NCBI RefSeq assembly: GCF_019059575.1
Contig: NW_024881530.1
Coordinates: 1,527,501-1,591,500 of the forward strand
DNA length: 64,000 bases
Source: Amphibalanus amphitrite
Taxonomy: Eukaryota > Arthropoda > Thecostraca > Balanomorpha > Balanidae
Direction of reading: 5' to 3'
The notes beneath the pieces are model-generated. The model saw only the letters and a list, made by a program, of their open reading frames with translations. It was not told the DNA's origin and searched no databases. The stretch's first letter is position 1; each line of letters starts with the position of its first letter. A program made the translations under genes and the position numbers. Shown one piece after another: positions 1-64,000 of the stretch.

Positions 1-1030
1 CCGCCAGTGACTCACGCGTGGGAGGCGGCGCGGTGCCGGCGCGGCGCGCGCGCCGTGGTATTCGGGGAGCTTCCGTTCCGTGAACGCGTTCCGGCCCGGG
101 CGGAGACTCGTGAGGGGCCATGACTCACGAGGCGTGGATCTGTACGGCTCAGCCCGACCCGCCCCAGTGATCAGTGATCGGCAGTCACGGCTGAGCGCGC
201 AGAAGGAGCGCGGTAGGGAACGGTCAGAGATGTCGGTGGAATCGATTGACATGTGTGCTATTGCATCAGGGTTCTGCCAGTCTGGCTACGGATTATCGGA
301 CAGCATCCAAGCTGAGACATTGCTGGGGCATTCCAGGAACATACTCAAATCATAAAAAGACAGGGAGGTAGGCGGCTGCATTCTCTTGAAGTTAATCCTG
401 CTTAGGATTCATTTCTAAGAACAATGTTTTAGATAACGTTCAGAATCGTCTAAAACAAACTCTGAACATTATTAGTTCTTTAAAGCTGCGTAGGTGTTTA
501 CTTAAAAGACCGGTATTTCACTTCTATGCATTGAATGAAAAGCATAGCATATATGCTAGAAAAGCAACCTGAGTGAAACTATAGTTCAGGTTTTTTCTTA
601 ATTGCCTAGATATCGCGACCAATCGAATCATTCGATAGACAGCTCAGTCAATAAAATTGTTCCTCTTTTCGTATTTCCGCTTTCTTTCCCGGTTGTGACC
701 GGTATCACGTTCTTTTGTCGGTCCTGTGTGGAGAATCTAGGACAGGCAATCCCCCTCTAAAAAACTCGTCAGCACTCATGGCACCGCTTTACCAGTACAT
801 TAAACCCAGTGATCTTTATGGTGTCCACTCTATTGGGGCCGCCGTTTCAAAGGATACCGGTCAAGAATCCAGACAAATTGTACACCACTCTGAGCGAACA
901 GAATAGAAGATAAGGTTGTACTAGAATTGACTCCACTTAGCTACCTGTCAGAATAGAGGTCAACAAACCCTCCCCAAAATGGATTACCTATAGCGAATGG
1001 AAGGAGTAATCACATGTTTCAGGTGTCAAG
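1..1030. other. Non-coding stretch: GC-rich start, AT-rich remainder
   Basis: The first 230 bases are very CpG-rich and repeat CGTGAG/CTCACG words, which also occur in the CpG island near 58 kb. From about 240 the DNA is AT-rich without a convincing exon. A donor-like GTGAGT lies on the minus strand near position 14, but I could not link it to a recognisable coding segment. The minus-strand gene predicted from 6344 and 12105 should continue through or beyond here. Confidence 0.4.
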
Positions 1031-1130
1031 ATCTCATCGCTCTTAAAACCATATGTAATCCTCTAGATAAGTAGTGAGTAAATCTCACCGCCCTTAAAAA
1101 GTACATGTAATCTCGCAGCAAAGTAGTTGG
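1031..1130. repeat. Two-copy imperfect tandem repeat, period about 51 bp
   Basis: Two adjacent units share the words ATCTCA-CGC, CTTAAAA and ATGTAATC in the same order (from 1031 and from 1082). The copies are diverged by substitutions. No function is suggested by the sequence. Confidence 0.6.
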
Positions 1131-1132
1131 GT

Positions 1133-3000
1133 CGCACTAAAATCTCGTACTACCTCACGCCTCGGATGACGTCCAACATAGCTCAGTGGGCTTCAATGAA
1201 CAATGCACAACGAAAAGCCGACGAAACATTTCTTGATCAAGGTCAAGAGCAGCTGAGTCTCCCAGCACGCGCGACCGTCACTGCCAGATCCCGCCGGCGG
1301 ACAGCCACTAAAACCACAGGAGGCCTCTCCTACAGGTGACCCCAGACGGCCGACATCGGTGCCGCGTCATCAGAGATCGGCGTCATCGGTTCGGAACAGC
1401 TGCCTCCAGCGACTGAACCAGTGACAAAAACTGAGCATTGAGTGTTCTGGTGGCCTTGATTTAGTTCACCGTTTACGGGCCAGGCAAATCCTCAACACAG
1501 CAATTATGAACAGATGCCCCAAAAGAGAAACTCGTGCATTTCAAGAAGCACGACATCGCACAACATCTCGCTGCATCTCGCGGCACCTCTGGCTACCCTG
1601 AGCTGTCCCGGAACACGAGCTGCGAGGGTCACACCGCCACTACCCGCCTCCGAGCCGCGCCGTGCCACGGCCGAGAGCGAGCTGGGGCGCCCGCGAGGCT
1701 GGCTCTGACCTCGCCCGGCGACCGTTCGCCTTGAGCGTCGCCCGCGTCCCCCGACCGACGGCGCCGCTGGGACCGGCGGGATGACCTTGCTCGCCGTCAG
1801 ACAGATGGTGGACGGCCTGGGAGCGAACGGTGGGCTCTGTGGGCCTCTGATCACCGACCACAGGGGCGCCGCCTGCCGGTCCGGCCTGACCCCCTCCCAG
1901 TCCGGCTGCCCCCTGACTCCCCTCCCCCACATTTTTGTTTACATCACGCCCTACTCCCGGGACCCACAGTTCAGATTTGTCTTGGATATCTTCTCGCTCC
2001 CTTTAGCTTCCTCCTCCCACCCCTTTGTTGACCCTCCTCTCCCAAAAAAAAAAACTTTCGGCTTTTCTTGCCGCTTCGTCTCCCCCTAATCAGCTTCCTT
2101 GCATATTTCCCACCTGTTTCGAACACCAGCGATGGCACGCACAGCGTTGGTGGGACGGAGGGAGATGTGGTCCAAGCTGCTGAGGCGCACGAACCCCGAA
2201 CCTCCCAAAGGCCACAGGGGCGGGATCGGGGAGCGGACCGCGCTCCGGCGAGGCCTTACACTCTGGGGAGGGCAGGGCGACAGGCGTAACGGACCCGATT
2301 AGGCGCGCACCGGGACTGGTGGCAGCGCACGTCCCACCTGTCACAGAGGGCTCCTCCCGGCGGCTTCGGAGGGTACGAGGGTGAAGCTACATCGGCTAAA
2401 TTCGGAGGGTAAAGCTACATCAGCTAGCCACCTCTATGTCAGGCCAGTAGCGCTACGGCGCAATGACAAGTGTCTAAAACAAGTGGTTTGATCATTCAGT
2501 CAGCCGGTTACACTAGCAGGTGCTCGTGCAGCAGGTGACAATGAGACGGCGCTGTGTCGGAAACACTACCAAACTGCTCAGATAAGCAGCCAACAGGGAA
2601 ACGAACAAGTTCCAGGCTCGGCTACCGGTCATGAACAGCGGGCGACACACGCGATCGGGGCGGAAATACCACACGACTGGTAACCAAACAGGCAGCCACG
2701 GGCGATGGCAGCGACTGGTACCAAGCCGATCCGTTCCATACAGCGAGTGAGCTCCACAGAGTACCTGCCAGCCGTCCGCTGCCGGCCACTCGGCAAACAA
2801 AGAGCAACGCTCGAGCACCCCTACAAATCAATGAGGGGTGTTGATTAGATCCAGCTGACAGAGCAAACAAGCGCGTCCGAGCCAGGCGCCGGATCTTAGT
2901 CAGAGACAAGGGAACGGCTCATGGATATCCACCGGGCCTCGGTGATGTGATAAATATTCAACAGGCCTGACCGCACATCTCCATAGCGACTGACATAAGG
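1133..3000. other. Non-coding stretch with GC-rich part at 1600-1930
   Basis: No convincing exon. 1600-1930 is GC-rich and is open in several frames on both strands, as expected of composition alone. An A-run lies near 2046. A short two-copy direct repeat at 2366-2427 shares CGGAGGGTA and AAGCTACATC-GCTA. Confidence 0.4.
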
Positions 3001-3002
3001 AT

Positions 3003-3004
<2 letters not shown>

Positions 3005-3061
<57 letters not shown>

Positions 3062-3093
3062 CGAGAGAGAGAGAAGGAGAGAGGAGAGAAAGA
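3005..3093. repeat. (GA)n microsatellite
   Basis: An uninterrupted GA run of over 50 bases is followed by an interrupted purine tail (GAGAGAAGG-like) to about 3093. GA runs bind GAGA-type factors in arthropods; that is family knowledge and not shown here. Confidence 0.95.
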
Positions 3094-3233
3094 GGGGTGA
3101 GAGTTGAATTATGTTATATTATTATCCGGAGTCTTTGGTGCCAAAGGTGAGGAAGACAAATCTAAAATATGTAGTTAGCTACAAAAATAGCAGAATTGCC
3201 GGAAATAGTACAAAAAGTAATGAGAAGTTTCAA

Positions 3234-3271
3234 AACCAGCCGTTACCGGGCAGAGAACCAGCCGTTACCGG
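3234..3271. repeat. 22-bp direct repeat, two copies
   Basis: AACCAGCCGTTACCGG occurs at 3234-3249 and again at 3256-3271, followed by similar bases (GCAGAG and ATAGAG). Confidence 0.8.
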
Positions 3272-3474
3272 ATAGAGCGTGCGTTCGATGCCGGTCGGAT
3301 ATGATCGCCCCAATAAAACCGGCCGACCGCCATGCGCCGTCTGATGATCACAGATCTCTCGGGGGAGTTCGGATGGCGCCGGCACGGAATATCGAGCAGG
3401 GAGCTCGGCATCTCGGGGCCACTTTCCCCGGCGGCCACCGCCGCCCCGCAGATGGGAGGAGGTGATAGGACAGC

Positions 3475-3625
3475 GCCGGCCGGGGACCTGGGACTGGGGT
3501 CAGGGGACGGGACCGGGACCTGGGGAGTGGAACGGGACTGGGGCTGAGGAGAGGACTGGGAATAGGCTGGAAACTGAGGAACAAGGCTAGAGCTGGGGTC
3601 GGGAGACAAAGCTGGAGTCGGTATT
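3475..3625 (+). repeat. G-rich cryptic minisatellite with G-quadruplex potential
   Basis: The plus strand carries many short runs of G (GGGGAC, GGGACTGGGG, GGGGTC, GGGACC) spaced by 2-6 bases, densest at 3480-3545. The pattern suits G-quadruplex folding. The open frames over it are compositional. Confidence 0.55.
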
Positions 3626-5869
3626 AGAGAATGTAGCTGGAAGCGCGCGACAAAAGCTAACAGTCAGGCTCAGCGACCAGCACACTATACATCTGCCCAC
3701 TCTCTTTGCAAAGGAGCGGGGAGTCCGTCATACTCAGTCACTGTTTATGCAGACCGCGAGTGGCCGCAGCTCGATATGACGTCACAGGACTGTCCGAGCG
3801 GCTCACCGACCTGATCGGTCGGGTCGGAGCTCGCCGGGCGGACGGTAATGTCACTGCCGGTGGGGACAAGTACCAGCGCTACTTTGGGGGTACGGTGCTC
3901 CATGATGAGCGGCCAAGGATGAGGTGGATAGTAGACAGGTGGCAGTGAGACAGAGAGGGAAGGGGAGAGGCCAGAGGACAGCGAGATGCCGAAGAGAGTG
4001 CAGCAAGAAGTGAGACGCCCATTGGACACCGAGAAATCCCGCCGGCAAAACGTCAGTGGCATTGAGACCACCGATTTTCTACTCCGTGACTCTGAGTAGC
4101 AGACCGCAGTTTAATTCTAGTCTCGGTCCCAGTCCGGACCCCATCCAAACCACAGCTGGCCGACCTGTAGGGTCATGACATGTATCACCGACGTCGCAGT
4201 CACCAATGCTGACCAGACACAGATCAGATATCGACGCATCAGCGCCACTGTGAGTCTGTGACCATCCATATCTGATCCCATGAACACCAGTAGTCGCCCC
4301 ATGGCACCGAGACAGTCGTACTGAGACAACCGTGGCGAGCCGAAACGATTGCAGTGCTGTAGCTCGGGGCTACTGTTGCACAAGTAGCACGGTGGTACAT
4401 TTTATATACCGAAGCGACGCGGGACAATAGTAACATGTCATAGATATGCACCTGCAGCTACGCAGTGTGGAGTCCGGCTACGCAGCTATGAGGCCTCGTT
4501 GCGTCATGCAGGCACGCGGTTCCGTGCGGGTATTTTCCAGGACCATCGGTGCTGGGCCGGTGCGCGGTGGTGCAGGCTGCCCAGTGTCCGGCCGGCCGCG
4601 CCGGGGCCCCTGCGCAGCTGTCCGGCGGCTGAGCGGCCCACAGCCACGGGCGCAGCCAGCGGCCACTCGCCGGGGGTGACCTTCTCAAGGTTACCCGATG
4701 CAAACACCTCCGCAGTCCCAGCCGAGTCGGATCGCCCGCCGGGGTCGCCGAGCGCGGTCCGCGGAACGGGCATGCAAATTCCCCACCCGGTGAGTTCGGC
4801 GAGCTGGCCGGTGACCCCCTCCCTCCCTCACCCCCGGTCGGTGGCCTGGACGCGCCCCTGCCGGCGGCGCTGGGCCCCGGGCGGCGTCCGAAGGGGACGG
4901 AGGGGCACATGGTCAACACGTGGCCACCCCGGGAACACGCAGACCGTTATCTACGCACCCTCCCCCGATTTCTTCACTGGGGGACGCGTGGCGCAACGGC
5001 GCCGTCAAACGCCGCTGAAACTGGATACAGGAATAGGGGATTGAATGTTCTAAGAAGGCAGGCACATATACATTGCTGGATATACAAAACAAGCCCGAGT
5101 ATAGGCATATGAATGTGGTTTTCATCATTAGTCTTCTCGTTAGCTTGATCTTTGATTTTGATTGTAATAAATTATTTCATAATTCATCGGGTTCAATTCG
5201 TGGTAAACCTCATTGCATTCCTCCGAAGCTTTGCTAGCTTACGGGAACAAATAGAATTACAGTAGAATGGACAAACAATGTCAATTGTCATGTTTCTTTA
5301 ACCTTCCCTTCTAAAATAATCCAATTCAACCTTCACTCCACTCAATATCAATACAATGGAATTGATTCTTTTCAATAGATGTAGCCCGCACAATGCACAA
5401 CATTTTTTTCAATGCACAGCATTAGGTATGCTTCAGAAATCATGTCGGCCTCCATTGTGCAGAGACGTGTATGAACTGCTATAAAACTGACATAAAATGC
5501 CCAAAATATAAATAAACTTGTTAGAAGTGAGCCAGTTGTGCAGTGACCACCCGTGCAATGCCAGGCGCCAGCTCGGTGTTATCTGCTTGTTTTTCAATGC
5601 AGTCTCCATGTTGACCGCAGGTGTAAACGAGAGACTTCAACGCGCAACCGGTAAGAAACCTCAGTGCGGAGCGTGCGCTAGCACTACGCCCGATCATCAT
5701 GGGGAAAATAAATACCGACAAGTCGAACAGGTATCAAGTCTCCCTGTTATCTGAATTCAAATTATCACCGAGAAATATGTTTCCAAAGACACCTTGACCT
5801 GGCCAATACCTACGAATAAATACAACCACCTGACAGCCGGCTGGAAATGGCTGGGGACTACAGCACGAT
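3626..5869. other. Non-coding stretch with CpG-rich block at 4500-4900
   Basis: A full palindromic CRE (TGACGTCA) lies at 3777-3784. 4500-4900 is a CpG island open in most frames, with no codon bias that favours one of them. An ATG followed by six codons and GTGAGT lies near 4770-4790, which is too short to call. 5050-5500 is AT-rich and featureless. Confidence 0.4.
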
Positions 5870-6700
5870 CCGGAAGCAGGCCCCGGGCGGTCGGCCGCGG
5901 TCCGCACCGCTCACCCAGAGCCCGCGGCACCCGGCCGGCCGCCGGCGGCCACGGAACGAACGGACGCCGTCCGGCCCGGCGGCACCCAGCTGACACTGCA
6001 ACCACACGGGGCCGGAGCGCTCCACGTGAACGGACGCTCCGCTCGCGCCGCGGCGCTGCGGCAGACCTTACCTCCATCGAGTCCTCGTCCTGGTCTCGCT
6101 CCTCGCCGTCCATATCCTCGTCGACATCGACGGGAAGGTCGTCGGCGTCGACCTCGGCGGCGGCGGCGGCCAGGTCGACGGCAGTGGTCACCTGCACCTG
6201 CGTCACGCGGCCGTCGATGATCGCGTAGGCCACCTCGTTGTTGTTGCGCAGTTTGGCCGGCGCCAGTGCGTCGCCGTCGGTGTCGTCCGGACGCACCATC
6301 TTCTCGGCAGAGCTGCTGTCGTCACTGACTGCCGGGCTGGCCATCGCGCGCGCCGCTGGCGGCTCGGCGCAGGTAAACAGACTTGGCCGGCCGGCCGCAC
6401 AGGTGCCGCCTCAAAATGGCGGCGCGCACTGGGCTGCGAGGTCGACCTTGAAGGGTGGCTGGCCGTGACGTGCCCTCAAGGCCGGCTGGGTCGGCGCTGC
6501 GAGCCGCTGGTGTCCAGAGCTGGTGCCCGCGGCGGAGCCCCCGGCAACGCGACCTCTTGCCTGCGGGGCCTGTTCACGAATGCGCCCGCCGGTCAGCGCG
6601 GGGTCCGGCCGCCCGTCCCCAGCCAGACCGGCACCTGCCGCGCGCCCGCCGACCCCCGTCCGCCGCTCCGGCTGGCCGCCGCTGGCTCCACGGAAATGCT
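5870..6700. promoter_or_regulatory. CpG island over a minus-strand first coding exon
   Basis: This is a dense CpG-rich block covering the minus-strand exon at 6344-6072 and its upstream region. AAAATGGCGGC at 6413-6423 is a YY1/Pho-type motif of the kind often found close to transcription starts. GGCCGGCC repeats lie at about 6393-6400. No TATA box is obvious, which suits a CpG-type promoter. The exact start site cannot be read from the sequence. Confidence 0.55.
6072..6344 (-). CDS. First coding exon of an unrecognised acidic protein (91 codons, then splice donor)
   Basis: The exon starts at an ATG in a good context (GCGATGG) and runs 91 codons to GAG|GTAAGG at 6072/6071, a near-perfect splice donor in phase 0. 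Third codon positions are almost all G or C and the reading is low in the stop-prone patterns of the shadow frames, so I judge it coding. The product starts MASPAVSDDSSSAEK, has a hydrophobic stretch AYAIIDGRVTQVQV at about residues 40-53, a short alanine tract at about 59-63, and an acidic tail (residues 65-91, mostly D and E). This resembles the disordered N-terminus of a nuclear regulator, but I recognise no family. The rest of the gene would lie to the left, past the window edge. If the donor is ignored, the frame stays open to 5757, but that tail is arginine-rich and looks non-coding. Confidence 0.75.
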
Positions 6701-8596
6701 ATCGCCGCAGGAATAACGACAAATGGAGGCGAACTATCCCCACTGCGTGTCAGTAAACCGCTGCCGGCGGGCACGAGCACTGTTCTGAGCCCCCGGCCAT
6801 CGGCGCCCGCCCGCCGCCCAGTTATCGCCTGGAATCAGCTGTTGGCTGGCTGGGGACGGGCGCGCCGGGGCGGAGAGGCTTCGATGACGGGAGGATTCGG
6901 GCAGGGTGCCAGACAGGGTGTCATATTTCAGAGGGCGCCTCGCCGCTCAGATTTTCACACGTCCGTGCGAAGTTAGCCAGCTGAATGGAAGTAAAGGGTT
7001 GTACGGTGGAAATAATGAGAAATAGTTGGCAAATTCAGCCAGCCATTGGTAATTGTTCCTGTGCAAAGCCCTGCCCATACCTGTATCTTCGGGATCTGCA
7101 GGTAAAGGAATGAAGCCACCTTATCTCAGAATTAACAGTGCTTTTAATTTGGCGCTGCAGGCGATTTGAGGGGATTTCTCTAGTGAGCATTGCAGGAAAC
7201 TAGAAAACCAGTCGGGGCGGCGCGGACATGTGTGCCCGGGCGGCGGCCGCTGCCGGCGCGCGCTGGCGCCGCGGCCAGCGTCACTGGCTGTGGAATGCGG
7301 CGGGCGCGGAGCCCGCTGACCGCGAAAAGCCGCGAGCGAGTCGGGCCCGCCGCCGCTGGGGGGCGTCCCGGGGCCTTGGCGGGGCCGGCGGGCGTTGCAC
7401 AATGCAGCGCCGCCGCCGGCCGGCCGTTTGCCCTTTGTGTGACCGGACGCTGGACCTTGGGCGACGCCGTGGGACCGGCCGGGGGCCCCGCCGCCGGCGG
7501 CCGCGCATGCGCCGTAGGCTGTTTTCGCGGCGCCACGGGGCAGGGGAAGCGGGCCCGACACGCGGAAAAACAAGTTGAGATGACGACCGTACGGTATGCT
7601 CAGATACCGAAGGAAGTAATGCGTGGACTTGTAAAAGAAGCAGCTCTAATGAATATGTTAGTGATAAATAAAATTGAAGATAACGTAGCTCTGGCTAAGT
7701 TCACTCGCAATGAGCATAAAAAGGAATTGCAATAGTGCACCTGTCTCATGTCTGTTAATAGGCTTACTATTTATTGCAAATAGATACCAATGCCTACCTA
7801 TTGGATAGCCTTACAAGCCGTTGACAATGTGACAAATTTTGCGAGCCAGGATTATAATAACAAAATTGAAACCGTAAAATTCCACTTTTCCCGAGATAAG
7901 TCCAGGGCCCGAGTAATGAACCCATTCCTGTTCCTGGAAATGCATGGATATGCGCTGTGCACCTCAGCGTATTCTATTAACTGCACACCATCAGTATATT
8001 TAACGTTAATGCCACCACCCTTGCACCAGTAGCTTTCGAAACCTGCCTGCAACTGTGTGAACGGTGCAGAGAGACTCTTGAAGTTAATGAGCGAAACGGC
8101 GTCTGCGACACAAATTAAATTAATAGCGCAAGCCTTTTACTATTACAATACCATGTATTACACGCACATTTTCGTGTCGCCATTTTACCACAATATCCCT
8201 ATAAATACTGCCACCCGGCACAGTGCACTGTAATAACCCATTCCGTCAGCCCCTCTCCCACGCCAATCAGACCACCGAAACGCGAGCCCCATGCTCTCGG
8301 GCGGAAGTGGGTCCTTCCTGCAGTCCTGTGAACACTGAGCAAGTGCAGGGCAATCCGTCATCAAATGAGCCCCATGAGAGCCGACTGCACGTGCAGCGGA
8401 CGCAGCTCCACTGCCGCCGCCCGGGGCGGTGTACACGTCACACGTGTGCATGGGAGCTGGTCGCAACGGTTTGGGCATATGGTTCCGCCACCCTGGCTCA
8501 GCCACTTCCTCCACGAGCATGTATCTTGCTTCCATGGTCGTCTCTTTCATTTACAGTGGGGTAACGGTAGATTTTAATGATCGCTGACTGCATTTT
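6701..8596. other. Non-coding stretch; second CpG island at 7200-7560
   Basis: 7200-7560 is a second CpG-rich block, upstream of the 6344 exon on its own strand, and may belong to the same promoter region. It is open in four or more frames with no preferred one. A plus-strand frame runs to 7735, but its last 50 codons lie in AT-rich DNA and match no family I know. 7740-8220 is AT-rich with no exon seen. 8220-8560 is mixed. Confidence 0.4.
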
Positions 8597-8679
8597 CTCG
8601 CCACCTCCTCTCTCCCTTCCTCACCCTCCCTCCCTCCCTCCCTCCCTCTCCCTCTCTCTCCTCTCCCTCTCCCTCCTTC

Positions 8680-8752
<73 letters not shown>

Positions 8753-8782
8753 TCCCTCCCCTCTCTCTCTCTCTCTTTCTTC
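8597..8782. repeat. Polypyrimidine tract with (CT)n core
   Basis: CCTCCCTCC-type pyrimidine repeats pass into a long (CT)n core at about 8685-8750 and then back to CCCTCTCC. Long Arg/Glu or Ser/Leu open frames over it are artefacts of the repeat. Confidence 0.95.
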
Positions 8783-9063
8783 CAGCCATGTGCCCCCCCC
8801 CATCCCTCCTCCGTCGCTGCCGGGGACCGTTGATTGGACGCCGGCGGCGTCGGCTGCCCGCGGGCGACCAATCAGCAGTGGTCAACTGGACAGCGACGAT
8901 CGACGAGGGAGGGTCACCGACACTACGACCGACGGCGGTGGACAGCCGCTGAACGTCCTACCGATGACTGGACGTCTGAGTTTTCGTTACGTTGAAGGAC
9001 ATGACTGTTTTCAAGTCTACAATAGGCGTTTTCACGACGGCAATCTGGTACACATTTGGTGCA

Positions 9064-9256
9064 GATTAGGTGTAGATTTGGTCAAATTAGGTTCAGTGTG
9101 CCTCTTAGTAGCTATCAGCTAGGGTTGCACTAATTGCTGATATGCCTGCTTTGTTATATTATCAGAGAGTATTATCGATTAGAATACTGACATAAGTTCA
9201 TAAAATAAAGATATTTGCTGTAAAAGAGATTAGGTGCAGATTTGGTCAAATTAGGT
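9064..9256 (+). repeat. 29-bp direct repeat, two copies 164 bp apart
   Basis: GATTAGGTG-AGATTTGGTC followed by AAATTAGGT occurs at 9064-9092 and 9228-9256 with one mismatch (T/C). The DNA between is AT-rich. Confidence 0.85.
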
Positions 9257-12030
9257 GCACTCGCCGGATAGCCCGTCGTGAAAACGGCTACTATTTATCC
9301 GCAGCTTCGAAACACATCGAAGTCTGCATTGGTTTCTTTGTTTCAAGCAGTAAGCGATGAATATTTTAGGATCATTTCAATGCTACCCTGTAACGTTTGC
9401 TACTAATGTATTTTCAAGATTTTACCTCAGCACGTTCATCTGAAACATCACAAGTTTGAAAGCTGTCCGAATGCGAAGATTGTAGAGATTCGTTGCCTGA
9501 ATTTTCTCCCGCAAAGCCGATTCAATTCAGTCGTGTTTATCTGATCAGAGGGCACTCGAGTTTTGGAGGGCCCTCGAAAGTTAGAGTGGTGTGGGGAGCG
9601 AGTGCTCTCGAACCCCTGACGTGCTTTATTGGAACTCGTATGAAATATTGGTTCTGGTGCTTACGGTCGGCATATTGCACGTATCATCGCTTATATTCTT
9701 AACTCTTTTTACCATTTCAACCACCCTATCGCTGGGACAAAAGCATCTACTTTTAGCAAATTTAGCAGCATTTCGTAGTATCGGCCTATTAAAAATGATT
9801 TTCTTGGTAAGCTGCTGTCTTTTTTCACACGTTATTATTCAATGCCAATTACTATCTATAAATTATTATTCTGAGTGAATTCAAATCCGCTCTGTTATCT
9901 CAAAATGGAAATTGTGAGACAATTAATATGTTGGCCATATTTGGATCGATTTCACGTAGGTACCTACACGTGTATGAAGCAGCTTGAATAAACAAACACA
10001 ACCGGCGTTGCGATCTCAGCATTAATTGTGTCTTCAAGGGCCAAACTTGCTCGTCTTTACCAGCTCTCAGACCAACCCCACGGGCAAACCAAGCCAGTTG
10101 CCATAAATACCTCATATAGGAGCCGGCATCATGCAACTCTTCCATGGCACCAGGTCAGACAGTCGGCCGGCCGACGGGTACCGCTACGACCGGCGGTAGC
10201 GACGGCCCCGCCGCCATTAGTGCATTCCAGTGCACGGCGCAGATTGCAGGCTGAACGGGGGCTGCACGCTGCGCCACTGGTGCCGCCGCCGCGCCGCGTA
10301 CGTGACACCGCGCCGCCGCCGCCGCCGCCGCCGCCGACTCCATTACACCGTAGAAAAATTGCCGCGCGCCTTCCGAAGCTAGATGAGAGGGTGACTTGCA
10401 CGACTTTGCGACAACCAATGGCGGCGGGGAGAGGGTGGTGGAAGGGGCGCGCTCTCCCCAAAGCGACACGGTGGGAGCGGTAGTTGGGGACGGGATGGCG
10501 GTGGATTTCGGTGGTGGTAAGGATACGGAAAGGGCGATAGTTTAATGCTGCTGGTAGCGAGGGCAAATGAGTAGCTGAAGAATCGTATTATCCGTGGGAA
10601 TTAGTACGACAGCAGGTGTTCGGTCCACCTCCCTACGTCCGTTCTTTGAAGCTACTACCTCTGCGACGCTCGACACTACAGAGTTTTCTCCACATCCGTT
10701 GTAGATTGAATCCAGAGCAAAATGGGCCATGAGATGCACTAAGAGAGGAAGCATAACGAGTGAAGGGCTTTGTAACAGAAAATGAAGCCTCGGGAAAGGA
10801 AGTAATTAACCTTTGTGTGATTACTCGATCTTTACGTGCATTCCGAGCGAATTTCCAAGAGACCCACGCTTCGCACATTATAAATGTTCACACAATACCT
10901 CTGCTTATGCACTCAATCTTATTTCTCAACGCTGCCCTTTACGGCACACTGGGTCGTTTGCCTGTTTAAAAACCTCACGAGTTCTCGTGGAGAGGCCAGC
11001 GCGATGCATCACAGCATCCCGATAGTTGGTAATTTGCACGCACAGGACCGCCCCGCTGCAGTTTGGTAAACAGTGTGGTAATAACCCACAGATGGCCATT
11101 CATCTCCTGTCTGATTTATGCTGACCGAACATTGGCTGTAATCGGAGTATAAATCCACAAATATATTGGTTGAGGAGCTAAAGGGCTTGAGCCAAGCAGT
11201 ACATAGATCTCAATGATGGATGTTTTTCTCAAAGTTACGTAAGATCAATAGCGAGTATCCTAGTTGACGAGCTAAATTGGTTACCCGGTGGTGTAGCCGG
11301 ACAAACACAAATCAAATTGGCATTTCCCACGTGTGTGTTGTTCTAACGTTCCGAGGCAAAGCTGTTTCGAAATCAAATGTAAAGTTTGCAGCATTTAGGC
11401 TTCAACTTTACAACTTTGGAAGCAATAAACGTGATAGATGGCATTACGCACATATTTGTCGACCCCCGAGATGAGCTCAAATTAGCTGTAAAAAACTGCT
11501 CTCTAAAACTAGTCAATAATGGAAAAAAACAATTATTCCAAGCGTTTTACGGCAGCATAACCTGAGAACTAATTGTACCGTCTTCCAGCAACGCAATATT
11601 GGTTACGATGGCCATTCTTCCACGGCAATGACCTTAATGAATTGCTGGTTGTTCATTGGTTGTGCTTTTTAAAGGCTTTCAGGATTCCTTTTGGCAAAAT
11701 TTACGAACTTCAAGATTGTGTATCATATTTAGTGCAGAATAGCTCGGGCAGAGCGGCTCGGTACAAAAGATCGCAATGATTTTTTTTTTCCTTTTTTAAA
11801 GTCATGGATTACTACTGACCACAAACATCGTAGGTAACGAAGGCTTGTTTCTCATTATGAAACCGCACACAAAATAGTCGCAACTAAATCCAGTCAGAAA
11901 GTACGTCTTCTATTTGTGCAAATTCACGTGACGACTGCTCACTGAGCAGGAAACAATGTCGCGGAGTTACACGGATGATTAACTACTTGATTAATTAACA
12001 TAAATGGTCAAAGTAAAGCTGGTACCTCAC
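9257..12030. other. Non-coding stretch with a CpG island at 10150-10480
   Basis: 9300-10130 and 10500-12030 are mostly AT-rich, with no exon I can support. 10150-10480 is GC-rich and contains a (GCC)n run at 10310-10335. It is open in several frames on both strands and shows no clear coding frame. A T-run lies near 11780. This stretch would be intron if the exon at 12105 and that at 6344 belong to one transcript. Confidence 0.4.
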
Positions 12031-12105
12031 CTGATTCGGAAAGAGCATTCGGCGTCTGTCGAAATTGAAGCCATTGTAGTTCTGCATGCCATAGCTGCAA
12101 TTCAT
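12031..12105 (-). CDS. Candidate first coding exon, 25 codons
   Basis: On the minus strand an ATG (context GGAAATGA) opens 25 codons that end CCG AAT CAG|GTGAGG, a strong donor in phase 0. The peptide begins MNCSYGMQNYNG and ends RRRMLFPNQ. It is rich in N, Y, M and F, as are the N-termini of many arthropod transcription factors. An in-frame TGA lies 18 codons upstream, which supports this ATG as the start unless an acceptor intervenes; I see no pyrimidine-rich acceptor just before it. It is on the same strand and in the same phase as the exon at 6344, so the two could be alternative first exons of one gene. I do not recognise the protein. Confidence 0.5.
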
Positions 12106-12682
12106 TTCCAGTTCTGGTTGTCTAGTCAGCTTTTCGTTACCTGAGTGCCACAAGTCTCACCACTTTCAGCCCTCACTGTCGTCTCAGAAAAGTCACTCGC
12201 CCATCTCAGCAAACTCGCTTTCAGTTCGTAATGTCACTGAGACTGACGGTCAGAGCTACCGTTTTCTAGCATTCTCTTTGCGTCTCTGTAGCTGCCTCGT
12301 CTTCCCCGTGACCATTGCCATACACCATTGTAAATAACTTTGCAATGTTTTCACTGAGAATCGTCTCAAGGTGTTGATAATAGCCCACTATAAATGTCTG
12401 GCAACTCAAAGTTAAGCTGTGGTACTTGAGACACGTTTAATTGGTGTAACTGTTGCGTTTGACACGATTGTTCACCACTTCAACAGCTCCAGATTTTTCG
12501 CCGCCGTTCCAGAGTTCCAGAGAACGATCAGCTCAAAGTTCACGTTGGAAACTTCAATATGTCTCGAATGCCTTTCAACACCATGCTCTGTCGTCAGTCT
12601 GCGTTTTCCAAGCTTCAACTCAGCTCCTTCAAACTGTAATATCAATCATCTGCTGGCAAAGGGTAGCAGGGTTGGCACCGTA

Positions 12683-12950
12683 TCACCTCTCAAACAGCTC
12701 GAACAACCCGAGCTCACCACACTCCTCTCCGGGAGCCACCGCGGCCGAGACAGCCGAGCGCCAGCCGTCGGTGTCGACTCCTCCCGTCGGCGCCGACGCA
12801 GCCCCGTCGGTTCCGACAGAGGTTCGTCGGCGGCGACGGTAGCGTCGGTGGCGGCGGCAGGGTAAACACCGAGCGGGTAAATATACGGCTGCTCTGTGAC
12901 GTTCAAATACTGTGCCGTTTCCGGCGGTATAATACAGGCTGAATACCGCG
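12683..12950 (-). other. GC-rich coding-like segment, strand uncertain
   Basis: Both strands read like protein. The minus strand gives a stop-free stretch with QYLNVTEQPYIYPLGVYPA followed by S/T/P/R-rich sequence, and a possible donor GTG|GTGAGC near 12711. The plus strand gives a Ser/Pro/Ala-rich stretch (SNNPSSPHSSPGATAAETAE) that reaches GACAGAG|GTTCGT, a weaker donor. No decisive acceptor is visible on either. The minus reading would place it upstream of the 12105 exon. This is a place where a transcript read would decide. Confidence 0.25.
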
Positions 12951-15900
12951 GAGCTGATTGACACCACAGACAAGGCATATACTGCTCGCTCCGCCGGGCC
13001 TGCCGGTAATCTGGTGGTGCTCCGTTGCTCAGGGCAAGGACGCAGCGGCTTAATGAACGTAACTGTGATGTAATTCGACAGAATGAAAGCCATTCAGCTT
13101 TACACATGATCACATTCATTTGAATGAGAAAATGTGTATACAGAGAATATATGAAGCAAATGAGTTTGGGCATTGCCTTTCAAGTACTTCCTGGTTGAGT
13201 CCGCTGATTTATTCAAATGCGTATCATGGCGTTTACTTTGCAGTTATGTGTAGACAAAGTTTCTGCCGACGAAACAGCCAACAGTGTATCCTGATTGTGC
13301 ATTCTCGCAATAACTGCGTCATCCAACCCACGCTGTGAAACTGCACAATGTGCTAGCGCTCACCAATGTGTCATGCTAAAAGGCCCATCTCCGATGTAAC
13401 GGCCAATAACTATGTGCCTATCCTGTCAGCATGAAGTTGTTGAACTAGGTCCAAGGATAACACTCCTTTCAGTTATCGTCGAGTTCGCCCACTATCGCAA
13501 AGTTGCACCAGATTCACAGGACCTCGAAAGAGAAGTCATGGCACGAAAGCGCAAATGAGTATACGTTAGCGAAAGTGTTTGAGGTGAGCTCGATTCAGTG
13601 GTTCGAGGAATATTGTGCTCACAGGCTACCGATACAGAAATCAACATTGGTTGGCCATATTGTTTGCTTTTGAATACTGCTGACATATAAATTCCAATGG
13701 CACATTCTACTGCAGCATTGCATGCTCCCGTTTTTTAGCAAAATATGAGCGAATATGTCAAGTCCCAGCCTGAAAAGTTGCGAAAAGAAATCTTTTCCGA
13801 CGAGCAATTCAAGGGTCCTTCAGTCACTTGATATAAGCATGCCAAGATACACTTCGTCTCGGAAGCTAAGGGTTTAAAGGGGGTGACTTTTTTGTCCATG
13901 GGAGGCTTTGTGTACCGTTTCATATCCCAGCGAGCACAAAAGGGGCAGACAGGTATGGGACCGGCATCAAAGCCAGAAACCGGGGAAAATTGGGCCTAAT
14001 AACGATGTGTGCACAGGCAGGAAGGATTACCCATACAGACGACAGACAAACACGGTTTGGCTGTATAGAGGCCTCAGCTTAATTATTCATATATAATCTT
14101 GGGAATTATTCTTTGAATAGAAGAAGTTTATTATTGGGTTTCGAAGTTTTTTGTTACTCGATCTGTGCTTTTCGAATGGCACAGTTGAACCCCGGATGAT
14201 ACGGATAATGGGATAAGGTCAGCTGAATGGTATATTTATGGACACAACATTAAGATGAATTGGAGTCAACTATTTGATTCTCATGGGTCTAATGGCCAAA
14301 GCTGCCGAGACTCATTACTACTAGTGGTTAGTTTAAATCCCAATACCTACACTAATTTGAGAGTGTTTCAAAGTTACTTCAAGGGCCATCGGTGTTGATA
14401 GCACAGCTGACGTAAACTTCTTTACAGTCCTGTATCTACATATATGCTTCTGACTAGACCCTTGCCGGTTCGTTCTCATAGCTCGTCCTGCAGGCTTTGT
14501 GAATGGAACCGGTAAGTGTCTCTGGCTGCAGAACAGGGCAGCGCGTTTGGCGCGAGCTGCACCGACCCAGGATGGTCGGACGTTCGCAGAAGAGCCGCGA
14601 TGAAGCTGGAGCACCAGCTGCACCGTTCGTGGCCCGATTAAGCGCCGCACATTCCCCGCAAACGTTCGCGGCCGCGCGGCGCTCGTCAAATTTGGTTTAT
14701 GGAACTACAAACGGGCACCGGGCCGGCCGCGCGCAAAGGCGCTATCAATAAAATCATGGTGGATGAGATACTCATTCTCCCGAAGACGGGGTTAATATAG
14801 TGGCGGCCTGAAATGCAGAGAGCTGATTTGGTGCCGGTGCTCTGAAGTGAGCGGCAGAGTGCTCCCGGCTCTCTCGCAGGTCGTCCCTGTTCGAGAGGCG
14901 CTCATAACCGCAGCGCCAGGCATGTGCGTGGATACTGCACGTTCGCTTTACACACTCCCCCTTACTTGTGTAATTACTGTCTGTATAATCACCCGTAATG
15001 ACCCCGACAGCGAAATCCGTCAGGCTCCGCCGGCCATGCGGAAAAAATCATAGCGCGGGTCCGGAGCGCTGGCGACCCAAGTGCCATCTATGAGCGGGAG
15101 CGTGAACTACTCCCGGGACAGCTCCCGAGAACGTCATTGGCATAAATGCGTCAGAAGACAATCCCGCTCACGGCGCTCAGTCGTAGAACCATGCTTCCTG
15201 AGTTGGAAAGACGTCAAGATTATATCTGGCGCACCCTGATCTTCTAATTCGGACAACAAAGAAGCCACATGAAGTGGCGCGTGGAAGACGGTTGGGTTCA
15301 TTAATTATAGCGCCGCGTGCCTCAAATTCTTGAGGGTAATTATTCCGCGATACGCCAAGATTGATCCATATTTTATCTTGGGATAGCTGTTGGTGCCCTT
15401 ATTATTTTACGATGGAGGAGATGCGTTCTCGTATCGTTAGCCGACCGCCGTAGAGGGGAGCAGTAATTATTTAGGCGGCCAGACTCTCCAGGGGCTATTG
15501 ATTCCTGATTCACTCGACAAGTGGCTCGTTGGATTTATGAATTTCCAAACGGGGCCATTGTGCAATCAGGGCTGGATAATATTAACGCCGGGTGAGATCG
15601 GGGTGACATGACAGACATCCAATTACAGCTGGGGGAGGGGTGCGGCGCTGAAAACCCTGCCGATAACGTAACCGGAGTTATTAAATCGACTATATCAAGA
15701 ACACGGCACATGGTACACGATGAAAGTAATGACCGACTCGGAAAAGGTGATACCAACCGTATTTAATAGCTTGTATCTGCTGTCTGCGACTTATTAACGG
15801 GCCGATCTGACAGAAGATCTGAGATTGTCCTCCTTTTCCAACCTGGATCACTCTTTCCTGACGAGCAGTGTTCTGACCAGAGACTGGGCCTACGACCTTT

Positions 15901-16149
15901 TTGTGTCTGTGAGTATGGTCACTTCAAACAGCGCTTACAATGTTTAATCCTGGAATAAAATTTAGAAGCAATGAATACGGTGCATATTTTATGGATGCTT
16001 TATGCTTTCTTAAAGAATGAAAACAAAAAGTAACACTTCTGTTGGATTACTTTTTCACAGTCAAATGAAACCCAAAGAACAGATTACAGCCCTGACAGCC
16101 CTATAAAACTCGGCAAAAGTGCTTTCACCAATCACAATGCATCACAGCG
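12951..16149. other. Non-coding stretch with enhancer-like block at 15240-15800
   Basis: No exon I can support. 15240-15800 mixes GC-rich words with homeodomain-type TAATTA/TAATTATT cores (15302, 15340, 15464) and lacks repeats, which is the texture of a conserved regulatory element. That is inference only. 14500-14760 is a smaller GC-rich block. The rest is AT-rich. Confidence 0.35.
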
Positions 16150-16167
16150 CATCTCGCCAAAAAGCGC

Positions 16168-16285
16168 ACTAAGCACTACACCAATTGCCGCACCAATTGA
16201 CAGACCAGAGCACCTCGCAATCGGACACCAATCGGTGCACCAATTGTCTCTCCGGGGTGCTTCACAAGCGAGCACCAATCGCCTC
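16168..16285 (+). promoter_or_regulatory. Cluster of five CACCAAT(T/C)G motifs
   Basis: CACCAATTG or CACCAATCG occurs five times in about 110 bases (two adjacent copies near 16180-16198, then near 16228, 16239 and 16275). Each contains CCAAT, the NF-Y core. The repeats are exact over 7-9 bases with different flanks, so this is a homotypic motif cluster and not a simple tandem repeat. Confidence 0.5.
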
Positions 16286-16299
16286 GCCGGCCACGAGGG

Positions 16300-19200
16300 C
16301 CTCTCAGGCAGCGCCCTGAACACTGGGGACGGATTAATAGCTTGTTTGGCCGACCAGCTCTTACGGTGACCGAGGTAATTACACATCGGGACAAGCAGCA
16401 GGTCCCGGCACAGCGGGAGACCCAGCAGAAAGCACCGCCGCCGCCCCAGCCCGCGGGTAATGGCTTCTATGGAACAGCGGGGATACCCGGGACAAGCACG
16501 ACCGGCTGGGGGAATTAATACCAGAGTCGGACGCGTTTGAACAGACGGATATTTGTAGAAAAATGAGCTCCAACAGGGTGGTGAATGTTAATTAGCGTTT
16601 GTACAAATAAAGACGATCCGGTGCACCATTAGTGATGATCTGGATCGGGCGATTGACTTTATTGGGTCGTTGTGAACTTTGTCTAAATCGGAAGGCAGGA
16701 TGCTTGACGAGTTTGACGAGTGATGGAAGCTGTTCGCATTAATCTCGATGAGTGAACGGATTAGCTGCTGAAATTTAACTATTGCCAAAATAGTGCTAAA
16801 AGACACAGTATAACCTCAGTCACAAGCAAATAAACCTCTGCTACGAGTTTCCATGGCATATGTGAAGCAAATAATATCGAGCCAATCCACTAGAGATCAC
16901 GATTTTATCAGACTGGCATTTTAATACCAGCTAAATCAGCAGGTATGCTTTATCGGGACTAGTCAGTGGTCATGTAATATTGGGTACATAAGACTGTCCC
17001 CTCTGAGTGGTCTCAAAATGGACACGACCTACCATCGCCGAGTCAAATAACCCGCATTACCCCCCACTCCAACATTAGACGGTCACGCGGCATTCCTCCG
17101 CCGGCGGACCGTTGATTTTCCCCGGCGACCGACCCTCCCTGTCGTGTGTCGCGATAGCCGGAGGCCCGTCCTGAGCTCGGCTTCATGCTCTCCTGATTAC
17201 AGCCATAACCCGACCAACGATCGCCGCGACATGGCCGGGTCAGCGGGGCCGCCGGAGCCGCCCCTGCCGGCCGCGCCGCGCGCCGTCACCGCGCCATTAC
17301 ACGCCGCCGTGCGCCGTCGCGGCGCGCCATTACACGGCGCAGCGCGTCATCGAGGCGCGCATTACAAACAGCAATTTGTGGTGAGCGGCGCCGGCGGTCA
17401 GTCAGACGCCCAGGCGACCAAATTGCCCGGTGTCTGCCGAGGTCCTGCCTCGTCCCGTTCCTTGTCACGTGTCTCGTCTCGGCCATAGGCGTCTTGCCAT
17501 GCTTTGGCTCAGTCATAGTCTTGTCTCATATCCCGTCTCGTCCTGTACCTATCGCGATCAGTCTAGGTTTTCTTTAGGAATTTGAACTCTGTCTAACTCC
17601 TTTCAAAGACTTTCTTTGCAAATAGTTTCGTTGCTCCATGCGGGGACTATTCCACCATATACCCCGAGTCAGCAAGTCCACTTATCCGTTCCGATCGTCG
17701 CGTCTGTACCGTCCGTCCCGTTCCGTCCGTCGCCGCCGTCGTACGGTAGGCGGGACGGTGTCGGTCGTCCGGCCGACATCATGGTCCGGAGCGGTGACGG
17801 CCGCCGCCCGTCGCCCGTCACTCCGGTGAGACCCGCATACCTCTGCGGCGGCCCATCGGCTGCCACCTGGCTCACCCAAAGGCAGCCGGTAATTTGCACC
17901 ATACCGGCCACGGCGCGCGGCCGACCGCGCCGACTTTAAATACCTGTTTTCTGTTAATTCTATGTGATGGGTGACAGCCTACACGCCCATCCGCCGACGT
18001 TCGACCTGGATCTGGGATGGTGGGAGGTGTTTGTAAACCGCAGCAGAATAAACATAGAATTTAATATAATATGCTTTTAGTAAATTCCTTTTGTAGCATG
18101 CACGGATGGCATGATGAGAATACTGCAATGGAAATGCGCACAGGACTGTAAAACCTTTGACCTTTCATTTGACGACAAAAGCTTCAATAGCAAGCGAAAT
18201 GCTAAGATCTTCAGCACACGCACTTTTCCTATCAATTTAATTGCCGAGTGTGGCGAGAGCAAATAGTGTGAGGCCTCATGCAGTCCATTTACATGATTGT
18301 TTTTCACGTTAACACTCCCATCGTGCCCAGTCATTTAGCCTTTGAAGCCGGAGCAGCAATTGGTCGGGCAAAGGTCAAGAACCAGCGTGCATTTCCTCAG
18401 TGATCATGGGAACCTCCCAGCTCTTGACCTTTCACAATAGTCGACTTCTGTGGTCCAGGTCGGAGCATGCATATGATCAAACAATTGTTGCAGGTGCAAA
18501 ATAAGCAGGGCTGGCAGCAAATTCAATTCGATTATAACTAACTAAAAGTAACACCAGCTATGTGGCTAATGACCAACTTCCTGCAAGCATCTCTGTTCAA
18601 ATTTATCTCCCCTTCACATCTGCCATCTTATTACGACATAACATTTAACCGCTTCGTGGTGTCTCTAACGACCAAAAGGGACATGTCCAGCCAGCGTTTC
18701 TGCCCAGCTCATTACATATGCCCCTGTGTGTCTCCGGTTAGAACAAGATTAGGGGCTCGGTAATGGGCTCCATTACATGAATACCCACCTGGGTGCGGGC
18801 TAATAAGGTGCACCATTCTACAGACAAATGAAATACATGCTAGCCACAAGCATGGCAATAAATATAAATGCAAGTTACTAAAGGATGCTTCAATTTAGGA
18901 TTTTCTATGGGTAGATTAAAAGAGATTCATATTTGTAGGAACTAAAATTATATTAAATATCGACAAATATTTGTTATATTTAACAGCTTTGAGTCTTTTC
19001 CGCGCGAAGCTAGCAACTCCACGCACCCTAATCACCGGATATTTTCATACCTAACATGATTACACATGATGACAGGCCAACAGACAAGCCGTTCTATAAA
19101 TCAACTCACAACCTTTCGTTTATGCTGATGCCTGAAATCAGAGCCTTGCCGTAGCAAACGTGATTGGGTGAACTATGACCTTAGCCGTCGATAAAGGAGT

Positions 19201-20300
19201 TCCAGGTGCCAGCACCGATAAATTCCAGGAACGGAGCAGCACTGAAAGTGCATCGGTCACAAATTCAGACAGTTGATACGTTTTGTCACCCAACCAATTT
19301 CATTTTGTATTTCAACATGTAGCTGCGGCATTAGGTTGTTTGACTGTTCCGAACTTCGAACTCCAACAATTTGAAGAGAGACCACGCCGGCGTTATTTCT
19401 CTGGCATTGATGTCCGAGGATAAACATCAATATTACAGCCCCTAGCTGTTCTTCAGAGAACACGCAGCTTACCGAATGCACCACAGCATGCGTACAGTAT
19501 CACTTGCAATGCTTGTGTGCATCCAAGCCCGAGGGTGGCACCCATGACCTGAGTTTATGCACCTGTCCGCCCGCGCGTCGTCCATGCACCTGACAGAGCT
19601 CAGAGCGGCCGTTTTTCTGCCCTTCCACCTGACAGGACCGGGTCGGTGGTTTGGCCGTGTTTCCCCTGAACAGCGCCCCTATTTCGTATTCAAACAGGGG
19701 GGCTAACACACGAGTCAATCACCCCTAATGAGCGGCTGGCTGGGTCGGCGAGGCGCCGGCCGGCCGAGCCATCGTGTACCGGCCACCACAGGCCCGCGCT
19801 GTGGTCCACATGGCCCACATGACTCCACCTAACCCACAGTCTGTGAGCTCCTCGCCCAGCGTCGGTAAGGGCCGGGCGGAGAGCGCCTCTCCCCCTGGCA
19901 TTACCCCCATCATCAATTACCGCGGCTGGCCGGCTCTATCATTTCTGCGCGCGGCCCGGCGCTGGCACCGCACCGGTCTGGGGTCAGGTGAGGTCAGTGC
20001 GTGGCCCCGCCCACTTCCTGTCACGGTGCCCCGGCGGAGGGGAGTGGCAGCGACGTGCCCAAGAAGAGCAGGGATGGAGCGAAGAAGAGGCGACTAGAGA
20101 AAAAAAAAAGAAGAAAAGGGAGGGCATCCACTAGAATCACTAAAAAGTAAAATGAAAGGTTGACAGACAATAACCGCACCAAAGCTTATACGTCTAATCA
20201 TCGCAATGTCGAAACATTGTACCCTGTTTCGCATTGAAGATAAAAGATCAAATACAAAATACATAAACGTAAAGTCTGCAAAGGCAATAACATCAGTCCA
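16300..20300. other. Non-coding stretch with CpG islands at 17090-17370 and 17680-17940
   Basis: 17260-17370 repeats GCGC-CATTACA words three times. 17680-17940 is rich in CGTCCG/CCGTC words. A minus-strand ATG with nine codons and GTGAGC lies at 17902-17876, with TATTTAAAG about 35 bases upstream; I rate it too short to call. 18060-19480 is AT-rich with nothing identified. 19500-20090 is GC-rich and open in several frames. No gene is supported. Confidence 0.4.
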
Positions 20301-20301
20301 A

Positions 20302-20493
20302 ATTGAACAATTGCTTTTATTAGGCAACATTGGATTAAAGTTAGCTAGATGACGATTCGAGGCATATGTTCAAATTAATCAAGGCATGAGTTTTTACTAG
20401 CCACAAGCAACGAAGGTAACATAAAATACCAATACATTGAACAATTGCTTTCATTAGGCTATTTCACAATTGCTTTTACTATTGCTTTTATTG
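20302..20493 (+). repeat. Repeated ACAATTGCTTT(T/C)ATT motif, three to four copies
   Basis: ATTGAACAATTGCTTTTATT occurs at 20302-20321 and, with one change, at 20436-20455, each followed by AGGC. Shorter versions follow at 20466-20493. The spacing of the first two is 134 bases. Confidence 0.7.
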
Positions 20494-21129
20494 TACTCGT
20501 ACGTCTTATCTTTGATCTAGACTTGGCATATTTTTCTTCAAGACAAATGCTCGTCAAACGTTCGTAAGGTAAGATGTGCTTGGGCGAAAGTGCTCCGGTC
20601 CTTTGAAGAAAGTGCCGAGTCATGAAATACAGTGGGCTAATCGTACCTCCTTTATACGAACCTTGGCATCGTTTAGATGACGTTACAATACAGACATTGT
20701 TGAAACTTATTGTTCAGGTCATCAACAACAATTTGTCTTTTCTTGCCATTGGTAATGATGTGAAAATTATGTTACTATTAACTGTCTATGGCGGCGCAAC
20801 GATTTGAATTTTACCGAGATATTAATGAATGGGTACACGCAATCATCCCTAATCGTGACGTGAAGCGCCAGTGTACCTATGTAATGCTTTGAAATCACTA
20901 TAAATGCACGTCAAACATCACACATATATGCAAAGGTGATCTTTGATGTAAAAGTAAGTCGAACATCACATAATTGTCAATAACATAGCTTTGCACAGCT
21001 GGTTTCCTGGATAGTTCTGGCCATAAGTTCTAGAGGCATCTTTAATTTTGTAAGAAACTCATCATATGGCACAATCTAGCCAAGCTCACGAACACTCCCG
21101 GACCTTGTGGTATCACATTGTTTGTCAAC
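20494..21129. other. AT-rich non-coding stretch
   Basis: No exon, repeat or motif cluster seen. It leads into the CpG island at 21130. Confidence 0.4.
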
Positions 21130-21149
21130 ATCACCGCACTAAGAGTGCC

Positions 21150-21360
21150 GGCATTCGTCACGCGCCGAGTCGCGTCACGCCGAGCGTGTCACGCGCCGCG
21201 TCACGGCCGGCCGCGTGACTGGCATGCGGCGCGTCACGTCACGTCGCCGGAACGCGTCACGCCGCGCTATGGCCGGCCGCTGACGGGGCAGTCGCGGCGC
21301 CTGTGTGCGCCACTTTGCCCCCCAGCCGCCGGCGAGTGACGACGATCGGCCCATCACGCG
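21150..21360 (+). promoter_or_regulatory. CpG island with dense CGTCAC motif cluster
   Basis: CGTCAC or its complement GTGACG occurs about nine times between 21155 and 21345, including CACGTCACGTC at about 21237. CGTCA is the CREB/ATF half-site. GGCCGGCC occurs at about 21204 and 21270. The island lies 200-400 bases upstream of the plus-strand candidate exon at 21559, which makes it a plausible promoter. A fork-head-type TGTTTAC lies at 21483-21489. Confidence 0.45.
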
Positions 21361-21558
21361 CCGACAGATCACCCGGCAGCGGCCGACGCACGCGCCGCCG
21401 CCGCCGAGCGCGACAAAAACGACGCACCAAAGCGCGCCGCTTTAGCCGCCGGCGCGGCGCAATGAGCGGTGCAGGGGGAATGTGTTTACCTCGTCTGTGC
21501 CGCGTATTTATTGTGTATCATTGTCCGAGCAGGAGGAGTGTAATCTGGGCAAACAAAA

Positions 21559-21606
21559 ATGGCCACTGCCGACAACAAGACGTCTGGCGGGCTGCTGATG
21601 ATCCAG
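21559..21606 (+). CDS. Candidate first coding exon, 16 codons (plus strand)
   Basis: AAAAATGGCC gives an ATG in a strong start context. Sixteen codons with mostly G or C third positions follow, and end ATC CAG|GTAAAA in phase 0. The peptide is MATADNKTSGGLLMIQ. Ignoring the donor, the frame would stop after about 30 more codons. A CpG island with a CREB/ATF half-site cluster lies just upstream. Together this looks like a short first coding exon of a plus-strand gene whose other exons are to the right, possibly beyond the window. I do not recognise the protein. A chance ATG-to-donor match is possible at this length. Confidence 0.45.
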
Positions 21607-21699
21607 GTAAAAAGAGCGCCGTTTTTGTATCACCGGCGCCCGACAGTCCGGGTGCTTTGTTCTTGCGGAGAGGGGAGATGGCCATAAAACAATGACGTT

Positions 21700-23900
21700 C
21701 GCGCGGAACTGGTTCAAAATGCAGCCGGGAAGCCTTAATCTGTTTATTTCATGGGCTTGATTGGCTTGTGTAAAAGCGTTACCGCCGCACAGGCCGTTAG
21801 GACACAGGCGAGCGTATTCGTGCATTCTTTCGCACATGAATGGCTAAATTACGGCGATTATCGGTCGGCGATGGACACTTTCGCCCATCGGTCGTCATTC
21901 CAGGTCGTTTTCCCAGACGCTCCGCGCCGAGGAGGCGAAAACTCGGGTAAAAGTCGCACCGCAGCCGGGACGATGAGCGCCGATTATCGCTTAAAGACAC
22001 AGTTTACATCGGTGTCATTAATCATGGCTGGTTTACTGAGGGCGGGATGATGACGGCCACAGAGAGATGATCCAGTGTGTGGAGTGAGTAGGGCAAGTTG
22101 GCAGGATCCAGATCAAAGTAAACTTATGTGAGAAAAAGCTCACTTGCAACTTTGTATGGCATGCTATTGAATCCTGGTAAGATGAGACAGACATGAGTTA
22201 CCAATAAACACAACGCCCTTAGTTTCAACGCAACAGTTTCGTTTTGGCCAGCTAAAAGTTCTGTCACACTTGACAAAGGCAAACATTGGTCTGCGTGCTG
22301 GCCACTGGATGTTGTCAAGATGTTGGGTGTTTTAACGCGCTACAGAAGCCGGATCTCGCATACTGCCCTGCCGTGCCATGCTATACTCTCAAATCGCGCC
22401 ATTGCCCCACCTTTCCAATAGATGTCGTAAACTCGGAACGACAGCCTGTTACAGGAAGCCCTGCTCGGAGTAGAAGGGGCTACCATTGTGCTTCTAGCTA
22501 ACACCGGTCACATGACCCTGATGACGTCACACTGGGGTTCGGTCTCAATGAGCGCCCCCGCGTTGTGACGGACCACTGGCCGCTCTGAATGACGCCACGG
22601 GTCGGGCAGTGGGCAGTAAAGGGCCCAGCGGGAATCCAGCTGGTCGCTGGCGTAAGTTGTGTAGCCTGTGGACTGAGGAGAGTGCACTGCACAGTGCACA
22701 CTGCACCCGGGGCAGGACACCACAGAACAATAGCCTCGCTTCCGTGGTTACCAGTAATAAGGATAAGACATGCATTGGTTTGAAGCTCTCCGGCATGAGG
22801 TATATGTATGCGACCAAGCGTTCATTATGTGTATGGTCGTGTTCAATGCTAATTTGCTGACCTGCTCATAATGACCGTTACTGTGTGTATTTTTTGCTGC
22901 CGGTCTACATTTAGGTCGAAGTAACTATTAGTGATCCAGGAATAAGTGCTTATAAATAAGACAAATGCATTAGCATTTGCATTCCGTCGCTGCAAGAAGC
23001 CGGTCTGCATTCTCGGTCTGATGCCGTACTTTATGATGCATCTGCCCGTAATGTGCACCCCGCGCTCCGGGCAGGATGATTGATGCAACAATTGCACCCG
23101 ATTGGCAGCGCCAACACATCTGGCTATTATCCCCCGCTAGAGCCGAGATGAAATACGGGAAATGATGACAAGGCATTTATGAGGTAGAGTGCAACTATGT
23201 AACTTTTATTTGGGATCGGAATCGAAACGGTACGGAACACTGTGTCGTGGTATTGGTAAATACCATGACCGTTTTTTTTCGGTAGAACATAGTAAAGAAA
23301 ACGCTGAACAGACTTTCCGAAATGCATCCAGCGCCGGAGTGCCATGAGACAGGTGCCGCTGCCTAAACCAGCAGCGCCTGAGCAGCCCGGGGCGGGCCAT
23401 TTCTGCTCGGCGCCGCAGCGTCTGCCGACTCGACCCGGCGGCCCGACCTGGCCCGCGGCGGTCCGCGCGAGCGGCCATCTGGACGCCGGCACAGCGACGT
23501 GCACTCTAATCGGGACGATCCATTAGAAAAGGCGACGTATTTAATTAGGGGCGCAGGTGCATGACCACGCGTTGGGAAACTGGGGGTGACGGGAGGGGGG
23601 AGGGTGCGGAGGGGTGGAGGGAGGGGTGCGATGTCGGAATATGTTACCGAGCTGGATCTCTGATAGAGAGATGTGTCGGATAATCACAACTATTAGCAGT
23701 ATTGGCGCTAGCTGATGTAAATTAGATAATGAGTTTGGCGGTGTCACGGGGGTATAATTAAAACCAACTGTGGGTGTGCACGGTGTGATCGATGCTTTAC
23801 AGAGCGTTATTTTCTCTCTATGATATATGGACAAAAGCCGACTCTAAAAATGTAATGGATACATTTCATGTTCACACAAGGCACCTGCATCTATTCATAT
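21700..23900. other. Non-coding stretch
   Basis: A full CRE palindrome lies at 22522-22529. Nested GTGCAC/TGCACTG palindromes lie at 22682-22705. 23380-23480 is GC-rich and 23580-23630 is a G-rich purine tract. No exon is supported. Confidence 0.4.
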
Positions 23901-23904
23901 TTAA

Positions 23905-24937
23905 CCCTCGCCGGACCTATTGGCTTTCTGCATACGCGCCGGCCGAGGGGGGGGGGGGCGGGTACGACCCCCCCCTCGCCGTTTCGCCCCTGGTGGAGCT
24001 AGCGCGTCGCGGAAAAAACGAGCGTGTGCGCCGTTACGAGACGCAGAGATTGGTACCCGATTTTAAGGTCCTAGGTCAACCGGTGACCTCTGAGGTAAGG
24101 TCAAGTGCCCCAGGGTACGGTTCAGTTTTTGGTGAATAACTTCGCAAAAAACGGCCGCAGAGCCGCGATTTTGGCAGCATCGTGTTCGCCTCGCTCAGGC
24201 GCGTCGAATGATGTACTTTTTGTTCGGGTCAGGTCAACTTGGGGTGTTGACCTCAGGTCAAGGTCAGGTCAGCACCCTAAGGTCACGAAGTAGGTCGAAA
24301 GAGGTCATGTCGCATATCATTCGATTCGGCAGGTCTTCCTGAGTCCATTGGTGGCTTTCGCGACTCGCTAGCTCAATTTGATCAAAAGTTATTGACGAAA
24401 AACGAATATGACCTTGATGACGTCATAAATGACGTCACGCAAGGTCAACATTGCAAAAGTGACGCATCTAACCTTGCAAGGAGTGCATCAAATCACGATT
24501 CTGTGTGCTTGAGATAGTTGGAGATCGTTCTCGGCGCCAGAATAGCAGTTTGAATTTTTCCCCATTGACTTATAATGGTGAGGTCACGAAAATGACCTGA
24601 CCTCATATGACCTTAAGGAAAAATCCGAGATATACAAGTTGTGAGACTCATAATGGATACTAGATCCTGCAAGTTTCATTTCCCTGTGACATCTCCTCTG
24701 GCAGTGAGGGCGTTGCGAAGTTGCGACATCTGAAGACCGTGCAGAGGTTCACTTATGACGTCATAGGTCAGTGACCTGACCTGACCCAAAAATGCGGTTG
24801 GTGTCAAAAGATCCGGCTTGGATCAAAGGTCAGGTATGCCAAGTTTCAGCTCTCTATCGCCAGCGTGTTCGGAGCTATCGCGAAAAAACCCTATGGGGGG
24901 GGGCGGCACCCGCCCCCCCCCCCTCGGCCGGCGAGGG
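23905..24937. mobile_element. piggyBac-like non-autonomous element, copy A (1033 bp)
   Basis: The element starts CCCTCGCCGG and ends CCGGCGAGGG, and is flanked on both sides by TTAA (23901-23904 and 24938-24941). TTAA duplication with CCC-starting termini is typical of piggyBac; Kolobok elements also use TTAA. Inside each end is a run-G/run-C hairpin (about 23946-23980 and 24893-24923). There is no transposase frame. The body holds about 20 AGGTCA/TGACCT hexamers, including TCAAGGTCA at 24258-24266, and three full CRE palindromes (24418, 24430, 24756). The subterminal GCGAAAAAACCCTA is shared with copies B and C. Confidence 0.85.
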
Positions 24938-24941
24938 TTAA

Positions 24942-26431
24942 CCTGAGCAAGCAATACTGGATCTGCGATTGCAACCGCGTTCTTCACGTCCCACTTTGCA
25001 TAAATTTCATACCAAGTGTATTAAACGGTCATTAATCTGAGTCTCATCTAGAGAGGCCCTTTCACAATTTCCACATGGTATTCAGATCACAGCTCAAATA
25101 AGACCATTCATTTAGTGGCGATAGTGCGCAAACCTGCACTTTTCCTAGCTAGAGAAAGCAGTTCTACGAATTCGCGGCCTCCAGGGCCGTACCGCAAGAC
25201 GGTCCTGGAGGCCGTCTTTCAAACGCAAGACAGTAGAGTGGTCGGTAGCAGCGAATATTATCACTCTTCATCCTCACAAAGAGACAAGAGTCAAACCCAC
25301 TCTGCTCTCAGTGCAAGAAGCCAATGCAGCACAACTGCAATATCGCCTTTGATGGAAACATTGCCGTTAACAAGCTCGCCTGGGCAGCCAGTAACCCGTG
25401 CCGAAAAAGGCACATCGCGCTGTCTTACGGAGAGCTCCACCATTTGATGGCTCCCGAGTAAATGAAAGATAAATACCCTCCATTGGCTCAGAAGTGCATA
25501 AGGAACGGCTTAGCTATGCGATGAGCATACGAATAGCGCTATCGCGTGACTGTCTCGCCTTACATAAAACGGCCGTCTGGTGGCAGCGCGGGACGCGCAG
25601 CGCGGAGCCGAGAGGCTGCATGCCAGTGACCCAGACTCATGCAAATCGGCGACCATTACCGCTCGCTTTATGGAAGGGTAGATAATTGTACGATATCTGC
25701 GCCGTCCTTTGTTCCAGGACAGCCGGGTAGAGCCACGATGACGTCATCGCTGCTGAGCTCTAATCAGCCAATCATAAGCCAGCCGGAGCGCCAGCGCCCT
25801 CCTATACGAGAGACGCTGCGTGACAGCCATGAAGCTGCGTCGGGACAGCTGCTGCCATCTAGGGACAGACCTCGGAACTGACCAGAGGCGGGCGGGTTCG
25901 GCGCAATGCGCATTACATCGGATGCCTTGTAGGCGAGAGGAGATTGCCCCGCCGAGAATCAGGATTTGATTTTTTTTAATATGGAGTGCACACGTTGGTG
26001 CCGATCACTTCTTCAGCGATTATGATAGTATACTTCACCCTAGACGTTCAAAAAAGGCGTCGAGCTGGCTCAGGCTGGTAGGTAAATGAACGACCCAAGC
26101 AGTAATTGCCATAATTCTTGTGAGCGCTCTCAGCTACTTGATAAAACAGAAGCTAACGGTCAATTACTGTTCCTGCATCTCTCAGGCCAAGAAGCCATTA
26201 TTACGAAACCTTTGAGGTAATTAAGGGATGCGTCCATTTACCAAAAACTTTTGCGTTATTTCGTTATGCACTCAATTAAATTCAGATATCAGTTCCCCTC
26301 CCAGTCCCTCAGCATGGGAGGATGAGAGAATAATGAAATGTCACCAAAAGCTTTGGGTCACCAAACGTTTAGTTATTGGTTGATCTTTTTCTTTGCTGCA
26401 ATGAAACCAGTATAACGCCTTTTGGGGCGAC
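24942..26431. other. Non-coding stretch
   Basis: It contains the hairpin at 25175-25214 and a full CRE at 25739-25746 in a GC-richer block (25560-25900). The rest is AT-rich. A plus-strand frame at 25115-25447 is Ser/Thr-rich and not recognised; it has no start context or splice sites that I would trust. Confidence 0.4.
25175..25214. other. 16-bp stem hairpin
   Basis: CGGCCTCCAGGGCCGT (25175-25190) is followed by an 8-base loop and ACGGTCCTGGAGGCCG (25199-25214). The arms match except for one G-U-type pair. It is too short for a microRNA precursor on its own. Confidence 0.6.
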
Positions 26432-26434
26432 TAA

Positions 26435-27084
26435 CGGAGCGAGCGAGAGGGTGGGCCTTGCACGTGCGAAATTGCGAGGGGGTACCTCCAACTGACTTGT
26501 GCACGGCACCCTACTAACTGGTCTCTAGCGATGTGCCAAATTTGGGCACAATCGGCCCAGCCGTTCTCGAGATCTGGAAGTGGCACCCTGCACGTGCGCA
26601 CGTGCAAAATGGGTCCCAACTGACTTGTGCACGGCACCCTACTAACCGGTCCCTAACTGTGTACCAAATTTGAGCGCAATCGGTCGAGCCGTTCTCGAGA
26701 TCTGGAAACGACCCCTGCACGTGCGCACGTGCAGCAGCGCCCCAACTCTGGCACATGGATATGCAGTGCCTAGTGGGTGCCTACCTACATGCCAACTTTC
26801 AGCGCAATCGGCCAAGTAGTTACCGAGATATTGCAACAATTACAAAAGTGACACCTCTTCATTTTGCACGTGGCACGTGCATAAGGGGTCACCCACATGC
26901 ATCGGGAATAGTCCAATACTTGGTAGAAGGAATGAAGCTACCCTACAAAAATTACCGCGTGTAAATCGGTCAAGTGGTTGCTGAGATATAAGCCTCGCAA
27001 AAGCGTGACCACGGCCGGCCGGCCGCTCATACTCAGAAATTTCCGTTAATCTAAGGAAAGACTACGCTCGCTTCGCTCGCTCCG
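26435..27084. mobile_element. Candidate inverted-repeat element with TAA duplication and internal tandem units
   Basis: The termini CGGAGCGAGCGA and TCGCTCGCTCCG are perfect inverted repeats of 12 bases, flanked by TAA (26432-26434 and 27085-27087). A 3-bp TWA duplication is typical of PIF/Harbinger. The interior has two clear tandem units of about 128 bp (from 26490 and 26618, each with ACTTGTGCACGGCACCCTAC) and two decayed ones, each containing a CCAAATTTGAGCGCAATCGG-like motif. Seven CACGTG palindromes occur (26461, 26591, 26599, 26718, 26726, 26867, 26874). No transposase frame is seen. Confidence 0.6.
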
Positions 27085-27087
27085 TAA

Positions 27088-30000
27088 TAAGAAAAACTGG
27101 TGTTCAACAAGCAGGGTGCCAAATGTTTGCTCGTGATTTACTTTAGGTTCTGTTAGATAGCTGCAAATGCAATGCAAGGGTGTTAGATCTGGCATATTTT
27201 TAGATTTACCAGACACCAGTGGCTTAGTATGACATATCGATCCTTGTTTTACAAAACAAAGGTAATGCACAGAACTAAGTACCTCATAACAAATGAAAGA
27301 AATAGATTAATGCTAATAGCATTGGAAAAGAATGAGGAATGTATACGTGTTAACCGAGTGCAAAGACGGCAGTTGCTTTTGTAACCGGTGCATACATGCG
27401 AGGTTTATATCCGTCACGTTATAATTAATGAGGCTGCTCGAATATGCAACAGGTACGAGCTACGAGCTGTTAACTCCGAACGATTCGCAGCAGTGCAATA
27501 TACAACAATGATACAATCTATAGTAGGATCATTTCGATCGAATATGGTTCATATCCATGCGCCATTGAGAGTGGTACTGTAATGCATCTTCCCAGAATGC
27601 AGGTGGTTATGTGCGTTAGGAGTGAAAAATTGACAGATGTTAGCCGCAAAGAATGTTAGTTAATCAACTTAGCGGTTTTGGTAAAACAATTTGCAGTGTA
27701 AGTGAATGGTGGCGTAGCGAAGTTTTTTTCGATGAGTGTTGTAATCTTAATCAGATGTTTCTCTCATTAAATTTATCTGGAGCAGCTGCATGCAGCACAC
27801 CTACTTCCTTCAAAAGCCGGATATGAACTATCTGTTCTCACAGTATTTAACAAGATTCCAGTTCACACCACGTAATAGAAATATGACCGCTATAAATGCA
27901 ATGTGAACCAAATAAATTCAGGTGCATGACCAACATCTATTTTAGCTCGGTGGGCAGAGCACATTTACGCGGCGGCTGTTTCCGCCGGCAGCACTCTCTG
28001 AGTCACGCTGCTTCCCAGGGCCGTGAGGTTGCCTTTTTCAGCACGGAACCGCGGATGATGACGCAAATGTGGGTTATAACTAGCGTAAACTCTAGTTAGG
28101 ACAACATCTGTATGTGGGTAATCCATGAGGGATGCTGGAAAAGATACAGTTTAGGTACGAGTTTCTTCTTGAAAATTGGGAAGAAACCTCTCAGTAATAG
28201 CTGCCGCCTATCCAAGTCGGAAGTCAAGGGTCCATTTACTTGGACATGGAAATCAACACCTAGCCTTAGCCCGGGGGTAGTCCGAATCGCTGCCTCCCCG
28301 GCGTTTGGCCGGCCCGGGGCGGCCTCTGGGCCGGCCAGGAAATCAGCGAGTAAACAGCAGCGGCGCCTGGGACCGTGTAATCTGACCTGACCCGGCCGCG
28401 GTCAGCAGGCCGGCCGGCGTCCCGCACCGATGCTGCACCTCTAATAATCGGTCGCCGGCGGTCTCATTAGGCGAGCACGCGCCGTCCGCTCGCGCAGCGC
28501 GGCCCCCGCCCATTACCTGTGCCCGTGTAACTCATACCCCGCACCCTAATTACCGGCGCTTTAATAATGAGCAGCGATCGAACGGATATGATGCTGGCCG
28601 GCGCGCGGCGCTGTGGTGCGCTGCGGTTTGGTGCGGTGCTGTCTGACGCTGGCTCGCGGAGAAAGCCGGGCAGCACGTGCCGTAAAAAAGACACGTCGGT
28701 AACCGGAGAGAGAGCAGCGGTGGCCAGGTCGACAGGCCATTATCGGGCCGGAGACGGCTGACGGCAGCCCGAGCCGGACGGGCGCCGGCCGTCCCACCTC
28801 GTCTGAACAGACATACCGACGGGAGCGGGTGGCGCGGATCGGTGGATATTAAACATGGGCGGCAGCCTATGCTGGGCTGCTGTGTGATGGAGGAATGCAA
28901 CGACGATCCAGTAGCATTCAGTAAGTCAGTACGGCTGCATCCTGAATTAAAGTAAAATCCGCAAAAGTGTAGAAACAACTCGGCAGAATCGTGGTCAAGG
29001 TCTACTCAGAGTCAGAGTGTTCAGAAGCTAAACTCAGGCAAAGACCACAGCCACTTCAGCGAGAACTGGACTGGCGTCCGTTCAATATCTATCCAACGGT
29101 AGCGCATCTCCCTCACTGCCTTCGGCGTTACCGACAGAAAAACTGCAGACTGACTTCTGAGGAAGCGATACCGTGCTTCAGGAGCCGTGATTGATGCACG
29201 TTATAAGTGATCGCGTGCAGAGGAACGCATCATGAGTGGTGTCGATTAATGAAATATTTGGCCAATTTCATGGTCATCTTGGTCCATGACGCATCCTTTT
29301 CAGTGCGTCAGTGACCGTCTCAAAAGATTGATGCTGTTTCACATTGAACAGGTATCATGCTTCCTTAAACCGAAGATCACACTCCTCGCCCATTCGCCCG
29401 TGCCTGCAGTGGTGCTAGTGCCTTACTCCTGATTGAAATCACCGGCGTTCGGCCAGCCCGCGGCGCATCGGTGCGCTGCGGCACAGTCTATCACTCAGGG
29501 GACTGCAGCGGCCGCGTCTGCGTACGGCGCCTAGCACCAGCCGGCGCCTGCGGCTGCCGCTGCCGCCCCGCCATCGCCGCACCGTGATAAATGCGGCGAT
29601 CACGCCGCCTTTTGATCGATGACGTAAATTTAACCGTCGCGCCGGAATGCAGCGTAAATATTGGAGCGATCCCAAGAGAGAGCCGATAGCAGCTGACTAC
29701 TCTTAGATCTTACCGAGTCTCCGAGCTAAGCTCACGCGCTCTTGTGCACAGTGCACACGTCATCTTTCGCTTAAACCTCACTTCCAGCCGAGCGGCGCGG
29801 CGGCCCGCTCGGCTGACCCACCGGCCGCCCGCCACCCTGCTCGCGAGATGGGCGACAGGACAGTTTTGGCGGTCACATCCCGCCCCCGTGTTCGACTCTA
29901 TGAGAACACTAAACTCTGTACCACCACTGATATATCGGCCGGTAGAAAGCCTCGACGGGGCGGAGTCCGGCCCGGGCGACCAATCGGCAGTTCCCACATA

Positions 30001-30152
30001 TTTACACATACATATTTACATTACTGTTCACAGCACTTTCTCACTGTTCTCCCATCACCGCGATCTGGGCGACGGCCACCTACCCGCTTATCCTCCCGCT
30101 GTCTTGATCTGGACAGAACGGACTCTTCGATCTGGTCCCGGGAACACCTGGG
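27088..30152. other. Non-coding stretch with CpG islands at 28280-28800 and 29450-29600
   Basis: 27090-28270 is AT-rich with nothing identified. 28280-28800 mixes CpG-rich words with TAATTA/TAATAAT cores and is open in several frames. A CCAAT element beside a GC-rich block lies at about 29950-29985. A plus-strand frame from ATGGGCGACAGG at 29848 crosses this area, but it merges into the antisense of the retroelement fragment that follows and is not a gene. Confidence 0.4.
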
Positions 30153-30890
30153 TCATGCGGGCGAGCGGCCGCGTAGCTGGCGGTGTGTTCGAGTCGGCGA
30201 GGAGCGCTGGATCTCCGGCGAGCACGCTCTTGATGCCCCTCCGTCTGTTGCGTGGCTGGGGCGAGGGCATGTACCGCCCGCGTTGCTGCTGCTGCTGCTG
30301 CTGCTGCTGCCTGTCGCGGAGACTCTGGGACGAGGGCATGCACCGCCCCCGGTGCTGCCGCTGCCTGTCGCGGAGACCTTGGGACGAGCCTCCCCGGTGC
30401 TGCTGCTGCCGCTGATGCTTTGTGTAGATTCGGGGACGAGGGCAGGCACCGCCCCCGTAAGGGCCCAGCCGAAGTCGGTTCGGATGGCGACTGGCTGCCC
30501 CGGTGGTCCAGCTCTCACTTCGTGCTGGATCACAGCTTCGAGAACGTTGGCACCCAGAAGCAGTTGCACTTCGCCTTTGGAGCAGTCTGGCACATCTAGG
30601 TTCTCCAGGTGACGCCATGTTTGTCGGTGCCGTTCGCTGATTCGTGGCACAGAGATGTTCATCTTCGGTACGGCCCACACTCGGATAATGTTATCCGCTT
30701 CTCGCTGGCCTCAGGGGACAGACCTTGCACTTCCATTACCAGCTTCCTGGCCACTTGCCCCCTTCCGGTACCTTGAATCGTCTGCATGCATAGTTCCTGC
30801 GGCTCGCCTGAGATGCCCAGCTTGTCTGCTAATTTCTGACTGCAGAAATTCACAATACCATCTTTTAAGCACCATCCCAAATGCAAATCA
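30153..30890 (-). pseudogene. Pao/BEL retrotransposon fragment (DUF1758 protease-like domain), frameshifted
   Basis: Minus-strand translation gives NFCSQKLADKLGISGEPQEL and later LLLGANVLEAVIQHEVR and RTDFGWALTG, the hallmarks of the retropepsin-like DUF1758 domain of Pao/BEL polyproteins. The two halves are in different frames and join at about 30660-30680, so the fragment is broken. The upstream end stops abruptly near 30890, and no reverse transcriptase or long terminal repeats are present. Downstream of GWALTG the sequence passes into a minisatellite built from the same coding DNA. This is a dead remnant. Confidence 0.9.
30258..30470 (-). repeat. Minisatellite (about 54 bp, four units) with a (CTG)n run
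   Basis: Units begin GGGACGAGGGCATGCACCGC near 30258, 30328, 30382 and 30434. The last is the retroelement coding sequence for AVPALVPES, so the array grew out of that frame. A pure (TGC)n/(CTG)n run fills 30283-30309. Confidence 0.8.
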
Positions 30891-33129
30891 ACGAATCAAT
30901 TAGCAATATTTTAAAGGTGGGCACTTTGATTGCAGTAATTACGACGAATAAATAGCCGTGTCGGTGGCGGGCGGCGGGCGGACCGCGCGGGCACGCCGGC
31001 TTCTGCCGCTGAGCGCCATGACCGGCACAAGTGCAGTCCGCAGACTGAGTGGTGCCGGTTCAGCCCGTGGCACTGCCACCGGCGGACACGACCTCACAGA
31101 CCGCCGAGCTGGTGCTGACAGAGGAAGTGAGCCAAAGGCGACGACAAAATGAAGAGCCGCAACTTGCAGGCGGTCCGGGACGGCGGGTGGTGAAGTGGAG
31201 AGAGAAGCCGGCTGCCTGGCTCTCACCCGGTCGCATAGTTCCCGGCAGGCAGCCCGGCACGTGATTCCCTGGGACAGGGTCTCCTGGGGAGCCTGTCGCC
31301 TCGCAGCGGGCAATGATGAGAGCAGAGGAGCCGCCACACAGCGCGGTGCAGCAAATTTAATCGGTTTGCAGTGAGCGCCTGCCGCTCCTTTGGCAGTCTC
31401 AGTCGGCAGCGGGCCCAGCGTCACGAGAACGCGGTCGGTGGCGGCGGTGCGCGAACCAGCTGCCGCGGTGGTCGCAGCCACAAGTGGCGATCGGTCATTT
31501 GGCTCACAGTTGGGGTTGTGCACGGCTGTGCACAGCCAGTGCACAGTTGGTGCACTCGGCCCGCTGTGCACGGCGCCAAGAGTGGCGCGTGCGGCGCCGG
31601 AGGCCGGCAATTTGCCTCGAATATCTCGGCCGCCGACTGTGCGGCCGGCCGCCGCTCCGCCGCCAAATCGCGACCCCGACCGGCCTATAAAATACGAGAG
31701 CTCGTTTTAATTGGACAACCGCTGACGACGGCTGATCAGGAATTATCGTTATTACGCGCCGATGCAGTCGGAGGGGTGATATTAGCCCATTATCCGCTCA
31801 CAGATTCAACTGGGGGGCACGTTTTGACACTGCGCGCGGACAGGCCAGCTACCGAAAAAACGCGCAGCCGATTGCCTGGCAAAACGGTGTCGAGTAGACC
31901 GGTCTACGACTGACGTGGGCGATGATTTTCGTGCTAAAAAGCTGTTAGTTTTCTGTCGAAATGTCTGTGGTCAGAGGGTGTGAAATCTACACCCAGGAGA
32001 AACCCGAGCAAACCGCTGTCTGGGAGAGCGGCTGACACAGCCCAGCGCCACTTTGTCGCAAATTAGAAAGGATTGGAGATGTGAAATGACTACGATCGGG
32101 GACAGATCTGGCGCTGCGCCGCGCCGCCCGCAGCCACGGAGCCTCTCGATCGGTCGTGGTCCGCCACCGGAGCGGCCATTATATCGGAATGTGTGTAATA
32201 CATCACGAGGAATTAAAGTAATTTGGAGCGAGCCCGTGTCATTGGCTCGGCCCCGCACGCGGGCCATAGCGGCAAATTATGAGAAATGGCCGGCCCATCT
32301 CGGCGCCGTGTGTCGTTTCCGACCGGGCATACCTCGGCGCCGGAGAAACGGTAAAGGCCAGTCGGGACACGGGGAGCTCCTCTCTAGGACTGCTAACGGT
32401 AGTCGGTATACCCGCCAGAGCTCTGTCTCCATCGCGAAAAGCTACTTCGTTACACAAGTGCGCGCCCCCGACACAAACCCGAGTCTAGGGGGACTCGCAA
32501 AGCATGAAAATTCAAAGGCAATCTGCCCTCGGCCTTATTTGCATGCCACAAGCCATTTTCTTGCCAAAATCTGCATAAAATATTCCGTCGGGAAGTTAAT
32601 GGCCGTCCGTGTCACTGGCAGGGACTGATGCGGCCCGGACTGAGTGCGCAGGCCTCCCGCGCCCTAATGGCGACCTAGCAGGGTTAACGGCGACCCCGTC
32701 CAGCTAACGGCGTCAGGAGACGAGTGGAGGCCGCTGCTGACCGACGGTCAGAACCACAAACATTCGACAGCCAGACATAATTGACCAGTCGGCGGTTTTG
32801 GTTTTTGCGCGTCGGCGTTTTTCGGGTAATGAAATGGTAACACCAGCGCGGTGCAACTGAATGGCGCCTGATGGACACGCAACGGCCATTACATCTCCCA
32901 GCGCACTCTCTCAGACACATACAGACAGACAAACCTGAGCGGGGGGAGCCGGGTGCGTCTGAGAGGCCTCAATTAGAGTGCGCTGGCCGGCGCGGATGCC
33001 TCGGCGCCACTCTGGGGTGGTCTGACGGAATTAAAGTGGACGTTTCCGTGCTACTGGGGGTGGTCACTGCTCTCCACCAGAACGCATCACAAACGGAAGG
33101 TCATCAGCCGACAAACGGCCGGTACTCAC
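30891..33129. other. Non-coding stretch with CpG island 30960-31700 and enhancer-like 31690-32660
   Basis: 30960-31700 is GC-rich and open in many frames. GTGCAC palindromes cluster at 31517-31573 (five copies). 31700-31830 and 32080-32640 alternate AT cores (TAATTGG, TTATCGTTATTACG, ATTAAAGTAATTTGG) with CpG words and look like regulatory DNA; that is inference. No exon is supported. Confidence 0.35.
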
Positions 33130-33174
33130 GTACAAACGCCCCTCCTGCGCATGCGCCCCGGACCGGTCGCTTAC
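33130..33174 (-). other. Candidate recursive splice site with 45-nt exon
   Basis: On the minus strand TTTGTGTCTTTCCAG|GTAAGC joins a strong acceptor directly to a strong donor (junction between 33175 and 33174). A branch-like CTAAT lies about 22 bases before the junction. Forty-five bases on is a second donor, GTAC|GTGAGT (GT at 33129-33128). Acceptor-plus-donor juxtaposition followed by a downstream donor is the layout of recursive splice exons in long introns. If kept as an exon it is 15 codons in phase 0 without a stop (VSDRSGAHAQEGRLY). It fits a minus-strand intron running from the 50-56 kb candidates. Confidence 0.4.
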
Positions 33175-35350
33175 CTGGAAAGACACAAACATAATTAGGA
33201 GCGCGGAGTGAGATGAGAGCGGCGCGCTGTGTGCGCCAGAGCACGCCGCCTTCTGGCCAGATCAGAACCAAACACAGACATCCATGAGGCAGACCGGCCC
33301 GGTCGACAGTCGGGTCGAATGAATCAAAGACAAAGGCCGTCGGGCGGCCAGCGGGGCCCATTAGTGGAGCGGCGGTCATTAGTAGAGCGTCCGTCTTTCC
33401 CTGTCGGCGGTCCCCGACACCGCGCTCTCTCCGTGCTCTCTGTGCTCTGCCGGGTGGTTTTTGTCGCCTGGTTATTAGCGCACGGGAGGAGAATCGGTAA
33501 GCCATCTCGGGTGGCTCGTGCTCGTGCTCTGGGGAGGGAGAGGTGTCGTGCTGGGTGCTCCCGAGGGGCGTCTCATTAGCGCTACCCCACCCGTGTGATG
33601 TGCCCACGACGGCTGTCATCGGTGATCGTAACTGGATTTTCAGCTGGGTGGTTACAGGCTGCTTTCCGATGAGTTTTTTCACTTCTGTGGGCATAATTGG
33701 ACACGAGACAGCAAAAAAGAAACAAAAAAAATGTTGACATAATTGTCAACACCGATCTTATACTCGTATGTCATGAAGTGCGGAAAAAGCAGGCGGTCAC
33801 AGCATTTGCATGACCTCAGCTGTAAACGCTATGAAATCAACTGTAAATAAGGTGGGTTACCTACCCCTGACGTCTGATTAGACCGAAAATGTTCTTCGTA
33901 ACGTTTGGCAAATTTTCCTTTGTAGCCGGTTATGCAGTTGTAAAGTCACCATGTTCTATAGCCAATGAACTCCAAAGAATAAACCCTAAACCACTCAACA
34001 CATACGCAGTATACATGTAAATGCCCGTATAACATGTTATCAAACCTTGCAGTTGCGCTTATGTATATCCAACGAGGAACTCATTCCAAAGTACGGTCTA
34101 TTGTGCGGTTCATTTACCAGACTACCGCTCTCCTACTTCATAAACATGACCTGTCTGGGCGCCGGTTACATGTCAGCAGACATACGTGTAAGATTTTGAT
34201 CAGATTCCTCGATAGCCTCTCTCGCCCGTCTGTCATAGTCCTCACTCTGACGGATAACTCGAGAAATCATCACTCAGCTCAGGGGTGAGAGGAGCAATTC
34301 ACAAGTTTCGTGTAGAGTGATGGGGATGAATGATTACAAGGTCAGGAGTCAGGACTGAGAACAATAGCAAAAAGAAGCAAAAAAGCGATCGTTTTAAAGA
34401 AAACAAAAAGTTTCGAGAATCTTATCGGATAAAATGTAACATGAGGAACGCACTTTTTATGTTCGACATGAATATGAACAAAACATGTAATCTTAACCAA
34501 ACGTTAATTTCATGTAACGAATGATATGGTAGCACCGCAGCACACACTTGTTCATCCCAAATAATCTTTAAGTACCTATGTCTCTGTAATATAGTTCGGT
34601 CAAATTGACGTGGTCATCTCCATCGCTAAGCCATGGTCCTCCAGTGCAGCTCTACCGGTGGTCACTTCTCTGCTTTTACCCACCCCTCCACGTTACGCCC
34701 CCGCGGGGCCGCGGTCGGTCACCGGCCGGCCCGTACCTCGGTGTTTTTTTCCCGGGCAGTGATTGACAGCGGCCGTCGGTCGCCCGTGTAAACACTGACC
34801 GCACTAATTAAGTCGGGCCTGATGGCTGCGTGCCCGTCTCAGTAATAGGCGCCGAGCTGTGCCGTGCGCCATCAGACGCCATTACCGCCGCAGCCGCGCC
34901 GCCACCGCCGCAGACGCGCCAGAAAAACCGCCGCCGGTGACAAAAACGGGCCGTGACCTGAGGTCGGAATCCGCGGGACTGGAAACGTCTTGAAGGCGTA
35001 CAATGGTGTCAGGACAAGGCGTTTTGTCGAGTGTATGCTGATTGCTGAGGAAGGTAGGTGACAAGCTTCCAGGTGTGAGAATACTGATGATGTTGTATGA
35101 TAAGCATAATTGATAGCAATTTATGATGTGGATTGAGCGGCCGACACATACTCAAGCTTTTTTACCTTTAAATATTCCTCAGAAGTCAGAGACCGACCTA
35201 AGTACAACGATACACTAACTGCCAGGTTCTATATTTAAATAAAAGCACATGGATCAAATTATACGTGCCAAATAAAGGTACCTATGATACCTTGGAATAA
35301 ATACGTACCTTTCTAAGACATCAGCACAAATTAATTTTACCGCTAACACG
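33175..35350. other. Non-coding stretch
   Basis: 33200-33680 is GC-rich with frames on both strands and no clear coding choice. 33690-34640 is AT-rich, with nothing identified. 34680-34960 is a CpG-rich block with TTAATTAAG-type cores nearby. 35060-35350 is AT-rich. Confidence 0.4.
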
Positions 35351-35354
35351 TTAA

Positions 35355-36239
35355 CCCTCGCCGGCACAGGCCATTTTGCGTCCTTCGACGGACGGCACAA
35401 GGGGGGTACGACCCCCCCTCGCGTTTGGCCCCTGATCGAGCTAGAGCTTCGCGGAAAACACGAGCGTGTTGCCCGTCACGAGAGGAAGCCGATGATACCC
35501 AATTTTAAGGTCCTAGGTCATCGGGTGACCTTCGAGGTCAGGTCAATGACCCGAAAACCGGGAAAATCGGGACCTGTTAGAAAGTCGTAAAGTGTGGCTG
35601 TTAAGCGGTTTCCGGGGTGCTAATCACGAATATCGTGTTAGTTTTGATCACAGATGATGTCTTTAAGCATTTAGACCAGGTCGGGTCAGGTCAGGTCAGG
35701 TCAACCGGTAGGGGTTGTGACGGGTATTTGTAATACGTGTCAACCGCCTCTGACGGCTACGTAACATATTACGAAGGCACCAAAACTACTTCGTAAATGT
35801 TCAAATGGTTGCTAAATTCGAATTCAGATCCAAAAACTAGTCTAGAAACATGTAAACTCGAAAACGTGAACCGAGGTCACCCGAGGTCACCAAAGGTCAA
35901 TAACCTGACCTGACCTTCAGGTGACCTTGACACCCACCCTAATGTATGGGAGTAACACAAAATCACATGTTTGAACGTTTGAAACCACAAAAAACTTGCA
36001 AACGCGCGGCTAATGCGAGCCGACATACGCCGAATCGCGATTCCGGCCAAACATGGTCTCGGAAAAGAGGTCACAGGTCAAAGGTAATTTGAGTTAGGGT
36101 CATGAAATTTTCAGAGTAGGTGTAAAATTAATTAATGCGAGAGTACTGAAAGTTTCGTCGCGATCAGCCGCTTTTTACGCGAGTTATTCGCGAAAAACCT
36201 TAGGGGGGGTTGCATCACCCCCCCCTGTGCCGGCGATGG
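35355..36239. mobile_element. piggyBac-like non-autonomous element, copy B (885 bp)
   Basis: It starts CCCTCGCCGGCACAGG and ends CCTGTGCCGGCGATGG (one substitution in the terminal repeat), flanked by TTAA at 35351-35354 and 36240-36243. It shares with copy A the order of features: terminal repeat, run-G/run-C hairpin, GGTACGACCCCCCC, TTTTAAGGTCCTAGGTCA, and GCGAAAAACCTTAGG before the right hairpin. About 15 AGGTCA/TGACCT hexamers occur, including a run with 5-bp period, (AGGTC)n, at about 35684-35703. No protein frame. Confidence 0.85.
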
Positions 36240-36243
36240 TTAA

Positions 36244-38640
36244 ATGCATTTTACATATTAACCTGCCGTCTACTAAGGAATTATAATCAAAACATATCAT
36301 TACTCCGTCCATGCACGACGTCTTACGCCCTAGCCTCTTACGCCGTCATTTTCTGGCCAAATTCCTGCTCCAGTCCGTCAGCGCTCTCTGGCACCCGTCC
36401 CACCCGAATTACCGGGCTTCGGCACTCAAAATGTTTGTTTGTGCGCGTTTTCGAATCGGCAATTACAGCGCACTGCGACAGGTGTGGAAAAACGGCCGAC
36501 TTTGATTGGCAGTTTATCATAATGTGCGGTTGCGATACGACAGGGAGGGAACGGAGGGGGAGGGGAGGGTGGGGGTTCTCGGGAGATGGGTGAGGCGCGC
36601 GGGATGCCGCTCCTCCCTCGCTGCTCCGCTCTCGTCAATGAGTAGCCGTGTGCTGAGTGTATCGCAGCCTCTGATCTTGCCACAATAGACGCCAGGCGTG
36701 CATGGTAGTTACGAGCGATTATTTTGGGGTCTTCAAATATGGAAGCGCTATGATTCTTTGAAGCTCGCTGACATATACGACCGCACCCAACAACCGCGTT
36801 TCGGAATCACTCGTTATGCAAATTTATCTGCGCCGCAAATAATGTTAAACGCGTCACGTCTGGCCCGGCCACAGACGGGGAGGAGCGCAGTCGAGCGGAA
36901 CGTTGCATCACCGGTCGATTAAACCGCCTCTGCGTATCAAAGTGGGCGCTTGGTTAGCAGCGCGTCCGACCGACTCGGGAGCGTCATGGTAGTACAAGAG
37001 CTGGGCGCCCGAGGCGAGACGCTGCGTGGCGCTCTGACGCACACCAGCTGCCGCGCGCGGCTTTCATCTTCAGCTCGGGACAAGCGGCCACTGCAGATAG
37101 CCATGCTGAGACCGGCCGGCCCCTACACACTTGCATAATAAAGTAATTTTGTACACAAAAGAACGGCACCGCTGGTGGGTTACAATACACAACTAATCGA
37201 TCTCATCAGACTCATTACTGGGTAAATGTCGGCCTCAGATTACGGCGAGCACCTTATCATCCATGTAATATCCCTTCAAATAATCAATTTTCAACGGGCG
37301 GTGGCCAGCCTTGCATACTTAAATTCATAGTGATTCGGGCCAACTGGGCGTCATCTGTATCATGCATTACACCTACGCAATACCTAAAGAACTCCGCCTC
37401 TGTTGTTTTCCAGTCTCGTGCTCACGTTTGGTTCAGGCTCGTCGGGCACGAGCCCGCAGCCCGCCTCTATCTACCTCAGAGAGCCACCGGCTCATGACCA
37501 CCACGGCTATGACGAGCCACAAAAAGTCGACCACCGACCGCGCGCCACATGCCTCTTTTCACGGCTGTTGAGCGTGCCAGGAGCCGTGGGCCACCGATGA
37601 CGTCATATGTGCTGCAGGGCATCCAGGCGATGAATGCATGGTGATGGTGTCAATGACACGGCTCGTAAGACAACACAATGCCGGGAAATGAGGACTTTGA
37701 TCTGATTCATTTTGGTGACCCCCCCCCCTCCCTTCTTATTAGGTACGCTGTAGCATGTGTCCGACTGAGGAGCAGTGAGGTCGGGGTCATTTTATCATAT
37801 GGGTTGGAGCTGATAGCAAGTTAACGTCTCAAGTGGACATAAAAAACGTCTAAATCGGTCCTATATTGCTATAATTTGGTAAAAGGGGCCTTAACGCCAT
37901 CTGTTACAATGGAAGGCTTTCCGTTACGTGTGACTGCATATTGAGAAAGACCTATTTTATCCAATCATACCTTTCGAATAACGATTCTACTGTGCCTCCA
38001 TTCATTTTGAAATGGCGCATCTTCTCTCGCGATAAATGGCTCAATGAAAGACACTTTCCATTCACAATACTCTAAGCGCGCCACTCATCCTCGCACATTA
38101 TCAGGTGACGACAAAGCACACCCTAAGTGCTATCACCGCCAGCGGCGGCGCCACTACCGCAAACAGTGCGTGCAACTGGCCGGCGCCGGAAGCCAAATTA
38201 GCACTCGGCCGCTGCTGTTGCCCAATCGGCCCGGTGTGGCCCGGTAGCCGGGCCGCCTCACGATCTGTCGGCGGGGCGGCGTCCGGCACGCCACGAGCGA
38301 ACTCAGCTCGGTGGCGGATCCTGCCAGTCACGCTCCTCAGACACGTGTGCCGGGGTATGGGGGCGGGCTGGACGCGAGGTGGACAGTATGTATGACCCGG
38401 ATCATGGCGGTCTGATGATATCGTGAGATCCGGAGTACTCGATCTGAGCCCTGAGGCGGTATCAAACCGGACAAAGCCTGCCTTACATCGGCAAGCCTTG
38501 TCGGTAGAACGGATTTAGTCCAAAGCTTAGCATCAAATGCAACTTAGCATCAAATGTAGTATGTAAGGCTAACTGAACATCGTATTCGCGATTTTAAAAC
38601 CTACATTTCGCTTCGCTTCGAGCACAACTGTGCTCCTTTC
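36244..38640. other. Non-coding stretch
   Basis: 36300-37140 mixes CpG words with AT cores. A full CRE palindrome lies at 37598-37605. A C-run lies at 37722-37735. 38040-38350 is a CpG-rich block. A short duplication CTTAGCATCAAATG occurs twice at about 38525-38556. No exon is supported. Confidence 0.4.
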
Positions 38641-41600
38641 CGTTTTCACAGTAGCGTCTGCACGTGGCTGTTTTTAGCACGACCTTTGAAGGCACGACCT
38701 TGCACTGCACGAGCTGAGCCGATACCGCCACGAGCAGAGGAGATACCGCCACGAGGAGAGGGGCTGGTGTCAGAGGCAGACTCGAGGATGGACGCCCACG
38801 TCACGACTGCCGCAGGTGCGCCGGATGTCGCCGACACGTGGGCGGTGCGGCATGCGAAATGATAAGGAGCGGAGAGGGCAGATAAATAGAGTGGAACTTG
38901 AAGTCTCTCATGGTATACAGGAGGGAGACTAAGATAGGTCAAGCCTTAGCAGGCCGTTCCTGGCCCTAGGGTAGGCTTTTAAAAAGCAAGAGTTAACTTC
39001 AGCGCGATCTCAACTAGGTATGTGGAGTCTTTAATTCAGCAATCGATTCAGTCTCACCTATACAACTCCATGAAATTCAAGCTAGGTAAGAAGCAGCAGC
39101 ATCAAGCCAAACACCATCAAGCCAAAGCCGTTAAGACAAGCCCGGCGCGGCTGAGACGATCCATCGGCGCAGCAGCTGACGAGCGAGTCATCAACGCACG
39201 GCGATGCATCATCCCCACATGCATATTGTAATTGTCGGGGCCGGTAGCGGTGAGGGATGGGGCGCTGTACGGCCGCTGCCACCGTCCGCCGTCTGCTCCC
39301 ATTACTGCGGCGACCGATAGGGCCGGGACGGCCTGTGTGGGCCGCCGACCGCCCCCGCCGCCCCCGCCGACCGCCCCCGCCCGTCGCTCGCCGCCCGCCG
39401 CTCACCGCCCCCGCCGACCGCCCCGCCCCCGCCCGCCGCCCGTCACCACAGCCGCTGAAACCGCCGGGGTGATCGCTCGGCCCGATTTACTGCAAATTGT
39501 ATCGCCGCGAAAACGGAGCAGGGCGGTCTGGCTCGCTGCAGAGATGGGCCCGAGACAGGGGGCGGAGAGGCGGCTCGTGGGGCGGACAGGAGCGTGAATT
39601 GCGCCCCCGCTGCTGCTGCCGCCAGGCGAGGCTGGTAGGCACGCGTGGGACGCATACGGCAGTGGCCTCGGATGAGGGAGGAACGGAGGTGTGTCGAGAG
39701 CTTCTGCAGCCACACGGGAGCAGGCCAAAGGGATGCCACGCCTCCAATGCGCCTGCCCGTGCAGCGAACACACGCAGTGCGACACACACCTTATGTGTGG
39801 TCTTTTTAGCTTTGGCACACGCACTATATGCGCTTCCTCGCATTGATCCTATGGGATAACACGCCCATTCCTTTGCGTACGGGAGGCGTACGAGCGGCGA
39901 ATGCAATGGAAGCTCTGGGGATTGGTTTCGTTTTGTTGGTGCGTCCGTCTGGCACGCGCGCGATCCGTTTGATCTGCGGTGGCGGCGGTGCAATCAATTA
40001 CACCGGCTCGCTCTGAATTACTCCCCGGTGTGGTCGGATTAAAATGTCAGGCGCACGCAGCGATCAGAGAACAAACGAGTATCGCCGGCGCGCGCCGCTC
40101 GGCACGGGACGAGATATCGGGATCGGAAGTGGATCCCGGCGCGGGGCAGGGCAGAGACCGAGAGAGGTAGGGAAGAGGCCGGGAATGGACGGGACAGGTG
40201 ATACCGAGTGAATACCCTGTCACTCAGGGAGCATGGGAACTTTGCTGTCTTATGAACTAGCATCCGGATTTGTTTACCAGGCTCGACAATTTCTTAACAT
40301 TTTTAAAACTTGCCATTTCACTCTACCGTTCCAGCTAAGTTTGGTCACTCTCCTGATATAGCCATCCACATAAAAACCCTTTGTCCAATCCTCGAACAGT
40401 GTCTGTCTGCCCACAGAGAAGCGTCGAATCATGAGCGTGTCATTGTCCCGCCGAACCCAGTTCCCCGGCGCGCCGTCCCGCTCCGGTTTTCCGGCCACAA
40501 CCAGCACACCCCAGTTGCAATGAACACAAATTACCCGCATTAACGTTCCGCGCGCTCCCACGCTTCACATTCAGATGGGAACCGAGACGCCGCACATTTG
40601 CGGAAGGAATAAGTGTAAGCTAATTACGGCGTGGGAGCGCGGAAGTGACGCGACTCCGGTGCGCGGACCGGCTCGGTAACATCGGTACCGTTTTCGCACC
40701 AGGTTTTCAGACGGTGGCGTGCGCTGATGCGAAATACGGCGTCTTATCAAAGCGCGCATTAGCGGACGCGAACGAGTCTTGTTTGTGCTGGTGGCGTGCG
40801 ATAGTCGGCGCGGGGGAGAATGATTCGCACGATTAACGAAATGGGTTAACATGATCAATGTTTTTGGTGCTTTATTTTTGACACATTAGAAGCAAGCACT
40901 TCGCTGGTCATAGCGTCTAGTGTGCGGCATCGCCTGCAAATTTGCGTACAAGCGCCACTTGCAGTCGTGGTCCCATGTCTTATTTCTCATGTTCACAACG
41001 TCACTTCGCGGAACTTCCGTCTGCTGCTATAGCTTCGACTAGCCATTTACGAAGGGTCTGGCCGGATATGAACAGGATGTGAGACGGCTGAATATGAGCC
41101 GGGCCGGCAACAACAGGGTCTAGACGTGGTTTGACCACGGCTAACGACCCACGACTGAAGGTTCGCTGCTCTGGTACCGCGAGATAAAGATGCCGATGGA
41201 AACTTACAGGTGGGTGTCGGTACAACGTTTGCAACAGCAGCAAAGCGGTGGGTGGTCTAAGAACGTTTTTAAGCTTGACTGCAAATAGGTGCAACATCTC
41301 TTCACTCCATGACAATAGCGGACTGGTTTTTATTAGAATGCGAGCATCTTCTTTGTTTTGAGTAGCTCTGCCGGTCAGCATCCGTTACGATCTTGGCCGG
41401 CAGCCAGGCATCTGGTAAATATAGCCAGTGATTAGCAGCGCCTCCAAGACACGGCACACGGGCGCTCGTCTTTCCTCGGGCGCTTCGTGAGCTGAGAGCT
41501 CGGCTTCCAACCGCGGCACGTGGCGTCTGAAGGCACCTGGCCACTGACTCTGGGACCGCTGCGGAGCCCTCGGTAACGCGACGGTTCACACTAACAAATT

Positions 41601-43238
41601 TGAAACTTAGGCGGGATAACAGCAGCTGGGTTAATTTTTTTTCAATCGTTAACTTCCTGTTTCTTTCGCTTCTACCTGTGATAGATGTTATCAAAATCCT
41701 TTGCTTACTAGATTAAAGGATATGCAATTTTCAATTATCATTATCAACAATCCGAAAAAGCGTTTAAGAATGACGTCTCAATCAGATCACTTACTACCAG
41801 AACAACAAACTGATGCCGCTAGAGCTTGTTCTCAGAAGAACCGATTCACCTGCACAGATTGCGCTGAGCCCTGTTTCTGTCAGCTTATCATTTGATGCTC
41901 AATTCGCTTGAGTAAACTGGCTATTGGAGGAAGTTGGAACTGATATTGCAACGATCTAAGCAGCAACATAGAACGCGGAGTAAGTGCATTTGAACCCTGG
42001 GCAGTTGCAGTGACAGTAAGGTCGCTAGGATCAGGAGCAGCAGCAATGGAAGTGCCGAAAGGAGCAACAGTGAAAGGAGCAAAACAGCATTATAAGCAAT
42101 GGAATAACAGGGGCAGTAAAGACAGGAGTCTCCTGCAGTGGTAGTGACGGCATCCCCTTTGTTAGTATAAGGGACAACAGGAGCAGTAGCAGTGGCGGCA
42201 CTAAACAGCTCCTGTCCTATAGTATCAGGGACAATGGACAGAAGCAGCAGTAGCAGCGGCAGCGGCAGCGGTGGCAGCAATCCGATAGCGGGGGCGGCGG
42301 CGATCCGGTGGCGGGGGCGGCGGCGGGGACGGGGGCGGACCGGTGGCCCCCGCCGCTGCACTCTGCTGACTATGCAGCAGCCCGGTCAGTGCCGCCGCGC
42401 CGCATTATTTATAACACTGATACACGTTTGGGGCAATCTTCTCCAGTTTTAATTAAGTTTCATTCATCAATTATTGTTAAATGAATTCCAGTGCCGTCGC
42501 CGTCGCTGACTTGGTGCGCGGACGCCGCTATGCATACTAATCACGGGGAATTCGGATCGTCGGGCGGCGGCACTGGCCGCGCTGTTCAATATTTATGTCC
42601 TTCATTGGCGGATAGCAGTAGGCGCGGTAGGCCGGGGATTAGCACGCACCGAGTGGCCCACTGGTCAGGTGGAAGCAGTCCGGGGGTGATGAGCGGCCTC
42701 TTAGTGGGCCCCTCGCTGAGAGGAGCTCGCTCTCTCAGGTGATTGGGAGACGCTGGTAGCTGGCCGTTACCGACCGTACCATTACAGAGCGGGGCGTTAA
42801 TGTGGCCGTAGGTGGATGAGAATGGCTACAGTTTGTCGTGTCGGTGTGTAAATAAGCGCTATGGCTGGTGCTTTTGGACAAATTACGTCATGAAGTAGTT
42901 GCCTTCATTTATTCCAGACGCAGTAACTGGATCACGTCTCTAGTGGTAGGCGGATCCGTATGACTTAACTCTGCTGCAACTAAATCAGGCAAATGTCTAA
43001 CGATTCCATGGCAAATGAGGCACAAAGGTTTCCCAATTTGCATTCTGCAGGGATATTATGAATGTCAGTTCATTCAGGCAGTCGTTGCCAGCTCTAACAG
43101 TGGGTAAAACCCAACATACTTCAGATTTAAGACTATTACTTGGAGAAATGTTGCACATGTATATGCAAATCCAAGGCCTGATATAACGATTGAATGGTGT
43201 GAAACGTTTTTTTGAGCATGATTATGATTATAATGGAA
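38641..43238. other. Non-coding stretch with CpG island at 39240-39640
   Basis: 39340-39440 is a (CCG/CCGCCC)-rich tract, and its proline- and arginine-rich frames are compositional. 39490-40170 and 40430-40830 are moderately GC-rich. 41930-42300 is a cryptic AGCAG/GGAGCA repeat whose minus-strand frame reads as a leucine-rich peptide. 42480-42830 mixes CpG and ATTA cores. No gene is supported. Confidence 0.4.
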
Positions 43239-43432
43239 ATCAGATGGATTAGTAACCTTTTGCTCATAACTAATGTAAGCCAAAAACAAATCCAAAATAT
43301 ATTTTCGGTGCTGGACCTTCTTCAGTGGAATGAACTTCCATTCCACTGAAGAAGGTCCAGCACCGAAAATATATTTTGGATTTGTTTTTGGCTTACATTA
43401 GTTATGAGCAAAAGGTTACTAATCCATCTGAT
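43239..43432. repeat. Perfect 94-bp palindrome with 6-base spacer
   Basis: 43239-43332 and 43339-43432 are exact reverse complements by my reading; the spacer is AACTTC. The arms are AT-rich and show no transposon termini. Outside the arms, GCCTGATATAAC recurs at both sides (about 43174 and 43434) and ATTGAATGGTG/CACCATTCAAT forms an outer inverted pair. Confidence 0.9.
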
Positions 43433-43517
43433 CGCCTGATATAACCTTGCACTCACAGCTGCTATCACCATTCAATATTCATTTCTGCCAGTCTCGGTAA
43501 AGTTTTGAGTTCTGTTG

Positions 43518-43620
43518 GGACTTTTTGTAAAGTTTAAAACGAAGAAACTTCGGAGACACACCTGCAAGGCATATGATGTGTCTCCGAAGTTCCATTCGTT
43601 TTAAACTTTACAAAAAGTCC
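43518..43620. repeat. Second palindrome, arms 43-44 bp, spacer 16 bp
   Basis: GGACTTTTTGTAAAGTTTAA starts the left arm (43518-43560) and its complement ends the right arm (43577-43620). There is one small indel/substitution in the middle. It lies 85 bases from the first palindrome but is unrelated in sequence. Confidence 0.85.
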
Positions 43621-44129
43621 ACTTAATATTTCATAAGAGACGAGTGTCTACGGCTGGTTTTTAGCTTTGAAGGGATCCAGCTATAGGAGAAGAGCTGTTT
43701 CTAACGATAATGGGGGAAGCTTGGCATTGTCTTTCCTTACTCACGCAAGTTTTGACCAGGGCCTCCTCTAAGGATTTTTCACTGGGTGGGCAGAATTTTC
43801 ACTACTTCCCTGCCCAAGGGCGAATCCAGCCACTGTTTTGGGGTTCAACCAATTTCAAAACCTGTTACCGGGGGGGGGGGGCGGGGGTGAGGCGAAATAA
43901 GCAGTGCCGTTATTGGAAATAAGATGATAGTTTGCAAAGTTAACGTTTGTCGTATGTTTTATGGTTAGCGATGCTCGAGCGATTCGTTCCAGAGTTACAT
44001 GTACAGCCCTCCGCAAACTGCGTGGTAGGTATTCTTATTCGGTATTCTTGCTATTTTGACAATGTACCAGTCCTATAGAACTCACGTTATCAACGAAAAA
44101 CTCTGCCATTCGGTTGCCGCTAAACTAGT

Positions 44130-44319
44130 CAAATTTTCCCCTGACCTTGTACGGGGTTTGTGACCTGGTGACCTGACCTGAAAAGACTAGAGATCTGAAA
44201 TTTTCAGGACAAGTGCCAAAAGGTTGCCCCAGAGGTATGCCAAATTTGAGCGCCGCCGTTTTTACGTTATTTGTGAAAAACCTTAGGGGGGTGCATCAAC
44301 CCCCCTCACCGGGCGAGGG
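44130..44319. mobile_element. piggyBac-like element, copy C (right end only)
   Basis: The right end CCGGGCGAGGG is followed by TTAA (44320-44323). GTGAAAAACCTTAGG and a run-G/run-C hairpin precede it, as in copies A and B, and four TGACCT hexamers lie further left. The left end was not found; the boundary given is approximate. Confidence 0.75.
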
Positions 44320-44374
44320 TTAACTAACATAATACATTGTAGTAAAGGCTACCCGAACCGGTAATGATTCTTGC

Positions 44375-45490
44375 TTATTCTGTATTCTGTATTCTGTATT
44401 TATTAGATCGCCAACAGTCACATCGCCCTTTTACTGACGAAGTCAGTTACACACAAGCAATACACAAGATGACAGTACCTACATAAGAATAAACGTTCGA
44501 TAAAACAAGATCGATAAAAGTAAAGCACGTGAGTATGATGTAAAAGATCACATGAAAGTGCCTTGCGTAATTGTGAAGCCGATAGCGCGTGTTTTAAATG
44601 AGTATGAACTACCAGTAAAGAAGTCGGTGGTCGGGTCATGGAGCAAGAATGAGTTGCATGCAGCTGGGATCCTGACAAACAAACATCGTTGCACAGTGTT
44701 CACTCGCGCGCGCGGTGTGTTCCACAGAACCGTGCTCCTCGTCCTCCGTGCCGGTACGGCAAGACCGAACGCACCGACTAACACATCATTGTCCAGCTTC
44801 CCACGATGAATGTGGAATAAAAACATGATATCGTACTGTATGAATCTAGACTTGATGGAGCGCACTTTAAAATGTGAGAGTAAAACCAAGTAGTCCAGGT
44901 CGTCAGAGCGCCTGTCAGAGTAACGAGCTAACCACATCAGAAACTTGTGCTGCACTCGCTCGAGCCTTGTCAGGTGAGATGCAGCCGCTCCAGCCCATAT
45001 GACACAGCCATACTCGATGATTGAACGCACATGAGCGTAGTACGTACACAACATGGTTTTGTGATCAAAGGCGGCTCTGCTGTAGCGTCGAGACAGTTGC
45101 ATACTACGGATAATCAGTCCTAACATCCGGTTTGCCTTGGCAACAGTCTGGTCAACGTGGGCGGCAAACGTAAGCTTGGAGTCGAGGATTACTCCTAGGT
45201 CTCGGACTTCGGATCGGCGCTGTAGGGTAGTGCCATCTAGAGTGTATGTGGCAAGGATGGGAGATTTTCGTAGGGAGAAGGAGATGACATGACATTTGGT
45301 AGGATTTAATTTTAGACGCCATGCAGCAGACCAGGTGGAGAGACGGTTGAGGTCGGCCTGGAGCAGTTCTGTGTCAGAGTGGGAGGTGATGCGGTGGTAG
45401 AGTTTGATGTCGTCTGCGTACATGATACAGTTGGTTTGGATAAGGGTGGGCAGGTCGGCGGTAAGACAGATGAACAAGAGGGGACCATTT
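44375..45490 (-). mobile_element. Non-LTR retrotransposon (jockey/CR1-like), 5'-truncated
   Basis: Minus-strand translation over about 310 residues is uninterrupted from GPLLF near 45488 to a stop near 44548. It contains the reverse-transcriptase catalytic box as YADD (IMYADDIKLYH), then LSTWSAAWRLKLNPTKC and LGVILDSKLTF, the usual order for the palm-thumb part of jockey, CR1 and related clades. All of the endonuclease and the first half of the reverse transcriptase are missing, as expected of a 5' truncation. The 3' end is a short tandem tail with unit ACAGAAT (44376-44400), typical of elements that end in a microsatellite. The open frame suggests a fairly recent copy. I did not find a clear target duplication. 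Confidence 0.9.
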
Positions 45491-45548
45491 GTTTAGCTCA
45501 GCCGTATTTAGAGATTTAGCTGGCTTTGTCCATGAATAACAATATCGG

Positions 45549-46694
45549 CAGGGGCGTAGCCAAGGGGGAGGGGCCACGGGGGCAATGGCCCCCTCCCTTG
45601 AGCGCAAAACGCGCCATGGGGGAGCCCCTCAGGCCCCGGGATATTTTTTTTCAAACACTGGATAAAACGTCTTTTACTCGGAAGAAAATTGATATCGAAG
45701 TTTCATTTCTGTGGCCCTCTGATGACCCAATGGGCCCCTGCACTCATCCGATGACCCCCGGTTTCCTGGGGCCCCTGGTCGCCTAGAGGGCCCCGGTCGC
45801 TTGGGGGCTAGTCGCATGGGGGCCCCTGGTCGCCTGGGGCCTGGTCGCCTAGCCCCTGCCCCCTGGTCGCCTGGAAGAACGCTTGTCACCTGCAGTGGCA
45901 TAGCGAAGGAGGGGGCCAAAGGGACCATGCCCCCCCCCTGGAAGCCAGGGGTCCTTATTATATAGGGGCTCCTGGCTGACACAGTGGGCCCTTGGCGACG
46001 CAAAGGCCCCTGCGGCAGATCCTTTGACACAGCTGAGTAGTTATACTTTGGCCAAGAGAGCCCCAATTTTAGAGCCTTGGGGCCCTATTGAAACCAGGGG
46101 GTCAGTTGGATGGGATGGGTCCAACTTGGGTCCAACGGTGTGTAAACAGAATCAATGCGTTCCGACTGTTGGTCTGACCCTATATCGGTTTGAGGGAGCT
46201 CGGATCGGATCCACTGTCGATCTGAGGGGCCCCTATCGGGTTGAGGAAGCCCTCAAATGCCCTGAACGGGTCCTTAGTTTGTCTGAGAGAGCCCTCCGTC
46301 GGCATGACTGGGCCTCTGCAAGTGCAAAGAGGGCTTTTGTCGGTCTTAGTGGCCCTTAGGCGGCTTATATGACCCTCAGACGGCTTACGAGGCTCTCATG
46401 CGCTGTAGGGGCCTGTGACGGTCTGAAGAACCCTCATCCGACCTACGGGCCCTCAGACCGCCCTCAAAACCGACTGGCGACTCTATGAAGCTATTCGTGG
46501 GCCTATCTAACAGGGCCCATGGACTGCTTACCCCCTCAGTTCTAATATTTTTGTTAATAAATATTTTTCTATTTATTTGGGCCCCCTCCAAAAAATATTG
46601 GATCCAACCAGATGGCTTTTTGGATTTTGAGGGGGTTATTTTGGGCCCCTGTGCGTTTGGCCCCCTCCTTGAGGAAATTCTGACTACGCCCCTG
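45549..46694. mobile_element. hAT-like element (inner), 1146 bp, with perfect 8-bp duplication
   Basis: It starts CAGGGGCGTAGCC and ends CTACGCCCCTG, flanked by AATATCGG at 45541-45548 and 46695-46702 (exact). A second copy of the left terminus (CAGTGGCATAGCGAAGGAGG) lies inside at 45893, so the element seems built from two related ends. The middle is a degenerate GC-rich array with GGGCCCCTGGTCGCCT-like units at 45760-45870 and GGGCCCTCAGAC-like units at 46190-46480. No transposase frame. Confidence 0.85.
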
Positions 46695-46904
46695 AATATC
46701 GGGCAACCAGAAAACTTTTTTTTGACCTTCAAACAGCATCCAGTTTGCTTAAGATCAGAAAGGTAGTACCGGACGTCCGGCCGGACCAGAATTTTTGCAT
46801 TTGCTTCTGGGTGGGCAAATCGACGCCACTGGGTGGGCAATTGTGGTGACTGGGTGGGCATTTGCCCACCCAGCGGGTATGTTAGAGGAGGCCCTGGTTT
46901 TGAC

Positions 46905-48134
46905 TGTGTATATTGAATATATTTCGAAATACAAACCTCCTGGGCATCAAAGGCAAATATAACCATGAAAAGTTTTGCACAATAACTATGAAACATTTAT
47001 GGTGTTGGAAGTATTAAATTATTCAGAACAAGAGTTAGGTACTGTGCAATGGAATGCAACAAATGAAATTATATTTTCAGGAAGCAGACTAAACAAGTGA
47101 ACTTTGAAACACACAGATAAAGATACTCTGAAACTACTAAGCTTCAGGCCTTTCATATGAACTCCGGATTTAAAGTTTAAGCTTGGACTCGCTATTTTTG
47201 GACATAACTATACGAATAGCTTATGCAGAACACTTTATTCAGGATACTAATCAAACAACGGGTAGGCGGTACCTAAATATATTGTCTTGGGATGCGTCTA
47301 GAAGACACGTGCTTACGGATAGAGAATAAGTCGTATGGATATGCTGCATTCGCAAACTACCACGCAAACTGGAACAAAAGAGGGCAGTGGGCGTTGAAAG
47401 GAATAAATGATGAAATGGAGGCTGTAAAATTGTACGATCTAACGAGATTATTGGTGCTTGAACGACCTGGCTTGATAGTGATTGGCTACCCTTTATGTGC
47501 ACATAACCTAGCCAACTATTTAATCAAGTGACGGCTTTTAATCCCTGTGCACATAAGCATAAATTGCTTTAATCGTAATGATAGGGTCACAATACCCGAT
47601 CGCTCTATCGGTGAAGCTCTAATGAAATGACTCTAATGTTTTTTTTTCTCGCTACGGATGGATGGACGCATTAACTATATAAAAGTGATAAGACCCTGCC
47701 GCAATTTCTTTTAAGAAAATCAACTGTTTTAGCCTCGTCATTGGGAGTTGTGATGTGCAACGTGTTTTTTTTTTTACCAAAGTGCATTATTAAGATTTCA
47801 CGCATATTTGATTTTGAACAGTTCATGAGAGTTTGATTAAAATTGACTAAAAGCTTCTTGGTGGCTTTAAACCCTTAGGTATAAGCACGTTGGTGTGAAA
47901 TATAGCTTTTGGTAAACAGAACCTGCTATGGCGGGCCATTTTCGCATATTGCAAGATGCATGTTGCATCATTGTCTGAGTCTGTTTCATCTACTCAACCC
48001 AAGTCCCTTTATTTTGTTTAGAACAAACACATGACAGATATTGAAATCTTGAACGTAATATTCACTTAGCTCGGCTTTTGTATCTTTATTTGTTAACGTT
48101 CCGATGAAGAGCGCCGCTCTCAAAATGTGATTGA
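46905..48134. other. AT-rich non-coding stretch
   Basis: No exon I can support. A plus-strand frame at 47292-47531 (79 residues) has an ordinary-looking composition, but matches no family I know and has no splice context that I trust. T-runs lie near 47640 and 47768. Confidence 0.4.
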
Positions 48135-48136
48135 TA

Positions 48137-49310
48137 GGGGAGAGTGGGGAAAGATGCCCAGGGTTTGACTATGTCATATATTTTTCGAAAATGACGATCG
48201 GAAAGCCAACACTTGGAGTTTCAACGGAAGCCGACATCATTTTTCTCCAAAAATATCACACTTTCGTGCCTGAAATATGATAACTTTTTTGCTATTAAGC
48301 ATTTTCCTGAAGAAGTGAAAGGGGGCATCTTACCCCACAGGGTGGAAAAGACGCCCCCTGGCGCTGGGTAAGATGCCCCCTGCACTAAAAGTGACATAAA
48401 TAGGCACGTGAATCGCCTGAACGAATCAGTAGTCCCTTCGAGCCTGCAGTAGACACCAAACGTCATCGTAAGGGCCCTCAAAAGTAGTCGTAAGGTGCTT
48501 CAGAGGCCATCGTTAGGGCCATCATAGTCCAGCGTGGCCAAACAAGCCTCCGTGGTGGCGTTCGGAGACCACTGTGGGGCCCTTATAGGTCTTCATGATG
48601 CTTGAGGGCCCTCGAGCCCATCGTGGGGACCTCAGATGCCAGCGCGGCCCGTGGAGCCAACGTGGGAGCCCTCAAAGGATGTCGTGAGGGGCCCTAGAAC
48701 CAATAATGGGGCCCACAGAGGCCGTCGTGAGGGCTCTCAGAGTCAGATGCCGCCCAAAAAGTCGCTGTGTGGGCCGAGAGACTGGCATGGGGAGCACCCG
48801 ACCGTACCGGACTCTCAATAGTCCCAGATCGGCTTTTGTCTCTCATCACAAGTATGTAATAAATGATTTGACGGGCTGCTTGAAGGACAGCCTACGGATT
48901 TAGGGGGGAGTCTTTCCCCATCAGGACAGGGGGCATCTTACCCCAAGGTACCGAAGTAACATTAAATCAGCACAATTTGTTAGCCATAAAACTACACCCT
49001 GAAACAAACTGTTTGGGACACAGTACACGCATGTTAATGTATCACGACTATAGCAAGGGACGCAAAAATTATCTACCTTTTTTATATTTACAATGTTTTG
49101 ACGCCAAAATATTTTTTGAAAGCAGCAAATAAAAAACATGCAATCACCAGCCAGCCGTTGCCCAACTGAGCTTCGCAAATTTTTGTGCAGTTAACAAGGC
49201 AGGCTTCTGCTTTACGCTAAGAACATTAATTTCCAGGTTCGATTCTTTGTTTCCCCGCTAGAGGGGGTGGGGCGTCTTTCCCATCCTGGGCATCTTACCC
49301 CACTCTCCCC
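48137..49310. mobile_element. Inverted-repeat element with TA duplication, 1174 bp
   Basis: The left end GGGGAGAGTGGGGAAAGATG and the right end (complement GGGGAGAGTGGGGTAAGATG) match over 26 bases with one change, flanked by TA at 48135-48136 and 49311-49312. TA duplication is typical of the Tc1/mariner group. The CATCTTACCCC word recurs inside (48325, 48368, 48932), so terminal sequence is reiterated internally. A degenerate GGGCCCTCA / CGTCGTGAG array fills about 48460-48760. No transposase frame, so non-autonomous. Confidence 0.8.
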
Positions 49311-49312
49311 TA

Positions 49313-50299
49313 CCCATGCAAAACTTTTAACTGTCGGCTGTTCGGCTGTCAAATTATGTACATATTAACGTAAAACGAAATACATGAGATGTAAACCTTT
49401 TTGTTCAGTAATCAAGCGTTTGTTTATATAACTTGTTTTCATAGCTCTATTTCTGGTGTCCAGCTGATAATTTTCTTTTTGAAATCGACAGCACAGTAGA
49501 CTTTCGATTTTAAGGAAGCATGATAATCACACTCACTATATCCTCTTTCTCGTTTCCTTCCTCTCTTTTGTTTTATTTTTACTTCCTTTTGGGTTGTGGC
49601 TCTGACTCTGCCTAAGCTATCCTGACTTCTTTAAAAATGGCACTCGAATACCCTGCTTTTCTAGATATCCGGCCAAAAATATTGCTGAGATATGCGAAGG
49701 ACTGCATGCATAACCTGCTTGCTTTTGCCCTTAACCACTATTTTGTTGTTTCTTTTTTATGTTTTGGAGAGAATAAAATAAACTGAACTGAATTGAACTG
49801 AGCTGATGGCCATACTGTAGCACTCGTATCCATGGGCCGCAGTTCATCGTTTAGTTATCACCTCAAACGGCACGTGAACACTTAATAGCCAAAATAAATC
49901 AAACGCCATTCCTTTCAATACATCACAGTTATTACCAAAGCAGACAAATCATTTAGATACCGAGATATGTCGGGTGGCGTTCCTAGCACGGCCAAGGACG
50001 CATATTCCTGATATCTGATGAATGGCAGTTAATGAAAACTGCCCACCGTCGATGACACGGTGACCTATGGAGCTCGCGCTGACAACATCACACGGTAAAT
50101 CGCACTGAGTAATTATCCAACGAGGCATGCGCGGAATGGAACCAGCCAACCGAAACGTAATGGGAATCACACGGAGCAACAGATATCGAAGACTCGTCTC
50201 AGATCTCAAAGGCATTCCAAGAGTGTTCATCACCCAGAGATCGTCTAATATCATCGACAACACGCGTGTGGTCATCTTTAAACACACGCATCTCGGGAC
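49313..50299. other. Non-coding stretch
   Basis: AT-rich to about 49950, then mixed. A short TGAACTGAATTGAACTGAGC run lies at about 49785-49805. No exon is supported. Confidence 0.4.
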
Positions 50300-51060
50300 C
50301 CCGCTGGGACCCGCTGATCAGACATCCCTCCACGGTGGTGGGCTGGGGGACCCCGCTGCGGCAGCTGCCCACACGAGCCCCACTGATGGACCCACCCCTG
50401 GGCTTCCCGGCGTGAAGGCTGAGGTCGGGGAGGAGCGCCCGAGGAGCGCACGAGAACGCCCCGGGGACGCCCGAGGGACGCCCGAGGGTGTTCAAAGTGC
50501 GTGTCTCGCCCGGCGGGGCACCCTCGGGGCCTAGCTGTCCGCGCAGCCGGGGGCGGTGCGGGAGCTCCCTGGGCCCGCGGGGACCTCCCACGCCGGTCTC
50601 TCACCATGACGGGGTAGTATCCGGGGCTGAGCCCGTACTGGGCGGCGGCGAACGTCGTGGTGGCTCGCTGGGCCGGAGACCGGCGGTCCCCGCTGCTGGC
50701 ACTGCAAGCTTCTGGACGCCGCTGGACGGGCAGCGAGCGCGAGCGGTCGGCGAGCGGTGCGCGAGAGACGGCCGCGGAGGGCGCTATTGTTTTTTCGCCC
50801 TCTGTGAGATACAGCTACCGCGCGGCGGCGGCGGCGGCGGCGGCGGGCGGCAGGGCCTGCGGCGCCGAGCGCGGCTGCACGCGAGCCAGCCGGCCGCCGG
50901 TTGGCCGAGCGGCGGCGACAGGCGGTGCTCCGCGCGGCGCGATGGCGGGCGCCGCTACCGGCCGCCGCCGCCGCCGCCGCCGCCCCGCGGAGCAACCCTC
51001 ACTCGCCGGCCGGCCACCGCCACGGCACCGCGTCCGAGAGCTACCGGCGCGCTCCTCCAA
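50300..51060. promoter_or_regulatory. CpG island with (GGC)n and (GCC)n runs
   Basis: It is strongly CpG-rich, with (GCG)n at about 50820-50842 and (GCC)n at about 50960-50985. Frames are open on both strands. It covers the minus-strand candidate exon that ends at 50607 and could be its promoter. Confidence 0.45.
50607..50814 (-). CDS. Possible coding exon ending in a donor (minus strand), 5' limit unknown
   Basis: One minus-strand frame is open from a stop at 50815-50817 down to GTC ATG|GTGAGA at 50607/50606, and ends FAAAQYGLSPGYYPVM in phase 0. The end of the peptide (A-, Q-, Y- and P-rich) looks like part of a transcription-factor or RNA-binding protein and unlike the arginine-rich shadow frames. 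There is no in-frame ATG before the terminal one, so an acceptor must lie within the interval. TTGCAG at about 50705 is one option but has a poor pyrimidine tract. Confidence 0.25.
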
Positions 51061-51890
51061 CGGCGGAGACTCGCGGGCACCGATGCAAATAATGATGCCA
51101 AAGTTTACGCTCAATGGGAGCCTCTTTTTCCAACCAAACCAACCACAAATCAACACGATAATTGCCAAGATTCCTCTGACTTCATCTTAGAGATGCCCTG
51201 CATAAGCAACTCTGCTATCTACTCTATCTGTTCTCTTTACCCAGAAAAGCAAAAGTCGATATCATAGGAGGCGCGAAGTTTTTCTGAATGAGCTCCAGAA
51301 TAAAAATACGCGTTTAATTAAAAATCATATCAGGGCAGTCATCAAGTCTCTGCCCCCCCCCACCAAAAAAAACATTCGGATACGCAGCGAAACTGTTGAT
51401 CTTCCTGTCACTTTACTGGTGATAAAGAGCATTTGGGCTGAAACGAATGCGGATAAAATCCTACCGATATGTCTTATAAAACTCGAGACCGACTGACATC
51501 AAAGGTACCTAATACAGTCCTGAACTGACTGGCTGACAGACTGACGGCACTGGAGAAGTCTGCCCACTGTCATTGGCTCTCCAATGGAGTGTCGGACCGC
51601 TCTGGCAGTCGCCGCGGGGGTCGCAGGCCGCCCAGTGTCAGTCTCCGACTTCTGATTGACGGCAGAGTGCTCCAACCAATCGGTCCGCGCCCCAGACCCC
51701 TCCCGCGCGCTGATGATTTGTCACGGGGGCGACGGGAGGCCCTCCTTCCTGGATAGAAGCCACGCCGTGTGTAAACCGTTCTGACAGGCTATCTATCCAC
51801 CAATACAGGGGGCGGGACTGCCGGGATCTATTAGCCCACGATCGTACCGCCCCGCACCCCACGCGCGAGGGGCGAGGGAGAGGGGTGTGA
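51061..51890. other. Non-coding stretch
   Basis: Mixed composition. A C-run and an A-run lie at 51350-51372. CCAAT words lie at about 51580 and 51675 in a GC-richer block (51590-51720). No exon is supported. Confidence 0.4.

Positions 51891-51892
<2 letters not shown>

Positions 51893-51966
<74 letters not shown>
51893..51966. repeat. (GA)n microsatellite
   Basis: A pure GA run of about 74 bases, next to a GC-rich block. Confidence 0.95.
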
Positions 51967-51967
<1 letters not shown>

Positions 51968-52079
51968 CGGCGTTCATGAACACCGCTGTCGGCTTCGCGT
52001 CCCCGTGGGCGAATTTTCACGGTTCCATTAGGGGAGAATCGCAGTCAGGGACGAGCGCGTGAAATGACATAAACGGGTT

Positions 52080-52900
52080 TGGATGATACGCCTTAACCCG
52101 GCCACAGATTGACAGGCCGCGCGCCGACTGCCGGGCCGGAACCCTTTATTTGGTCCCAGCCGGGGGCTCCAGTCTGAACCTAATCACAGCTGCCTGGAGC
52201 CAGACGCCGGCTGGGAGGAGCTCGCCGACCGACCTCGCCGCGGAGTCGATAGCCCGCAGCATCTCTCGATTTTCAACCGATTTATCCAGCAGTCACCACC
52301 GCCTTACCGCTTTGTCACCGAGTCATTCTTTAATTCTTCAATGCATCTGTCTACCCGCACTTGGCTTCCACACCGGCACAGCCCGCCACTGCTGGGGGCC
52401 GTCGGCACGCTCTCGTTTTCACACCGTCTGCTCCCAGGCCGTCGGCGGGTCCGGGGGCCGCGCCCGGGGCCGGCACGAGGCGCGCGACCCGGGGCGTGCG
52501 ACCCACCAGAGGCCCTGCCCGGCGCCAGCCCGGCCGGCGGGGGTTCTCACCGGGACGCGCGAATTAGGGGCGCCCGGGGCCGGCGCGCGACGGCCCCGGG
52601 CGCGCCCCGGCGGCGCCCAGCTGGAGCTGAGTGAGCTAGTGTCTCCGGGCGCTGGCGGCAGGCCAGCTGGCGACTTCGCGCCGCCGCGCCGCCGCAGGAC
52701 AGAGCTTGTAACACCGAGAGAAGGCAGCTGCAGGATGGAGGGATAAAGCGGAGGTGTGAGACCGCTGGCAGGATGACTGAGTAACGGAGAGGGCTGCAGG
52801 AGACGGTCCACAGTTGGCGGCGGGCTGATGACGGCAGCGAGCAGATGGACGATTGAAAACAGCGTGAGTGAATCGAGCTCATGAGCGAACAAAAGCGTGC
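52080..52900. promoter_or_regulatory. CpG island
   Basis: It is GC- and CpG-rich, densest at 52430-52620. Long frames are open on both strands. The minus-strand candidate exon (52824-52551) lies inside it. Confidence 0.4.
52551..52824 (-). CDS. Possible coding exon (minus strand), low confidence
   Basis: A minus-strand frame reads stop-free through PPPTVDRLLQPSPLLSHPA to NSRVP and ends CCCG|GTGAGA (GT at 52550-52549) in phase 0. A pyrimidine-rich tract ending GTCATCAG at 52825 could be its acceptor. Third positions favour C and G. However, a plus-strand frame of 198 codons covers the same DNA, so composition alone could explain both. Confidence 0.2.
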
Positions 52901-55900
52901 AGATAATCGAGCACGGACTGCTGAATCACATTGTTCTTATCATGCATCCCGTGCAAAAGGACAAAGACATCATCGCTTGATTATTCTTTTCATATTGCTT
53001 TCATCTGCGACCAAAATAAAGCAGATTGAAGTAAGTCGAAATACGGAATCACGCCCCAAAATCAAAGCAAGCAAATCCAAAATGGAAAATTGTTCGGGTT
53101 GCTTGAATGGCAGATGCGATATAGGTTTTCAATTCAGGTGCTCCCAAATAAAGAATAGAGTTTCTCCATGCCTCGCACACATTTTTCTATATCCATCTTT
53201 ATATCCTTAATGGAAAAGCATTCATGATCCACGAACATCAATACATCAATTAATACTGCAATCTCATTTCCGTCTTCGTCAATCTCATTTCCGACTATCT
53301 GTCTCACGAATCCACCGTCCGTGCCGCAAGCAGGGCGGTCAGCCCCCGTCCGCCCTGCGATTCACCTGTGCGCGGCCTCGGCACACCCCAGCTGCCCGCG
53401 GTGACCGCGGGTGTCGCCGCCGGTGCCGTCAGCACCTCACCGGCCACCGTCCATCCTTCCGCGGCACCTGTTACACCCACCCACCGCCGGCGGCGTGACC
53501 GAGGGGGCAGCCGGCCGACAGTAAACGCGACAGGTCGATAACGTAGCACACTGCACCTGTCCTTCGCCGCCCGCGGCAAGGACTGGGCAGGGAGGACGAG
53601 TGTGCTGGGGGAGAGGGGTGGGAGGTAGGATCCAGAGTGAGCAGTGGTGAGGGAGTGGTGCTCCTGGTGCACTGGACAATCGGCAATCAGTCGAGTCATT
53701 AGCTGGAGGTAGTTCTCACCGCCTATATTTGGAAGCATCAGTTTGGCTGTTTCTTGTTAAAACACACGACATTATGGGTGGTTTTGTTTGTGAACAGAAG
53801 TGATCGGGAAGTCAGGTGCCGCCGCCACATCCATCGCGTGTCACTGCCGGCACCGCCGCTGCAACCGTCACTCCCACCAACGACGCGTCGCGCATGACGG
53901 TTCCCATCGAACCTGAGCCCGTTTTTGCCGAGCGCGGGGCCGTTTCGGGTGATTTGACCGTTTTTCCGGTGGTTGCCTCCGGAGCCGGCCGATGGGAACT
54001 GGACTCTGTGCTCCGCGGCGTCCCGCGCCCCCTCCCTGTGATTCCACCGCAGTCGGCGAGTATTGCGCTGGGAACTCGGTCGTCCGATGACCGATGTTTG
54101 AAGCCGTCACCGACTGTTCCGGAAGGCCCGCGGCGGTCCGCCGGTCAGTGATCTAATGTGTGAGTGGACGGTGACGCTGAGGAAGCGGACAGCAAGGTGC
54201 GGTGTGCAGCTTTCGCCCGCGGTTGTGGAACAAGGGAATGTGCCATTGTGGCACTACACTGCGGTGGACGGTGAAATTGTAACGATGGGTGTCAGCTGTC
54301 CACTTGCACGCAATGGCCAGCATGACATGAAAACTGTCTTTAAATGACATAAAAGCGTGGTTAGTGGCAGAGCACATCCTACCAACAGTCTTTGAAGAAC
54401 AGGAGCACTTCTGTTTTGATGCCATCTGGAAATAGAGAAGCATATGTATATCGGCATAGCCTTGCTACCAGTCACCAATAATCAAATCACTGACCTTTTA
54501 GCTATCAAATCTGTCCGGGGAATATGAGAGTAGGGTTTAAAACAAATATGTAGATACCTAATCACAAAGTAGCGGACCAATCCGATGTGTGTATAACTAG
54601 GCACAAAGGCGTTCTGGTTCAGTGAGCAGAACAGGAGGCATCTTTCAGCTCAGTCTCTGAAATAATTCCCTTCGGCATGGATTATGACCGATCGCATAAA
54701 AGTATAGCATATCATCACCTGCTAAGGTAGACCTTATGACAGATCGCATAAGCAATCCATCCACTGCCGGACGAAAGTTTCAGCACTGATAATCACCCTC
54801 CTCTCCCAACCCGCTACACTTCCCCGACCGTTCCCCATTCCAGGACCCTCATCAGCTTCTGAAAACGCCTCTCCACCGAACCCGACCGACCTGCCTCACA
54901 TCCGGCGGCGCTTTCTGAGGCAGTGCCGACTCCTGTCGGACGGAGGACCGAGGCTCGCTAATTAACCCTGATGACGTCACCGGTCGCCGGTACGGTCCGA
55001 CTCAGTCTCGGCGGCCCGGACGCCGTTCGGTACACTCGGGTGGGCTGGCACGCCGCGGCTTCGTGCCGCCAAAGCCGCCGGAATGCGCCGCATCCGGTGA
55101 CAGCGCGTGCGACTCGCTAACGGCTTCCCCAGGTATGGCCCGAAGAAAATGGCAAAATCGTGATCCGGCTCGTGATAAAATGTCGTGGGTTAATCGGAAA
55201 AAATTGGCTTGGAAATTCGACTCGTGAGAACAATGAAAACGTGTCGGCGTTGTTTCACGAGAAATGCACCAAATTGTTCTCTATAATTGCCTTGCATAAG
55301 CATGTTAGGTGGTATCATTACTTGCATTCTAAGATAGATCAACTCTGAGCCAGTGTTACGTTACATCAAAGCGTGAAAAGCTAGGCACGGTCGCAAGAAA
55401 GGTGCTCTGGAATCGTCACTTTCATACAGAACGGAATTTGATTTGGCAGTAAAAATACCAAGTCACGATAAAACCCTCTTGCGCAACGCATTTTTGTTTC
55501 GAAAGTTATAATCGATGCTTTGTATGCGTTTGCAGTAGGTTTGCAGACTTGGTTCGGCGAACCAATTTCGTTGGGCCAGGTATGCGGTATGCGTAGGAAT
55601 AGCCCGGCATCAGCCACTGATGATGATCATGATAAGAGACCAGTAGGCCGGGCGGCTGGCGCGCCCCGAAATGAGCGCTCACCTCCGAGCACAAGTGGCG
55701 CATGAAACGAAGGTAACTTCAGCCGGCGGCGGCGGCGGCGGTGGCGGTGGCCCCATGGAAATCGAGATCGCACTTCTGTGCCACGCAGCTATCCCTGTGC
55801 GGTGAATGGTAACTACTAACCAGTTACTGAGTTAAAATCAGACGAAACCATTATCTGTCTTCTTGTTGTTGCCGGGAAAGCAGCGAAATGCAACCGGGAG

Positions 55901-56061
55901 AGCCATGCTTTGTGATTTGTCATCTACTTCCATTGCGGTAAATATGGGGCATCCTTCCTGTCCAGAGTAGAAGCAAGACATTTTCATAGGTCAACTTTAA
56001 TATCATTCATGAGTGCAATCGCATTCTGAACGTAACGCTACAATCAGATTCTAAAACTCAC
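52901..56061. other. Non-coding stretch
   Basis: 53310-53590 and 53810-54140 are CpG-rich and open in several frames. 54150-54780 is AT-rich. A full CRE lies at 54972-54979 in a GC block (54890-55130). A (GGC)n run lies at 55723-55747. A minus-strand ATG with seven codons and GAG|GTGAGC lies at 55703-55683, too short to call. No gene is supported. Confidence 0.4.
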
Positions 56062-56157
56062 GATGGACCCCGAACCCGATTCCCTACGCACTCTCTTGTT
56101 TCGGATCGCCTCCCGTTCAGCGCCCTCCGTCTGTGCCCTCGGGCTACGTCTGGTCAT
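56062..56157 (-). CDS. Candidate first coding exon, 32 codons (minus strand)
   Basis: A minus-strand ATG opens 32 codons ending TCC ATC|GTGAGT (GT at 56061-56060), a strong donor in phase 0. The peptide begins MTRRSPRAQTEGAEREAI and ends RRESGSGSI; it is basic and likely disordered. The frame is open further upstream to a stop near 56305, so the start could lie earlier or in a previous exon. A full CRE palindrome (56157-56164) directly abuts and overlaps the A of the ATG, and the DNA is CpG-rich. It may be the promoter-proximal exon of the long minus-strand gene suggested by the splice signals to the left. The protein is not recognised. Confidence 0.4.
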
Positions 56158-56264
56158 GACGTCACAGCGCCTCAGGCGCCGTCCGGTCGACTGCCCGGCC
56201 TGACCCCACGGGGTCCGGTCGCGTCGGCGGGGCGCCGCCTCATTTACCGACACGTTTAACAAAT

Positions 56265-57480
56265 AACCGCTTGGAAAGCACGCAGGTGAACCACTCGTGT
56301 TTATTGTTTACTTACCGATGCTTACGCAATATCGTGGTTAGAGTAGCAAAGGTGTACTCGTAAGAGTGAGCTAATGAAGGTGCTTTCCCTGCTTGGACTA
56401 CGTATGTATTAACTGCTGTTGTCAGCAGGCTAGCTTTATATCCAGCTGCAGCCTTCCATCAAACTTAAAGGGCTAACAAGGTAAGCAGCAACACAGCCCC
56501 CTGGGATACCAGTGACCATTAGAGAACCACACTAAACTGGCGCTATTTTCTACACACGCGCGCACGACGGATACAAAAAATCACCTATCCTTTCATTATC
56601 AAACATTTATGCGCCAGCTTCGTAGACCCACGCGAAAACTACTAGAGATTTCTTAATTGTCAAATTTGCATGTTTGGGGGCCGATTTGCCCGGCGGGTCA
56701 ATAAACAAGTGATTAGAGGAGACACCACATAAATATTCATCACCAGACCCAGGCGTCTGCCGTCGAGACACACGACCAAGCTCGCGTCCACGGTTTGTTG
56801 ACTGCCGTCATCGATACGTGTTCTGTCTGGAGAGAGACAGGTGTTACGCGGCGGGGGCGTTTCTGGCGCATCGCGAAGTTTCTGGCGCGTTGAATAGGAG
56901 CGATCGTTGGCGAAGGTGTAGGGGAAAGGTCATCGATCGATGCGTGGGAGGTGAGGGCAGTCGTCTAAGGAGACAGGGCAAGGAACTTCAAAGGTGCGGC
57001 AGGTCATCGTCATCGAAAGGCATGAAGTTTAAACGGGAGCGACGTGCTGTGAGTGGGTGTCATTCATGCGAACGTATCGCTCGTAGTGGTGTGAATAAGA
57101 CATATCAGTAGATAGGAAGTACTGTACGAGTGTATCAGAAGTTTGCTTTCTTAGCTTCGTATATCCATCGTAATTATCTTCAGATGTAAAATAAAAGGCG
57201 TAAGCGAAAGAGAAAAAAAAGTAGAATGTCACCGTGCAGGGAAGACTGCGCATCCCTAATACCGCGTAAACGGCTGAATTGATGCATCTAACCAGGCCTT
57301 TTCATTCAGCCCAACCAGCCATGAAACCTCATTTTCACGGCACCGCAGCGGTTGCCCACAAAAATGTGACGCTATTTCTGGACAGCCCATCACTCCACAC
57401 TGCATACCTTTTCGGACCACTACCCCATCGATCCACCACGTTCGTTGTGGGCTTGCACCGTACAGCAGAGAGGGGAAAGG
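56265..57480. other. Non-coding stretch
   Basis: Mostly AT-rich or mixed. 56750-57060 has a plus-strand frame with basic composition and no splice support. No exon is supported. Confidence 0.4.
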
Positions 57481-57484
57481 AAAG

Positions 57485-58430
<946 letters not shown>

Positions 58431-61400
58431 GTTTACCAGAATCGGACAAAGGAAACAAAATCGGCTGGTGTTATTGAGAGGTTCTCTTGGAACAAAAGAG
58501 GAAGTTTGTCGGAAATGCCCGTTTTTTTTTTTGTCTACATATTTTTGTTTTGGCGTCAGGAGTAAACTGAATTTTCATGATAAGCAATGCAACATACTTG
58601 GCATAGCCAGTAGCCATTCCTATCCGGTGCATCCCGCTGAGATAACTGTCGGCTGTTCCGGCGGCGGGCGTTGCGTTTGTTGTCGGTGCATCCCGCTGTT
58701 CGGCGGCTCTCTAATGGCCCGTAGGTGGCCTCCGTTCATATTGGCCGATCTGACCGATAATCGACGACAATCGCCTCCCGACCTTAATTCAGCCATTATG
58801 CCGGCATTGTTGGAGGCACCCGGTGTAGCGCGGCATCGATCAGGCAAACTATGCAACCGGCACAGAGTGCCGCTAATCGAACAGGCCCTGGTCAACCGGA
58901 GCTTATCGATAGATTATTGCGATTATTGGCAGATCAAGGGTTTTAATTAACGGCCGCCTGTGTTCCTCTAATGCCTCCCTCGGCGGATCAAAGCATCTGG
59001 GGCGCTGCAAGTCATGCCAATAATATTGGCCATATCGTGATTGACGTGACAAACTAGAGCCTCAGAGAAGCCGCTGTCCTAAAAAGGTGTCTGACAACGC
59101 TTCCTGTAGAGGCAGGCCTACTCTCCCGCTCATAATACCGACATAAACTGAGCCAGTTTTTGGAAGAACTCGGAGGTCTTCGGTGGAGGTATAATCTCAT
59201 CTATGTAATTATACGCAATCTTGGTCGAACATGCTTGCGAGAGCTGTATGCTCAGGTTTACGTTTTCACAGAATCTTGCTCGGGATTTTCGTCGTGAGAA
59301 GCGGTCGTTATTGAGCAACATATATAATTACGACAAAATTGAAAGGTATTTGACATTCATTTGGCGTTCTCCGTAGCTTACGTGACCCTCTGTAGCGTAA
59401 TGGACATAATGGGGCCCTCGGTTCGTGCAAGTGTAGTCTGACTGTGTTGTTTCATGGTTTGGAGCCGTGCAGCGGAGCATCTGGCACAAACGAGCCCACT
59501 GTAACTGAGCCTCCGTACTGCGCCCGGCCCATCGTCAGAATCGTACCGGCCAACAGCAGCTTCATTTCGAAGCTTGGTAACCGGCGAGCTGCTGTTAAAG
59601 TGCCGCCGTTCTCGAGAGCTGGCGGGCAGCTTGGCGCACTACTGCTGCGCTGGAAGGCACAGCTCGCGTCGGTGCATGGGGTGATTATAACACTTCGAGC
59701 GGTAATGCCAGAGAACATCGCGCGGCAGACAAAACGGTCATGAACATGCTATTTACAGTACATAGAAATGCCATACTCAATGCTAACATAACGTCGGTCA
59801 GGTAGCGAGAAGCGTTCGATGATTTCAGATCAGCATTCCGTGCTTCATAATTGATGCCAACAATATACTATAGCATTGCTCGAGACATGTACGCAAATAA
59901 AATTACTTAGAAGGGCACTTCCTAGTGTCCAGCGCTTATGCCAACCAGAACAACGAAGTTGTCTTTTTTCACTGCCAATAAACACTCTTACTCATCTCAG
60001 AACAACCCCGGTATAATAGTTTCTCCGACCAGAATTTCAGCCGATTCGCCATCTCTCTGATTTCTCTTGTTTCTTCGCGTATCGACGGGACTCGGCAAAT
60101 GACCCCGACCAAGATTACAGTGCTCGACAAGTGATTGCTCACAATCACAGCAGAGCGGCCGGCCGGCCTCGCGTCCGTTCGCGGTACAACACGGACCATT
60201 ACGACCCAATCCATTAATCTCAACATAAAATAAGAACTGTGATCGGGGGCACGTCCGCGGGCTGCGCGGCGCTGATTTATCTGGTGGCCACTTATCGTGA
60301 TTACCGGCGGCGAGGCTCCGTGTTTACCGGGGCTCTGCTGGACGACCGGCGCGGGGTCGCGGTCGGCGGCGAGCGACCGACCGACCGGCGCTCGGCAACC
60401 GACAATGTCCTCTCCACTCTTCCCGGACCGGGTATCGGGTATCCGTGAAGTACTTACAAGCCTTAATTGGGATTAAATTTTAGAGATAAGTATATAGATA
60501 GTCGTTTGTGCACAGTGGGCAGGCATGCTTATTCAACCTGCATTCGGATTGCTTGCAAAAACTCTGAATTTGGTAGAATTACACAGCCTTCCACTGCTTT
60601 GCGACCTGTAGAAGCTTAGACGATATACGGCGGTGGTGGGGTCGACTCTATGGAGGAGGATCCGACCCCTACAGGAGCCGTTGAGAAGAATAGAGGTGCA
60701 GCCCGCGGAGGAGGATCTAGCCGCTGCTGCAGCTGTGGAGGAGGACCGTCCGCTGCCGTTCGGCCCGCCCCTCTGCCGCCGCCGGCGTCAGTTCCCTCTC
60801 CACCCGTTCCCATGCATTCCCGGCGACTTTACGCGGCGGCCGGATAATTTCACAGTTTGGGTTATTTGCCTCATTACGGGACTGGTTCTGGCGGTCATTT
60901 CGCCTCTGCAGGCTGCCGTTTCGTGCCAGAAGTGAGGTTTATTGTTTACGGAGATGTATGTGCCCGTATGGTCTGCACAAGATGGCTTCTATGATTAGAA
61001 CTGTACGGATGTTAACATAACTTGGAGTAAAGCCGGTGCTGGCCCACGGGGAGGACGAGCCCTGAGAGATAAACGATCCCACCCGCCACTGTGCCGGTAA
61101 GAAGTCATTTAGGGCCATTTGGAAAATTAATAAACGATTGTTTTGAGGGGTCTTTGGCCTAAAATGCGCGCGCTAAACCGCACCGCTGACACTGGCGACC
61201 TCGGCCGCACGCAGCCGCTCTCTGCTGACAATCTGCATAATATTAGGCAATTTAGTGGAGCGCTTCGTTCAAAACCTTCCGTCGCGGACCAACGCCAGGC
61301 TCATCAATAACACATTACACTTAATTGGGCTGGGGATTTTGTCCGTCCGAAGATGCTCGTAGGTGTCATTTTCTCGGAGAGGTGGGCCCGGTTTCGTCCC

Positions 61401-62407
61401 TATCGTCATGGAGAGAGACGGTTGTATGATGAAAATGGATGGGAAGTGGTCAGCTTCTCCGTCTCTTCCGCAACCTGGCTACATTTTGCACGAGGCAGTT
61501 GTATTGTATCCAAAGGAGCCAATGAATATTCTCCCTTTCATGTAGCTTACATAGCATGACAGTTGCATGGCATCATGGAGCAAGCATTTTCAAACAAACA
61601 TTTTTATGAGCGTAGCAAGCATTTTCAAAATCATTTTCAGGAATCAAAAAAGATCTAATAACTTGTTTTCACAAGCAAAGCTTATTATTAACATGTTGAT
61701 TTTATTTCAATCATGAACAATGACTACTGCCAGTACATATTCTGTCCATCCAAGAGAGCTGTCTCGGTCACGTTTTTCATAGCGCAGAGCGTAACGTTTA
61801 ACGATGCCATGCCTTATAAGTCAACCAAACTGCTATAATATCGCCCCTGTCGGTGAAATATGATCACTTCCAGTAGACATATGTATGTTGTGTAAGCTCG
61901 AGCAGAAGTCTTAAAATAAGAGCATAAATTTTATGAATTTTATGCATTATTTACGACACATCTAGGCTCTGCAGCACGTCAAACACTTTCTCTTCGTGCT
62001 GCTATAAGGTACGCTCATAATGCATTAAAATATTGGCGAAAAGCACGCAACTTCTGTGACGCAAGACGCCCGGCTGAGGGTATGTGCGACACCTGCAGTA
62101 GACGTCTGTTTGACAGCAAAGACGGGAGAATTGGTTTTGATTTCTGTTAGATTAGTTAAGTTGTTTCCAGTTATACCACGTCCATTTCCACACAATGATT
62201 TCACGGAGCATCTAAAGAAAAGTGACACAAATTACCTACGCATAACTGGGCCAGGCCTAGCCTATTGCAGGCCAGCTACTCACGTGCCTAGCATAGCCAA
62301 GACCGCGTATAAGCACAAATCAAACATCGGCTGCCAAATTCCTTTTTTATCTGTTGCGTCTGATGCGTGTTTATATTGTGATTTGTGACGGATATCACAA
62401 CACTTAC
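58431..62407. other. Non-coding stretch with enhancer-like blocks
   Basis: 58710-59050 and 60040-60450 combine ATCGAT/TTATCG words with TAATTA cores and CpG words; 61090-61330 is similar. These look like regulatory elements, by inference only. 60650-60830 is GC-rich with a plus-strand frame from ATGGAGGAGGATCC that has no splice support. 61560-62400 is AT-rich. Confidence 0.35.
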
Positions 62408-62546
62408 CGAGCGTCACTGAACTGCGTAGGTCATTGTCCGTTGCATTGGCTGCCACTCGTGCTAACCATACAATAAGTTGCGCGATGAATCGAAGGCATC
62501 GTCGTGACTTCGATGTTCGGCGGTTCTGGTAATACATTGCGGTCAT
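62408..62546 (-). CDS. Possible first coding exon with hydrophobic segment (minus strand)
   Basis: A minus-strand ATG opens 46 codons ending ACG CTC G|GTAAGT (GT at 62407-62406), a full-consensus donor in phase 1. The peptide has a basic start (residues 8-19 rich in R and K), a hydrophobic stretch FIAQLIVWLARVAANA (20-35) and then a polar tail with an NAT glycosylation-type site. This layout resembles a signal peptide or signal anchor. Codon third positions are not strongly biased and the DNA is not CpG-rich, so chance is quite possible. Not recognised. Confidence 0.3.
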
Positions 62547-64000
62547 TTGATGGTGATTGGATTTTAAGTGTGCGCTGGCTGCAGAGTTATACCGAGATCA
62601 TTTGTCTGTGTGAGAGTGCGCACAATCGTTGGAGGGTCAAAGGCCAGCATTGGCTCCATAAAGTTGAACAATGAAACGCGGGTATATTCTGGCATCAAAT
62701 TGCCATCAATTGCGATTAATTTAATGTGTCAGCTTGTTATCTCACCTACGATGCTATTAAATCGAACAAAAGATTTATTGATTCGGGAAATTTTGATCAT
62801 GTTCTGCAACATTCAGCTCAGTGTAGCTTCGTCGCTGCTTCCGAGCGTCTCCATCTTAGTCGAGCCGTCGAGCCCTTCGAGCCATCGAGCTGCCATCACG
62901 TCGAGCTTCGGACGCTAACAGCCGAAATGCTGCTGGGCCAGCCACCTCAGCAGACCTGACCTTTGACCTGCGACCTGAGGCCGGCCGACCCACCGCCAAT
63001 AAACACTCGACTCGGCACGTGAGCTGCTGCAGGCCGCCAGGAAAAACAGTCATTACCGCACGGTCGACAAGGCTCATTTCAGGCCGGCTCGTGCTGGGAC
63101 CGCTGCCTTATCGCCTTCGCCACCCGGGCCGAAAATTAAATGTCCAGCTGCGGTTCCTGCACGGTATTAATAACGCATCTACAAACCGATGCTGAGATAA
63201 CAGTCATGAGTAAAAACGGGCGTCCGAACGTCTTCACTAGTGGGCAGGGCCGACTCGGCGCCACTGAGGTAGCCACTCTGACCCGCAGCGGGCGCCGGCC
63301 GCCGCCGCCGCCGCTACCGACCTGATTTGAATTCTCTGAGAAGCTCCACGGGATGTTTTGCATGCAAATACTCTCAATCGGAGGGATTTCCAGTTCATCT
63401 GGCGCGGCTCATTTGCGGTTCTGGCGCGGTCAGGTCGGGAATTTCGATTCTGGGGCGCGAGATGGGTCTGTCAGTCTGGGTCAGGATCAGAGCGCGGCCG
63501 CGGCCGCCGACGCCTGGGCGCTGGCCCGCCGGCGGTTCTGCCGCCCCACTCCTCTGCGTGCGTCGGGCCCGCGGCGGCCATGTCGATTTCCGATGGCTGG
63601 CTGTGCGCCGAGCGCTCCACAGCAATAAATCAATCACACCATCTCGCCGCCGCTCGGCGCCTGTATAAATTTCCAAACACATTATGAAAATCAGGAGGCG
63701 AGGTGAGCGAATGCGTCCCGGGTCGGCGGAAAATGCAGTCGCTACTGCACGGCGCCATGTTGGCATCCAATAGCAGCTTCGACACCGCCGCCGGCGAAAT
63801 TCAAATCGAGCCAAAGGAAAGAAGATTATAGAGAGGCGAGGCTCCCTGAATTGGAAATTGTGTGTTGATGTCTCCGTTGATGGATTTATTAAAAGAGAGC
63901 CGATCCCAAGGAGTGCCTATGAAGTGGCGGAATGGGCGCTGAAACGAGATGGAAACGATGCGGGAGAATCTTGCTTAGATTATTCTCCGACACAAAATGT
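62547..64000. other. Non-coding stretch with GC-rich blocks
   Basis: 62840-63130 repeats CGAGC words and includes TGACCTTTGACCTGCGACCT (62958-62977), a direct-repeat nuclear-receptor-type site. 63280-63600 is CpG-rich. CTGTATAAATTT near 63660 is TATA-like. AT cores are interspersed to the window end. No exon is supported. Confidence 0.4.

Follow-up and report, generated by a model that had tools for sequence, protein, structure and literature searches.

AGGTCA is the textbook half-site of nuclear receptors, and two short repeats of a barnacle genome, here called copies A and B, are crowded with it in the window (that is, the whole 64,000-nucleotide stretch of DNA that was analysed). What kind of elements these repeats are, and what reads the hexamers in them, are the questions raised by this locus. 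It was originally predicted that they belong to a TTAA-flanked, piggyBac-like family that could scatter hormone-response modules through the genome.

AGGTCA-rich copies in the window

An exact recount agreed with the original prediction that copies A and B are flanked by TTAA and hold 20 and 15 AGGTCA/TGACCT hexamers, respectively, and the 5-bp-period run that had been noticed was found in copy B (Table 1). Two other described likenesses were only partial. The termini were said to be shared, which is true of CCCTCGCCGG at both ends of copy A, but the right end of copy B is CCATCGCCGG, with one base changed. Similarly, the internal order is common to both copies in cluster spacing but not in sequence, as only two stretches align, one at each end, of ∼150 bp and ∼60 bp. 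A third related element, copy C, carries four hexamers ∼141–178 bp from its end, and its left end was not found. The whole window contains 72 hexamers, 33 of which lie outside the three copies.

Table 1. Positions of the three copies, their ends and their AGGTCA clusters in the window
Feature	Positions	Strand	Identity or basis
Copy A, long subfamily L, 1033 bp	23905..24937	.	98.5% to L consensus; minus orientation vs consensus
TTAA flank, left of copy A	23901..23904	.	sequence
TTAA flank, right of copy A	24938..24941	.	sequence
Terminal inverted repeat CCCTCGCCGG, copy A left	23905..23914	+	sequence
Terminal inverted repeat CCCTCGCCGG, copy A right	24928..24937	-	sequence
G-run/C-run palindrome, close to copy A left end	23945..23977	.	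sequence
G-run/C-run palindrome, close to copy A right end	24895..24923	.	sequence
Copy A cluster 1, ∼169–199 bp from left end	24073..24103	.	
Copy A cluster 2, contains TCAAGGTCA at 24258–24266	24231..24307	.	
Copy A cluster 3 (middle), two hexamers flanking TGACGTCA palindromes	24409..24447	.	
Copy A cluster 4	24581..24613	.	
Copy A cluster 5, 24765–24782 and lone site 24827–24832	24765..24832	.	
Copy B, short subfamily S, 885 bp	35355..36239	.	94.5% to S consensus; minus orientation vs consensus
TTAA flank, left of copy B	35351..35354	.	sequence
TTAA flank, right of copy B	36240..36243	.	sequence
G-run/C-run palindrome, close to copy B left end	35401..35418	.	sequence
G-run/C-run palindrome, close to copy B right end	36203..36226	.	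sequence
Copy B cluster 1, ∼161–191 bp from left end	35515..35545	.	
Copy B cluster 2, three hexamers in 5-bp steps (35688, 35693, 35698)	35688..35703	+	
Copy B cluster 3, 10-bp steps then inverted group	35874..35927	.	
Copy B cluster 4, ∼160–172 bp from right end	36068..36080	+	
Copy C, right end of third related element, partial	44142..44323	.	ends 44319, TTAA 44320–44323

A young piggyBac family and its autonomous partner

The predicted assignment to a piggyBac-like, TTAA-flanked family rich in AGGTCA was supported by several membership tests. TTAA precedes 13,981 of the 20,018 occurrences of CCCTCGCCGG in the 807.6-Mb assembly, and the copies examined had TTAA on both sides in 16 of 22 cases and on at least one side in 20 of 22. 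The termini begin with 5'-CCC and stand in inverted repeat. The family amounts to roughly 7,000 perfect-ended equivalents and comprises two young subfamilies, L (1020–1036 bp) and S (867–902 bp). Identity to the respective consensus was 94–99% for L copies and 92–98% for S copies, which suggests that both moved recently; it should be noted that 20 copies were chosen as CCCTCGCCGG pairs among the 100 matches listed, and broken-ended copies are thus unrepresented. A search of the assembly for an empty allele of copy A matched only the window itself.

A profile of PF13843 (DDE_Tnp_1_7), which is also found in the related elements L061 and L064, revealed an autonomous partner of subfamily S at locus C778. 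S aligned with both ends of this element in five pieces (95–96%), and copy B matched both ends of autonomous element B in four pieces (89–94%). Only ∼200 bp of S (491–692) had no counterpart in the C778 element, from which the rest of S derives. On these alignments, S is a deletion derivative of the C778 element; the derivation of L appears less certain, as only the ends are shared. The two copies are therefore non-autonomous, MITE-like members of the piggyBac superfamily: short, non-coding, uniform in length, high in copy number and, in the case of S, provided with an autonomous parent.

AGGTCA arrays follow one transposon clade

The consensuses of L and S contain 21 and 17 hexamers, whereas dinucleotide shuffling (100 shuffles each), applied to these two consensuses and not to copies A and B singly, gave 0.51 and 0.60 on average and never more than 2, in agreement with the predicted chance level of about half a hexamer per copy. 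Since the half-sites are present in both consensuses, they are conserved at the level of the family, and the loss of sites from the consensus that would have refuted the original idea is not seen. Four related autonomous elements have 12, 28, 33 and 33 hexamers (shuffle means 1.8–3.1), numbers that none of 100 shuffles reached. All four have arrays at both ends and few sites in the centre, with 87 of 106 hexamers located no more than 750 bp from an end. In contrast, arrays were lacking in six elements of this genome that represent other piggyBac lineages, one each, and were taken from the first 30 transposase loci wherever both ends could be matched; these had 0–4 hexamers, about the shuffle level. 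Presence in 4 of 4 elements versus 0 of 6 is a comparison of small samples, in which the four share ancestry and the controls are shorter (2.7–3.3 kb vs 4.0–5.6 kb); it suggests that the arrays are a property of a transposon clade and not, in the first place, a hormone module.

Zero arrays were detected in L068, a MITE family of the same size. A de novo scan for TTAA elements identified 25 candidates in 5 families, with arrays in 4 of them, although this is a biased census of DNA picked for this family and for transposases. Transposase loci without identified element ends were left unscored, among them L040 and L053, which encode transposases of other lineages and whose flanks contain clusters that possibly belong to neighbours. 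The motif itself is strict: AGGTCA ranked first among the hexamers of 17 ends (167 vs 6.2 expected), and most of its single-base variants were unenriched. Over the genome, AGGTCA exceeded the control by 1.56 million. Furthermore, AGGTCA positions diverged from the consensus less than other non-CpG positions, both in L (0.83 vs 1.85%, 13 copies) and in S (2.16 vs 3.75%, 9 copies), with one-sided values of 0.018 and 0.032 when compared with hexamer sets drawn at random, a result that rests on 22 copies and consensus-defined sites.

In a search of the PDB, the transposases of L061 and L075 matched Trichoplusia ni (T. ni) piggyBac at 2.2e-78 and 1.3e-56, nearer than piggyBat, and the alignment spanned the C-terminal zinc domain (CRD), which is of the T. 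ni type; L056 and L064 were assigned to the clade by similarity to L061/L075 only. The one control transposase tested was nearer to piggyBat (1.5e-27) than to T. ni piggyBac (5.5e-10), and its CRD was unaligned. A PDB search with the CRD by itself returned zero matches, and an AlphaFold model of a clade transposase (mean pLDDT 40.8) was unusable. Capture of a zf-C4 domain by the transposase was also considered and rejected, as Pfam searches of L061 and L064 gave the DDE domain, two sub-threshold hits and no zf-C4.

Clusters on a lattice of ∼165 bp

Counted from the tip, the clusters of 16 ends lie on a lattice of ∼165 bp, with 24 of 26 intervals measuring 143–191 bp (mean 166.5 bp, s.d. 12.9). 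The first multi-hit cluster was centred 155–190 bp from the tip in 15 of the 16 ends. The best period from the tip was 162–167 bp, which 0 of 3000 or 0 of 4000 null draws reached, and this test was passed even when each autonomous element contributed a single end, which is the smallest subset. Both S ends were excluded as near-duplicates of element B, and the ends are mutually related (40 of 136 pairs can be aligned, including 6 over >150 bp), such that the tests are not fully independent. Gaps were also observed: the 17th end, from a MITE, had no cluster, one interval was 505 bp, and the left end of element A had a single multi-hit cluster only. Same-strand AGGTCA pairs across the genome were eight times more frequent at 156–186 bp than at 241–271 bp (575,351 vs 72,026), and distances between TGACGTCA pairs, among the 100 matches listed, favoured the same multiples.

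The lattice is kept in families whose other sequence largely differs. As far as we could locate in the literature it is undescribed, and its nucleosome-scale pitch is the most striking aspect. A curiosity of motif counts thereby becomes a structural rule, in which one hexamer recurs on a lattice anchored to the tips of the elements of one piggyBac clade.

What reads the arrays

We give slightly better than even chances to the reading that the clusters are cis-acting subterminal arrays of the T. ni-like clade, read by its own transposase. Arrays at both ends, on a lattice measured from the tip, would then be retained for their action in cis during transposition. The putative reader is the CRD of the clade transposase; several transposase dimers might load along several hundred bp of each end, one cluster per lattice step, and help to pair the transposon ends. 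The role in transposition, the identity of the reader and the reason for the pitch are all three what we infer here. The CRD site of T. ni piggyBac, TGACGCATG, likewise has a TGAC core (PMC7351741), an overlap of four bases only. Known minimal ends count against a role in transposition, since end lengths of 35 and 63 bp are enough for T. ni piggyBac (PMC7351741), and 153 and 208 bp for piggyBat (PMC11707139), whereas the clade arrays begin only ∼150 bp from the tip and extend beyond 650 bp. An added inner site reduces the activity of piggyBat (PMC11707139).

It is also conceivable, yet unlikely, that the arrays are recognized by nuclear receptors of the host (such as USP/RXR, EcR, HR3 or COUP-type), either for germ-line expression or opening or as scattered hormone-responsive modules. 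The word is itself their half-site, and Alu elements offer a precedent for the spreading of receptor sites (PMC1785376, PMC3252374). Nuclear-receptor genes are present in the host, with 77 zf-C4 matches, counted exon by exon and many of them equal-scoring pairs. Two of these loci presumably resemble HR3/ROR. Dimer-type arrangements are present among the 109 adjacent pairs no more than 12 bp apart (DR4 18, DR5 5, DR1 3 and IR1 4), but the commonest close pair (29 of 109) is the overlapping AGGTCAGGTCA, DR(-1), which to our knowledge cannot be shared by two receptor subunits. The variant GGGTCA was enriched 2.7-fold once perfect sites had been masked, whereas the receptor variants AGTTCA and GGTTCA were not (1.3 and 1.0 fold). 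TCAAGGTCA, originally taken for an FTZ-F1/ERR-type extended site, is indeed present in copy A. Across 164 sites, no 5' extension of the FTZ-F1, ERR or HR3 type emerged. Host use could also cause AGGTCA positions to be about half as divergent as others. However, the arrays occupy both ends of transposase elements and not just the region upstream of the gene, and their presence tracks the transposon clade even though the same receptors are available to all piggyBac lineages. Because of this clade-bound presence and the overlap of the commonest pair, the hormone module was demoted as the primary explanation, while binding of receptors to the arrays is possible. If receptors do read them, a single guild of transposons may be the source of much of the genomic AGGTCA.

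The regularity could also be explained if a unit of ∼165–190 bp was duplicated in tandem long ago, the clusters being functionless relics. Element A has a visible tandem repeat at its right end (187-bp shift, 76% over 465 bp). Shorter pieces persist in element C (77% over 188 bp at a 151-bp shift), in element D (70 bp at a 173-bp shift) and in two MITE families (shifts of 153–166 bp). Blocks of up to 272 bp could be aligned between ends in 40 of 136 pairs, and part of the regularity therefore reflects common descent. Nevertheless, tandem similarity was undetected in 12 of 17 ends, the array-bearing ones among which still have intact hexamers on the lattice; the single-base variants expected from decay are mostly unenriched, and AGGTCA positions diverge less than others, and we hold the relic explanation to be quite improbable. 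A chromatin ruler overlaps with the other explanations and does not exclude them: one cluster per nucleosome repeat would place the sites in successive linkers, readable by any reader when the DNA is packaged. The interval is of nucleosome scale and varies more than strict helical phasing would allow, but a fixed pitch could also be obtained by tandem duplication, and the G+C profile around clusters rose only modestly, at the cluster alone; the ruler is possible but rather doubtful. Much the least probable is a telomere-like origin of the overlapping pentamer (AGGTC)n, which equals the (TCAGG)n primer repeat of Tribolium telomerase (GGTCAGGTCAGGTCA; PMC7274783). The barnacle genome is rich in (TTAGG)5 (5,916 + 5,730 matches), a repeat suggestive of an arthropod, compared with (TCAGG)5 (627 + 579; control 71 + 38), pentamer runs in the DNA examined are short (2 units 176, 3 units 23, 4 units 2 and 5 units 1, with overlapping loci doubled), and 80 of 109 adjacent pairs are out of pentamer register. 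In view of the TTAGG-rich genome and the short runs, it was rejected as a main cause.

A bolder combination, to which we assign a low probability, somewhat below that of the ruler itself, is that the clade measures its ends in nucleosome-sized steps, the clusters falling in successive linkers where the transposase can load on packaged DNA, and that its spread supplied the ∼1.5 million extra AGGTCA, which, being identical to the receptor half-site, would be enough to titrate or rewire receptors.

Comparison with known systems

The hAT elements, such as Hermes, differ from piggyBac in superfamily, target site duplication and transposase, and we know of no 165-bp lattice in them. Subterminal transposase contacts assemble the transpososome of Hermes (PMC10368747), which is a likeness to the proposed arrays. 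Alu is a mobile family that likewise spreads nuclear-receptor half-sites (PMC1785376, PMC3252374), but Alu is a retroelement, whereas the barnacle family is a DNA transposon with ∼15–21 sites per kb and an end-tied lattice.

The other systems compared are piggyBac elements. Among the CMITEs of Acropora corals, which are piggyBac MITEs, families that differ in their TIRs have a conserved internal region in common, and a role in transposition was proposed for it; however, they measure ∼100 bp and contain a single 75-bp core, and the portion of that report drawn on here describes no repeated motif or lattice (PMC2872659). Pokey of Daphnia and its mPok MITEs are crustacean TTAA piggyBac elements with 2–5 repeats of ∼200 bp in the 5' non-coding region, but these repeats originate in the rDNA spacer and have been described only on the upstream side of the transposase, and an AGGTCA array is not mentioned in the sections cited (PMC3849761). 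The piggyBat of Myotis lucifugus, also of the piggyBac superfamily, has several transposase sites on one end, the inner of which modulates activity; its CRD fold and motif are different, its three site groups lie within a 153-bp left end, and no lattice is described in the sections consulted (PMC11707139). The array-less control transposase tested resembles piggyBat more. T. ni piggyBac (6X67/6X68) shares with the barnacle clade the TTAA target, CCC...GGG ends, a DDE transposase similar through the CRD and a TGAC-core CRD site (PMC7351741), but differs in its minimal ends of 35 and 63 bp, compared with arrays of ∼150–700 bp per end on the 165-bp lattice. If the transposase reads these arrays, the clade would represent a kind of piggyBac end recognition absent from the literature examined, and a natural test of how transposases locate their ends on chromatin.

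Copies in the window and their family

The window contains two complete copies of the piggyBac-like MITEs, A and B, and a partial one, C (see the table below). Our recount agreed with the hexamer counts of the original prediction for both complete copies. The prediction had also stated that A and B shared termini and internal order: the termini were common in general, with one terminus of copy B differing by 1 base from the proposed sequence, and the likeness held for ~150 bp and ~60 bp at the two ends but not beyond these stretches. Just right of copy C, a minus-strand open frame (44548-45492) resembles by eye a non-LTR retrotransposon reverse transcriptase, and long (CT)n/(GA)n microsatellites (8571-9122 and 57256-57970) are a source of spurious open frames in the window.

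In the eukaryotic assembly containing the window (807.6 Mb), CCCTCGCCGG occurred 20,018 times (4,233 for the reversed control) and TTAACCCTCGCCGG 13,981 times (control, 6); half of the latter number gives ~7,000 perfect-ended element-equivalents. Subfamilies were characterized using 20 loci with two inward-facing termini 867-1036 bp apart, together with copies A and B. Subfamily L, which includes A, comprised 13 copies (93.7-99.2% to consensus, 16-22 hexamers each) and subfamily S, which includes B, nine (91.8-98.4%, 13-16 hexamers). TTAA was found on both sides in 16 of these 22 copies and on at least one side in 20. Hexamer positions were closely alike between copies of the same subfamily, and thus the hexamers belong to the family consensus; the half-sites, originally proposed as a family property, are indeed conserved in both the L and the S consensus over the 22 copies. 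Dinucleotide-preserving shuffles yielded 0.51 (L) and 0.60 (S) hexamers versus 21 and 17 in the consensuses, bearing out the claimed excess over chance. In addition, departures from consensus were rarer at AGGTCA positions than at the remaining non-CpG positions, in both L (0.83% versus 1.85%, one-sided P = 0.018) and S (2.16% versus 3.75%, one-sided P = 0.032).

Copies in the window (window positions) and pieces of S aligned to the autonomous element at locus C778 (S positions)
Feature	Position	Length	Flanks	AGGTCA/TGACCT
Copy A	23905-24937	1033 bp	TTAA each side	20
Copy B	35355-36239	885 bp	TTAA each side	15
Copy C (only right end represented)	44319			
S piece 1	1-193			
S piece 2	189-408			
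S piece 3	393-491			
S piece 4	692-742			
S piece 5	739-895			

Arrays in autonomous elements

A profile search of the genome for the piggyBac transposase domain (PF13843) gave at least 116 matches. One autonomous element, at locus C778 (element B), has an S-type left end, a transposase and a right end. Subfamily S aligned to it in five pieces with 95-96% identity, and ~200 bp of S (491-692) had no match in this alignment; this pattern makes S, as judged from sequence, mainly an internal-deletion derivative of a C778-type element. Three more lineages possess related transposases (loci L059/L061/L062, C702 and L075, with 31-63% identity); L059, L061 and L062 are mutually 99.1-99.2% identical, and L075 is located on the window's own contig. 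TTAA elements are nested at internal TTAA sites of other members of this guild (C778:130786-131708, C702:33975-34969, L030 and L043); in C778 and L030 the TTAA used is the one that adjoins the initial AGGTCA block of S and L. The right end of element B (L077) is also interrupted by two inserts, of 219 and 263 bp, that are of the fold-back kind and have long inverted repeats inside them.

All four autonomous elements of this clade had hexamer arrays at both ends. Their hexamer counts were 12, 28, 33 and 33, against means of 1.8-3.1 in shuffled sequence (observed counts reached by none of 100 shuffles), and 8, 22, 27 and 30 of these, respectively, were within 750 bp of an end. Six autonomous elements from other piggyBac lineages, whose ends could be matched and which are shorter (2.7-3.3 kb), had 0, 1, 4, 2, 2 and 4; for the two with a count of 4, as many hexamers arose in 7 and 11 of 100 shuffles. 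The distribution of arrays (4/4 versus 0/6) corresponds to p = 1/210 under random assignment with shared ancestry ignored. This tally covers transposase loci whose element ends were found; two other-lineage transposases outside it (L040 and L053) have AGGTCA clusters in their flanks, which may stem from neighbouring elements. Arrays were also present in five of six MITE sequences examined (L068 had none) and in two further families, each seen from one end; the CCCTCGCCCG MITE, a relative of S, is array-bearing, and the CCCGCGAG MITE has hexamers in its right half only. Our confidence is high that, in a T. ni-type piggyBac clade, these arrays are conserved and anchored to the element ends.

Spacing of the arrays

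Hexamers in 17 element ends were grouped into clusters, with positions counted from the tip. The best period was 165 bp for multi-hit clusters only (R = 0.76) and 167 bp for all clusters (R = 0.64), neither value being reached in 3000 random placements. After positions in one end were shifted by arithmetic for two nested inserts, the 16 cluster-bearing ends gave 164 bp (R = 0.80), the eight autonomous ends 162 bp (R = 0.76) and one end per autonomous element (n = 4) 164 bp (R = 0.84; 0/4000 in each case). Cluster intervals were 143-191 bp in 24 of 26 cases (mean 166.5, s.d. 12.9), the two off-lattice intervals being 88 and 505 bp, and in 15 of 16 ends the midpoint of the first multi-hit cluster lay 155-190 bp from the tip. 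Sequence sharing between ends was limited: alignments were obtained for 40 of 136 pairs (E 1e-4, plus strand), six of them >150 bp and the longest 272 bp. Tandem duplication is still visible in elements A (right), C (left) and D (left) and in two MITE families.

Genome-wide scale and motif form

AGGTCA occurred 1,943,084 times in the genome (reversed control, 378,140) and AGGTCAGGTCA 258,952 times (control, 1,178). Same-strand AGGTCA pairs numbered 575,351 at 156-186 bp versus 72,026 at 241-271 bp (control pairs, 6,733 and 6,561). At ~7,000 copies with 15-21 sites each, the perfect-ended members of L and S would account for less than one-tenth of the AGGTCA excess, and we infer that much of the remainder is carried by other families of the same guild. 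TGACGTCA, a CRE-like palindrome present at 24409-24447 and in other copies, occurred 207,243 times (control, 17,092; 12-fold) and accompanies many AGGTCA clusters. Among the first 100 places listed, which come from repeated families and so are not independent, distances between its pairs concentrate near 155, 330, 460 and 825 bp and so favour the ~165-bp multiples seen for AGGTCA, with a cosine score of 0.67 at 166 bp (highest of 2000 null draws, 0.51). Runs of the telomere repeat common in arthropods, (TTAGG)n, also lie in the interior of contigs, far from their ends (C1:81583, C1:1317346, C1:3003883 and others).

AGGTCA was the top hexamer in 11.7 kb of ends (167 observed versus 6.2 expected). 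With these sites masked, enrichment among single-base variants was seen for ACGTCA (4.3-fold, derived from TGACGTCA), GGGTCA (2.7), AGGTCG (2.4) and AGCTCA (2.0, five sites); the other 14 ranged from 0.4- to 1.8-fold, including AGTTCA (1.3), and the double-change variant GGTTCA was at 1.0-fold. Adjacent pairs at most 12 bp apart (n = 109) included DR(-1) 29, DR4 18, DR0 13, ER1 9, DR5 5 and IR1 4. Across the flanks of 164 AGGTCA sites, no extension of the FTZ-F1, ERR or HR3 type was evident. GGGGGG/CCCCCC was the second most enriched hexamer over the 17 ends. Among the ends inspected, those of the CCCTATTCC, CCCGCGCCC and CCCGCGCCCTGC families, of L and S and of element A have a palindrome of a G-run and a C-run near the tip; in S and element A it lies ~15-45 bp in, near the position of the palindrome bound by the transposase C-terminal zinc domain (CRD) in T. 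ni piggyBac.

Candidate readers of the arrays

L061 and L075, two of the clade's four transposases, match T. ni piggyBac at 2.2e-78 and 1.3e-56, in alignments that extend through the CRD, and reach only 3.4e-30 and 4.8e-21 with piggyBat, whereas the one control transposase compared gave 1.5e-27 with piggyBat versus 5.5e-10 with T. ni piggyBac, its C-terminal domain showing no alignment to the latter. By eye, the cysteine pattern of control transposase tails is unlike that of the clade. For T. ni, PMC7351741 describes a dimer of the CRD bound to an internal palindromic repeat whose half-site is TGACGCATG, and gives TGACGTACG as a cryptic site. TGACCT and TGACGTCA have TGAC in common with this CRD site, and this likeness, together with the T. 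ni-type transposases, makes the element's own transposase the first-choice candidate reader, presumably via its CRD. On the other hand, PMC7351741 and PMC11707139 indicate that ends of 35 and 63 bp suffice for T. ni piggyBac and 153 and 208 bp for piggyBat, in which an extra inner site lowers activity; these short ends and the effect of the extra site weaken the transposase reading. On balance, the transposase has roughly an even chance of being the main reader. Host receptors, as in the hormone-response modules of the original prediction, are unlikely to be the main readers. The remaining probability is divided between the arrays being a relic and unknown readers, and the idea of a chromatin ruler cuts across these reader identities.

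Two zf-C4 loci resemble an HR3/ROR receptor: one (L069) has 21 AGGTCA in the surrounding 3.2 kb, possibly in an intronic element, and the other (L070) has two. Many nuclear-receptor exons appeared twice with equal scores in the zf-C4 search, which suggests that the assembly keeps separate haplotypes or that these exons were recently duplicated.

Comparison with known elements

Among the matches listed from the open-access literature, no report of AGGTCA arrays in piggyBac or of a 165-bp lattice was found, which is weak evidence because the search was mostly confined to open-access text. piggyBac MITEs with conserved interiors are already known from corals (CMITEs; PMC2872659), and Pokey is a known piggyBac element with 200-bp repeats (PMC3849761). 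The elements described here are ordinary in kind, being young piggyBac MITEs, and unusual in design.
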